This document shows positions 1 to 64,000 of a stretch of DNA of 64,000 nt, piece by piece; the first letter of the stretch is position 1, and each line of letters opens with the position of its first letter. The notes beneath the pieces are model-generated. The model worked only from the letters and a program-made list of their open reading frames with translations, made no database searches and was not told where the DNA came from. The stretch is from Allodiplogaster sudhausi (lineage: Eukaryota > Nematoda > Chromadorea > Rhabditida > Diplogasteridae): the NCBI GenBank assembly GCA_945643635.1, contig CALZFC010000058.1:1426001-1490000 (forward strand), in the 5' to 3' direction. Made by a program: the position numbers and the translations under genes.

Positions 1-117
1 AAACAAGAAGAAGCCGTTTCACAGTTTAATTTGTCAAGGTGTCAATTTCTACACTGGATGTAACCTTAAGAAGACAGCGGAGGATAACGAAAGAGAACAA
101 AATCGTTGGCGGGCAAA

Positions 118-582
118 CTAGAAATGAGTGGCTGCGTATTGCGAACAAATGGCACGAAGAAGTCGCGCAGTCCGGGTCTTCCTTTCCTGCTTCACAACCT
201 CGTCCTGGTTATTCGCATTCATCACCGGCTCAGCAATCACATTCAGCTGAAAATAAGTGGAAAAGGCAATTGAGAATCGTATGGAAGAAAGTGAAAGAGA
301 GAGCGAGAGTATGAGAGATACAGAGAATTAAAACAATTGAAAGATGAGAAGAGAGAGAGTAGGAATAATAAATGTAGACAGAGAGTGCGAAGAGATGGAG
401 AACTAGATATAAAGAGAGAACACAATAAACAGATGACACACCAGCCGCTCGACTTTCTCCTGCTGTCCTTTCTTCGCAAATGCATCAGTCAAATACTCAG
501 CGAGTTGGACATCGAAGATGAAGCCGAAGCAGTCATCAGAAGCATCCTCACAGAGACGGTCACCAATTGCCTGCAAGGAGAG

Positions 583-632
<50 letters not shown>

Positions 633-3600
633 TGGGAGAAGAGACAGCGAAAGAGATGCATCCTGATAACGGTTAAAAGACGATAATGAGAAGGTACTTC
701 AGCAGCTCTTCGGTATTCCTTGGCGCGGCCTGTCTTGAACAGTTGGCAGACGCAGGCAGCCAGAGTGTGCAGTTGCTTTCGGCGGAGACACTGACGAAGA
801 TGGCTCCAGACCTGGAGGGAGAGAGTGAGTGAGTGAAAGAATAATACAGAGCCAGAGAGAGCGAGAGAGAAAGAGAGAAAGAGTGAGATAAGGGAAAAAG
901 AATTTGACGCGCCGGTGCACAAGCTCCTTAATATCCTAATCAAAGGGTACTTGTGATAGAAAGCTGCTTCTACTAGAGAGAGAGAAGGACATCTAATGGA
1001 GGGTGCTTCTATTGCACGGAGTGCGTTAATATTCGATTACTGTGAAGATAGATGCATCTATCGGAAGGTTGTTCCCAAATATCAATTAAAAATCGAGCAA
1101 AAAGACAAACGAACACTGTCATCAATGGCAGGATGGTCAAAGGGGGAATGAGAGAAGGGCGAGCAGTGAAGAGAAGTTCGCAGTAGAGAGAACCCGCCAT
1201 CTCCAACTCGTTACGAACTGCAAATCAGGCAAACATTCATCATCCTCAATAGCAGAAAAGTGCAGAAAGCGACAGAGCTGTCGAAGGAAAACTAACACAG
1301 CCATTGGAATGGAAATATTAAGTACCTCTTGTCAGGATGAATATGAAAGTAAATGTTAGACAATAGTGACCGTAGTAGAAGTCGGCACGGGACCGCAGCC
1401 AGGGAACGCGGTCGGGAAAGGCGAGTTCCGCTGTGCGGAAGAGTTCGACGAGCAGCTCATTCAAGGCATCCATGCAGGGACGAGCCAGGCTGAGCACAGC
1501 AAGTACACAATCTATATAGAGATACCGGAACACAAACCTCTGGTTGAAATGACCAGCCACAACTAAAATAATACAATCAGCTAAATCATTATTATGGCCG
1601 AAATATAAAAATCTTAAAAAAAAAAGAGTCAAATTACGATATAAAAACAAACGAAATGTCGTTGTTGAAGTAGCCGGAAAGTTCAACGAAGACGCGAAGG
1701 TGAGGGCGGTCACGCAAGGCAAGGGCCTGCAAAGTATACTTCCAGCTAATCTCAACTCAACTTTCCTTTGTCACTCAAGTGGAAATAAGTTCTCACTCGA
1801 AAAAGAGAAAACGTTCTCTCTCACCTGAGAGTAGAGATGACAGAAATATGAGAGGAGGAAGGAAAGCAGACGCGGTTCCTGAAGTCAAAGAGGAAAGATC
1901 TTACACGTACTAACACTCTTTTTTTCTTTTCCAATGCGATCTATTGGAAAAACGAGTGGACAAAAATGACACCATTTATGCCAAATCCATTCTCGACTTC
2001 AAAATGACATTTCTTAACCTTAATCATGGTTAAGAGCTGCTGCAATTCGAGACGTTTCTTTATGATATCTCGACTGGTTCCTCCCTCCGCAAGGCGCTTC
2101 CTCAACAATCTCCAGCACTCCTCTCGTAACACAACATACAGTAACTGCTATTGGCAAATCATTGCATACGGTAGAATTGGTAATGGGAAAGACGCTTACA
2201 GGGGTGCTTCGAAGGCTGGGGAGACGAGATTGTGCCAAGCAGCTACGAGTTGCCTCACATCCGCGCCCTGCTGACCGTAGGCAGCGAGGACACGCGCCGC
2301 ATTCACGGTCACTTGACGGGCATCGCATCTGAGAGAGAGAGATAGAGAGAGAGCGAGAGAGAGAGAAAGAGAGAGAGAGAGATGTATGAATGGAGAGGAA
2401 AGAAAAAAGAAAGCCAAGCAAAACAGCGGAGGGAAGGCCAAAAAGAATCGCTCTAAAATACTAACTCAAGCCTCTGCATGACGTGGTCCCATTGACTGAC
2501 ATTGAGAAGGAAGGAAATCATCTAAAGCAACTATGTTATCCTATACCTTAAAAGGAGAAAGCCAAGAAGCCGACATGAGAATAAGTATTGTTACTCATAA
2601 ATGAAAAGTAGAGAGCAGTCTGTCACCAACCGGTGCAATCAGGGAAGGATGTTGAGTTGTATTCTTCAAGTTCTTGATCGTATTCACTGATGCCAACGAC
2701 TGAAATGGAAGCAGAAAGATATGGAATTTTAAGCTTTAGAGCAAATAACCCACAATCGAGTGAAGTTTATTCAGAATTTTATTTTTAACTGTGATCTCGA
2801 ACGAAATAGTTGTTTGCATACCTTTTCCTGATCCAAAACAGAGTTCGGATTCAGAGAGGATGCAGATTGCACCACACACTGGACATGACATGCCTGAAAA
2901 GACTAATCACTCACTAAACGCGAGATCCCAAGAATTATAAGGAAATTCAGGGGGGAAAAGGTACTGTCGATTTGACAGACCCACCCTGATTTTGGGCCTC
3001 CCCGAAGCCCTACCCCACCATGTTTTTGAGTAATATTTAGGCAGAAACAGCAAACCCACCCTGGTTTCCGGGCCCAATACCTCCTTCCCCATCCTAATTT
3101 TCGGGGTCCTCGACAATGGCCTTTATTCCCTGAGGAAATTAAGACAAATACTCGTTCGATCATTGTTCCATACAGTTCACTTTCGTAATATTTTCAAGAA
3201 ATATTCACCTTTTATGTATACATTATCACGACATGCTCACAACTCGAGTTCTGCCATGCTTTAAGAGTATTCCATCCGTAATATCTTCTTGACAGCAATT
3301 CAAATGTTCCCATGCCTTGGAAGGCCCGCTACCCCTGCCCATCCCTACTTCTGAAGAACTAAGGAGATGTTTTTTACACCGTCAAAGTTGGGTAACATGT
3401 TAGCATTATTAATTTAAAAAAAACGAGATGAAGAAAGAAACCTCGTAAATGACTCGCTGCATGATCTCTTGGCTGGTGCTCGCTCCGATGTCTCTCGCGT
3501 ACTGGTTCACACACTTCTCCCACATCCCTTGGTCCTGCAAATTTTATTCTAGCCCACAGCTATTCTTTTATGAAAAATTTCTAGATAATGAGGCAGCAAA

Positions 3601-6600
3601 TATAAGTTGAAAGTTCTAAAATGAGAAAAGAATAATAGAGATTGATTTAAAAAGAGAAATGAAGGCGCTTCATACCCCGACGTCGCAAAGTTGTTGAAGC
3701 TTCGCGAGAAGAAGAGCAGTGAGTTCATTGAAAGGACGACTGGGGTCGCGGAAGATAACCTCGGACAGCAGATCCGGGAACTTATACTGAAATCAAATTT
3801 ATATTATTCTTAGGCACTTGAATGAATGGTACGCAACATCAGTTTTATTTCTAAATTCCGCAAACAATTTGAAACAATAAGGCTAACGAATAGAAAAAAA
3901 GTGAACGATAAAGAATGAGTTACGACAAGACTTAAGATGAAGCGCACCAAGATCGGCCTTCGATACGCGCCCAGTCGATTGTCTGCTTGCACTGCAGTCA
4001 GCGCTGCCTTCAACTCTGTCAGATCGAATGACGTAATCAGAGTCCAGAAGGGTTGATCAGACGCTGAATGACACTCGGAGGATAACAACAACAACCAGGC
4101 TACCACAAGTCTTTCTGCATACCTGCCAGCGCCCTTAGGGCATGGATACTTGGGAAGTCAGGATAAGTCGGAGGAGACAGCAATGGGCCAATTCGAGTGG
4201 CGGAGGATAAGCAACTTGAAGGCACGCCTTCAGCAGTGAAGAGTTCCCTTGTCCCTGGAAGATGACAGGAATGTAAAAGCATACTTCCCTCGAGAAACTT
4301 AAATAAAAGATAACGACTGAATTACCAGGGACAGTGGCCGAAATACAATTGACAAGCGCTCTCAACAGAAGTGAATCTTTTGATGTCGAACTTCGTTTCA
4401 TAGCTTCCGACAGTGCCTTAATTTTAAAAGAATTTTATATTTGTTAATGTTGCAATTAATGCAATAAACTTGAATACATGCCTTGAGAACTGCCTGGAGG
4501 AGCTCAGGTCGCTCCTCTTCTCTGGCCGTGGAGGGGAGGAGAGTGCCGGCAATTGCTTGGAGGCGAGGGGACTGGAGGACAGTCAGGAGATGCACAGCGG
4601 GGATTCCGCATTCAGCGTCTGAGATCGCTTGATCCACCTAAAAGAGGCACGAGGTGTTGGAGACCAAAATCAATAGTAACGATAATAAATACTGACGAAA
4701 ACAGCGGGTGTCTTCGAGGCTTTGTTCATCACTTCACGGCGAGTTCGGAAGGTGGACTGCAAAAAAAGAAACTTATAATACTTATAAGATTTATAATTTA
4801 GTAGTTTAGTTGCAGGATATTTCCAAAGGAACCTCCGCTGTTGACGAGGTAGAGGCAGTTGTGATGGGGAGAGCCGGCGGTAATCTGGAAAACGAAAGGC
4901 TTACTAAAACGGCATCTCTCGAGCAACTTACTTTCGGTTAAAGTGTAACCTAAATGCAGCGCAATAGCCATTGATTGTTGCAATGTCAAGGGAAGCGAGA
5001 GGATGGACAGCAGTGGAGGCAGCGGAGGGCGACAACTCGGAAAGAGAGTGCACGAGCTACAATTCACTTCTTGGATTCTCATCAATCTTCTGGTATATTC
5101 TGTCACTTTCGTGACGATACAAGACACTGAAAATTTAAAAAAAAATGTGAAAAGAAAATTCAGTAAAAATTAAGAAAATGCACCTTCTCCAAGTGCTCAA
5201 GAGATCTCCGCAGCTGCATGGACTGCATGTACGATCTCACTAGATCTAGACGACACTGAAATATATTGAAATCAAACTTTACTTGGAGTGTCAACCTGAT
5301 ACCTTAAACGTGCCTTTCTCACGAGAACAGCGAGAGGGAGTTGAGTGACGGCCTCTTTGAGTCGTGGCTGAGGAGGAGTGCTACTCTCCATAAGAACATC
5401 CATGCCTGCCAGTCCCACTCTCAGCGACTTCCCCGTTTCCTATGGCAGGTACTGTAGCGATCAAAAGGACTTGTTTGTTCAAATAGTTTTTATGCAGAAG
5501 AAGAATCATGACATAATGAATATTGGTAGAGAAGATGAACATAAGGCTTACTTCTTGAAACGGCTGGAGGAAGCATTCCGGGCCGGGAATTTCCATTCCT
5601 TGTCCACCGGAAGCGGCAGCTGAAATCAGCAGTTCGAGTGCGATTTGCGCATCAGGAAGCCGCTCGCGAATCTGAGAAACAAAGAAGGATTTCAAAATGA
5701 AATGTAAATGAGATTCGACAAACCTCAGCCACTGCTCGTTCCGCCGCGTCGAATTGCATGAGAGCCCGATCGGGCACACTCAATCTGTAGAAAGAAGGGT
5801 CTAGGAAGTCGCCATTTTACTCCTTGTTACATTAGTAGAACTATACACGATCAAACAAGAGAACTATTCATATTCCTAACGGGTTGTTGACAGTCTGCTT
5901 GGCAGGAGGAGGAGGAACTCGTTTGAGGCTGTCCACTTGAAGGACCCAACGAGCTTGAAGCCAGCTACCAAAGCGCCATCCATTTTCCTTCAAAACTTCA
6001 GCATTCATGCCAACAAGTATGCTTAAATGATACTTAAATGGTAAGAATTTCGGAGAAACTTCTATAAGGAAGAGCCACTGAGGTGGCTGCATTTTGTGGA
6101 TTTCGAAAGTGGAAACATGGTACTCTAGTAGACAGCACCACCAATCTACTCCAATAATGCATCTACTATTTTAAAAAGTGAGAGAAATTACCCAAACTGT
6201 CATCAAGAAGGATTATACCACTCAGCACATGTTCAGGACAACAATGAGAAACAACAAAATTGGGGAACTGACCTGAGTAGCCGCCCACGTCTCCATCCTG
6301 TCATACACGCTCTTCATCGTCAAAACCTCTTCACTGCAAGAAGACAAGGAATCAGAACTGGCAGGATCTCAGACTTAAAAACTAACTAATTATCAAAGTT
6401 AATGTCATAAATGTAGTCGAGAGACGCGAAGCAAGCGAACGCGCAAAGCCATAGACAAGCGCTTTTTCGCTCATTGAAGGATATATCCTCTGAAAAGGCA
6501 GATATTCTACACAGAGCACGAAGCCAGGTGTTTATCAAACCCGGGGAAAAGTAAGTGGAGAATAAGCGCACCGAAATAACAATTCCAAAAACAGCGCACC

Positions 6601-6922
6601 TATCGCATACTTCTTCGCAATCAGTGCTTCTGTTTCCTTTTCAGTCGAGACAGCTTGGTCAACGAACTGGATGAATAGTTCGCGTAAACGGCCTAAATAA
6701 GTGTTGGGCTGTTTTCAAATATAAAAAAAAACACTCAAAACATTCTACATGTTATCCTCTTACTATCAGAAGCCAAAGAACCGCCAGCTGACCTCGATCC
6801 TTGGCATCTCCCTCGACGATGACAGCGTCGCGCAGCTTGGCCCGGTTGATGAAGTGGTCGAACCAGTTGACGGCTGGCTCTGCCCACTGCTCGTGACCAC
6901 TCGCGAGGGCCAGGTCACCCAT
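118..6922 (-). CDS. ints-8: Integrator complex subunit 8 (28 exons)
   Basis: Scaffold subunit of the nuclear Integrator complex, which attenuates and cleaves nascent RNA polymerase II transcripts including snRNAs. The joined model gives about 933 residues (human about 995) and frame is kept across all 27 junctions. Near the N-terminus NWFDHFI followed by LRELFIQFVDQA resembles the start of human INTS8 (WFEFLLEESL, LIVQFLEQA). The strongest match is C-terminal: WLRSRADFYY aligns with human WLIIQADIYF, and the TPR-like helices after it keep register to the end, including DVQLAEYLTDAFAKKGQQEK against human DVTILEYLTYLHHKRGETDK. The start ATG at 6922 follows a ctcgag acceptor-like site; the stop TAG is at 118-120. 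The intron after exon 12 (donor near 4480) uses GC instead of GT (AAG|GCATGT). Exon order and phase are read directly; the family call is from remembered human sequence. Confidence 0.82.
578..630. repeat. (GA)n microsatellite in INTS8 intron
   Basis: Nearly pure GA on the plus strand, so CT on the transcribed sense strand. It lies directly upstream of the acceptor of the exon at about 440-577, where it serves as a pyrimidine tract. Confidence 0.9.
2331..2382. repeat. (GA)n microsatellite in INTS8 intron
   Basis: GA-rich run with few interruptions, again immediately before an exon acceptor on the minus strand (exon about 2200-2329). Confidence 0.85.
2980..3112. repeat. Degenerate GC-rich repeat in an INTS8 intron
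   Basis: Three related blocks start near 2980, 3055 and 3087 (cccaccctgattttgggcc, cccaccctggtttccgggcc, cccatcctaattttcggggt). They lie in the intron between the exons ending near 2899 and starting near 3441. The stretch is more GC-rich than its surroundings and is open on the minus strand, but phase excludes it from the INTS8 model. Confidence 0.45.
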
Positions 6923-7790
6923 CTCGAGAATCGCTTGTGTTCACCGGACGGGAAGCTTGAGTCGCCAAAACGATACGAAGAAACAAGAAGACTAAAAGTA
7001 AGAGCACTGTTACCGCACGTTGTTTCTTATTTCTTGCTTACAATTAATTCGAAATATGCCGGAGAAATCGTGAGAAAAGTGAGTTCAACTGGAGCACAAC
7101 AATAACTTGAATTCTGGGCAATAGCGAGTACTTTATTCACTTTAGCCTCAGCAGCTTAATCTTGCGCTTTTTGTATGAATAGCTAGCTTCTTGCTATTCT
7201 CTCTAGAATTAGAACACTCGGAACAACCTCTCTCAGCCAAAACATGTATGAAGATTGGAAGTTATGGCCATGCTTTAGTTATGTCTACAGTAGCCTTCAT
7301 TGTGATTAACACTAAATATCGTTGTGCCCTCTTGTTCTTTCAAAAACTTTCTGCGATTATGCACGCATTTGTCGTACTTTCTACGTGATTCTCGCTTTCT
7401 TGTCGCGATAGGTTTTGCACGTCTGCTTTCGTTTGCTGCTTGCTTATATAGTTCTGTTCTACTCTTCTAGCTCTGGATTGTTAATTGGCTCATGAAGAAC
7501 TAAAGAAGGAAACAGACATTTTCCCCCACATTCCTGAATTTACTTTCTACGAGTTTGGCGGTTTATTTTGTAGCCGATTGCTCTAACTTATTGTTGAAGC
7601 GCCGTCTCCGTTATATCGTTTATATATGTTTTATTTTCCTCTGATTTATCTATACACCTTGATGCAGAACAATTCATCGCAATGGTCTCAGCACGGACAT
7701 GGAAGGAGTGGGGTGTCTTCGCTGGTCTCATTGCCAGTTAATGCATTTCTCAGTTTCATTTCTCAGTAAATAAAGTAGTAATTTGTAGCC
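6923..7790. other. Divergent intergenic region
   Basis: About 870 bases between the INTS8 start (minus) and the next plus-strand gene. No convincing exon seen; an open frame at 6749-7105 on the plus strand is the antisense of INTS8 exon 1. It is the likely shared promoter region of the two transcription units, by position only. Confidence 0.5.
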
Positions 7791-8215
7791 ATGCATTTCG
7801 CATACTACAAGATCCAGTCGAACGAGTCACTAGTTCAGCCACATGAGCGGCAAGAACTCTTCTACGTTCGTTGGATAAAACAGGTCCGGGTTTTTCTTAT
7901 TTTCTTCTTCATATCTGAGAAGCGTTTCACTTAAAAAATCTCAATGGTTCTTACTCCGGAAAAGGTGTTTTATTGAATCAATCGGGCATACATTATTTTT
8001 GACTGGTTCTGCTCTTGGATCTTAACGTACAGCGTTTATTTTACATCTGCGTGCACTTGTTCAGTTTCTTTTTTTAGATTGCAACTCGTTGCGAATGTCA
8101 CTAGACTATGTCATTCTGCAACTGACTTAGGTTCTTAAAATGTTCTTGTTTTTAGGCAATCCCTGCTCTTCAACCATACGGTGTGCAAGAGCTTCCGAAG
8201 GATGGCGAGAAATAA
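7791..8215 (+). CDS. Small 50-aa protein, unrecognised
   Basis: Two exons, 7791-7883 and 8156-8215, join in phase 0 to give 50 residues beginning MHFAYYKIQSNE and ending LPKDGEK. The ATG follows a tag acceptor by two bases, as for a trans-spliced first exon. There is no signal peptide or membrane segment; the middle is rich in aromatic and charged residues. It heads a run of plus-strand genes encoding small enzymes and probable mitochondrial proteins, so an organelle accessory role is possible but not shown. I do not recognise the family. Support comes from clean splice sites, the short length of the second exon to an in-frame stop, and the gene-dense setting. Confidence 0.5.
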
Positions 8216-8659
8216 GAAAGAGATCTCTGTTATATTCCCCCACGGTGTTGAGTGTTCTCTGTATCCTTCGTCATCTCACGAGTTCACCTCAGGTCCTTCC
8301 TATTTCGGTTTAGTGTTCTTCTTTGTTTCGGCGCACGGCTAGAAGCCAATTCGTTGCCATCATGTTGCTCTTATTATAGAGCTGTAAGTGTTTATTTTGA
8401 ATAGATATCTTCGCTTTGTTTGTAGTCGCAGATAGTTTTAGTTGACGCACCTGCAGATAGTTTTCACAAATGGAGACTTTGAGAATCGCATCTGTGACTT
8501 TTTACGATAGTTTTGATTGTTTGATAAAGCTCTTGATGACTGTTGGGAAGGCATTGCAGAGTTGTCTGAGAGTTCGTTGCTATGCCGTGATCGGCTATTT
8601 GTTTATGACATGGAACGAAACGCAATGGAGGTTATATCTATATTTCAAGCCTTTTCGCG

Positions 8660-9805
8660 ATGTCGATCCTCAGGCCATTCAGCGTCTTCGACCTTTTCAA
8701 GTTCAACAACGTGTTAGTTCTTCATGGATTGTAACGAGAGTTTCCCTCAGCGTGCTTTCATGAGACAGCGATTATACCACGCAGTAGAAAGTGGCTTTAA
8801 TGTGTTCATTTTCAGTAACTTGGATCCCCTCACCGAAACGGTAAGCTTTCGATATTCTTAACTTGGTAATTTGCTTCTTTTTCAAATCTTTCAAGATTAT
8901 GCTAAATAAGTTGACACTTTCCAGTACGGCTTCAGCTTCTACCTCCAGTACTACGTCAACTGGCCCGAGTACTTCCAAGTCCTGGAGCACCCGTGCGGCA
9001 CCATTATGGGATACAGTTAGTTTTGATAGTTTGTTTGATCTCTTCTCATGGCATAACTTTGTAGAATTTCCCTTATACGAGGTTGTTGATGTTTCTTGTA
9101 TAGGGAGGGTATTCCCATTTGCAGTAATGGGGAAGGCGGAGGGACGGGGGGAGAACTTGCACGGCCACGTCACGGCCCTCTCCATCGCTCCCGAGTTCAG
9201 GCGACTTGGCTTGGCTGCTCAGCTCATGCAGAATCTGGAGAGTGTTTCCGAGAGGTTGGAAGAGGAAAGAGGCACTTTGATGGAGAAGAGCTTTTCTAGA
9301 AAAAGAAAATAGAGTTTCGTGAGCATAGATAAGATGTTGCGGAAATAAGTATTGTAATTGTAAAAGTGAGAATGAGGTGTCGATTCCTAAAACCACCTGT
9401 GCGCACGATTTGGGTTCGAATGGGAAAAAAAATATTTTTTTTGGTCCCCCCCCCCCTCCTTTAACTAGTATAGCGCCGTCGATTGCAGCAAGCGCTGCTA
9501 CTTCGTGGATCTCTTCGTGCGCGTGAGTAACAAAGTGGCGGTGGCCACGTACAAGAAGCTTGGATACATCGTCTACCGAGAGATCATCGACTACTACGGA
9601 GGAGCCAACGAGGAGAATGCATACGGTATCTCTTTGATTCCCCTTTTCTGCAAATTTTAACTTTGGAGTTTATATGATCAATACCCCAAGCAAATTTGGA
9701 GGAAACATTGAAAACGTTCCGGTTTCAGATATGCGGAAAGCTTTATCGGCGGATGTCGAGAAGAAGAGCGTCATACCGTTGGATCACCCCGTCTATGATG
9801 AATAG
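8660..9805 (+). CDS. naa-20: N-alpha-acetyltransferase 20, NatB catalytic subunit
   Basis: Catalytic subunit of the cytosolic, ribosome-associated NatB complex, which acetylates N-termini beginning Met-Asp, Met-Glu, Met-Asn or Met-Gln. Six exons (8660-8712, 8816-8840, 8925-9015, 9125-9254, 9489-9625, 9729-9805) give 170 residues; human NAA20 is 178. The GNAT fold is clear: DLFKFNNVNLDPLTET at the N-terminus, HGHVTALSIAPEFRRLGLAA at residues 69-88 with the acetyl-CoA loop RRLGLA, then FVDLFVRVSNKVA and KKLGYIVYREIIDYY, and the family-typical DMRKALS near the C-terminus. No key position looks broken. The partner NAA25 is not in the window. It lies 444 bases after the preceding gene and 610 before the next. 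Confidence 0.95.
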
Positions 9806-10415
9806 CATGACTTCTCAGAGATAGGCTCCGCCCACCGGTCATGACCATCAGGCGATTAGTGTTTGTAATTCTTTTTTTATATAGATATTCCTGCTTGCTT
9901 CCCTGTCTTCTCAATTGGCTGTGCAGCAGTCCTTGTTTTTGTTTATTATGTACTCGGTATGGTATTGGGGAATACGTATTCTCTGCATTCAACTTCCAAA
10001 GTGTTGCTCGACTGTTTTAATCTAATTCGCCATAATACAAAAAAGTACCCTGTTATATTCACCTGAATCTGTTTGTAGGCGTTGCTTCTGTCACTAATCT
10101 CTCTGTATTCGATTCAACGGAACTGATTTGCGAGTCAAGTTTGTGGTTAATATTTTAATTATATATGTATGAAACTACCCCCGTTGTTGGCTGATTGTGT
10201 TATTCACTGCAGACCTGGCAAAGACTAATCTACGCTTATTTTTTCATGTGCATTAATGAAAGGTGACGCGATGTCAGTAAATTGTAAATAAGCAATATGT
10301 TATATTTCTCTCGTGGCCACGTTATGTCCAGCTGTGAAGTATCGTTGGAAACTGCCGTGTTGAAGAATAGTGAGGGTAGAGTTAGGAGGGAGATGAAAGA
10401 GTTCTCATCCAGCTT

Positions 10416-10819
10416 ATGCAATCGGCAGAAGCTTCAAAACAGGAAGACCCTCTGAAAAAGAGCCTCGCAGTGGTCCCGCCACGCTCTCCTTCTCTCCCGG
10501 TATCTCAGCCCCTACAATACGCTACGACAGGCGTTGCCACTCTGCTCTTTCTACGTGCACTCAACCAGTTCATCTCGCATAGCCAACGCGGCCAGGCAAT
10601 TGTCTACGGGGCAGGTCAGGAAATTAGCCTCGTTCATATTTTCAATTGTTATCTATGGCTATGTTTTATCCTCTTGATCTCACCAAGCTTCTTAACATGC
10701 TGATGTCAGGTCTCCTGACCCTGTCATTCGCTAACGAATTCGGCTGGTTTCCTTTCTCCCTTGTCGGCCAGAAGAAAAGAACTGAAGAGAAGCTGAGCGC
10801 GCAGATTCACGAGCAATGA
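10416..10819 (+). CDS. 102-aa putative membrane protein, unrecognised
   Basis: Two exons, 10416-10614 and 10710-10819, joined in phase 1. The ATG lies three bases after a ctcatccag acceptor. The protein has a polar, Pro/Ser-rich N-terminus, then a hydrophobic segment (ATTGVATLLFLRAL) and a second weaker one (IVYGAGLLTLSFA), and ends KLSAQIHEQ with several lysines. Two short helices and small size resemble mitochondrial inner-membrane accessory proteins, which is inference only. Its stop codon TGA (10817-10819) overlaps the ATG of the next frame by four bases (ATGA), so the two frames may be read from one mRNA. Confidence 0.55.
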
Positions 10820-11600
10820 ATACTCAGGTATGCGCGTCTTGTCCTCTTCTTTAGCTATAAAGCATTCGTTATGGAGTTCTGTATAAGGCACATCGTTCTA
10901 GGAGACAGTCGCGAAGCTGGAGCAAACTCTCCGTTCGAAGGATTGCGAGTCATGCAGGTTTGCTGGATAATTTTTCTCACTTTTTTTTATTCTTTCTTTC
11001 ACTTTCTTTCTTTTTCTTTCTTTCATTCTTGTTCTTTCTTTCACTTCCTTACTTTCTTTCAGTAGTTTCTCACAATCTTTCTCTTTCTCTCTATCTCTCA
11101 TTCCCTCTCTCTTTCTCCCTCTCCTCCTTCAGATGGATAAGCGTAGCCTCGCTCTCCTTCATCGGTGCTTTCATCCTCTACCAGACCCGCTCTTCGTCTC
11201 CATCCAGTTACTACGCCCGTCATCCCGTGGCTCAGCTGGCTGTTCGTAGCATTGCTGCAGGTTCTTGATTGTTGCAAGCAAGTTAAACTGTCAAACTGAA
11301 TTCTATAATAGTAATAAGGCAGTATACATCGTCAATTTATCGCATAGAACATGTTGTTTTTTCTCCTTGATATGTAAATTAGTATTGATATGATTTATCA
11401 GACCTTTTCGTTTCTATTTCGCCGATGCCGCATTTCTCTGCATTCATATTGAAAGTGACTTCTCAATGAAATATCCTGCAATTTGAGGGGCTTTCTACCT
11501 GTCAGCCGCTCGCTTCTTCTACCTCCAGCCATTCTCCTACCTCGAAGGCCACTCCGACTCGATTACTGTAGAGATTCCCCTCAAGACCAAGCCCAAATAA
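10816..11600 (+). CDS. DMAC1-like mitochondrial complex I assembly protein
   Basis: Four exons (10816-10827, 10902-10957, 11133-11260, 11488-11600) give 102 residues. After a short N-terminus, the motif CESCRWISVASLSFIGAFI (residues about 18-36) matches the pattern CxxCR-x-S-x(3)-L-x(2)-G-x-F/Y of DMAC1/TMEM261, which helps assemble the distal membrane arm of respiratory complex I. A second hydrophobic helix follows (VRSIAAGAFYLSAARFF). The first exon is only 12 coding bases and its ATG overlaps the stop of the upstream frame. Two acceptors three bases apart before exon 2 are both in frame. Identity rests on one motif, length and topology, so it is moderate. Confidence 0.5.
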
Positions 11601-11909
11601 GAGGAATTTCTTCTGTTGGATTTTGTTTCCCGATTATCCTTCCAATCTCTGATATTGTTAACGCTAGACGTTTTGTGTGTATGCTACAGGAATTATGTCT
11701 TGATACTATGAACAGATTGTGGCTGTAGTGATAAAGAAATGTTTAAGACAGGTGTTTATGAAACGTTTGTACACGGTTCGTTGGGTACAGGCTACATTTG
11801 TGATCAATGATACCTTTGTTTCTACCACTTGCTCCTTCTTTGTCCTATTCTCCCTGTCTCCTCTAAACTTGTTATCTCTGTCCCCTATGACTGCTCTCTC
11901 TCCCTCCCC

Positions 11910-11910
<1 letters not shown>

Positions 11911-11955
<45 letters not shown>

Positions 11956-11987
11956 CCTCTCGCTCTCTCTCTCTGTCTCTCTCCCCT
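11911..11987. repeat. (CT)n microsatellite
   Basis: Long CT run with minor interruptions in the spacer between the DMAC1-like gene and gluconokinase, pyrimidine on the sense strand of both neighbours. Confidence 0.9.
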
Positions 11988-12131
11988 CTCTATAGCAACT
12001 TCTGTTTATGTAGCTATCATCTCTCTCCTGTAATCACCAATCGCTCCGTTCTCAAGTAAAATCTGTTATGTTTGTAGCTGTTCTTATCATGCAATGTCAC
12101 CATTAGAAATGTAGCCTTGCTACCTCTGCAG

Positions 12132-13024
12132 ATGCAAGAGAGTTCTTCCCCTCTGCATGCCATCATCGTCATGGGCGTGTCTGGCAGTGGAAAGAGCTCC
12201 CTCGCAGCAGCGATTGCCGAACGAATCAAATGGCGCTTCTTCGAGGGAGACCACTTCCATCCGTCTGAGAACGTTGACAAGATGAGCAGGGGTACGGTGA
12301 ACACGGAGGATATGGTAGTCATGGAAAGAGAGAGAGAGAGAGAGAGAAATAGAGATAGAGGTAGAAAGAATGAGTGATCAGGTGTAGAATGTTACAACGA
12401 GGATAATATCGAACATCTCGCAATTATTAGCTTCAGGCGTTCCCCTGACGGATGACGACCGCTGGGGATGGCTGAAGGCCATTCGAGATTGCATCAAAGA
12501 GAACGGCCGAGGTTCTATCTCTCTCTCTCTCTTTCTCTCTATCTCTCTTGACATCTCCATTCTCTCTTCCCTTCAGTGATCTTCTTGATCTCTCTCCTCC
12601 AGGCTCAGTGGTTCCTCCGCCGTGTCTATCGCGACGTGCTGCGCGACATCGAAGGTCGCTGTCTCTTCCTGCTCATCAATGTGGAGAGGTACAGTGTGGA
12701 TGCCTCTTTCCTTTGTTAGCTTCAGAAATAGTCTGACATTTCCGTTCTCTCTTTCTCCTTTCATCTCTACAATCCTCCGCCGCTTCGGTACGGTAGCTCT
12801 CGCTTTCCCTCCCTCCCTCATGCAGAAGTGAACTGGAGCATCGTCTCTCGTCCCGTGTTTCTCACTACATGCCGCCCTCTCTGCTCTCCTCCCAACTCGC
12901 CCTCCTTGAAGTGCCCGACCCCTCTGCCGAATCTGACTCCGTTGTCTTAGACGGGCGACAATCTGTGGAAGAACTTCTTGAGCAGACCCTGTCAATTCTC
13001 CAGGAACAAGGTGTCATTTGGTAA
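12132..13024 (+). CDS. Gluconokinase
   Basis: Phosphorylates D-gluconate to 6-phosphogluconate, feeding the pentose phosphate pathway in the cytosol. Four exons (12132-12291, 12437-12511, 12577-12688, 12826-13024) give 181 residues, the usual length. The P-loop GVSGSGKS is at residues 15-22, followed by the substrate region FFEGDHFHPSENVDKMSRG, then PLTDDDRWGWL (family LxDxDRxPWL), RRVYRDVLRD (family ALKxxYRDxLR) and LEHRLSSRVSHYMPPSLLSSQ (family RxxxRxxHFMxxxLLxSQ). The stretch VIFLISLLQAQWFL replaces the usual VxxCSAL before RRVYRD and is a divergent point; the exon 3 acceptor was chosen because it alone keeps frame. The ATG directly follows a ctgcag acceptor. Confidence 0.88.
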
Positions 13025-13625
13025 TACCGCAGATCACTTATATCGTTCTGATCGGAGTAGTGACCAAAGTGTCACTGACTATTGCTCTGACTATGAGCTC
13101 TGAAATGCCGCTGGCGAACCTTTACTATTCCTTATTCTGTTACTGATGTATACATTTTCCTGCATTTCGTGCGGGTGACATGTTTTGAGGAGAGGAGCCT
13201 TCAGTGTATCATTGGAACGTGGAGATTGCAGTTTACTAATTAATTTTTTCTAGCGTTCGCTCTTCCGAGTCTATCCCTGATTCTATCTCCACTCGTAATA
13301 TCAAGTACTTTTTTTCCTTTTAGAAAACAACAGTTTAATCGGTCTCATTCAACGAAAGACCTGCCCCGTTAGAACATTATCACAACTCACCGGCATCTAA
13401 TAATCTCCTAAACTAGATTTCCTTGATTGACAACGAAAATAGCCTCATAAAAGTATTGAAAAAAAAACATTCTGTAAATCATAGCACATAAATTTTTCGC
13501 TGTAGCTCAAAATCATTTTGTCGATATTATGGCAATATTAAAGATAATAAATATCACAGGCTAATTATGTTGTACTATACAAACTGCCTTCTTCTGAACA
13601 AACATAAGATGAGAAAGGCCAGTAG

Positions 13626-16600
13626 TTACTTTGTTGACGTCTCTTCAGTCTCAACCTGCGCTGTCTCCGGCTCTCCTCCATCCGCTTCTTTGGTAGCCAT
13701 CAAGTTAACCGAAATATCTGACTGCAAAAAGAACGTTTGAAAAAAGAACTTAATAGAGGCAAGGAAAGCGAGAGAATAGCAAATGAGAGATAGAGAGAGG
13801 AAAAGAGGAGACATAGAAAGCCCTCGCACCTGTTCTAGAGACATGTAATGGCTAACCCGTCTTGATGGTGTTCGAGTGACTGCTGGGCCGTGAGGATTAT
13901 CATAAAGCAACCAGTTGATCGATGAGTAGAAGGGATGTGCTCGAGCCTGAATGGCAAAGACAGAGGAAATAGAAAGTTAGGAAGAGAGAGAGTGAGAGAG
14001 AGAGCGAGAGAGAGAGATAGATAGAGAGAAGTCCTGGGACGGTACAAGAATCTGAAACCTGATCAAGCGTGGCTCTTTCCTCGGGATCGACAGCGAGAAG
14101 AAGAGGGAGGAGATGGCGGGCAGCCAGGGACAACTCGGTTTCTTCATCGAGGGGCAGCTCGCTCTGCCTGGATATACAAATAACCATTGGAAGAGATTGC
14201 TCTCTGCAACCTTCCCCAACCTGCCAATCCCGTGCGGAGCAGCGACGCAGAGAGGCCGGCCAATGAGAAGTTCGAAGAGAAGAGCACCGAGAGACCAGAC
14301 ATCCGAGGAGGGCGAGAGAAGATGCGGTTCTTCCAGGCATTCTGGCAACAGTTGTACATTATAAGCAGTTGGCAACTATTCGTGTCCATTGCTGTGTTCT
14401 GTGATAGACGAAGGGCCTTCGGGCTTACAACTCGGGTTTTGGAAATAGAGGCTAATTACAATTCCCACTCTATGTGAGGCTAATTACATGGAAAGTGAGG
14501 CTAATTTTAATTCCCACGCTAGGTGAGGCTAATTACAAAATATTTAAGTCTCAGTTAGCTTCTAATAAGTCTCAGTTAGCTTCTAAATTTAATCCGGACG
14601 CCAAGCGCCCGGTCCTAACATAGTCGCAAATCCGCCCGATATCGGATGCTTCCATCCATTGGCACCTATAGCTTCCTTGGCTCAGCCGGTTTAGTTACCC
14701 AAGTTTGAGGTATGCCTTGACGTTGGCATGCCGAGCCAACGTCATTTTTTCACTGCTCATGGCAGGATGGCCGTCGCTGCAGTTTTTTGTTGTACCGACG
14801 GTAAATGTGGTCAGAATAAAGTTTATTTGATGTTTGGAGTTAAAAAATTTAAACAGCTAATTTGCTTGGGAAGTCAGGCTAATTATACTGAAACTCGGGA
14901 TAATTACGTTGGAACTCAGGATAATTACATTGGAGCTCGGGCTAATTTAGTCCCGAAAAGCCTGAGTTGAAAGGTAATTATCATTAACGTTTTTGTAATT
15001 AGCATCTATTTCCAAAACCCGAGAAGTACAACATCCCTTACCTGTTTACAGCTTACATCTTTCCCCAGATTACATCTTCCCCCACCAACCGGGAGCTGCA
15101 TATCCTGCGAAAAGTGCCCGTGGAGCTCGTTCCGGATGCCATTTAGCATGGTAAGTCACGACAACATTGCCATCCGCACTCAGCAGCAGATTGTCAGGGT
15201 GAAGGTTTCTACAAGAAAGGGATTCTCAGCGAACAGTCTATGCTTACTTCCTTCCACTCAGGAATCAACTACCGTACCCCATGACGACTCCCTGGGCATG
15301 CAAGACGTAGAGCATGCTCACGACTTGGGCCGTCCAGTGGACGATGAGCGATTCGGGCAGAGGAGAACCGGCCGGCCAGCAACGACTGCCAGTCAAGAAG
15401 AAAGTTATTCAAGGGCCAGAGGCAGATTTTAGCATCCACAAAGAAACATCAATTTCTACTTATAAGTGAAAAGGATGAAATAGAAGGAACCGAGTAGCTT
15501 CCAAACGTCCTCGACATTCGCTCATTGCTCGAGCCAAGGGCATTGTCAGGGCTTCTGCAAGGGAAGACAACTTGGAAATGTCTAATGAGAGCAGCCAACC
15601 GTGTCTCCTCTTCGAGATCCTCAAATCCTCCGTCACTTCTCCGTCTTCTTTTCGTCCACTAATCGATCGATTCCCATCGAGAGAAGAACAGCAATAATTA
15701 GCTGGCATAGTGCCAGGAGAAAGCGTAACGGCGCCAACTCGAATGGGGGAAGGCGCCTCTTCCTCTTCACTCAGAATGATCGTCTCCACCGACGCAGGCA
15801 CCAGCAGATATCTTACATCAATTCTCTTTTCAAACTGCACGACGTTTCATATTGCGACACAGAGAAATATTGAAACTAATTGTAGATCAAAATTTAAAAA
15901 AACGGTAAGGTTTTCCAGTATATTAATTAAATATTCATTATTTGTTTCTTATCTGTAAAAACTATCATATTCCATACGAGTTCAATATATTTTGGGCTTC
16001 AAGCTTATCAATGGAAAATAAAATAATAAAAACCTTGCGGGTTCGAGTCGGTTTCCGGAGGAAGAAGGATGATCTCTGGAGTGTTCCTCTGCTGCCTCCG
16101 CTGCGTCCTCTCCCATTGCACAAACTAGAGCAGAGGCTGGTGCAGCTTCTGTCCCGTCGTTCGCATCCTGAAAAATCTAAAAGCCATAAAGTCAATAAAG
16201 GCATCCTTGCAAAAAATACGTTCTTTTAATCCTTTCTAAAACAATTTTTGTGAGTGAGAAAAAACAATCGCTTAAGAGCCTATTCCAATGATGAGCACAG
16301 GTCTGCATGGGATTGTATTCTATTTACAAGACCACGCGGACAAGAATGGAGAGCACTGGAACTGAAAGGCGACCCGTGCTCATGCTGGCCAATTCATCCA
16401 TGCACGTACTTCGAGAGCCTCGTTCTCGGCAACAGCCAGGCGATCGCAGTCCGCAGAGACGGAGAAGCGCAGATGCCGGCCTAAAGTACATTTCTATTTG
16501 ATCAACAAATCATTAACAAAAATAAAACTCTTAGAAGTAGAACAAGCCTTTGTAAGGATTGTCAATTTCCGGCGTAGGATCTTCTTCATCTAGATAGGCT

Positions 16601-19600
16601 GCCAATATCTCGCTGCGTGTCTGGTTTTCGTGTCTTCTTTCCGCATCCGAAAAGTATCGGCACTGCAATGAGATCAGGGAAATATTCTAGTTCAAGAAAA
16701 TACAACCAACTTCACAACATATATTCATTTATTCAATATGTGTTCAAATGAAAAATGTAAGGTGTTTTAAAGTTGGAAAGCTTCTGACTAAGAAGCTCCA
16801 GAGACGACCAGTCGGGATGTAATCCACGACCAGAATGATAAACGACTGTGTATTGAAGAACTTGACGAGGTGAACCTCAACATTTATGTCGTAGTTAACA
16901 ATACAAATGTGTACAGGAGAGAATAACGCAACTTCCGCCAACAAAGTAATAAAAGCAGCATACCATATGTGGAACGCAAGCCGGTAACAAGACCCGCTCT
17001 TCACGGATCTGTAACACTTCCGATAATTCATACCAAGACTTGTAACAATAAAATATTCATATCATTGATAAGTTTCCCACAATATCTGTGCAATTAAATT
17101 ATGGGGACGTTGAACCTATCATAATCCCAATATTTTTAGACAAAAAATTACCTGTGAATTATCTTCGATGTTCAATTCACGCTTTTCGAGAAGCTTCATG
17201 ATGTAAGGCCGGCCTGAACTAGCTCCGTTAGACATCCAGAGCTTCTTTGCTTACCAGAATGGCAAGTCCACAAAAGTACAGTACCTGTTTCCCGTTCCTC
17301 AACAAGGAAGACTCTTCGGTCTGCTTCAACATCTGGCAGCACACCAAGAAGGCGGTAAGCGCGCAAGCCGGAAGCAGCTGACTGGAAGGCCACCACGTCA
17401 CGATCCTGCAGTTATTGCTTTCTTCCTAACTTCTAGTTCTCTTAAAATAATAATCTCACCATCAGGCATTAATAATTCAAAAGGCTTCTCTTACAAAAAC
17501 AAAAAAATTATATATATATACGGGAAAATAGAAGATGACGATACCGTTTGTTCCATTCTCCTAGTAACATCAACGAGAGCATTGTCGTATCTTAAGTGCG
17601 TTCTGTAGATGGCCTCTGCCTTCTCCAGGAACTGAGCGGTCTTGAGACGCAGCGCATTCCGCGCTCCCAGAGAAGGCTCCGATTCCATGCCCTACCATAT
17701 TTTAACTTCTTTATTTAACTACACATATTCAAAATATTGATTGGAACCTCCAAGAGTACAGAAGCGGCATCCTTGTAGCCATGGAACGCAGTCTCATAGG
17801 CACCGTCCTCTTCAGCCACCTGATATGAATGTGTCTTTTTATGCGGCATATTCTGAATAGGTTCAAAATGAGGCACAGAAAACCTTAGCGGCTGCAAGAA
17901 GACGTCCAGCAGCCACCATAAACTCCTCATCGGAAGAGCCTGGAAAGATGAATGAAATACAAAACCAGCAGAGAATTGAAAGCTTCAGTGCTATTTAGCT
18001 ACCGTAACCCTGCAACCTTCTAGTGACAGAACAGGCAAAGAGATTACCTGCACTTTGCCTGATGCGCAGCTTGGCGAGCTTGCTCCGAAGAGACATCTTC
18101 CGAGGGTTCGGCGCACTCTGCGCTATCGAAGGAATGTTCTGCGCGCCAACATCTTCAAACTCGAAGTCGCTATTGCCGTTTCCCGCCACGACATGTTCCT
18201 GAATAAACATGATAGCAGCTGACCCTCTCTCTCTCTCTCGCTACGAGTATCTGACTACGGTATATAACCGATCAGGGATTCAAGGAGAGTGCTTGCAGAA
18301 GAGCGCTTTTATTCCGACCAGTATGAACAGAATACCACCATTTCGAAGAAGAAGTGAAATGCAAGGCAGGGACAAAGGACAAGGGAAGTGAGTGAAGGAT
18401 TTCATAGCACGCGTGCAAAAAACCAAGCTTCATTAAAATTTAGTTAATTAATTATAAAAATAAGTATAAGGAAGAGCCGTAGTATATCTTTGGATAAATG
18501 AACGAATCCGGATGACTATAGAGCTCAAAAAATGGATTAAGAATAGCATTAATCAGCTCCACACCATGCAGTGAGCAAAAAAGTGTTGATTGGCAGTGTA
18601 ATCGGCGAATAAACTTATTATTCAGCACAAGGGCTTACATTGTCAGGAGCAATCACCGGCGCCAGCACCTCCGACAAACTGGAAAAACGAGATTTTTCTT
18701 ATTAATATGAATAATTTCCTGGTAGATCTTTAACGGATATAAATGGACAAATTAAATAAACAAACAAATTTTTTTAAACAAGGTTAACGTTGTTGGTGTG
18801 TCGAGAAGGCTGTTGCCAATGGTGAGCGCAGCGGATGGCTCGACAACATCTTCAACGTTCGGTCTCTCCTCTGCCTTCTGGAAAGAGGGGAAAATGTAAA
18901 TAAAATCATTAGGTAGCATCTACAACTTACGCGGAATTGCAAAAAATCTCAAACATTATTACTTCAACAAACAGTTGAAGCAGCCGTGACTTCCTCAATA
19001 CATCTTGCTCGAGAAGAAAGGTGATGAAAGTCTCAGTTGCAGAGCGTCTCTCAGCCACCGTAGAAGCATCAGTGCTTCCTAGCCACTTGGGCTCGGGGAA
19101 CACCGGGTACGGAGTACGGAGATACAGCTGTGCAATGAGAAAATTTTCAATCACCTGACAAAGGACTCATCTATTTAAGATGTATTGCAATTTTTGATAA
19201 GAAACACATAATTAAACGAAAAAGAAATAAACAAAAGTCAGTAATCTAAGATAAATTCTATGGGATAAACAATTTGGCAAAATGACATTCTACCACACCT
19301 GCTGATGAAGCTTGCTGAGTTGTCCGTGCAACTTATGAAGCTCACGAAAGCGAGTGACCAATTCGAAGCGACGCGCATCCACTTGGAGACTCGGCTTTGG
19401 AGTCATCTGAAGAAGGAAGGAAGATTGCAAGTTCGACTTCGTGCGTCTAGAAATAAGCTGCTCACCACAATGAGAAGCTTATAGTCGACATGTTTGACTC
19501 CGAGCGTTGACGAATCCTTGGCCTGTATCATCAATTTATTTTTCATTAAATATTTTAGCAAATCGCCGAAAATTTCCAATATTAATTTAACAAAAAATAT

Positions 19601-19824
19601 TAAATTTACGGATACCGCAATGCACATTCGTGATCGCACGCGGAGAACGAAGGAAGTAACCCATGGAGAGAGTGCATCGAAGCAGCAAATATTTGAGAAA
19701 GATGAAACGAAGCAGCACCAACCTCAATAACATGTGCTCGGCCGGACCAATCAGACTTGGGCTGGTAGAGCAAGCGGCCGAGCTCACTCGTGCAGAGAGC
19801 GGCATCGGATATCAACGATGTCAT
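13626..19824 (-). CDS. RPS6KC1-like PX-MIT-pseudokinase (24 exons)
   Basis: About 825 residues; frame closes over all junctions. Domains in order: PX (about 20-143, with RFRELHKLHGQLSKLH and LYLRTPYPVFPEPKW), acidic linker, MIT (about 240-329, VAAGRLLAAAK to FLEKAEAIYR), then a split kinase-like domain. The N-lobe has YRLLGVL and the beta-3 lysine K376 in YIMKLLEK, matching human RPS6KC1 FILKGLRK. The catalytic loop reads VMGNLHPDN, so the HRD Asp is Asn640 and the Arg is Gly639. No DFG is seen (TYHAKW), APE is present at 676-679, and SSDVWSLGALLFELL follows. The family binds PI3P endosomes via PX, plus sphingosine kinase or peroxiredoxin partners. Exons include a 19-base microexon at 15978-15996 and an apparent GC donor at 16546. 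The N-terminus is uncertain: the first exon is open further, to 19860. Confidence 0.83.
13981..14030. repeat. (GA)n tract in kinase intron
   Basis: Interrupted GA run (CT on the sense strand of the minus-strand gene) in the intron between the exons 13830-13946 and 14059-14167. Confidence 0.85.
14428..14459 (+). repeat. Left terminal inverted repeat
   Basis: Starts caactcgggttttgg and ends gaggctaattac; 29 of 32 positions match the reverse complement of the right end. Confidence 0.8.
14688..14783 (+). ncRNA. Spliced-leader (SL1-type) RNA gene
   Basis: Bases 14688-14709 equal the 22-nt nematode SL1 leader except A to G at leader position 7 (ggtttaGttaccc, then aagtttgag). The leader is followed at once by a 5' splice site (gag|gtatgc). 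Downstream is a perfect 9-bp stem at 14719-14743 (gacgttggc / gccaacgtc), a U-rich Sm-like site atttttt at 14744-14750, and a 3' hairpin at 14752-14783 (actgc...gcagt with inner ggc/gcc). About 96 nt in total, which fits the roughly 100-nt, three-stem SL RNA plan. In trans-splicing this RNA donates its leader and cap to mRNA 5' ends. It lies antisense to the host kinase intron. No promoter element was verified; it could be a non-expressed copy. Confidence 0.85.
14995..15026 (-). repeat. Right terminal inverted repeat
   Basis: Reads gtaattagcatctatttcc at its inner side and ends aaaacccgagaag; reverse complement of the left end with three mismatches. Confidence 0.8.
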
Positions 19825-20196
19825 CGGCGATGAGTCAGCGACCGCAGAAGTCGCATCCACCTAGCAAAACACAACGATTATGCAACAAATAAAGAGAGCC
19901 GGCGATAGCAGGGCGACAACAAAATACTCATACGTAAACGAATCCTATTTTGGTGCGCGACCGTTGTTAAGGAACAAATACAGTATCAAAATCTTTTGTT
20001 TAGTTGGAAGTCTGTTAGGTCAGACACGTTTTCAGGTCGTTGAGATTGTACAATCGAGATCATTTTTTAAAAAAAATCCTCATCTGAATTTTTCTTCTCA
20101 CTATTCAATGCTTGCAAGTTCAGGTAATAAGAATAAGTAAGAAAAGTAAGGGAATAAGTGAATAGAAAAGAATAAGTAAGGGATGTGAGGAAGATT

Positions 20197-20263
20197 GAGA
20201 GAGAGAGAGAGCGAGAGAGAGCGAGAGATGAATACAGAGCGTGAGAGAGATGCATACAGAGAT

Positions 20264-20294
<31 letters not shown>

Positions 20295-20331
20295 TAGAGA
20301 GAGACAGTAGTGAGAGATCAACTACTACATA

Positions 20332-20374
<43 letters not shown>
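20197..20374. repeat. Opposed GA and CT tracts (inverted pair)
   Basis: An interrupted GA run at 20197-20304 is followed, after a short spacer, by a nearly pure CT run at 20332-20374. The two can pair as a long hairpin on either strand. It lies between the RPS6KC1-like gene and the 328-aa gene. Confidence 0.85.
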
Positions 20375-20376
<2 letters not shown>

Positions 20377-21054
20377 TTAAAAGTGTTTATAATTTTCCCT
20401 ACCAGGTGACCGCTGTCTGGTTAAGACATGCGTACCACGTTGATGTTGGTGCGGGGCAGCCATGGAATGAGCGCCGTGCCTTCGAAAACTTTACTTGTTA
20501 TATCATTAAAGGCTCCGAAACAAATCTTCAGTGATACACACAAACAAAAAGATAGAATAAGACTATCATGACATTGTTGAAGAAAGGAAGATTTAGCATT
20601 GCAGCTAGAAACGTCACTAGTGACAGGACCTTGTTTCTTGACATGAGATTCGTGACTAGAGGAGGCAGCTTGGTATTATTATTCAACTTACAACAGAACC
20701 AAGAACTGACTCACAGATGCAAAATAAAAATATCCTTCGATCAGAACAGGTTATGGAATGCTATAGACAATTGTTGTATACATATCAAAATTGAAAAGTT
20801 CATTTATGTACGTAAGAATACATGATAGGGCTTCTAATTATTTTGGCCTTGAGAAAAATGAAATTTTTTTTTGTTCATCAGGGAACATTACTTGTGTATT
20901 CTTAAGAAAAAAAAACAGATTTGGAACAAAGAAAAGTATGAAACAAACTGAAACACTCCATTAAAAATCCCTGAGGTGAGAATTGTTTTGTCATTAGTCA
21001 TAGATTGGAATATTCAGTTTTCCATGTAAGAGAACTAAGTCATGGATATTCTGC

Positions 21055-22910
21055 CTAGAAATGGCGATAGATTCCGTGATCTTCTTCAGTTTGTAATAGA
21101 TGGAAGAAGCTGGAATGCTGTGTGGGTCTTGGGTGAGTTTGGCTGAGATCGACAAGCGAAGGAAGATGGTGAGTGGTCTCCTTCACGTGCTCCTTCTGAC
21201 TCCTTCAAGCAAAACAATTCTAACCATTTCCATTTAACAGTTCAATTGTCAAGTGTTTATTTAGAATGTGCTACTTCTTTTTACAAAAGAAAAAAAGGTA
21301 AATACATATGCATTTTAAAGGAAAGAAAAGGTAAACGCTAACCGAGCAGACGGAGGGAGAAGAGCGTCGTTGAGGCAGTCGGCCAATGGAATCAGTCAAC
21401 TCATCAGAGGAGAGAAGACGGAGAGGAACACGAGCCAGCAAGCACTCCGAAGAATCCATCGATGCCGAGTCATCCTCGTCTTCCTGCTGGACAACAGGGT
21501 TTGTGCTCTGATACATTTAAACCTTTTCATCTCCTTGATTACCTCAGCCAATAAAAAAAAGGTTTCTTGCTCAATTGTCATGAAAAAGTCATTGATAATT
21601 ACCTGAGCAGCAGGATCGCAAACGGCTGGATTGTAGTAGAAGAAGGCGAAGGAGTACTCCATGTTCGCCAGTTCGACTGTCATGTCAACGTATCCTGAAC
21701 AACGAGTAATGAACATGGAATACTTTGACTTGATGTCTGGTGATTCTGACCCTGCGTGGGCTCAACGACGAGTTCGGTACGTGCGCCGATGGAGGCATGC
21801 TGGATCTGCTTGAGAGCAGCATCCATTCCAAAGAGAAGGGACTGCCTCGCTGGCCCATCCTCGGCCGAGCACTCCACGCAGCAGAAGCTCATCTCAACAC
21901 ACTCGAGGATTCATTCGGCAAAAACCGACCAGCCGACGAGGACAATAGTTTTTGAGCAGCATGCATATTTCTAACATATAATATTTAAATTCATTTATTG
22001 AAAAATCTCACCTGCACAAAAATTTCTACGGGTTGATGAAGAAGGTTCTGCAGCGCAAAGATGAGATCTTCACTGGGACAAGGTAAGTAGATTCCCTTAA
22101 AGGAAATCAATGTCTTTATTTTTTCTTTGATACGTTTGGCTTTCTACTACAAAAGATAATGATTATTATATAATCAGAAATAAGAAAGTACCTTAATCGA
22201 CTCGAACATGACGTCGACGTGAAGATTGATGGACTCGAGGGAAGTGCCGATGAAAGGCCGGCAGAGCTCATATAGACGGGCGAGGTAACCGCCCGGGGTG
22301 TACGGAGAGAGGTCTGCAACGGAAGAAGACTCGCTAACAACCAGCACTGCACAGCCATTAAATATTTTGATCTTTTAGACCAAGAGGATTTAAAGACAAC
22401 CAGATAATTGAGAGAGAGAGGGAGAGAGGTCATTATCTATATAAAAAACTTTTTATAATATATTTTTCTCGATAACGAAAGAGTAACCATTGATGGCACC
22501 AGTGGCAGTGGATGGCAGTCGTCGTGGATCTGCTTCCTTAACGAGCATCGTCAATTGACGCAGTCCAGTCAACGAGGAGAGAACTGTCGAGATGTTTTCC
22601 TCACTAAAGAAAGTATATAAACTTGACTTTGATAGTTCGTTGCCAAGATACTAACCCAAAGAGACGTTTCGGCCGCCGTTTCTGCGAATCTGCGAGCCAG
22701 CATTCACTTGGGTCATCACTCACCTGAATTTGCAAGGCACTTTGTTTACCTAAACTGTTTTAATATTCTATGAATAAATAATAGCAAAAACAATTGCAAT
22801 CGAAAACAAGCCTATAGGATGGTTTATTGACCGAGGAAATAGCCAACCTGCACGGTATCGTAGCCGGCAAAGTTTGAGGAGAGAGCATGCTGGATGTTGT
22901 GATTGCTCAT
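21055..22910 (-). CDS. 328-aa protein, unrecognised (9 exons)
   Basis: Exons 22848-22910, 22656-22723, 22488-22603, 22192-22313, 22012-22095, 21751-21901, 21603-21694, 21343-21507 and 21055-21180 join with consistent phase to 987 bases. The ATG follows a tttcag acceptor directly. The protein looks globular and soluble: an N-terminal SDDPSECWLADSQKRRPKR stretch, helical ISTVLSSLTGLRQLTMLVKE, then alternating hydrophobic strands (INLHVDVMFESIKGIYLP, VDMTVELANMEYSFAFFYY) and an acidic Ser-rich tail (EDEDDSASMDSSE). I considered a VPS13-type lipid-transfer fragment because of the YYNPAV motif but cannot support it. It is upstream of the RPS6KC1-like gene on the same strand, about 1.2 kb apart, so co-transcription is possible. 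The last exon is open in two frames, so the C-terminus is uncertain. Confidence 0.6.
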
Positions 22911-24144
22911 CTGAAAGTAAGATTGGCATTAACACCTTAAATATATGTTCTAATACAAAAAATCGCTTTTAATGAAATATCTGCGGGTCATTTTTTCCAG
23001 GAAAGGCACCTCTATATAAATGTTGGGCTTCGACTTATTCTGCAATCTTCGTGCTGAAATTTTTCTCATTCCAGACTCAATTTCATACACCACTAAGCTT
23101 TAAGAGATGATTGGCTTATTGTTTAGAAGAAGAAAAAATAAGGAGAGAGACTGGAAAGAGTTAAGGGAAGGATGCGAGGAAATCAAGGGGGAGATGAAAT
23201 TAAGGGGAGAGGACGAGTAGAGAAGAGTCGGCTGATTCAAATCACTCAAATCATGAATGATCAGGCTGATTCAATCAGTGGCTGCTTTTAATGATTACGT
23301 CAGTTCGAGACCCGCCTCTAGTTCTTTTTTCTTCACTTTAGCGAGGCTGTTCGCCGATATCGAGTTGTAAGAACAAAATGATTTCATGGAGAAGTGAGAG
23401 ATCGCGCATGCTCGATAGATAGAAATTAAAGAAATGTAACATGAAACAGAGAAAGAGGGTGAGAAACTGTTCAACCAAGAACATTGAGAAGAAGAAAAAG
23501 AGTGGAAAGCAGTATTTGTTAGTGTGGCGGTCAATATAAAAGGGGCAATAATGCAACTCTTAAATGGCTCTGAGGGAAGAAGACTCCATGTCTAACTTCT
23601 CAGGCTCTTTCACATTGGGAAGTTGACAGAGAGAGGAGACTTCTCTCTGCACTCGTCTTCTGCCTCCACTAATAGACCCATCGACACGGTCATGGCTTCT
23701 TTGATGGGTCTGGGGTCTCTCTCTCCCTCTCTCTCTCTCTTTCTCTTTCTCTTTCTCTCTCTCACTTCCTAGCACCCCCTCCTTCCTCGAAGATCCTCAC
23801 TCCTCCTCTTTCCTCTCTGCTTCTCCTTCCCAATCGCTCAACACCATCGCGCGCTCACTTACCGGTCGTTCTCACCTAATGGGTAATTTCGGCTCTAGCA
23901 CACATCTTTCTTTCTCTGCCGACTCTCTTATCTCGTCGCTCTCTCATGCTGCGCTCTCTCGCTCTTCCTTCCTTATTCGTTTTCGGGAAGACACAATTAG
24001 CGAGTAACTAAAATGCTCACGATTGGCGATAACGTATGGGAGTGAGAGAGAGAGAGAGAGAGACAGGGTCATAGAAAAAGCAAGTAATCAAAAAGAGAGA
24101 TTATGTAAAGATGAGAAAAGGAGAGCGCCAAGATATCGAGACAG

Positions 24145-24151
24145 TGAGAGG

Positions 24152-24193
<42 letters not shown>
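24145..24193. repeat. (GA)n microsatellite
   Basis: Nearly continuous GA run in the gene-poor middle region. Confidence 0.9.
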
Positions 24194-24196
<3 letters not shown>

Positions 24197-24615
24197 AGGA
24201 AGAGGGAGAGAGTGCCATAAAAGAGAGCTCATCAAACAAGTCGTCGTCTCGCTTAATGTGGCACTCTCTAAATTTTGCTGTTGTCTGAGCACTCTGACTT
24301 CGCCGTGCACTCTCGCCTTCTCTTTGCTGAAGATCATCATCGTGGAATGCGTGGTGCGAATGGCTCTGAATTTGATGGTGGCCGGCGCCGTCTCCTTCCC
24401 GGTTTATAACCTATCCAAGACAAAGACGGGCATTTCTGGCTCGTCTCGGCCGGCTTCCTCCCTCTCTCTCCCTCCTTTAAATGTCCCTCCATCACATTCT
24501 ATTTTATTTCCAAGCTATATCTTTCCTCTTTTCCATCTCTCTCAGCAAGATCTGTCTCATTTTATATGCTCGCACACAAAGAATGAGCGAGCCTCTCTCT
24601 CTCCCCCCCCCCCCT

Positions 24616-24618
<3 letters not shown>

Positions 24619-24655
<37 letters not shown>

Positions 24656-24663
24656 ATCTCTCT
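24619..24663. repeat. (CT)n microsatellite
   Basis: CT run after a C-homopolymer at about 24603-24614; opposite polarity to the GA run 430 bases to its left. Confidence 0.85.
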
Positions 24664-24813
24664 TTTTCCAGTATACAACTACTCTAGTTAAATACAGTAG
24701 TTACTTTTAGTGGGCTAGCGTGAGTTTTATAGCATCTTGAGACACCGGACGCTTCTGAGCACACCAGCAGATCCGGCTCGAGCACATCAAACCGCCAAGT
24801 CGAACTGTCTTTC

Positions 24814-24850
<37 letters not shown>

Positions 24851-25156
24851 TGAGAGGCAGAAAGAGAGAAAGCTAGAGAAACAGAGAGAAAACCGTTCTG
24901 CAGCAATTACCGCTATTTATATTTATGTGGCCCCTTTAGATGAGTATATACGGGTCAAAAACGCTACATTTGTCCCTCTCCACCCCCATTTGTCGTTACT
25001 GTGACTTCTTCCCTCTTGTTGTCTGGCTCTCTCATCCTCGCGCACTCTCTCGTCATGCCGTTCTCTCTAGAATTCTGACAGCCTGTCCGTGTGGATCAAT
25101 CACACGCCAGGAAGCAGTTGCGACTTGCTCCCTCGGATCAGATGTCATTCCAGCAG

Positions 25157-25160
<4 letters not shown>

Positions 25161-25195
<35 letters not shown>

Positions 25196-25216
25196 GAGAG
25201 AGAGAGAGAGAGAAAG
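25161..25216. repeat. (GA)n microsatellite
   Basis: GA run with two short interruptions. Confidence 0.9.
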
Positions 25217-25859
25217 ATTGAGAAAGAATGGGAAAGACAAAAAAGAGAGAATGCCTTCAGATGATGATAAGACAAGTCACGACAGACATTACGGCGTCCT
25301 TCTAATTCTCAGACAGGGCTACGGTACTTTGTGTGCCGAGAGAAACTGACTGACAGATTCAGGATAGTTCTATTGTTAAGAATGCATTGCTTGAGAAGAA
25401 GTATGTTGCACGGAGGAAGATCTAATAGTCTTAAAAATATATTTCAAGAGTACATATTACTTTGTGTGAAATGATAGTTTAGAAGTGTCAGCAGAAGATT
25501 CCGTGGATGAAGGAAGAAAAGATCTCGCCGCTTGCATACTAATCCTCACAAAGAATGCAATGGAGCGAAGAGTGCAAGAATGGAAAAGATAAGAGGACAA
25601 TGAGGAGAAACAGCAGCAGGAGCCATTCTATTCTATTATGGAAATGTGTCTGGTCACAAAATACTCAACCTTTTCAACAGCCAATGGTGTAGATCAGTCA
25701 TTCGTAAAAGATTTGAGATCTTTTATCACAGGGTCGGAAGAATTTGTATAGCATGACAAAAAAAGCGCTCTTACGCAAGTGGAACTAATGGTTAGAAACT
25801 TCTAGGCTGGAAATAAAGTGTTTATAGATGAAAAGGAAGAGAAAACCTTGCCGCACCTT

Positions 25860-25970
25860 GAGGCTGACGCTGTCTTCGAAGGCAAGGAAACTGTCGATCT
25901 GCACGACGAGTTCGTCAGGGAGGAGATCGAGCAGAGAGGAAGAAGCTGCGGCGGCCGATGAAGAAGACAT
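25860..25970 (-). CDS. Possible first exon with F-box-like motif
   Basis: On the minus strand an ATG near 25970 opens a frame with a Ser/Ala-rich start followed by LLDLLPDELVVQIDSFLAFE, then DSVSLK and a GTGCGG donor. LPDELVxxIxSFL resembles the first half of an F-box, which would bind SKP1 in an SCF ubiquitin ligase. The second half (usually a VCRRW-type segment) was not found, so this is an orphan exon. Low confidence. Confidence 0.3.
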
Positions 25971-27543
25971 CTTCACTCTGCAATCAATGATCCACTTGGA
26001 TTCGACAAGAACATTGTTGCCATGAACCGAGTAATATTCCAGCTTGCGTCTGACAGAAGAGTAAAATGAGGCAAAGAAGCGAGAAAGCAGAGAAGGAAGA
26101 AGGGAAAAGATGGCATTTTATGCATGCGCGGAGGGGCGGGCACAGCAAACAATCTCGATCAGCTGATATTGGAAAGAAGGCTTCGGCAGATTATCGCCCG
26201 AAGGGGAACACCGATATCCGGCTTCAGCCATCTTCACGAACATTAAAACAGAAAAAAATAACCAAGCCAAGACATGAGCTGTTGAGCTTCGGAAAATAGG
26301 AGAAACTTAGCGAGGGAGAGAGATAAAGAGAGAGAGAGAAAGAAACAGAAAGAGAGAGAAAGAGAAAGAAAGAGACTGAGAGCGACTAAGAAGGAGCTAG
26401 AGAGAGGGAGGGGAGGATAAACAGCAGAGGGCACGAGGGTCTAAAGCAGATATTGACAGTAAGCCATACAAATCTTTCACGAAAAACCGGCAGAAATCAT
26501 GGATTTTATCTGCTTATCGCAAGACTTCCGCCCTGTCAAAGAAGTTCTCAAGAGATGGAAATGTTTCGCTGTCCCTTCCCTTTTTAATCAAAATGTGAGA
26601 TTACCCTTAAATATCAAGCGTATAAAGAGGAGCATCCAATTAAGTGATCAGCATACCACAGAGCAGAGAAACCAAAGTGCCAGGCAGGATTATGACCTAC
26701 TCTGTCTTTTATTGAACCTCAAAAAATTTAGCGGAACACCACAACCAGACGAAAGATTCAGAGTGTTTGTGGTGAATGGCTGATTCCGAGATTTTGAGGG
26801 ATAAAGAGAGAGAGTGAGAGAGAGAGAGAGGGAGAGAAAGAGGAAAGTGCATGTTAAAAACAGAAAGAATAGAAGAGAGTGAGAGGGGGAGAAAAGGCTG
26901 TGAAACCTCAGAAATACGATAGGGATGAAGTATGGCGATTGGAGGTTACGGAATGCTCGACTTAACGAGGTGCACTTGAAGCTCTCCGGCTGAAGTGCCA
27001 CTCTGTCGTCCTTTATCTATATATCATTCAGCAATCCTGCCTCTCTCTCTCCCCCCGTCTGTCTCTCCCTCTCTCTCACACACTCTCACTCTCGCCCTTT
27101 TCTCACTTTCCCTCTCTCTCCCTCTTCTCTCGTGAACCCGCCTACTCCACATGCTTCGTATCGTCCGCGCGAAATCGTTCATCTCCCGTTTTATAACTGT
27201 GATTTGGGCCGGTAGACGGATGGCGAAAAGGAGTTGAATGAGCTATTTGAATGGAAGGAGAGAGAAGCAGAGAAAGCGAAGAGAGTGTATGGAGTTTAGA
27301 GCAAGATCATGAGAGGGACTGAGGGAGACGAGCTGGAAGTAAGGAATATAAAATAATGATAGCCGAAAGTGTGAGAGCTCGTAAGGCATCATGCAGAGGT
27401 CGAGAGAGAAAGACAAGGAGAGAGAAAGAGAGACAGACAGAGAGAGAAAGAGAGAGAGAGAGAGAGAGTCCTCAACTCCTCCGAAATGGGGGTGCTTCGG
27501 CGTACTACCCTCTACTACCACTGGTGAGCGATGGCCCGATGGC

Positions 27544-27574
<31 letters not shown>

Positions 27575-28920
27575 ACCCCTCTCTCCCTCTTTCCCTCTTA
27601 CTTTCCAAGTGCCTTCGAGATAGCAGCAACAGCATTGCAGACTGCACGAGAGATCACAACAATATGAGAGAACCCAGAGTGCAAAGATGATCGTTTTCAG
27701 AGGGCCGTGGTGAAATAAATGGAGTGCGTGAATTGCATCGACATACACATCAGCAGGTGAGATGCTGCAGAGTGTGAAGAGGTGATTGTGGAAGAGCGAG
27801 AGAGAGAGACAGAGAGCGAGAGAGAGAGACAGAGAGCGAGAGAGAGAGAGAGAGAGAGACGAAGACAACGAAGGTGTGGATAATGGCCATTGGTGAGAAG
27901 GAGATCTCGGAGTGGACAAGGCAGAGGAAGGTGAGGATAAGTGCCTGAGGGAGAAAAGAAGGCGAGGAGGCTCAAAGTGTCTGGGTTAACAGTGATCATG
28001 AGTGAAAGGGGTGGAAGCAAGAGACTTATAGCTTGGATAAACCGTGTGTGAAGTGGCCGATTTTTTTCGTGATTTATCGAAACGAAATTGATCAGGTCGG
28101 ATATATTGTATTTGTTAGGTAGTATATGCAGTGATATCCTAACTGTTAATACAAGTGGTTTTTTTTTGCCAAAGCGGATTTAAAGGAAGCCAGCGAATTA
28201 AAGGACTGCTATATATTTTTGAAGTTTCTCTCAAGTATCTTCCTGCTCTCCTACTTTCTGTCTCTCTCTTCCTCATCTCTTACTCTCTCTCTCTTTCTAT
28301 CTTTCTCTCTTTCTCTCTCGCCTTCTTCCTCATTTCTATCCCTTGCTTGCTCCATGTGATGATCCTGGTCCGGACGTCAAAAGTTGAATGGGCGGAAAGT
28401 CGAAATGGTGGCCGAAATGGGCATCTCGTGTTGCCAGCGAACAAATCGGAGCCATCGCCGACTTGGGGAAACAGCTTGCAGTAACTACGCTCAGAATGAC
28501 TCCTCTCTTTCTATATTCTCTCTCACTCTTCATACTCTTTCTTTCTCTACTTTCTTTTCTTCTCTTCATTTGCACCGTCGTTCTCCAATCCTCACTACTC
28601 CACATCTCACCAAATGACTGAAATAAATCGCGCAGAAAACGAGGAAGAAAGAGAAAGAGAGACGAGAGAGAGAGAGAAAGACGGAGGGAGAGAGCGAGAG
28701 AAGGAGGAAGAGAGGGAGAGAGAGAGAAAGGGAGAGAGGGAGAGAGGGAGAATGAACTGAGTCAGCAGAGTGCCCTCTTGGCCAGGATGATGATGATGTC
28801 TCCTTTGCCAAAGCAAACTGACAGAGAGAAAGAGAGAGAGAGAGACAAATGGAAAGTGAGAGACCATATATCTCAAAACGCATCATAAAGTCTCGGTCGA
28901 GGAAAGTTTAGAGAGAAGGA

Positions 28921-28945
28921 GCGAGAGAGGGAGAGAGAGAAAGAT

Positions 28946-28985
<40 letters not shown>

Positions 28986-28990
28986 TGAAA
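28921..28990. repeat. (GA)n microsatellite
   Basis: Interrupted, then pure GA run. Confidence 0.85.
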
Positions 28991-31380
28991 GAGAACCTCT
29001 GTCATTGGTTGTCGCGCATAAATTACACGGACGAACGAGCTAATAAATGTTTGAAATAATTACATGAAAAGGGAGATGTGCCCGAGGGTAGAAGAATAGT
29101 GTTGAAGCTCTAGCGACAACTTCCATCTAAGCTCTCTTAGAAAAGCAGCCAAATCTCGAAAAAATATCCATTTTCTTGAACGAAACTATTTCTTTGATTA
29201 AAAAAGACCTAATTACTGTCATGTACTGTAGGAAAATTCAGAGCTATGTATATATAAAAAAACGGATTACAATATCAATAAGTAAGTATGTACAGAGAAT
29301 AGTGGAGATTCTACTGGAGGGGATACGAACCACAAGAAATTGCTGAAGCGTGTAGAAAGTGTTAAAAGATAAGGAATGTCTTTGAACTTCTGCTTGCATG
29401 GCCGTCATTGCGCACTAGAATATCTACAAAAAAGGACTGCGGTTCAGACGCTGAAGAAATCATGGAAGCGTAAAGAGCAAATAAAGTGGAAGTGCAACTA
29501 TTACGGATGGACATGCATACATCAGTACATTGTACTTCTTATAAGACTACTCAAGTAGAAGCTGAATCAAAAAAGAAGTCTATGTAGTAAATGGTAGGCT
29601 GAGGAATCACAGAGTGCGACTTCGCGTTCCCTTTCTCTGATTCGGTGGCTCTGGCGGCATCCATTGTTGCCACAGCCAATTGCTCATAATTGCCATTTCT
29701 GACTCTTGTCTGGCCTCTCTTCAGTTCATTCACTCTTTCTCTCTCTCTCTCCTTGTTCTCTTCTGAAAAAGGCACTTAGCGTGGGCGGCACTGCCAGCAT
29801 AGCAGAAGTCCTTTAGATGAATGCCGCTTCTCAACCTGAATGAAGTAGAAAGGTTCTCAATTCATTGAAGGATAATAGAAGCCAAGGAAGTGCGAAGAGA
29901 CTGTGATATCGAAATGATTTCTTGAAAGGTTGATAGAAAGAGAGAGGATAGGAGGGTAGAGTGAGACAACGAGAGAGTGCAATTGAGAGAGAGAAAGAGA
30001 AAGAGAGAGAGAGAGAGAGAGAAAAAAAAATGTATGTAGAATGTCTTCCAGCAAGTGAATGCGTATTCGCGCCCAGTCAGCGGTATCTTTGGCGGCAGAC
30101 GAAAAAGCTAACGGAGCCAAAAAATGTAGTCCCAGGAGAGGTGAAGAGGTGTAAACTGGTGCGTGGTGGATTTTATCATGAATATAAATGCTCTCCACTT
30201 GCGGCGATACGTCGTTTATGTGAGGAGACTGGCTGGGCCTTGAAATCGTAAAGACTGTTATGGACTCCCATAAAATAGTCATAAGACTAGTAATATGCAT
30301 ATTTTGCAGGATAAAGATGTTGTTGACGTGGAATAAACTTTTTATGAGGCAAACGATGATCATTCAGGGTTGGAATCTGTAGGTGAATGATATGATATCA
30401 AATAGATAAAATATTTTTATTGCAATGAAAATTCAAGCAGATAGTATGTACATATGTATGTACATAAATAAATATGTTCAATGTAATAGATAGAATTAAT
30501 TGGCGACAAGGTAAAAGGGGGATGTTTTCCTAGGTAATCTTTATAGAAGAAAGAAGGGAGAATGCATCCGCGAGTTTATCCTTGAGTGATAAGAAAAAGA
30601 AGCTTAAATTTCATTCGACTCATCGTGACTTATCAATTTGATTTATGGCATTCCTTGAATGTATCACGAGAGACACTTCCTTCTGATAAGAGAAGCTGGC
30701 TTCTGAGTGAGAGAAGCCCGCGAGGCTCAAGGCTATGCTTCTAATAGTCTATGTAAAAAAGGAAACAACGTTAACAGTCAGAGAACCATTTTATTTGGGA
30801 AGTGGGAAAATTTCGATGGCAAGTGAAAAATGCGTACTGATTCACAGTTTTGACGGAAGAGGGAATGTGGGAGAAAGGGGCGTGTCTTAACATCGAGGAG
30901 ACTCGGACTGTGCAGTGACAATGACTTCATTGAAGGCGCTCACGGCTCACTCGATCACCGATTAGGAGAGAGGGAAAGAGAGAGAATGAGAGAGAGGGAA
31001 ATAGAGATGAAGATAGAAAGAGAGAGAGAGAGCACAGAGAAGAAGAGTAGGCAGATTAATAGGGGTTGAAAGACTGGAGGAGTAAGTCGCATTTGAAGCG
31101 GGAGATGGTGAGATGGAGGGAGAGAGAGGAGAGTGTTGATCACTGCTGCTTACAGAGGAAAAGAGTCACGAAAGAGAGAGACTTAGAGTGCTAGAGAGTA
31201 CGGAAATAGAAAGATGCAGAGAGCGACTTCCACCGCGAAGAGCCAATGGCAACCTCGGATCGCCGCTTCTTTCCCTGCTATCGTATTACCGATCTTATCA
31301 CACAGGAAGAGGATTATCCACAGTGATGGCTTAGTGTTGTGAGGAGAAGAGCGGAGTGAGGGAGGGAATGAAGGAATGAG

Positions 31381-31383
<3 letters not shown>

Positions 31384-31436
<53 letters not shown>
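31384..31436. repeat. Longest pure (GA)n microsatellite
   Basis: About 53 bases of uninterrupted GA, the longest perfect run seen in the window. Confidence 0.92.
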
Positions 31437-31440
<4 letters not shown>

Positions 31441-32049
31441 GGAGATTGAATGATAGAGAGGAACAAGAAAAGGCCGATGTGGTTGCATTGCTTTAGAAGG
31501 CCAGCAATATTTGACGACGTTGAGTTTAGTGCATTCAAAGATCGAGAGATGCGGTAAGGAAAAGTGAAATGAAAGAAGAGACGGATAAAAGAAATAGTGA
31601 TAGAGGCGTTTCCACGAGAAAACAGCTGATTTTCAAGACAGAGTTCAGAATAACTACTCTCTCTCTCTCTCTCTCTCTCTATTACTCTCTCTAATACTCT
31701 TCATCTTACTCTCCGCACTAGAATAATCTCGCTCTCTCTTCGCTCCCTCCTTCTACCCAACTCCCTTGCGGCTAGCTTTCCCTAATCCCACTGCCACGGT
31801 TTCCGTCCCGCTGATTTCCTCTGCCGTTTGATGCAAGCCGCCTCTAAAGGTGATCCTCCGCAGTGGATCGGATATCCTCCATTCTTCTCTTTGCGACAAA
31901 CACGTTGCTGCCTACATCGCATCGTATTTTGCGAAGCGAGAAAGGCGTCGTGAAAGGGTCGAGTGGTTGGGTTTGGAGTGAGGTGGCATTGAAGAGGAAG
32001 ATTCAGGGAGAAAGGGATATAGAGAAACGAAAGTATGCAAAAGAGAGAT

Positions 32050-32061
32050 ACGAAGAGAGAA

Positions 32062-32096
<35 letters not shown>

Positions 32097-32152
32097 TACG
32101 AAGAGAGAGAGAGAGAGAAAGGGAGAAAGAGAGAGAGAGAGAGAGCGAGAGC
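32050..32152. repeat. (GA)n compound tract
   Basis: About 100 bases of GA with repeated gatacgaagag interruptions (near 32047 and 32095), suggesting internal duplication. Confidence 0.85.
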
Positions 32153-33551
32153 GAATGATGATGAGGTCGTCTTCTGACTCGTCTTCTCCGTCGTTGTCTC
32201 CTCCCTCGAAATGGCCCTCTTCTCTTCTTTCCGTTGAATGGGTCGTTGGCCGTCCTTGAATCGCAAACCGCGAAACGTCGCCGTGGTCGTCCGCTTCTTC
32301 GAGAGGCAGCAATGGCCTCATTCTCTCTCTCTTTCTCCCTTTCTCTCTTTCTCTCGTTATCTCTAGCAGCCTTTCTCGCAATGTATCCGCTATATATCTC
32401 CCACATTATCTTTTTCCTCTACTTCAATTTAACTACCCTCTTTCTCTCTCGCTTTCTCTCTCTCTCTCCCTCTCTCATTTTCTCTAGCGGAATCACCTTT
32501 CACATGCCAAGCAGATAAAGTAGAATTCGCAGCGGTCGTGCAGCGCTGGTGGCGCTGGCCTCCACTGAATAATCGTCAGTCGTTGAGCTCGATGGTGCGT
32601 GGCAGAGAGATTGTGTGACTAGTGGAGACGGCAGAGAAAGAGAGATGGCGAGAGGGTGTGGAATTAGAGGAGCACGCATAACGCAGCGAAATGAGCCATA
32701 GAATGGCCAAGAGGGGGAGAGAAAAAGAGAGAGAGAGAGAGAGAGAGAGAAGAGAGTCTTATGGGCGACGATATGCTAAAAATTTACGAGACATTTTATG
32801 TAGCTGCTCAAACGGGCTGCTCGCCAGAAAGCAGGAGCCGGCAGAGGGTTCATTGGAACCCATTTCGAGGCGGCCTTCACTCTTTCTTGACATCGTCTGT
32901 AGGAGACTCATTATATCTCCTGCGAAGGGCAAGCAGTTCAGCCAATACTAATATGGATGTGCTGGCTGAACGAATCCTTCACGGCAGGATTTCTAAGCAT
33001 CACTCCGCTGCAAATCACTGCATGATTATGATGAATTCCTTTGGAAAGACTTGGCTTTGACCCCGGCAGCATTCTTGCCCCCTCTCTATTTGTTTTCCTC
33101 TCCACATCTCGCTCTCTCTCTCTCATCTCTATCTCTCTCCTTCTAGGAACATTCCCTGCAGCTGACAAAGCATGGAAATAGAGACCGATTAGCTTCCGGG
33201 GCAGCGCGGGAATGTATGATGGATGAGACCAGCAGAGGAGCAGCGGCGGAGAGGGGGCAGTGGCCTCTTTATTTTAGTGCTGTATATTTAAATCCTATTA
33301 AATCCTATTTCAAACCAAAGTCATTGCTTGCAATATAGAGAGCGATATGCGTGAGTACAAATAATTTGTAATGTGGTTGAGAATAACGAGAAAGGTAGCC
33401 AGCGATTGGCTGAGTCAGCTGCCCTCTGCAAGAAGAGCCGCCGTGCAAGGCTGACCTGTCAGAAAGACCTGCCGGTACCCTCTTCCAAAACGGGCGTGGC
33501 ATGTCCACTCCTTTATTAGTGGAGGGTGGGGCAGAGAGAGACAGAGAGATA

Positions 33552-33587
<36 letters not shown>

Positions 33588-34162
33588 AAAGAGAGTCGGT
33601 CGAGAGATGATGAGGATGGAGAGAGATGAAGAGAAGGATAGAAAGATGAGGGGAGTGAATAAAGTAGATGAGACAAATAGAGATGAGCAGAACACAAAAG
33701 CCCATGGAAGTGTGCTTGGCTACAGTTCCGATTTAGGCGGGATTTCCATTCGCTCAGGCAAATTGGAGTTTCAACTCAGCCATAGATTAAGAAGTGATGA
33801 GGATATGGATCGGAGGGTGGAGACAAAGAAGAAGGAGAGAGAGAGAGGTCAGGTAGAGAGTCAGAAAGAGAAGGAGAAAGATAGAGAGAGAACGAGAAGA
33901 TAGACAGAGAAAAGAGAAAGAGAAAGATAAGGAGAGAGGTAGGAACTAAGCAGAAGAGACGGTACCGACCAGTAGTTGTAAATCTGCCGCTGAGCAGCTG
34001 AGAGAGTGGATGATGAGGTGAGAAGCAGAGGAGCGGCGGAAGCAAAGAGGAAGACGAGACTTCGAGACAAGTCACGCAATCAGAAGAACGTCAGATTGTA
34101 ATCAGCTTCCTCTCTTTCTTTCCCATCTACTCCTTCATTCTCGTTTACTTCTCTCTTTTCAT

Positions 34163-34204
<42 letters not shown>

Positions 34205-34755
34205 TTCCAATTCTCTCCCCACCTTCCTATCCCTCAGTTCCTGCATATGTACGTCTCGTCTTCCTTTGAAGTTTCTTAGAAAGATGAGATCTACAGTACT
34301 ACTGCTGTCATTCGATTACACACTAACAATTAAGGAAGTGAGATGAGTGGAAGAATGGTTGGGATGAACGTGAGTCATCCATCATTCCTTTACGATGAGC
34401 TGTCTCTTCCACTTCTTTACAAATGCGTGTTAGTGTGACAGGAAACTCTGATTTCAACACGAATTCCAATTTATCCAATGTAATATGATCAACAATTTGT
34501 GCAAGCAAATTTCAAATTTTAACATGCAGGAATTTTTTTGCGGTTTGTGATGCTGAGTGCCATATCTTTCCTCGTAATCAGAGATGAAATCAAAGAGTAA
34601 ACCAGATTAGAAGTGACCGGAGTCATTCTAACATCGCAAAGCATAATGAAGCATGACTTATTTGGAGGTATCCTTGGAATGTGAAGAATGTACTGGGCAG
34701 AACATGGCATTAGCAAGCCGCATGCCTATGCTAATATCACTCTCAATCGTTTCCG

Positions 34756-34788
<33 letters not shown>

Positions 34789-35816
34789 TTCTCGCTCTCT
34801 CTTTGTCCCTAACTATCTCACTTCATTGCACTTGCTGTCCATGGCATGTATTCTCACAACTGTTCAGCCAGTACATACATACATACATACATACCTTACG
34901 AGAAAAACATCTTTTCTTCCTCTCTCTACTCATCATCTAATATACTATCTCTCTGCTAATCAGTATTTTCTCTCCCATACACTGTACTTCGTCGGATGGA
35001 GAAGAGAACATGTCAGAGAACCTCTGACCAGGAAAAAAAGAGGAAGTTGAAGCAAGTAAAATAAGTTGAAATATAAATTCACGTTTTCGTACCTGAGAGG
35101 AATTAGAGCAGATTTTGCAAAGTTGTGACAACAACTTCCAGAATTGAGACTATAAATGGGAAGAAGCCACATAAACACCGGAAGAATCCATCATTTGCCT
35201 AAAGAAATACGACAAAGACATGTGAAGGAGGACGAACCACAAGATTATACCGAGGGGATAGATGTCGAAAAATGTACATATTATGTAGAGCGTTCAACTT
35301 TATTCCAGTTTTTCGAAAGACTTAATGCAACAATTGCACAACACTCTGAATGAAACCAATGAAGATGAATTGGAACGGCAAAAAGAGAAGAAAAACATCG
35401 CGTGAACAACATTGCGACGAATCATGGCGGAGTCATCATTGAAACTTATAATTATGGACAATCGGACAATCAGATTTGCAAGTATTATTAGGGAAGTGCG
35501 AGGAATATGAAAGAGTAATTGATACAAATGATTGAAAAACGATACCACATGCCAATTCGATGCTTATTGAAAAAAAATTCACGATGCTAAGAATAAGAAA
35601 AAAAAAAACGTACTAGCCAAACTAGCGATGTCTATTGACGAGAACTTTGAGAAGTTATCGGCATGTTTTTCGGTTTGAGCAACGTGGTCACAATGATCAG
35701 ATTAAAGCATTCTGGTTCACTTGAAGTCCTTATTTCGCGGTGCTTTGCTAAGGACAAGCTTGTATTGAGGCGAGTTTGATGTGTTCTCTGCACGATCTGT
35801 TCCCAGGTTAAGTTCC

Positions 35817-37756
35817 TTAGAGTTGTCTGTAAGTGTAGCAGGAGACGTCTCCCTTGCTCTCCTGGCAGAAGAGTTCTGTGTTCGTGACGTAAGAGAAGTC
35901 GCCGTTCGCGCAGATCACATCGAATCGGCCACCGAACTGAGATTCTGCTGCCAGCTGAATCAGCCTCTTCGACGAGTTCAGGTTGTCGTCCATGTTCTGA
36001 AGTTAGACGAGTTAAAAAGGTTATTAAAATGAGCATCATTTATGCTTATTGTGCATATCTAAGAATGCACTAGCCTCGATCATGAGTGTGCGTAGATCCT
36101 CCGAGTTGCAGAGGGGATCGTCCGTGAGCTTCAGCTCGGCCACGTCCACCACTCGCTCCTCTCCCGTGGTCTGCTCCTCCTCAGACTACAACCGATTTTA
36201 TATATTTTATATTTATAAAATAAAGAAATCTTTAATATTCAAGCGAATGGTTGAGTGTAGAACCTTGTTTTCGTCGCGCTCCGCTTTCTGGATCTCCTGT
36301 TCTTCAACTTCGGCCACCTTCGACGCCGCGATTCCACTCTGAAAAACGAACTGGATTTCCAATATTCCTTCACAATGATATCATTCATGTAGAAATCAAT
36401 GGATGATATTGACGCTGGGCTTATGGAGGTCGACGTCGGGGGGAGCGGCGGCGACCTTCTCGGCCTCGTCGGAGGGAGCTGAGTCGAGTGACGATTCCGT
36501 GAAGGTGGCCGGCTGCTGTTCACTCACTTCCGCCACCACCTGACAGTCATTTATTGCTCTCTTTCATGCAGATCACTATTCATTTGTTATCTAAAACATT
36601 CCGAACACCTTTAAAGTTGAATATCTTTATTTGAGTAAAGAAAGCTCTACTAACAGCCGCATGCGCCCCTCCGATTGCATAAGAGGGGCCTGCGAGGGGA
36701 AGAGGCTGCGGTGGAGGCTGGAAGGTTCCAGGCGCTGGCTGCAGCACCTATGTATCAATCAATTTTATTTTAAAATCCACTCCACTTCTTTCCCTATTTT
36801 GCCATGGCAGCTTGAAGAAGTGTACTAAAGTGGCCATGATGGATGGCAGCAGAACCTGCACAGGCGCGGGAGCGATGGGCGGCGGGGGCGGGGGCGCGGG
36901 CAGGAACTGGCGAGGCGGCGCGGCGTAGCTGCCGGCGCCGCTAGCCACGGGTCCTCCTCCGTAGCTCGCTCCTCCGCCGTATCCTCCGCTGTATCCTCCA
37001 CCGTATCCGCCACCGTATCCTCCACCACCACCGTAGTTGCCGCCGAATCCGACCGGTCCACCGTAGCCTCCGCCTCCGCCACAAACTGGCGGCGGAGGGC
37101 AGGAGGGCGCTGAAAATAGTGGACTTTGAGTAGCCATATGGTCGGCATATTTATTTTTTATTAATAAGGATATTTAAGCTACATATGTAAATACATGTAA
37201 TTTTTTGCATTTAAGATATCGCATTGGATCTGCTGCTATGTTCATTTATGCCCACATCAATACATGCCCATGCGTGTCTGACTGTTTCAGCGTTCCCCCT
37301 TTCACTATTAACTGAAAAGCAAAGTCTTGCAGCTACACTGGCCCCTTCAACTCCCTGGTCGTTCAAGAGCTTTAAGAGTCTTCCTATGATGCCTTTAACA
37401 CATTCTAAACGAAAAAAGCTCTTGCGGACTACAAGGATGCATCAATGGGAGTGGGGGAGAGAGAGGACTGAGAGAAAGAGAGAGACAAGAGGGAATCACA
37501 AAGAAAGAAATTAACAGACGAGAAAGAAAGTCCCCGGGCGTAGACTGCGAGAGAGAAGGAGACAATGGGAGTGTGAACGATATGAAAAATGATGAGAGAA
37601 AGAGAGAACTCGACAGGATGAGCAGAACTTGAATCATTACGTAAGAGGGGCCGTTACTGACCATTTCGATCCCGCTTTTCTTTTTCCATTGTCCGGCGTG
37701 CATGTGCATGAATGGCACACCTTCTTGACCGTGTAAGGAGAGAGAGAGATATAGAT

Positions 37757-37792
<36 letters not shown>

Positions 37793-38285
37793 AGAGAGAG
37801 AGAAAGAGAGAGATAGAGGAATTGAAAGTGAGACGAGAGGGAGAGACAGAAGAGAGAATAAAGAGCGAGCGATGATATCCATCCGACCATATTTTCTCAA
37901 GTGGATCGAAGGATAACCCGTATGAAAGCGGGTATCTATGAAGGCAGAAAAGGCTTGGTTTCACGCAAAAACATACTCTGTGCTAATAGTCAATAAGGCC
38001 AATTCGTTAAATAAAGTTTGATTGTCGGTGACGAAACGCCGTTGCACTAACGGATATTTGGAATTGGCAACGGTGGAACCATTTAAAGCCTTCGAAACAC
38101 TTTTGATCGAGCCAATTTTTGATCGGAAAAGCAAAAGGCGACTAACGAAGACGCGGAGCACAGACGGGAGCGGGTGGGCACGCGGGCTGGCCGCAGCCAC
38201 AGCCACCGCCGCCGCCCCCACCGAAGAAGAAGGCAGACGAGACCATGAAGAGACACGACGCCACGCAGATATCCAGCAGCAACAT
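35817..38285 (-). CDS. Ground-like domain protein (hedgehog-related family)
   Basis: Seven exons (38147-38285, 36856-37109, 36655-36747, 36414-36539, 36264-36338, 36075-36185, 35817-35996) give 325 residues. It starts with a signal peptide (MLLLDICVASCLFMVSSAFF), then a Gly run and CGCGQPACPPAPVC. A Gly/Tyr-rich segment follows (about 47-110, GGYGGGYGGG repeats), then poly-Pro, then an acidic linker with Glu-rich helices. The C-terminal ground-like domain is about residues 250-325: LCNSEDLRTLM, SSKRLIQLAAESQFGGRFDV, ICANGDFSYVTNTELFC and SCYTY, with the family's conserved cysteines. Grl proteins are nematode-specific, secreted and linked to cuticle or apical matrix. The donor at 36074 is apparently GC (GAG|GCTAGT). 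The family call is secure; the individual orthologue is not. Confidence 0.9.
37738..37815. repeat. (GA)n tract in grl intron 1
   Basis: Interrupted GA run in the 1.04-kb first intron of the ground-like gene (CT on the sense strand). Confidence 0.85.
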
Positions 38286-38989
38286 TGCACCAGGAGAGCT
38301 GCAAGATCATCTTACTTTTCAATCACACCATAACTGTTTTACATTCACAACAATGTCGTCGTGATGCAGAAATTCCACCAAAAAATAAGAAGATATTGTC
38401 GAATATACTAGACAGAAAATGAGGATGAGCGGACATTCTGAGAAATTGAATGGACACTTCGCGAGAGAAAATCTTCCATCTGTAAAAGTTGAAGTATTTT
38501 GCTTGCGAACTGTTATTTACATTTTCGATTGAATGCGCGCGCAGAAATGACCGGAGAGGCAACACAGGTTCCAGCCATGAGCAGGGGAGCACAGTGCTGC
38601 TAGCCGCAGGGGGAAACTAAATGCTCTCTCGATCATTGAAGCCCTACAATTCATTTGCCATTCTATCGCTGTTATTTTCCACTCTATCACTTACCATTGA
38701 CCACTTTCTACAGTCCATTAGTTATTTTAAATTTTTTTTAGGGACGAATAGATGGTTGACATCACGAAATGAAACAGGAACGACAACAAAGTTATAAGCA
38801 TTTATGATCTTGACAACTCATTAAGTGACGATAGAATCTTAATCTCCCTCAATCGCCGATGGCTCTGCACTCCTGGGAACTCCCCTCAACGGACAATGCC
38901 AAGGGTCGACTGATTGGCCCCCGGTGACCGGGTAGGAGGGACTGCCTCGAGGCAGCTTTAGAGGAGATCGAGAGAAGTAGAAAGAGAAG

Positions 38990-39023
<34 letters not shown>

Positions 39024-39134
39024 AAGAGAGAGGACTGTACGCGGAGAGTGCGCAGGAGGTTAGAGTGCAACATGGTCAAATCCTTATATGAAAAGAGCGC
39101 AGAGCGAGAGAGAGAGAGAGAGAGAGCTGAGAGA

Positions 39135-39173
<39 letters not shown>

Positions 39174-40661
39174 AGGGAGGGAAGAGGGTGAGAGAGAGAG
39201 AGATATATACCAAATGCATAGAAAGATAGAAATAAGAGAAGGAGGAGGAGTCCACGGCCAGACGAGTGTGTCCTCTCTGACTTTTCTTTCACTTTTCTCT
39301 CTTTTTCCCTTCATTCTCTCTTCAGAAAGTTGCTGGACACTGACACTGGGCATATGCTTAGAAGGATGCGAAACAAGGGGAAAAACTCGCCGGCCACTAG
39401 GTGCCGTTGGCCAGCTAAGACAAGAGATGATGAAGAAATCGGAGGTGATGAGAGGAGAGAAAAAAGAGGAGAAGATGAAGATGGAGAGATGATTGAAAAA
39501 GCGAAAACGAGAGAGATCAGACAAGGAATTGAACGAGAGAAAAAGACGCAACAAATACAATGCGGCCATTGTTCTTTGAGGATAAAGCTTGGGTTCAAGC
39601 CTGTCAACCTAAAGCAACCCCTCAAGTCATCGAATCATGAAGAGCGACTTTCACCTTCTTCGGGCTGAATGATAGATGCACAAATATTGTTGTTTAATTT
39701 AAATAACATGATCTTTTATTTTAATATATGCACATATGCATCTATGTAATAGTAAACACTGTATTGTGATGCTATGTACATACTTGTAATTAATATGGTA
39801 TTAAAGTGAGTTAGCTATTTTCGCTTTTTGGGGTCAATGTGAGCGCAGCGAGCAACTGACGCTATTCGGGCTTTGGCATGGGCTTTTAGTACTGAAGTTT
39901 CCTTATTTATTATGAATTCCTGGGAAAACCTTAATTGGTTATTTGAGTTGAATAGGTTTCGTTACAGGAATTTTTACAATTTTATACGATTTTGTTTTCT
40001 AACAATAAGGGAATGGCCGTGTATCTCAGCTTAAAACAAGGGCTGGAAGCTAAATATACGAGAGTTTTTCTCGAAAAGAGTACCTCTCTTCGACGGAGAG
40101 AGATGGAACATTGAAATGAGGGATGGTATAAGAGTTGTCATTAAATTCAAAAATGATCTTGCGTAATATCAATATGATGTTATGCATCAAAGGAGACTAA
40201 ATTCCACATACAATTTGTTCTTCTAACAATAAGCACGATACTAATTATCAAGAGAAAAGAAGAAGCAGAATGAGCCTCGATCTGGATACATTGAATTTCG
40301 CTAATGCTTGCCAACGCGATCTTCGGACATTTCTAATCTCGGAAGGGTGTTTTTTCTCGTCTCCACTTCCACTTCGTGCCCATTTAATCTCATTCCTCTC
40401 TCCATTCTCTGTCTCTCTTCACCTCTTTCTTCTCTCACCTCTAAGTGTGGTTTGCCGCAAGACTGGATCTCGTCCAGCTCTCCCTGGATTGAGTTCGCGT
40501 TGCGTAATTCGCTGCCACCCCGATCGGTGCAGTGGACTTCGTAACAACTTAATCAAAGCAGAACATCATATCAAGTACATTGAATGCTAAAGTTTTGTGT
40601 CTCCGTTCCCACGTAAACAATGTGCCCATTGTTCCATTTTCACTATATCCTTTCCCCGAGG
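38286..40661. other. Intergenic, repeat-rich
   Basis: Contains GA tracts at about 38993-39020, 39108-39127 and 39141-39167, a short ggga-type tandem at about 39165-39182, and AT-rich sequence with atatgcacatatgca near 39725. No supportable gene; the region at 40.44-40.56 kb is open in two frames but was not joined to anything. Confidence 0.5.
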
Positions 40662-42118
40662 ATGGCTGGCGTTCAGCCAGCTCTGCTCCAAGGTTTCACA
40701 ACTATTTTCAATAAAAGTCATAAGAAAATAGTAAGTATATATTTGAAAACAAATGTTCCTACCATTAGATGATCGGGAAAAGAGTTCCCAGCAGCTGGTT
40801 ACTGGAGCCAGCATTAGCGAATTCGCTGTCTACATTCAAGGTTTACATCTAAACAAATAAAGCTGACTAATAGAAAACTCGTCTCGAGTTGTGATTTGAG
40901 ATAAGAAAGCGATGAAGGCCGACCATGCGCGGCTGATTTCTGACCAACTTCTCATCAATCGATTCGCGATGCACAATCAAGTCGTGGCTGAAGGACATGG
41001 AGAGGCGGTTGCTTTCTCTTTTCTCTCTCGCAATCTTCAAGATGACAGCTTGTCCTTAACAGAAGAATTGCTTCACGAACACTCCGCTCTTCGACCGCGG
41101 TTTGGTGGTGCTGAACTTGACGCACAAAGAAGATGAGAAGGACCCGAATGGAGACTATATCAACGCCACTCGTTTCTTTGTCCGTGGCGTTGGCGATATT
41201 GTGCTCACGCAGGTATTTATTTACTATTTACAACACCGATAGTCACAGCGAAGAATTAAATGAACTATATTTTACAGGCGCCGATGGAAAATACACTCGT
41301 CGACTTCTTCCGAATGGTGTGGCAACTGAAGGTCGCTCGATAACTTTCAATTCCTCAAAGATTTAACGATTAAAACATACTATATGCTACCACTTTCAGT
41401 CGAATATCGTCATTTGTCTCTCTGCGGATCTCAACGATTCCAGCGAATTCACTCTCTACTTCGATACTCGCTCCAAGAAGAAGTTCAAGGTTGAACTGAA
41501 AGTACCGTAGCGGGATTCTTTTTATACCTCTTGAGGGTGTGTGTTTATTGTGAATAGATCACAAATGTGCATCAGCATACTAAGTCGGAGTGATTTCCTT
41601 CCAACAATTCCAAGATTGGAAAACGCTTCATTGTCCGGACGCTCTCGGTGAATCGGAATGATTATGGTAATGTCATCTACAAGCTGGAATTGCACAACCT
41701 GAGCATCTCCAATGCCAAAGAAGGCACGAAGGACATTACCTTCTTGCACATCTCCGGATGTAAGGTGAGGGCAACAGAGACAGTGGAAATTTATTCCCAT
41801 ACATCATTACTTAGAGCGACAACATTACAATGGAATAGATGCACTTACATATACATGCATATGTAAAGCTAAATTAAATAACAGAACAAATTAAAAGGAA
41901 GGAGGTAAGAGAAAGAGAAGAGAGATGACGAAAACAAAGAGAAGGGGAGAGAGAGACAGAGAAGTTGAGTAGGCGATATGATCGTGTGAGAAAGGATAAT
42001 TATTAGATTTGTAATGTTCATCGTTTCAGGCTGACATGCCTCTCGATGCGACTCGACTCGTGAAAAGCATTCGAGCAATGGAGTCAACCGAGAAATTCGG
42101 CGAGGCCAGCGAGATCTT

Positions 42119-42157
<39 letters not shown>

Positions 42158-42687
42158 TTCTATCTCTCTTTCCCTCTCCGTCTCCCATTGTCTCTCTAGG
42201 TCTCTCTTTCCCTCTCTCTCATTCGGTCTGTCCCTTCCGTCCTCTCAATTCACTGTTCACTGTATTCTTCAATAAAAAACAATTATCAATTCAATTGGCC
42301 GTTCTGTACAATATCTGTTAATTGCTGTAGTACCAGCCAATCATCGGATTCGTCGCACCGGCTGCTTTGCACTCGCAATGATCTGCTACCAAGAAGTCAG
42401 TAATACATATAAGGATCGAGAGAGAGAGAGCGAGAGAGTGAGAGAGAGAGAGAAAGAGAGAAGGAGTGCGAGAGAGGATGACAAAAAGATGGAGGTAGAG
42501 CATAAATACAGAGAATATTTACTTTAACTTAGTAAGAATTTTATTGTTAAGGATCCCTTTAGTCCAATTTACTTATAATTCAGCCGAACAGTTTTGACTT
42601 GCAGCTGCGCAAGCAGAAGAAGGTGTCTCTTTTCGAGCACATTCTTGCTCTCCGATGACATCGCTATGGCATCCTGCTGAAGAAGGT

Positions 42688-42724
<37 letters not shown>

Positions 42725-43044
42725 ACCGGCTCTCAATCTACATCATATTTATACTTTCATGCTACCATAATGCTGTTTTCCTTGAGAGTTCCCTCTGCCT
42801 GTTGCTGTCTGCCGTTCTCCAGATGGCGTCTGGCACTTCTCTGCTGCCGCGTCAGGACCAATTTGCACAGGCCGTCCGGGTATCATTACTTTTATTTATC
42901 GAAATCAAAGAAATATGTGAATGTTAAAAAATAATTACCTATTAGAAGGAATTAAAGGTGCTCGCAGCGATGGAGCGCCGTCTGCAGACGCAGCCAGTGT
43001 CCACGAACGCTCAACTCAACAGCCGTGTTAGACTTTTACATTAG
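40662..43044 (+). CDS. Protein tyrosine phosphatase-like, catalytically dead (possible pseudogene)
   Basis: Nematode-type PTP with exons 40662-40692, 40769-40840, 40901-41007, 41063-41212, 41278-41331, 41400-41489, 41615-41764, one from 42030, 42331-42395, one from 42605, 42823-42879 and 42946-43044. Early parts are normal: GDYINATRFF and LTQAPMENTLVDFFRMVWQ match the PTP signatures NYINA and TQAPxxxTVxDFWxMVW. The catalytic parts are lost. The WPD loop region reads FLHISGCKADMP, and the P-loop HCSxGxGRTG reads PANHRIRRTG, so the nucleophilic Cys is Ala and only RTG remains. The exon from 42030 runs into a CT microsatellite with no good donor, and the exon from 42605 meets TGA at 42656 without a donor. 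It may be a pseudophosphatase with altered splicing, or a decaying gene. Confidence 0.65.
42123..42156. repeat. (CT)n at the end of a PTP-like exon
   Basis: CT run beginning directly after codons for GEASEIF of the PTP-like gene, where a splice donor would be expected. Confidence 0.9.
42690..42722. repeat. (CT)n in PTP-like gene
   Basis: CT run about 30 bases after the in-frame TGA at 42656-42658. Confidence 0.9.
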
Positions 43045-46000
43045 AAACCAGGAAGTCTTGGCAACTGGGAGGATGCCAAGCTATGCACATTGAAATACAA
43101 CGTTTATAAGATGCACGACCTCTAGGCCGATTGTGAGTATTACAGGCGAGCCGTCGTGAAGGCCAAGCAAATCAAGCAAAGAAATCGAAGATCGAGAAGA
43201 GAACAAAGTCAAAGCGACCTCCTCGAGCCACACGTGACTGAACATTCTCTCCTCTTTCCCTTCCGCCCGTAGTATCTTGGCTCTTTCTGTCCTGCCTTAC
43301 CGTACACCCAAAGTTCCTCTGTGGACGAGTTGATGAACCCGAGTGATGAATTGGATGAGTGCAGGCGATGATTGATGCGTGAACTCGCTGTGCAAACTTT
43401 ATAATTACCACACGCAACTATCAGCTTTTCTCCACATAACAGACCAAGCATTGCACGTCAAGGGATGCTTATTTGTATAGAGAAACAGAGAGATAGAGAG
43501 AGAGAGAGACGGAGAGAGGGAGGGAGGGAGAGAGGAGGCCAAATCGGTCAAGGCGTTCAGTCAACAGAAGATGGATGGCGTGAGAAAACAGATCTTCCCT
43601 TCTCTGCCGGAATTTGCTTGCTCTGCCTTACCTGTCCGAATTTGAGTGGCTTCTGCCTTTGCGTGCTGAGAGTGCAGGAAAAGCGAATCGGAAGCGATTT
43701 CTCTGCTATTCATTGAATCTTTACTTGTTTTCCTTCCTCTCACTCACCTGGGACGAAGGCGTGGAATTAACCGACATCAGTGAACTCATTTCTTGTTATC
43801 ATCAACGCAAAAAATGCATTAAAAAGAAGAAACATTGTCGTATAGACACTGACCGTCATCTGAATAACATTCCTATATTTTTTAGTGTTCTTTCTATTCC
43901 TGTCAAATATCCCTCGCCTATGATCTGATTTGGTTGGTAAACTTGTAACCGTATAGACGGACCCTCCCTTTTTCCTTCCTCTTCCTCTCTCTTTATTGTC
44001 CATTCCTTCGTTTTCCCCCTTCGGTCTCTGCTCTTCTCAGAACGAGCCCGCCCTAACCAGATTATCCGGCTATTCTCGTTGTCGTCTTTTTTGGTGCCTT
44101 GTACAGATTCATCTGAAATTGAAAGAGTGCGTGCTTGTTTCTCTGCGTCGTGAGAAAGATGAGATTTCCCCTTCCTCTTTGTATCCTTCCTGAAAGAGAG
44201 GTTCCTTGTCGTGGTTGGGTGGTCAACTTGTAAACAACCTCCCCACAAACCGCAGATTCCAGATCGAGTTTCCGGAATCAGTGAAGGCAGCAAACCCAAG
44301 CAGTGGCTATTTCCCTGCAATGGCACTTGGATTTGACGACAGCCTTGGGACTCATTTGTTCGCCTCACTCAAGGCAGCGCAGATGCGAATCAACTCTTGC
44401 GATATCCAAGCTCATGCATTTTTCCTTACTCCTTATTTAGAACCCTTTCATTACGAATAAACGGTAACTAAGGGCGAATGGGGAGGTTTTTTTAGGCGAA
44501 TTTAAAGCACAAAGCCGGCATTCAAAAAATTCGTCCACATTCATTGGTTTTTAGCGATATATGTACTAAATGCTATTTGATTTCCCTGAGATGCGATAAA
44601 TAAAATTGCAAATTTTTTTAGACAGGGCGCTGCTGATTAATACGTAGGCTCTCATGAGCGATTCCAGGAGTAGCGCCATGAGCACTATATGAATAGTCTT
44701 TCATAAATTCTTCGGTCTCTGCCAAGTCTCCCACGCGAGGGCCTCAAAGTGTTTGTCTGCCCTCGTTTTCGTTTACTTTCTCATTGTTCTCAGAAAGTGA
44801 ATGAGTGCGGGAATAACCATGACGCAGAGCTGTTTGGGTATTCCGGAGCTCGACTCGAAACCTTTCCACAGCCTCTCTGCGAGAGACAGAGTCGACTTCT
44901 TCGTTCTCTGTCTCTATCATTATTAGTTACCATTGAAAGAAACTTAGAAAGACGGCTTTACATTTGCTGATGCTTAAAAAAACTCTTTTAACCCATCAAA
45001 GAGAATTAATTTTTAATGCTCCGCAATCCCGAGGAAAATTGTTTTGATAAGTTTTTTGCTTCTGGAAAAAGCCTCCATCATATTTGTGCAAGCAAATGCT
45101 AGCCAATAGGGCTTGTAACTGCGCGACTTCGGAATATTTTTAAGTTTTAAATGCAGCTCAGCTGAGTCTTTTATTTTGAACAACCACCTCATTGGAAGTT
45201 TTTGCCGCTACAGTAAGAGGATTTTAAGGGGTGCTAGTAATGTCTGAGAGGTTTCCCAGAGGAATGCCTTAGGTTTTCGTTATAGGATTCTGCTGACTCT
45301 ACCGGCATCTTCTTCTCGGATGACGACTCTCTTTCTCTATTCCTCTTTCATTCTTTGGCATCAAGATCGAAAGTGGAAAATTAATGCATTCCATTCAATA
45401 ATCTTCATTTTCATATCGCGATTGTTGCCACAGATCGTGCGATTTCTCATACTATCTTTGAAAAAAAACTCTCCCGGACTCGGAAGTCGACACATCGCTT
45501 TTATAAGGCATTTAAACGAATGAGGAAGCCGCATCGTCTATTCAAAATTCATACGAACTCTAAAGAAAGGGTGAAATCTAGAAATTTCAGTAGACTATCA
45601 ATGACGCCATAAAAATCATTGAAAGTCATTTGAAGACATTGACCTCCTTAAAGCATTGCACGTAAACAAATAAATTTGTATCTCAAAGAATTTTGGGTCC
45701 AATAAGCATCTCAGAAGACGTTCGTCAAGAGGAATTTTTCATCAAGAAAGCATTGAATTAATCGTTTCATAGTTTGAGTTGCAACATATCTTTCTTTGTT
45801 CAGCCTTTTGAGACTGCTGTTTACTTCTATCCAAAGTGGGCAATAAATAGCTGTCTCTGTCTGCGTGGCCAGTCATTAGAAGATTAACGGCCACGTGGAA
45901 GACATCAGAGGCCAGTGGCCCACATAATTTGCCTGGAAAACGCGCCTGCTTCCGGAACGTCCTTTGAAGCTCGTTGTTCTTTTACTTTCTCTATCGCATC

Positions 46001-46048
46001 GTATCTCTCGAGTATCAACGTGTTCATCCTCTTTCTCTTCCTCGCTTT

Positions 46049-46092
<44 letters not shown>

Positions 46093-49000
46093 CCATTTCG
46101 ATGAACTTTGCCTTGTGATATGACTTATGATAACGCCTACAGTTGAAGCTTGGTGCATGATCTACTCTCCACGGTCTTCCTTTCATCTCATCCGTTCTCA
46201 CCTTTTCTCTTATTTCTTCTGTCCACATGTCCCTCTTCTCTTTCAATATCTTCCCTCTCTGTGGGCATTCTCTCTTCTTCGCCATTTCAAAAAAAAGAAG
46301 AAAGGAAGGAAGCATCTTGTGGACGGAGTGCATAAATATGTATATGAACTCTTGTGTCACTTTCCGATGAGAGATGAAAGGAAAAGAGTAAGAAGAGAGG
46401 GAGGGGAAGAGTGTAAGAAGTAGAGAAAGAGAAAGAGAGAAAGGAGGAGGAATGGAGAAGAATGAGAACAGAGAAGGGGAAAAAGAGAGTGAGAGGTGGA
46501 ATGGATATAGAGAATGAAGAAAGAGAATAAGAGATGAGAATGTCTCTTCGATTCACGTTCTCTTCTCACTCACCTCACTGCTCAAAAAACGAACGCTGAA
46601 AGAGATCCACGTGCCCTTGACACCTCACCGGATCATGGAAGAAGTAAAATGACTGTAATTCCCTTCACGTGCCGTAATGTTGTTATCGGCTCGGCCACCG
46701 TCTCAACCGATTCTGCGCGGTGTTATCTTTCGTCTCCGTTATGGCAAAGTTGTTATGGCCGCCAGGGAAACACATTAATGCTCTCACTAAGCCGAACCAG
46801 AGCCATGGAGGCGCCGCATCTCTGCTTCCTTCCTCTCTCTCTCTTTCTCTCGAGCTCTCTTCTCGGCCGCCTCTATCACTCGCTTTTCTCTCTATCGCTC
46901 TCTCTCCCTCTTTTTCCCGGTTTCTCCTCTCTGCCTTCTCATTCCTTCTATCTCTTTCACTCGCTCATGTCCAAGTAGAAAGTTCCTGTTCATGCATTTC
47001 ACTATTACGGAAGATCCGAGATTAAAGTATCAGAGACGCAAAAGATGAATGAAGCTTATCCACGAGGAGAAGTCATTGAAAAATTTGCCTTTTTAATTCT
47101 TGGTCGTTATCTACCGTATACTTTGAGACTTAACCACTCTTTTAGGAATTCTCAAATTGTTCGAAATAAGAATTTCCAATCCAAATCCCGTCATTGGAGT
47201 GATTTTCAAATAGCTGATCTTTTCTCTTACATTGCAAAATAGAGGAATGAATAATTCGGTTTTTTGGTATTGGATTCGACGCATCTTTGGACGACAATGC
47301 ATCTGTGATGTGGTTGCCAGTTGCTGAAAGGTGTTTAAAACATGTGGGAATGTGAAGAGGGAATGGATGTGAGCGGGTTTATTCGCCAATTCTTCCATTC
47401 TTTGCTGCACCAGAATGAGAAATGAAGAAAACCGTGAAGGACATCCAATACACGCTCGTTTTACTCGTAGATTATTTTACGATAATCTATTATGTAAGTT
47501 GTTTGGAAACTATCTGCTTTTAGATTTAACGTAAATAAAATTATGAGTGTTTCGAGATGAACAGACTTCACTGGGTTCGGGTTCAGCCGCTATTTGTTTG
47601 CATTGCATGCCTGTTACTCACTGTGAATGTTTATGACATATTCTTGAAAACTGGAGAGGGGGAGGAGGGAAAGCGATGAAGAGTGCAGGAGATGCTGGAA
47701 AAGGGGGAGAGGGCAAGCGAAACAGAGAGAGAGAGAGAGGGCAGAAAAAACTGTAAAGCCACAACTCTCCCAAGTCTCGCTAATTGCCATGCGAAATGCC
47801 GCCTACTCCAACAGATTTCCGCGTGTGCACAACATATCTGTTTCGAACAAGTCATTTCCATCACGCAGACACAGACTAACTAACGACCATCTTCATTTCT
47901 CTCTCACTCTCTTTCCTTCTTTCTCACTCTATCTCGCTCTCGCTATCCCTCCACTCTCTTCAGCCTTTCTCACTTTCTCTCCTTATCTTTCGTTGTCCCG
48001 CTTTCTCTCCCTCATTCTCTCTCTCACTCATCTTCTCTTTTCTCTTTATTTTCGTCATTTGCCACTTTTACGTGTTTGCATTCAAAGCAAATATCGTCTC
48101 TTCAGGGCCAAGCGTTCATCTGTAAAGCGAAATTAGCCAGATTTCGTTCTTCATTTGCAAAGCAAGAGAAGAGTTTCATGTTGAACTTTGTCCAATTTTT
48201 GATGTATGATCATTCTGGGCTAGGCGTGCGTAATTGACAACTTCAACGATGCTCTAAAGCATGGCTGAAGCGAAGAAGTTAGGATGGCTGATCCAACCGA
48301 TAGGTTTTTTCATTCGTAATTTATAGGTAGATCAAATCTCTTACAATTCGTGCCTGGCACATCAGAAAAATGTAAGGAATCCTTGCGTGCAAAAGAAGTG
48401 AAGATAATCTGGAATTATCATATTCACTTCTCAAGTTTTCTAGTAAACAGATACTGGCGACCACTTGAGTTTCTGACTATAAACAACGAAAAATGAGAAG
48501 GGCGAAGTGAGGAGTCGCTTCACATGATGAGGCTTTTTCGGCCTTTTACATTATTCAGATTCGCCTGCCGGTTTTAAATACCTACAAGGAGATTGTTTCA
48601 TTCTATGGTCATTGCTAGTGATTGAATCGCCATTATTCAAACCAACGTTCAATTAATGTTGATCGTTCACTTTCATTGTTACTTTGGCAGTTGAACTGCA
48701 TTAAATATGGGAATTCGATATGCTGAGTGGTTCTTCCTTGCTTGGAGTATTGTTCTGCGTCACTGTTTCCTTGCAAAAGCGATCTTCGATCGCTTTCATT
48801 TCCCCCTTGCTCAGCTTTCACTCACAAAGGGTGCTCCTTTTAAAATCCTTTTCACTCATTCTTGCACAGGCCCACGCAGCGGGCTGTGAAACGAAGTGAA
48901 TTTGCACGCTGGGTCGGACAGCGGAGGGATGTTGTGATGATGTTGCCAGGCAGGGGGACAGACAGGAACGTGGTTACGGAGAGTCAAAAATAAACAGAGG

Positions 49001-50892
49001 GAACGCGAGACAGAAACAGATAGAAAGGAATTGAAAAAGGGACAAACTAGATGAAAAGGAAAGAGCAGGAAAGATGAAGCATTAGAATGAAGAAGAATGT
49101 AAATCTAGAGTAAATACACTACAGAATGGAGAAATAAAGAAAGAGAGAAAGAGAGCGAGTGAGAGAGAGAGTGAGTGAGAGAGGGAGTGAGAGAGTGAGA
49201 GGCAGAGAGAGAGAGTTCACAGCGGGCTTCCCTCCAGAATGGCTAGTTGGGATGGCTGCAATCTGATACAATCCCAATATTGTTGCTCCGCTCTCTGCCT
49301 GACTGCATCAGAACTTCCAGCTGAGAGTCGGCTGAAATCCTTTCAATTTCGTAGTAAGATGTTCCCACGGTGCTCTGCATCAACTGCTGGAGAACGACGT
49401 TTGCTGCACTGGAAGACTGGCGACATCAGGACACGGACATCCACTGACATTCTCCTGATGTCTTCATGAATTCGAAATGCCTGATTTGTGCACTAGACCT
49501 TGTCTCGCAAATGTCCGCATTCCGCACTCTTTTCATCAATTCATCACCGATTCTGCCGATGGAGAATTCTCATTGACACTTGTAAATAATTTGTGTCTTC
49601 TTAAGGGGCAAAATATGTTGTATAAATGCTATGAACTTATAGAGACGACGAAGATTTAGGATTCATTAGTATTTGGAGCGGAATTGCCGCTATTAACCAT
49701 TCCTATTTCTGGTATGCACGCGCCTGCGTAGAATGTATCAGCTACATATGATTTGCAACTTCCGAGAAGGGCACTGAAGCGGGGGGGGGGGCGCAGAGAA
49801 CCTCCTAGAGTCACTTTCAAGACTCCACATTTAGCCCCCGGGCACTCCCTTCCACCCCGCCCCTTCTCTTCTCCTACCTCTTCTTCCACCATTCCCTACT
49901 CCCTTCTTTTCCACATTTCCACTTGTTTCGCATCAGTAGCACATCTCTCTCGGTCTGCGTCTCTTTTCCATCCTTTTCTCTCTCACCATTCTCTCAGTCT
50001 GCGTCTCTTCACTCCACATTTTTCTCTCGCCGCTCTTCCTTCCTATCGTTGGTGCCATTGCCACGGAGAGTGAAACATTTCTCGAAATGATGCCTGGTGG
50101 TGCCTGGCCTCAAAGGCAAGCCAATTTCCATTGCGAACTGCTTTCTACACCTTCTCGTGGGCCCACTCAGCTTTTTGCCTTATCCTCGGTATCTTTATTA
50201 TTATTATTAATTACATACTTACTTTCTTAGCAGGTGCAAGCAATCTGAACGCTTGTTCTTCCACAACTACTAAAGTATATGTATTATTCTCATGGCTACA
50301 ATCTAATCTCTGTTCTGGTTGAGTACGCCGCTTGGATTTTTTTTCTCAACAAAATCAACTTGCTCTTTTCGTAAAAGAATGTCAAGCAAGTGTTTGAGTC
50401 TTTTAATTTAAACTGGTATTTTGAAATTTCTGGCGCGTATTACACATATTTTATGCTGTATTTCTTCTTAAAATAACGTGATGATTTTGATGCATATCTT
50501 CTCAGATACATTCCAACATTCAGCTTGCGCTTCTGATCCCGCCTAATCGGAAGCCCGCACTCTTCATGTCAGTGCATTTTATTGAAATCGTAGATCGCTG
50601 AGGCTTACATGCAGCCGATTCAGCGTTCTATTTGCACGTACATACATATGAGTGTATATATTCATAGTGAACAAACTACAGATGTATGTATAAAGAGATG
50701 AAGACTAGGTCTTGGCGCAAGGGTGAGCATAAGCAGGAAGTAAAAGCTGAAGGACAAGAAAGTGCAGTCTTCTTTTCTATTTTTGCCCTGCGCAAGGCTC
50801 TAAAGAGAAAGACTCAGCAAGGATAAGAAGGAAGACCCTGTAAATAGTTCGAGAGAATGCCAGCTTCGGTTGCAGTGAACTGCTAGCCAGAG
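43045..50892. other. Intergenic region, no confident gene
   Basis: About 7.8 kb with GA tracts (43496-43540, 49140-49215), CT tracts (46051-46091, 46840-46855) and AT-rich sequence. A 170-codon open frame exists on the minus strand (43856-44368) but is basic, lacks recognisable motifs and overlaps an equally plausible frame on the other strand (44206-44460). I see nothing I can name. Confidence 0.5.
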
Positions 50893-51712
50893 ATGCCGTT
50901 GCTGAACGAGACGGCGACGCTCCTCGCTGCGTCCCTCTCAGCCGCGACCACCTCTCTTCCCTTGCCCGCCACCCCGTGCAGCACCCTCCTCGACTGGAAG
51001 GATGCGCCTCTTTCATCTCAGGTCAGCTTCGTTCTTCTGTCTACCGTAACCCTCGAATCCGTTACTGTAAAACGCTTTCTTAAATCTAAATTGTTAAAAG
51101 GTATCGTTTTGATCTTTTGAAAAAAAGCTCGTATTGCTGTCAGGCGTTCTGGGTTGCTAAACATTGTTATCCTCATAATTCATCACGATATGCTTGCTCA
51201 TTTGACTTCGCGGGGTTTTTCCTGCAACATAATAGCATTTCCTTATGAGAGATATTCTATTTCTTTCCATTTTTCCCTTTCCTCGTAGTCATGTGAGTGC
51301 TTGGTCATGAACACTTCAACGAACGATCAGCCTTGGCGCCTTCTCTACGGAAATGCGATAAAGTTACACAACCCTTGACGTTCTTGCCTGCTTCTACTGT
51401 AGTGCTCAAAAGAACAATCAAAAAAGAAATCATGAATCTCTAGAGAGTGCCCGAGGCTGATATATCTGTGATAGAAAGTAATAGATAGAGTCTACAGTAT
51501 CCTCTCTCCCTCTTCTATTGACTCTCTCCATCTCTCTCCAGATTTATCCACCGGCCCCAATGCGAGGCGGACAACTTGCCATGCTTGTTCCCTACGTCAT
51601 TCTTTTTCTTCTTGGCGTAGTAGGGAATATCGCCGTGCTCAGCTACGTCTTCTTTATCACAAGGTATCTGTTTCTATTGTTCAATGCATCATTCATTCTC
51701 TCAATCTCTTCT

Positions 51713-51756
<44 letters not shown>

Positions 51757-52884
51757 TAACTCTATCTCTCTCAGTTTCTCACCCCATTCAGATCACTGAA
51801 ATGGTCCGTAATGGCGCTGGGCAACACACTCGTCTACATCCTCGTTCTCTCTGCCGTGGATCTTCTTGTCATTCTCTCGATTCCCTTTCATACATCACAG
51901 GTCTGTTACATTCCTGTTCTATTGATAGCCGTGATTTCAAAGAAGAGTGTCATAGTTGAACAAAAAAATAAATAAAGGCATGGATAGGGCGATAATTGCG
52001 TTTGTGTAATTTCAGCAAGTCCTGAACTCGTGGGTGTTCGGTGCTGTCATCTGCAAGCTGTACTGGGTGCTCGAGTGGGCGAGCAAGGTTAATCATTTTA
52101 GTGTACTGCTTATTTGTAGCCGTGGGAGGATGGCGAACCTAAAATAAGCGTTGGTTGGCAGGGAAATAGAAAACCAAATTGTTGCTTTGCCGCCTCCTTC
52201 CTCGCCTGCTTGTGTTTCACTCAAAGTGCAAAGAATTGCATACGTCCGTGACAAAATATTGCTGAATTTGTCGAGAACATTTACTAATTTCTTAAGGCCT
52301 GTCAGAGAAATGGTTCATAATTCTGGAGAACTAAAATAAGAAAATTTGTAGAAGCAACATATTTTAAAATGGAAGTTGATGGCATCCTTGGCCGTTGTTT
52401 CTGACGTGGAGAGGAAGCTGTCTCTGTATTTGCATGGTTCCGTCCAAATGAGAATGACCTCAGAGAGTCTTGCCGCCTTCTCCCAAAGTGCCTTCACTAA
52501 GAGTCTTCTTGAGCCAATTTGCTAGCCTTTCTACTGCTGCAAAGGATTCTTTAGCAGGGAACGATCATTCCGATCAGCCTTCCTTTTTCTGTCATGATTA
52601 ACCTTTAGCTATTTTCAAAAGGACCCATCCATCAAACATATATAGAGAAACCTGTGATTTATATATGTAATTCGACAATCTTACCACATTAGTACTATAT
52701 ATTTTGAGCTTTTCGCTTTGATATCCCGCTGTGGGTTTTACAAGATTTATTATTTAGCTTGTTTGAAAAAGGAAGTGGTCACGCGAATAATATTTCGCTT
52801 TAATATTTTCGACGTGGAGTAGACATAGAAAGATGAGATTGGACGGAAATCGCGGCTGGTTTTGACGGAAATGGGAGACCGGAG

Positions 52885-52917
<33 letters not shown>

Positions 52918-53765
52918 CAGAAAGAAATGAGAGAGAGAGTAGAAAGAGAGAGACAAAATAAGGTACTGTGAGAGATGATGGAGAATCGTCTTAGGGCAGG
53001 AAATGGAATGATGGAATTTTCCAAAGAGAATATAGCCAGCGGATGGTGGGCGCGTATTTTGACAAAACTGTCATTGAGTGCCGTGTCTGGGCAGAGGACC
53101 CGTGTTTATGGGGCAGAGAGAGAGAGAGAGAGAGAGACTGAGAGAGACTGAGAGAGAGAGACAGAGAATGACCAGAGTCTCTGTCAAGCACTGAGAGGAG
53201 TCTTCTGAGTTTTGTACTCTTCTAGAAGGCAGAAAGCTTATCAAAAATGATTCCCTCAAGAACTGAGGAAGCTCACATTCGTTCTAGCTGAATTTTTAAG
53301 GAATATTGAGATATATAGACTAAAAGGGCAAAAACGTTTGAATGGTCAGGGCGGAAGTGACAATCTGCCATACATATGTATGCATGTTCCCTTGAGATTC
53401 TACTGACGAATGACAGTTTACATCTTGTTCACAGTCTATTTCTGTCTTTGATTGACACCTCCCATTCCGGTATCAGAGCAGATATGCACTTATGTATGTA
53501 CATTCATTCCCGAACTGCGACAAGGAACTTGTTGGCAGTATGTAGAAGACTTTATTTTCTGCATTGTGAACAGCAGAGAATGAATTGTAGTAATTGAATA
53601 ACGATTACTCCTTACTGAAAATGCGAGTGTACACGTGCTTTTCTTTCTAGACTCTATTCTCCTCTTCTGGATACTCTACTTTACTCTCTCCCATACTATT
53701 TATCTGTATTTCTCTCGCTAGCACCCTTCACTTCCCTGCCTGTTCTCTCCTTCTCTCTCTTTCTC

Positions 53766-53812
<47 letters not shown>

Positions 53813-55522
53813 TTGCCAATTGTGGAGTACACGCAAGCACGCGGCATTCCCCGTGGGAGCACAGCGACGTTTGCCGTGTCCAAGATGGTAGTTTAATGAA
53901 AAGAGAGGGGGAGGATTAGACCGACAACCATTAGCCATAAAAACTTACGACTGCATGAAATAGAAAGCAAGAATGGAAGCTTTATGCTGGCACATTGCAA
54001 AAAAATTCAGATAGAGCAATTTTCGTATACTGAGCAGGTGACCGGGTAGTTTCGGCACAGATATTTACTGCTATTGGGAAGTTAGCGACAAAAAAGAGCC
54101 AACCGGAAATTTAAAAGGGAGAAGGAAATGCCAGCCGTTTCCTGGATTCCCTGCCTATTTCTCAATGTCACATGGTACACTATCTAGCATATTCTCTCCA
54201 ATATGAACCGACATATACCGGGCTCATAAATCCTGTAAAACAATATCTGTGAATGAGATTCATACTTAACAATCAGCAAGGGTAATGTGAAAAAGTTTTT
54301 TTCCTTTGACTTAAAAAAATTAAGAGAAACCTTTTTCAAGATGTGCTCAACCTTCATCCTCACAGCCCTCGCATTCGATCGCTATATGGCGATTTGCCAC
54401 CCTGAAATCAAAAGGGTTTGTTTCGCCTTGTTAAATTATAAATACTAGGTCAACAGGCGGGTTAGAAAGGGTTTTTTTTAAGAAAAGAAAAAAATAAGCA
54501 CAAAAGATGCGCGCCTTGTGTAGATCCACAACATCCGCCAGACATTCGCGATCGTTCTGTTCACGGCCGTGCTCTCTCTCGTCCTCATTCTGCCAATCTC
54601 CATCTCGGCCACTGTCAAAACAGTCAAGGATGGCTCGCGTTACATCGACCGCGCAGGGGTCAGTCATATTCATTTCTGCAACGCATATGTATTTCTACCA
54701 CCTATTTTCCCAATTCACTAGTTGACTTTCTTGGGTATACATATGCATGTAATTTGCGCGTATTGTATTGTTATTGCAAAATTTGGTGGGAGTTTTTCAT
54801 GTATTTTGAAGCTTCCTTAAGAATATGTCGTATTTTCGTACCATTTCCATGAACTCTGTCTGTTCTCAGCAAGTGCATGTCATTCCTCATCAAATGCGAT
54901 GCTATCATCGTATTCTCGGAAAGTTAACATTCAGCTTTTCCTCTTTTTCCCTCTCTAACGATGAGTCTCATTTCTGATGCATTTCACCTCCTTTTGCTGT
55001 CCCGCTTCCCTTCATTTGATACGAGGGAGTAATGCAGCGTTAATTAGTTTCCTTTGCATGTTAGTAGCAATCTTTGAAAATTGCAAATTCCGTTGCCCTT
55101 TTTTGCAATTCTTAATGGGAGACATGAGCAGTAATTTCTAGTTTCTAATTTAAAATAAGACGTTTTCTTGAGGAAACAAAATGGAAACATTTCAGCAAGT
55201 GCATCTTGTGGAATCCTCGCAGTGCCGAGTCGGCCTGGATCGCGAGCAGAAGCAGTGGCTGCTCGGATTGCTCACGGTTCAACATCTGTTCTGCTTCCTC
55301 TTTCTTTTGAGCAAAAATATTGCCCAAAATTGTAATTTTAATAAAGTAAGATAATGCTACAGGTCGTGGTCTTCATAATCCCGTGCACGTTGATCACATT
55401 CTTCTATGGCAGAATCACATTGCGTCTTAGAAAGCAGCTGAGGTGAGAGAAAGGGCAGTTCATTCTTGTCTTCATCTCTCTCTCTCCTTCCCTCTTTCTC
55501 CCTCTCCTATTCTCTCTCGATT

Positions 55523-55554
<32 letters not shown>

Positions 55555-56646
55555 CTCCGTAGCTCTGGTATCTAATCCTTAATCCTTGGTCTGCTCTCAG
55601 CTCGACCTTCAAGAGTCGCATTCCCATCCGCCGCATCACGATCTACACTCTTATCGTGACTCTTTTCTATATCGTCTGCCACACTCCCTTCTGGTTCCTC
55701 CAGATCTACGGCTTCATCTCCATGACCAGCAACGCCATTCGGCCTGGACCGTATCTGGAATACGTCTTGGTATGATATTTTGCTGCCTGAAAAATAGAGA
55801 CCACTGATTTCCTCACTCAAATACACACGAAAACAACTCTTAAACGATGACTATCAAAAAATATTCTTTTGAGCTTGCTCAACTGACTCAACTGACAATG
55901 AGCTTGCTGTTGTCTGATAGATTTGTTAATCTGCATTCGAAAACAAACCTTAAAACATATGTATGTAAATCCAAGTTAACAAAGTATTGTAGTTGCAAAG
56001 TATACTTATTTTCTAGTTCGCTGTGGGTACCACACGTGCTGTAAAGGGTTTCCTATTGCTCTTTGGAATGTAAAAGGAAATAAATAGTTGAATTGTGAAA
56101 GTGCTTGCAGTATGTCACTCACATGTTCCCGTACGTTGCGGCGGCGATGAACTGGCTGTTCTACGCGCAGCTGAACAGCCAATTCAAGAAGGGACTTGTT
56201 CTCGTCACCGAGCGGTGGATTCGCAAGCAGACGCGGTTTCTTTTTCTTTCTTCTTGCAACGGGTATTTATACATCATCATTTGCATATGTACATATGTAC
56301 ATACACATATACATCACTTCGGTATACCCTTCATTAAGTTCACAGTTCTTGCAAACATGATCCCGTTCTTCCTTTAATGCTATGCATTATGCATGAAAGT
56401 ACATTCCATGCCGACCAGATATCATTATGTATGCAAGAGTTGTAATTAAAGTGTTGCCCACTAACTTTCTGAAATGAGCTCTCCGTTATTTCTAGTGCGT
56501 CGGCGATGCAGCCGCTGTCTGCGAATTGGGACGGCGTGTGCGTGGATCTGGCCTCTCGTTGCGATGACGTCATCGCCCTCTGCCCCAATTGCGAGCATCC
56601 GCTCACGCTGCGTGCCAACAAGTACTCCGTCACTAATAATACCTAG
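50893..56646 (+). CDS. Class A GPCR, peptide-receptor-like (11 exons)
   Basis: Seven-helix plasma-membrane receptor of 415 residues. Exons 50893-51021, 51542-51663, 51792-51900, 52016-52087, 54341-54415, 54524-54658, 55196-55276, 55363-55442, 55601-55769, 56111-56235 and 56496-56646 join in frame. The N-terminus has an Asn glycosylation site (NET) and no signal peptide. TM1 has GNIAVL, TM2 LSAVDLLVILSIPF, TM3 starts with the disulfide Cys (ICKLYW) and ends FDRYMAICHP, ECL2 has the partner Cys (SSQCRVG), TM6 reads FYIVCHTPFWF and TM7 NWLFYAQLNSQFKKG. The DRY motif and ECL disulfide point to a rhodopsin-like neuropeptide receptor; CWxP is CHTP and NPxxY is NWLFY. The C-tail has four spaced cysteines. 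The ATG follows a gccag acceptor by two bases. Intron 4 is 2.25 kb; others are short. The ligand is unknown. Confidence 0.85.
51716..51754. repeat. (CT)n in GPCR intron 2
   Basis: CT run 38 bases before the exon 3 acceptor, on the sense strand. Confidence 0.9.
53746..53811. repeat. (CT)n in GPCR intron 4
   Basis: Long CT run within the 2.25-kb intron; GA runs of opposite polarity lie at about 52885-52955 and 53118-53165 in the same intron. Confidence 0.9.
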
Positions 56647-56761
56647 TCCCCCCTCCCCTTTTAACTGGCTCTTTCTGGCTACGATTCTTGGAGTTGTGTA
56701 GTTTGCGCTCGGCCGCTCTCTTCGCATATCTACGCAAAAATACATATTGTTGTTTGAGATG

Positions 56762-56767
56762 AATAAA
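56762..56767 (+). terminator. Poly(A) signal of the peptide-receptor-like GPCR
   Basis: AATAAA 116 bases after the stop codon at 56646. Confidence 0.5.
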
Positions 56768-57994
56768 TTAAGTACATATACATATGTATATGTATGTTCT
56801 TTTATGCATTGCTCTATGTTATGTTATATGTATGTATCTAACTGAATCACTATATAGACCGGTTTATGCAATGACAAGGATTGCTAAAATATATTGATCG
56901 ATTTATCAATTGATCTCACTTTTCGATTGAAACACCCTGATTACTTATTGGAGACCTCCGTGCTGTACATTTATATGAGTGTTAATCGCTTGTACTGTCT
57001 CCTCTAACTTTCAGACCACTTGGTTTGTCTGATTTAAAAAAACGATTTTGGCAGCACATAATTACTCGGGTCTTGCACATATTTTCACGATCGATTTTAT
57101 AACCCAATGATGCTGTACAACGTTGATTCCATTTCTAATGAGGGATAAATCTTTTGTTCGCCAGTTCTTCCTTCATGGAGATGCTTGCGCATCTCGAAAT
57201 TGTGGGTGGCAATATTTTTGGAGTAAGCGTTAGAAGAGCTGGACTAATTGTAAGAGATATGCATATGTATATGCATTTCTCATATGAGTCCTCTTCCTTC
57301 TCATCCACGAATAAGCGAGTACACTGATGCTACATTAAAACAGCAAACTACATACAGAGATATATTTTATATTCACGCAGAATGAGGCAAAAGGTCGACA
57401 CAAAAGTTGAGTTCTAATCCAGGGACTTCAAAGGTTTCTTTGATTTATCTCTTCCCATGATTGTCCTTTCTCTCCGTCGTTCCATTGTCCTCCCGTTCTG
57501 TCTGCGTTGTCCTCTTTTTATCCGTCCTGAAGATGTCTCCACTGCTCATTCTGCCACATGTCGCTCACGCTTCGATGCAAAGAATCCCACCACTCACAAT
57601 GCTTTGCTGTCACTCGGAACATCAATAAAAACAGACTGTTTCAAACATTAAAATGTATAGTTTACAGAGTCTTATGTACATTCTGTGAACAAATCTGCAA
57701 CAAAGACATGCGAGCCAAAAAGGAATTAATATATTGAACCATCCTATGAATATTTATCCACTTACTTTTATAAGAAAGCGAAATAGAACAAAACTTCTAT
57801 ACTTCAGCTCTATTGTTTATGGTTCAGGTGTGCCGCTATCATCCGCGTTTTGACATGCGTCTGCGTATCTCTTAATGGCTGGCTGAAACAATTCCCTTTG
57901 TCCTTGATACTCGTATAAATTGGCAGAAGATTCCCCGATGTGAACTTGTTGAACCCTCCAATATTTACTGGATGCCCATTTTTATCAGGGTAAT
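56768..57994. other. Convergent intergenic region
   Basis: Between the plus-strand GPCR and the minus-strand srg-type gene. A 64-codon plus-strand frame at 57457-57651 precedes an AATAAA near 57623 and could be an unassigned terminal exon, but no upstream exon was found. Confidence 0.4.
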
Positions 57995-59409
57995 CTATAA
58001 GACGAAAGGATTCTTGCTTGCCAATGGTCGAATCCTTTTTTGATGAAAGCATGGGAAGACGGTGAAGAAGAGCCTCTTCCTGACGTGGCCGTTGAAGAGA
58101 AACATCAAAATTGCCGGGGAGAGGGCACGGATGTCCATGGAGTATGTTGCACACTAAAGAATGAAAAAAACAATCACTTTTAAAAATCGATCTTAGAATG
58201 AGACTAAATTAATTAAACCCAAATGCATTTTATTTACCTCTATGAATGTGAAAATGTGTGCCCGTGCAAACTCTGGAAAGCGCCAGACGATGAACTTAAC
58301 TTGAATATTGAAAAAAAATAATATATTTGGTTTTATACTAGTATTGTTAATTGTAAACTTGGCATACAGTATAAGTGCAGCCTGGAATGTCGACTGCACA
58401 CTGTGCGAATCCATAGTAGAGCAGGCGGTATTCCATGCCGGAGAAGTGTCCATGGCCAGTTCCATGATGGAAGAGGTGGATGCGCAGCCCGGTCAAGGCG
58501 TACAAAAGGAGAGACAAAACGGCTGCTCCCACGTGCACCAACATCATTATTTGGTACATGTTTATCTAAAAGAGTTGTATTAAAAAGGCGCAAATGCAAC
58601 GATCAAGGATGCACAATGAATGCAAATGTACGTTCGGCTTATCGGACATGTCAGCCTTGCCATAGAAAACTGTGAAGCCTTCGCTAGTTCGAATAGGCAA
58701 ATGCTTCATAGGACTAGCCCAGAGGTACCTAAAAGAATATATTGAGGACGATCAAATTCTACAATTAACAACTACCAGGTAGCGCTGAATCCGCCAAATA
58801 TGGATAATGCTGCCGAAAGTGGAAAGAATCGCTTCCATAACTGCTGGAGAGCAATCATGTATTTTATTTTAATTTATCATTACTATATTATAAAAGGAAA
58901 ACCTGTAACCGGAGAGCTGGGCAGCTGAAGAGCAGATATCTGTTCAGTGCAATTTGAGTATAAATGAACGCTTGCATCACAGAACAAGAAATCGTCAACC
59001 TACAAGATGCTCGAATATGTAAAGAATAAAACATTTTGTACATAGTAAGCTGATTTGCCAACTTGTTAGCAATTCCGAAAATCAGTTGACTAGCTGGACC
59101 AGTGAAGAAAATCTCTGAGAACGGTGCCATGTTCAGACGGTAAGAAATGAAGCAGCTGACGAAGAGTGTTAAATCCTGACAATCTTGTATATTTTAGGTC
59201 ATGAACTGATAACTCTGCATAAAGTTTCAAGATTTTCATAATTACTCATGAGACCAAACCACGATGCCTCCGAAAAGGAAGAGATTGTAGAATGTTGATG
59301 TGTAGTTCTTTCGCCTGCCGCGGATGACAACGACCATTTCACCAATGTAGAGAGCAGCGAGGAGAGGGCCATAGATGAAGAAGTTGTAGAACATAAACAT
59401 CAGTCCCAT
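57995..59409 (-). CDS. srg-superfamily serpentine chemoreceptor
   Basis: Nematode chemosensory GPCR. The first exon (59260-59409) encodes MGLMFMFYNFFIYGPLLAAL, EMVVVIRGRRKNY and STFYNLFLFGGIV, the TM1-ICL1-TM2 pattern of srg/srv/sru receptors. The next exon block (58903-59175, probably split by a 66-base intron) gives DLTLFVSCFISYRLN and QIALNRYLLFSCPAL, equivalent to the family LNR motif after TM3. QLWKRFFPLSAALSIFGGF is the matching FYPL-type TM4 start. A 58.35-58.56 kb exon encodes TM5 (MMLVHVGAAVLSLLLYAL) and TM6. The last exon gives YSMDIRALSPAILMFLFNG, a TM7, then a Lys/Arg-rich tail and TAG at 57995. Donor choice after the TM6 exon is uncertain. Such receptors usually act in sensory cilia. 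Confidence 0.8.
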
Positions 59410-60538
59410 CAGGATGGGAAGAAGAGCTTTCTTCTTCCTTGAGTATTACAGACGAGGGCGTTTTAAACTGAGATGACAAGCCATGATTGTCTTTACTTCT
59501 GCCCCTGCATATGAAAGAGGATTTCAATGGTGAGAGAAGTGCTGGGAGAGAGGTAGCCGAGTGGAGAGACCTCACAGTACAAAGAAAGGGTATGAGAGAT
59601 GTCATAAGGAAGAGAATGCTCAGACTGAACCTTCTTACATACCTTCCATTCGCGGATAGCAGACAGCGTCCCTTCCTCGCCCTCGCAAAAAGAGAATGAT
59701 TTCCCCACGATGTTTCATTTTCTAGTGAAAAAGAACAAACGAATGCGATGACCAATGCTCAACCTTGTTACCTAACATTTATTGAAATTGTAGCTGTTTT
59801 CTATCGCTATAGTGTATCCTGGTCATGACAGACATCCCTTTTATGCATTTACACATAATAGTACACAATTATGAACGATTTCAAAGGAAGGCATGAAATT
59901 TGTTACAGAACGCAGTTAAAAGGGCAAAAAAGCATGTAGTATAGTTTCAAATGTAAAGGAGATCAAGAATTTCCGCAGATGCTTCTCTCTGGAAAAACAG
60001 ACATGTATTCAATTATCACATATTGACCGAGTAATCAAAGAAGCAAAGACCCGCACTGCTTGAAATGGTTGTTAATTTGCGATATAATGGTCAGAAAAGC
60101 AATTAAGTCATACAGGAAAGAGAGCTGTTTTAATACACACATTGCAACGGTATTAACTTCATGGATGAAATTCCCGTCCTTTTGAATCTTAAATGGAAAT
60201 CTAATTACAGGTCACAATGCGAATTGATACAGAAAACATTTCTAAGTTTCACCATTTTCGCACTCTAATTCAAAGGCAGCAGCAATTTGAATATCTTCCA
60301 AGTTCTCCGATGTTATTCTTTGCGAAAGACTGAAAAATTTTCTACGCTGTATGTTCTCGAGAAACAATTTAACAAAAATATGTCCCTCTCTGATTAGTAA
60401 CTGACGTTATATCTCGATGAAAAAATATATCGAATCCAGTTAGAGGAATTTTTGAGTGATGCACGCGAGATCAATGATTCAGGCAGAAATAATAATGAAT
60501 AACAAGCGCTTAATGACTTTCACTAAATACAGTACTCC

Positions 60539-63500
60539 TCAGGCTGTGATTGGCCTATCATTTCTGCGGCGAGCAAGGAGTCGACGCATTGTGTGGCGGA
60601 AGTTCTTGTTGAGACACATGTAGATGACCTGAACAGATTTCACGTTCACTCTAATGTAATGGAGAGAGCGTATAGTATAGTAGACTGCAACCATTTCATT
60701 CTGAACCCTCACCGGATTGAAGGCAGAGTGGGCGTAGCCGAGCCAGCTCGTGAGAATGAAGAGTTTGTGATGGAGAGGGACGTCGACTCCGAAGCCACTC
60801 CCGGTCATCACTCCGCGGTACACTAACACCACGTAGTACGGCAGCCAGCACGCCAAGAAAGCCACTGGAAAAGCACCAGGCAAGATTATCAGAGAGTGAT
60901 CGAAGATTTCAATGAAGTGTAGAGAGAGTTAGCATAACAAATGACTAACACAAAATGGCAGCGACTACTCGAGTGGCCCGAGACTCCCTTCGAATGGCGA
61001 GAGACTCACGACGCTTACGGCGGATTGCACGGGTCACCTGTGCATTCAGTGGTGAGATGAGAAAGAGGAAGGGGGACAGGAAGAATGCATATTTCCTTAT
61101 TTTAAATGATATTCAGAGAAACAAGGGAAATGATAAAAATTGACATCGAAGATAAAGCGACCTGAGTAGCGATGCGCCGCAGCTTGCCACGACTAATGGC
61201 ACTCGTCTTCTTCACGGGACTTCCTGGACCTCCGCCAGAGCCGGGCGAACGCTGAAGAGGATTAGGATATTGCAGGATGTAATGCAAGATATCACTATTA
61301 ACTCATGGTCAAAATATTTAAAATTAACAAAAAAAAAATGAATGGAGAAGAATGTATTTACCTCAATATTGATGTCAACGAGCGACTTCTTGCCACGGTG
61401 CGGCTCGGCCAGAACAGCGGCTCGCAGAGTCGACCACGCACTCGAACGCCTCCAATTCAATACACATTTAAATAGTTGGCAATAATCGATAACTAAATCG
61501 CGTTGAATGCACCTCGAATCGATTTCATATGTAGAATCCGTCTGATCAGTGAGTGAAGAGCCGAATGAGTTCATTGAAATTCGCCTGAATAGTCTTGATT
61601 GCCTGACGTCTCCTATGAGTTGGAATGGAAAGAACCTGTACGTCTCACTGCTGCCGGATGCTGAAGTGTACGACGAGTGCGAAGAGTTCGATGGCGGAAT
61701 CTCACAACACGGCGACGGCACTTCGAAGAGTCGGGGGACCTGGAAGTCGAGACTCTTCTTTCTTCTTACAACTAGTCTGGCCAGCTAATGGTAAGGAATG
61801 AATAGGTGTGAGTTCTCAAAGAAAGGATAAAGTAGAGACGAGCCTTGAGAGTGTTTGGAGTGGCAGCAACGGCATGATTGTTGTTGGGTTGAGCAGAGGG
61901 CGCGGAAGAGGAGGAGCTGGCAGCCATGATCATGGCGGGGGAGAGGGGCGGCGTGTTGATCGACATGATGGCAGGCACCATCAGGAACGTCGGCGGCGGG
62001 ATGCGACCCGCGCAGCCGAGGCCTCCTTTGCTACCGCTCCTTCAATTTCATTCTATCACATAAAAAAAACATGAATGTGCATGTAATTCTCTTTAAATTT
62101 CTTTTAAAAAGTCAAATTAATACCACAAAACATGTGCATGTACATATGTACATCCATAAATGTGTAATGCATACGTATGTTAGTTAATACATACATCTGT
62201 ATGTATGTAAACCATAACAATTAAGAACACAAGGGAGTGAGAGTCAAAAGAAAAACATACGCAGGGACTTTGCCGTTGCTGATGAAGCTGAAGTTCGGCC
62301 GATTGCTTCCGCGGCGGACGGCGGGAGCGGGGACGGAGAGGAGTGGACAGAGAGCAGAGGAAGAGGCCGAGGAGACAGGCGCGGGCGGAGGGGCCGTGGA
62401 TGGGGCGGACGAGGGAGAACAATTCGCGGGAGCAGAGAAGGACTGACCGAGCAGAGGCTTCGATGCCTCTTCTTCTTCATCTTCAACTCAATATTATCAT
62501 AGCACCAAGTGAGAATAGATTAGGAAAATCTATCGACAAATATACTTTCTGACTGTTTCGACGTACCGTTTCTAGCTGCGGCCAGCTCTGCCGCATCATC
62601 GTCGCAGACAGTGGAGAGGGTTGGTCGGAGAGAAGCGTGGTGAGGGACGGCGAGGGGCGGAGTCCGCAGCGACGTCTCTTCCAGCACATCAAAGGAGCAG
62701 CTGCTCCGACGACGCTCTTGAGTCACTTCTGCGAATGCCTGAATACCATTCACGCATTTATTATTCCGATTAAAAAATAAACATTGAATAGATTTTGAAG
62801 AGGCGACAAACTTTGTCGAATGCCGCCATGAGAGGAACCCCATTCGGGCTGCCGTCCATTGACAGCTTCCTTCTCTCCTCACGCCGCAAGCGCCTTTCTT
62901 CACTCAATTTTCGAAGTGTCTGAAAAACTATAATTGTGAAAAATATAAAGCAAATAAAAAATACAAATTAATTTGAAAAAAAAATGGTTTTTTTAAAATA
63001 TATTTTATACCGACCTCTGCCCCGGCCATATCATCCTCATTCCTCCTGGATGCCTTGGAGACGGTGCTGCTGCCAGCGGCAGTCTGACTCTGCATCTCTG
63101 CCTCTCGCTCTCTCGCCGCCTCGTGCTCTGCGCGAAGACCGCTCATGCTTCCGCACGAGGAAATGTCCATTGAAGGCGGGTCGGGCACTAGAAGGGTCAA
63201 TAATATCTTTATGTGCTATTTGGAAAAATTAAATAAAACGGAACAATAACTGAAAGTATAGCACGAGTGGAGGTTGTTGAACTGACCAATGCTAACACGT
63301 TTCTTAGCCGCTGCCTTCCGGTCGTGCTCGAAGGTCTCTGCGCAGATGGTAGGACTGCGCCATCTTTAGAAAGCATCTTTTTTTGTGCATAAAGAAGGGT
63401 GATGAGGGGAATTTTTAAAGAAGGGAATATAATAATAATAAAAAATTAGCTTAAAAGTCGTTTGGCTAGGACCTCTGCTGAGGCAGCTTGATGGAGTGGA

Positions 63501-64000
63501 TCTCCGGCTGCGAGGGACTGCGCTCATTCTTATGAGAGGAAGCAGTGCCAGAGCAGCCACCACTGCCACCACTCGAACGACGGGTCGGAGAGCCACTCTG
63601 AGAGCCTGTCTGGGATAGCCGAGAACCACGACGACTACGCACCTGAATAAAAGAAGGAGAGAGATAGAGAGACACAGAGAGAGAAAGATAGAGGGAGTGA
63701 GATAGAGAGAGAGATGAGACAAAAAAGACTTCCTTTCCGCAGGAAACCATAATTGTCTCTTACCTCCTCGATGATGACCCTCGGCAGACTCCTTCTCCTC
63801 TTCTCCGTCCGTCCACTCGTTCCTCCGTGGCCGAACATGTACAACTGATGGTTCCGCAGCTTCTTGAAGATCTTCACGTACATGTACACCACGATTGCAC
63901 CAGGCAGGAAGAAGGAAAGAAGAGACGAGAGCACCTGGAAAGAAGAGAAGAGAGAATGATAGAGGGCCTCGCACTGGCGGAGTGCTCACAATGTACTGCG
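60539..64000 (-). CDS. Biogenic-amine-type GPCR, 3' part (truncated by window edge)
   Basis: Only the half from TM5 onward is present; an 11-base exon end at 63990-64000 shows that more lies to the right. The exon 63764-63934 encodes TM5 and its end (SSLLSFFLPGAIVVYMYVKI, then FKKLRNHQLYMFG). Then about eight exons spell a third intracellular loop of several hundred residues, rich in Ser, Pro and Arg (for example RRGSRLSQTGSQSGSPTRR). TM6 is RESRATRVVAAIL joined to VAFLACWLPYYVV, and TM7 is LTSWLGYAHSAFNP joined to VIYMCLNKNFRHTMRRLL. CWLP, NPVIY and the short C-tail after a long ICL3 are the layout of dopamine, octopamine, serotonin or muscarinic-type receptors. Which amine cannot be told without TM3. 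The stop TGA is at 60539-60541. Confidence 0.83.
63655..63718. repeat. (GA)n tract in amine-type GPCR intron
   Basis: Interrupted GA run between the TM5 exon and the next ICL3 exon, directly upstream of the latter's acceptor (CT on the sense strand). Confidence 0.85.

Follow-up and report, generated by a model that had tools for sequence, protein, structure and literature searches.

An SL1-type leader carried as cargo by a DNA transposon in a nematode intron

Spliced leaders are regarded as coming from SL RNA genes dedicated to that purpose, and the presence, within an intron, of a 22-nt sequence differing from the SL1 leader (GGTTTAATTACCCAAGTTTGAG) at a single base raises the question of what such a sequence represents and how it arrived there. 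The site lies in the window, by which we mean the entire 64 kb of DNA that was analyzed, and an earlier reading, made from the sequence only, took it for a solitary SL1-type SL RNA gene with a variant leader, positioned antisense to its host. We arrive at a different answer: the intron feature is, almost certainly, an insertion of a non-autonomous DNA transposon that carries the leader as cargo, and not an SL gene. The parts of the site that resemble an SL RNA are the following.

14688 to 14709, plus strand: SL1-type leader with the change A7G
14710 to 14711, plus strand: GT splice donor
14718 to 14744, plus strand: perfect 10-bp hairpin (stem II)
14745 to 14750, plus strand: run of six U, not a canonical Sm site (AUUUUUUC)
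14752 to 14783, plus strand: possible 3' hairpin, from folding prediction

The leader matches SL1 at 21 of its 22 bases, the only change being A7G, and it is the sole SL1-like match in the window at up to three mismatches, with none of 100 shuffles producing one, so this part of the sequence-only reading is borne out, as is the GT donor that follows immediately. The stem next to it, described before as perfect and of 9 bp, is indeed perfect, and its actual length is 10 bp; a stem this long was reached by none of 2000 dinucleotide shuffles of positions 14710–14783, and by one of 1728 windows of 74 nt (step 37) across the 64 kb, a control that includes the site itself. The proposed 3' hairpin can form in the predicted fold, and the folding check that had been suggested gives a favorable result, the fold of 14688–14800 being better than those of 198 of 200 shuffles (z −2.32). 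The Sm-like site, on the other hand, did not survive scrutiny, as the U-run fits no Sm pattern tried: AT4-6G, RAT4-6GR and AC?T4-6G have no match within 14688–14810, and the loosest pattern, [AG]T4-6[AG], matches at 14782 only, 72 nt past the leader and in the loop of a further predicted hairpin. Of these patterns, AT4-6G, AC?T4-6G and [AG]T4-6[AG] have been applied to nematodes (PMC7986045, excerpt), and the form with a purine on either side of AU4-6G is given in an excerpt of PMC6362198. The Rfam model of SL1 (RF00198) recognizes in the window the leader hairpin only (model positions 9–25, 13.4 bits, cut-off 75), and at the gathering cut-off no Rfam family has a match anywhere in the window.

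The placement of the site in its host was read correctly.

14342 to 15089, minus strand: host intron of 748 bp, GT..AG, in a kinase-like gene, the frame being joined through AAPE

Excision of this intron keeps the reading frame (...LFAGYAAPECLEEPHLLSPSSD, continuing as VWSLGALLFELL), and the intron is supported by this in-frame joining of its flanking exons; the exon downstream has a weak Pkinase match (22.3 bits versus a Pfam cut-off of 31.7). The gene, labeled RPS6KC1-like in the sequence-only reading, is on the minus strand, and the leader is thus both intronic and antisense to it. Elsewhere, the window holds an acetyltransferase-like exon (8848–9312, plus strand), a gluconokinase-like gene (12131–13024, plus strand) and, at 60542–63985 on the minus strand, two exons that resemble rhodopsin-type receptors weakly and below the cut-off; GA/CT microsatellites are abundant in it.

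Most of this intron is occupied by a repeated element with recognizable ends.

14431 to 15023, plus strand (oriented by the leader): non-autonomous DNA transposon with terminal inverted repeats (TIRs), 593 bp, family 1, from its TIRs, shared ends and copies
14429 to 14430, no strand: left target-site duplication, AA
15024 to 15025, no strand: right target-site duplication, AA
14431 to 14461, plus strand: left TIR, CTCGGGTTTTGGAAATAGAGGCT..., from inverted-repeat search and copy comparison
14993 to 15023, minus strand: right TIR, from the same two sources

The inverted repeats as found extend over 36 nt (14426–14461 and 14993–15028) and are 92% complementary. The site does not lie alone, as had been claimed: at least 16 further copies of family 1 are present in the source genome (351.8 Mb) among the 40 of 113 candidates that were scored, 15 of them near-complete matches to a 301-bp query at 89–95% identity and one a half-length match. 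Both ends can be read in 15 of the 17 copies, the window copy included, and one end is missing in the other two. A 2-bp duplication matches in 13 of these 15, whereas shuffled partners average 2.6 and never exceed 8 of 15 in 5000 shuffles. It is the copy set that defines the duplication as 2 bp, AA in the window, and thus the element as 14431–15023; TA and TACAAC, alternative target duplications for the window, are ruled out by the same set, which places the 2 bp just outside CTCGGG...CCCGAG. With TIRs, a target duplication of fixed length and dispersed copies sharing their ends, the window element has these three properties in common with MITEs. Scans of collections of viral contigs and of genome contigs with the leader or TIR patterns returned no matches. 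One of the copies (L012) is flanked by short inverted repeats (TTGCTTATGTGTAA / TTACACATAAGCAA), as if positioned inside another small palindromic element.

That the leader is cargo follows from comparison with longer relatives of the element.

14587 to 14803, plus strand: cargo of about 217 bp, absent from the longer relatives (about −101 to +116 relative to the leader start)
14621 to 14644, plus strand: upstream block common with family B (see below), CCGCCCGAYATCGG.TGCT, possibly a PSE-like promoter part

Twelve matches to the right part of the element only (L035–L046) were taken with their surroundings, and for two of these the sequence taken contains no left end. Short matches and one nested copy aside, they match the window element only at its left end (to query position 140) and at its right end (from about position 377), and it is on this basis that the sequence between, approximately 14587–14803, is assigned as cargo. 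The ten relatives with both ends are 1.25–3.5 kb in length, all ten have a matching 2-bp duplication, and neither the leader (at up to five mismatches) nor the upstream block (at up to two) was found in any of them. The nested copy is a leader-bearing one, residing within a longer relative (L042). Among five ORF pieces of the longer relatives, one resembles DUF1258, weakly and below the threshold (21.8 bits versus 33.1), too little to assign a superfamily. An AATAAA is located at 14815–14820, just 3' of the cargo, in a part common with the longer relatives, and may be their polyadenylation signal.

What typical SL1 genes look like in this genome can be learned from a tandem array. A leader pattern allowing any base at position 7 and at most one mismatch is found at 2429 places (1408 + 1021) in the 351.8 Mb, and a control with the reversed pattern at none. 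Among the 100 listed places without further mismatch, 62 belong to the array region of C1, at 10.15–10.20 Mb, and 38 are dispersed. In three stretches sampled from the array (L055–L057 of G000:C1:10150000-10191500, 27.2 kb) there are 40 leaders, of which 35 are followed by GTACTAAT..., and a GT and a RAT4-6GR site are present in each of these 35. Unit spacing is 460 bp in 14 of the 16 gaps of one stretch (L055). The array unit is matched by the Rfam SL1 model over positions 1–103 with 41 bits, itself below the cut-off of 75. The remaining 5 of the 40 leaders belong to another repeat, or repeats, mixed in and lacking GTACTAAT, and the array switches strand; A7G separates families 1 and C (the latter described below) from the array SL1 units seen. 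No 5S rRNA was matched in the 27.2 kb at the Rfam gathering cut-off, one below which the SL1 genes themselves also fall, whereas the SL1-5S array of Caenorhabditis elegans, as an excerpt of PMC1657053 has it, contains 5S. Judging by their form, the array genes are probably the active SL1 genes, and large SL1 gene numbers are on record for Pristionchus (PMC7986045, excerpt).

Among the copies of family 1, the leader is identical to that of the window in 13 of 17, and the count of A7G, also suggested earlier as a check, gives G at position 7 in 17 of 17. In the 12 sister copies with the exact leader, GT follows in all 12, AT4-6G is present in one and RAT4-6GR in none (20–67 nt tested). The remaining statistics are based on 16 aligned rows, L024, whose right part is lost, being omitted. 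The stem-loops are not kept between copies: of the 16 predicted folds, just four retain nine or more pairs in stem II, which is perfect in the window (ten each for the window copy and L010, nine for L022, and for L011 nine interrupted by a mismatch), and by inspection L023 could also form nine. The damage consists of a 5-nt deletion common to six copies and of another change in three. Variable columns amount to 1 of 24 in the upstream block and 4 of 22 in the leader, to 11 of 35 in the stem II region, where 13 more have gaps, and to 189 of 591 overall. Conservation of the leader within the family is not significant (column-sampling p 0.11; equaled by 166 of 569 windows), and the upstream block does not stand out uniquely either, as 18 of 567 windows do equally well; these fall in two places, the other one lying near the right end. 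Decay of stems and Sm sites in all copies was what the earlier reading had said would speak against it, and for family 1 this is largely what is seen, in the stem (4 of 16, with a possible fifth) and in the absence of RAT4-6GR from all 12; the array copies are not decayed.

Family 1 is not the only mobile carrier of the leader. All of the 38 listed dispersed places were taken (L058–L094, L078 having two) and grouped by the sequence after the leader, into families A (21 places), B (5), C (3), D (4), E (1) and F (2), with 2 others, so that A and B together hold 26 of the 38. A GT directly follows 34 of these 38 leaders, and none of the 38 is followed by RAT4-6GR or by AT4-6G; in families A and B the exact canonical leader is combined with a splice donor, without a canonical Sm site. 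Family A (L059–L092) is represented by near-palindromic elements, mostly of about 1.13 kb, with the leader between the arms; the arms are 442–476 bp long and 91–99% identical in 16 of 19 copies, and TA is found on both sides in 18 of the 19 copies with both ends. Elements of family B, compiled from the five dispersed places and ten copies retrieved with a leader-holding query, measure about 0.6 kb, and all 14 copies with both ends have equal 3-bp flanks, CAG/CTG (CWG) in 13 and CAT in one. These flank counts for A and B use strict end matching; looser matching gave 13 of 19 for A and 0 of 14 for B. No two of families 1, A and B, then, agree in their ends or in the kind of duplication (2-bp, TA and 3-bp). 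When nine 450-nt stretches are compared pairwise (E ≤ 1e-3), alignment is confined in most pairs to about −1 to +24, the clear exceptions being family 1 with B, from −60 to +31 (78%), and A with two singles, to about +51 and +63. Among ten copies of family B, the leader has no variable column (0 of 22) and the upstream block has 4 of 25, which makes the block at least as variable as the remainder of the element; sampling was biased toward intact leaders, however, as the first ten copies of this family and all 38 dispersed places were found via the leader.

Over C1, C4 and part of C5, dispersed places have a rough density of 1.9 per Mb, which suggests several hundred of them genome-wide; this figure is extrapolated from 38 places and disregards C2 and C3, where none were listed. 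Family C (L058, L093, L094), with at least 1.7 kb in common, also has A7G, and aligns to the window element only from about −3 to +24. In L064, L065 and L078, four leaders belonging to two repeat types, with upstream parts in common, are followed by other sequence instead of GT, and these may be relics of trans-spliced RNA copied back to DNA.

A motif resembling GGTTGCTGC starts 40 to 55 nt upstream of the leader where present; several families lack it, and the array SL1 gene is not preceded by it at such a distance. As its distance varies by family and as it is absent there before the array gene, a common PSE at a fixed distance was rejected, and for the same two reasons calling the upstream block a PSE is not secured.

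How, then, might the cargo work? A mobile DNA element brought an SL1-type leader, a donor and an upstream block into the intron, and we infer that this module may be a portable Pol II start site with a first exon, on the grounds that leader and GT survive amid dissimilar surroundings, that none of the dispersed leaders sampled has a canonical Sm site, and that the upstream block is common to two families. The leader would mark the start of transcription, just as it does in SL RNA genes, and the RNA would either end nearby or undergo cis-splicing, with the GT as donor and an acceptor further downstream; the resulting transcript would start with a genome-encoded SL1-like leader in the absence of trans-splicing and, in the window, would be antisense to its host. 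The SL sequence of Ascaris SL RNA genes is itself an element of transcription. A portable SL promoter is made plausible by the C. elegans SL2 RNA locus, whose upstream region drives a reporter, according to an excerpt of PMC2527325. Against such a mechanism, the statistic for the family 1 leader is non-significant, the upstream block of family B is ordinarily variable, and leader-based sampling is biased. Non-autonomous elements, moreover, do not need a promoter of their own. We therefore regard function of the module as a start site and first exon only tentatively, as somewhat short of an even prospect, while the explanation as a whole, transposon cargo plus portable first exon, appears on balance probable. 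A bolder version, in which several families of DNA transposons took up the leader with its donor and keep it under selection as a mobile promoter and first exon, their cis-spliced transcripts imitating trans-spliced mRNAs and perhaps escaping silencing or gaining SL-dependent translation, we consider rather unlikely.

A strong rival to the first-exon explanation is passive capture, in which a transposon took an SL RNA gene or a piece of one, in a Pack-type manner, and spread it as a non-functional pseudogene. The cargo is about the size of an SL RNA gene with its promoter, and the window copy retains the donor, the 10-bp stem, the U-run and the 3' hairpin, while the stems are broken in most copies, the leader of family 1 is not significantly conserved, and the upstream block of family B is not conserved to a special degree. 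Capture has more difficulty with the cargo showing no similarity to the array SL1 gene beyond about −1 to +24 (E ≤ 1e-3), with the leader residing in three transposon families with different ends, and with exact leaders being found amid dissimilar surroundings. It is a possibility to be taken seriously, if one that we incline to doubt.

The proposal of the earlier reading, with a transposon as the means of transport to this place, is a functioning, dispersed SL RNA gene whose leader is variant. It would account for leader, donor, stem, U-run and hairpin being present in the order of an SL RNA, and variant SL1 leaders are known on nematode mRNAs (PMC1657053, excerpt). The window copy, however, has no RAU4-6GR, a site found in 35 of 35 array genes, the predicted folds of just a quarter of the copies (4 of 16) have at least nine stem II pairs, and Rfam SL1 covers the leader hairpin only, with 13.4 bits versus 41 for the array gene. 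Lacking a canonical Sm site and with stems not kept, this highly improbable explanation was rejected. What endures of the sequence-only reading is an SL1-type leader with its donor, intronic and antisense; what falls is the SL RNA gene, given that the leader is transposon cargo, that all 17 copies have the variant base, that a canonical Sm site is lacking, that the stems are mostly broken and that an array exists elsewhere. Least credible, and close to impossible, is a retrocopy, left when a trans-spliced mRNA was reverse-transcribed and returned to the genome together with its leader, as proposed for leaders in flatworm LTR and LINE elements (PMC12582326, excerpt) and as the 4 of 38 dispersed leaders without GT might suggest, since the window leader is followed by GT and not by exon sequence, since about 100 bp upstream of it belong to the repeated unit in the aligned copies, and since the element has the ends of a TIR DNA transposon. 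Its terminal inverted repeats and the upstream region that the copies share contradict a retrocopy.

Transposon cargo with a possible first-exon role, the explanation that we prefer, has consequences for how leaders are interpreted. If the modules are transcribed, an SL1 sequence at a 5' end no longer proves trans-splicing in such a species, and operon calls made from SLs, like cDNA methods based on primers, would need correction. Even if they are silent, they suggest that different transposons have taken up an SL module repeatedly, and “lone” SL genes could be explained as transposon cargo. Word searches, limited to open papers, returned no description of DNA transposons bearing an SL leader module, and the exact G7 leader string was not found in the open-paper texts searched.

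Of known systems, the nematode SL1 RNA genes (RF00198; the C1 array) likewise possess a 22-nt leader, from which that of the window is one base off, a GT and downstream hairpins, whereas the window feature is without a canonical Sm site, is unlike the array gene downstream and is dispersed by a transposon. The closest parallel of leaders residing within mobile elements is presented by the flatworms, with 597 such loci; as excerpted, PMC12582326 describes these as primarily LTR and LINE elements with partial leaders, possible relics of trans-spliced retrotransposon RNA, whereas here DNA transposons carry a complete leader with a donor. A parallel of another sort is presented by Pack-MULEs, plant Mutator elements with gene fragments (named in an excerpt of PMC3169594), which are likewise TIR elements with a host-like interior. 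Their cargo consists of fragments of protein genes, while the window element carries an SL leader module. Among transposons that hold an RNA motif as cargo, the nearest is Tm1-HH of root-knot nematodes (Mutator/Foldback), as an excerpt of PMC3169594 portrays it: it is likewise a non-autonomous TIR element with internally repeated ends and a host RNA motif, and it differs in its 9-bp duplications and histone hairpin, in place of which the element described here has duplications of 2 bp and an SL1 leader; membership in the same superfamily is not claimed.
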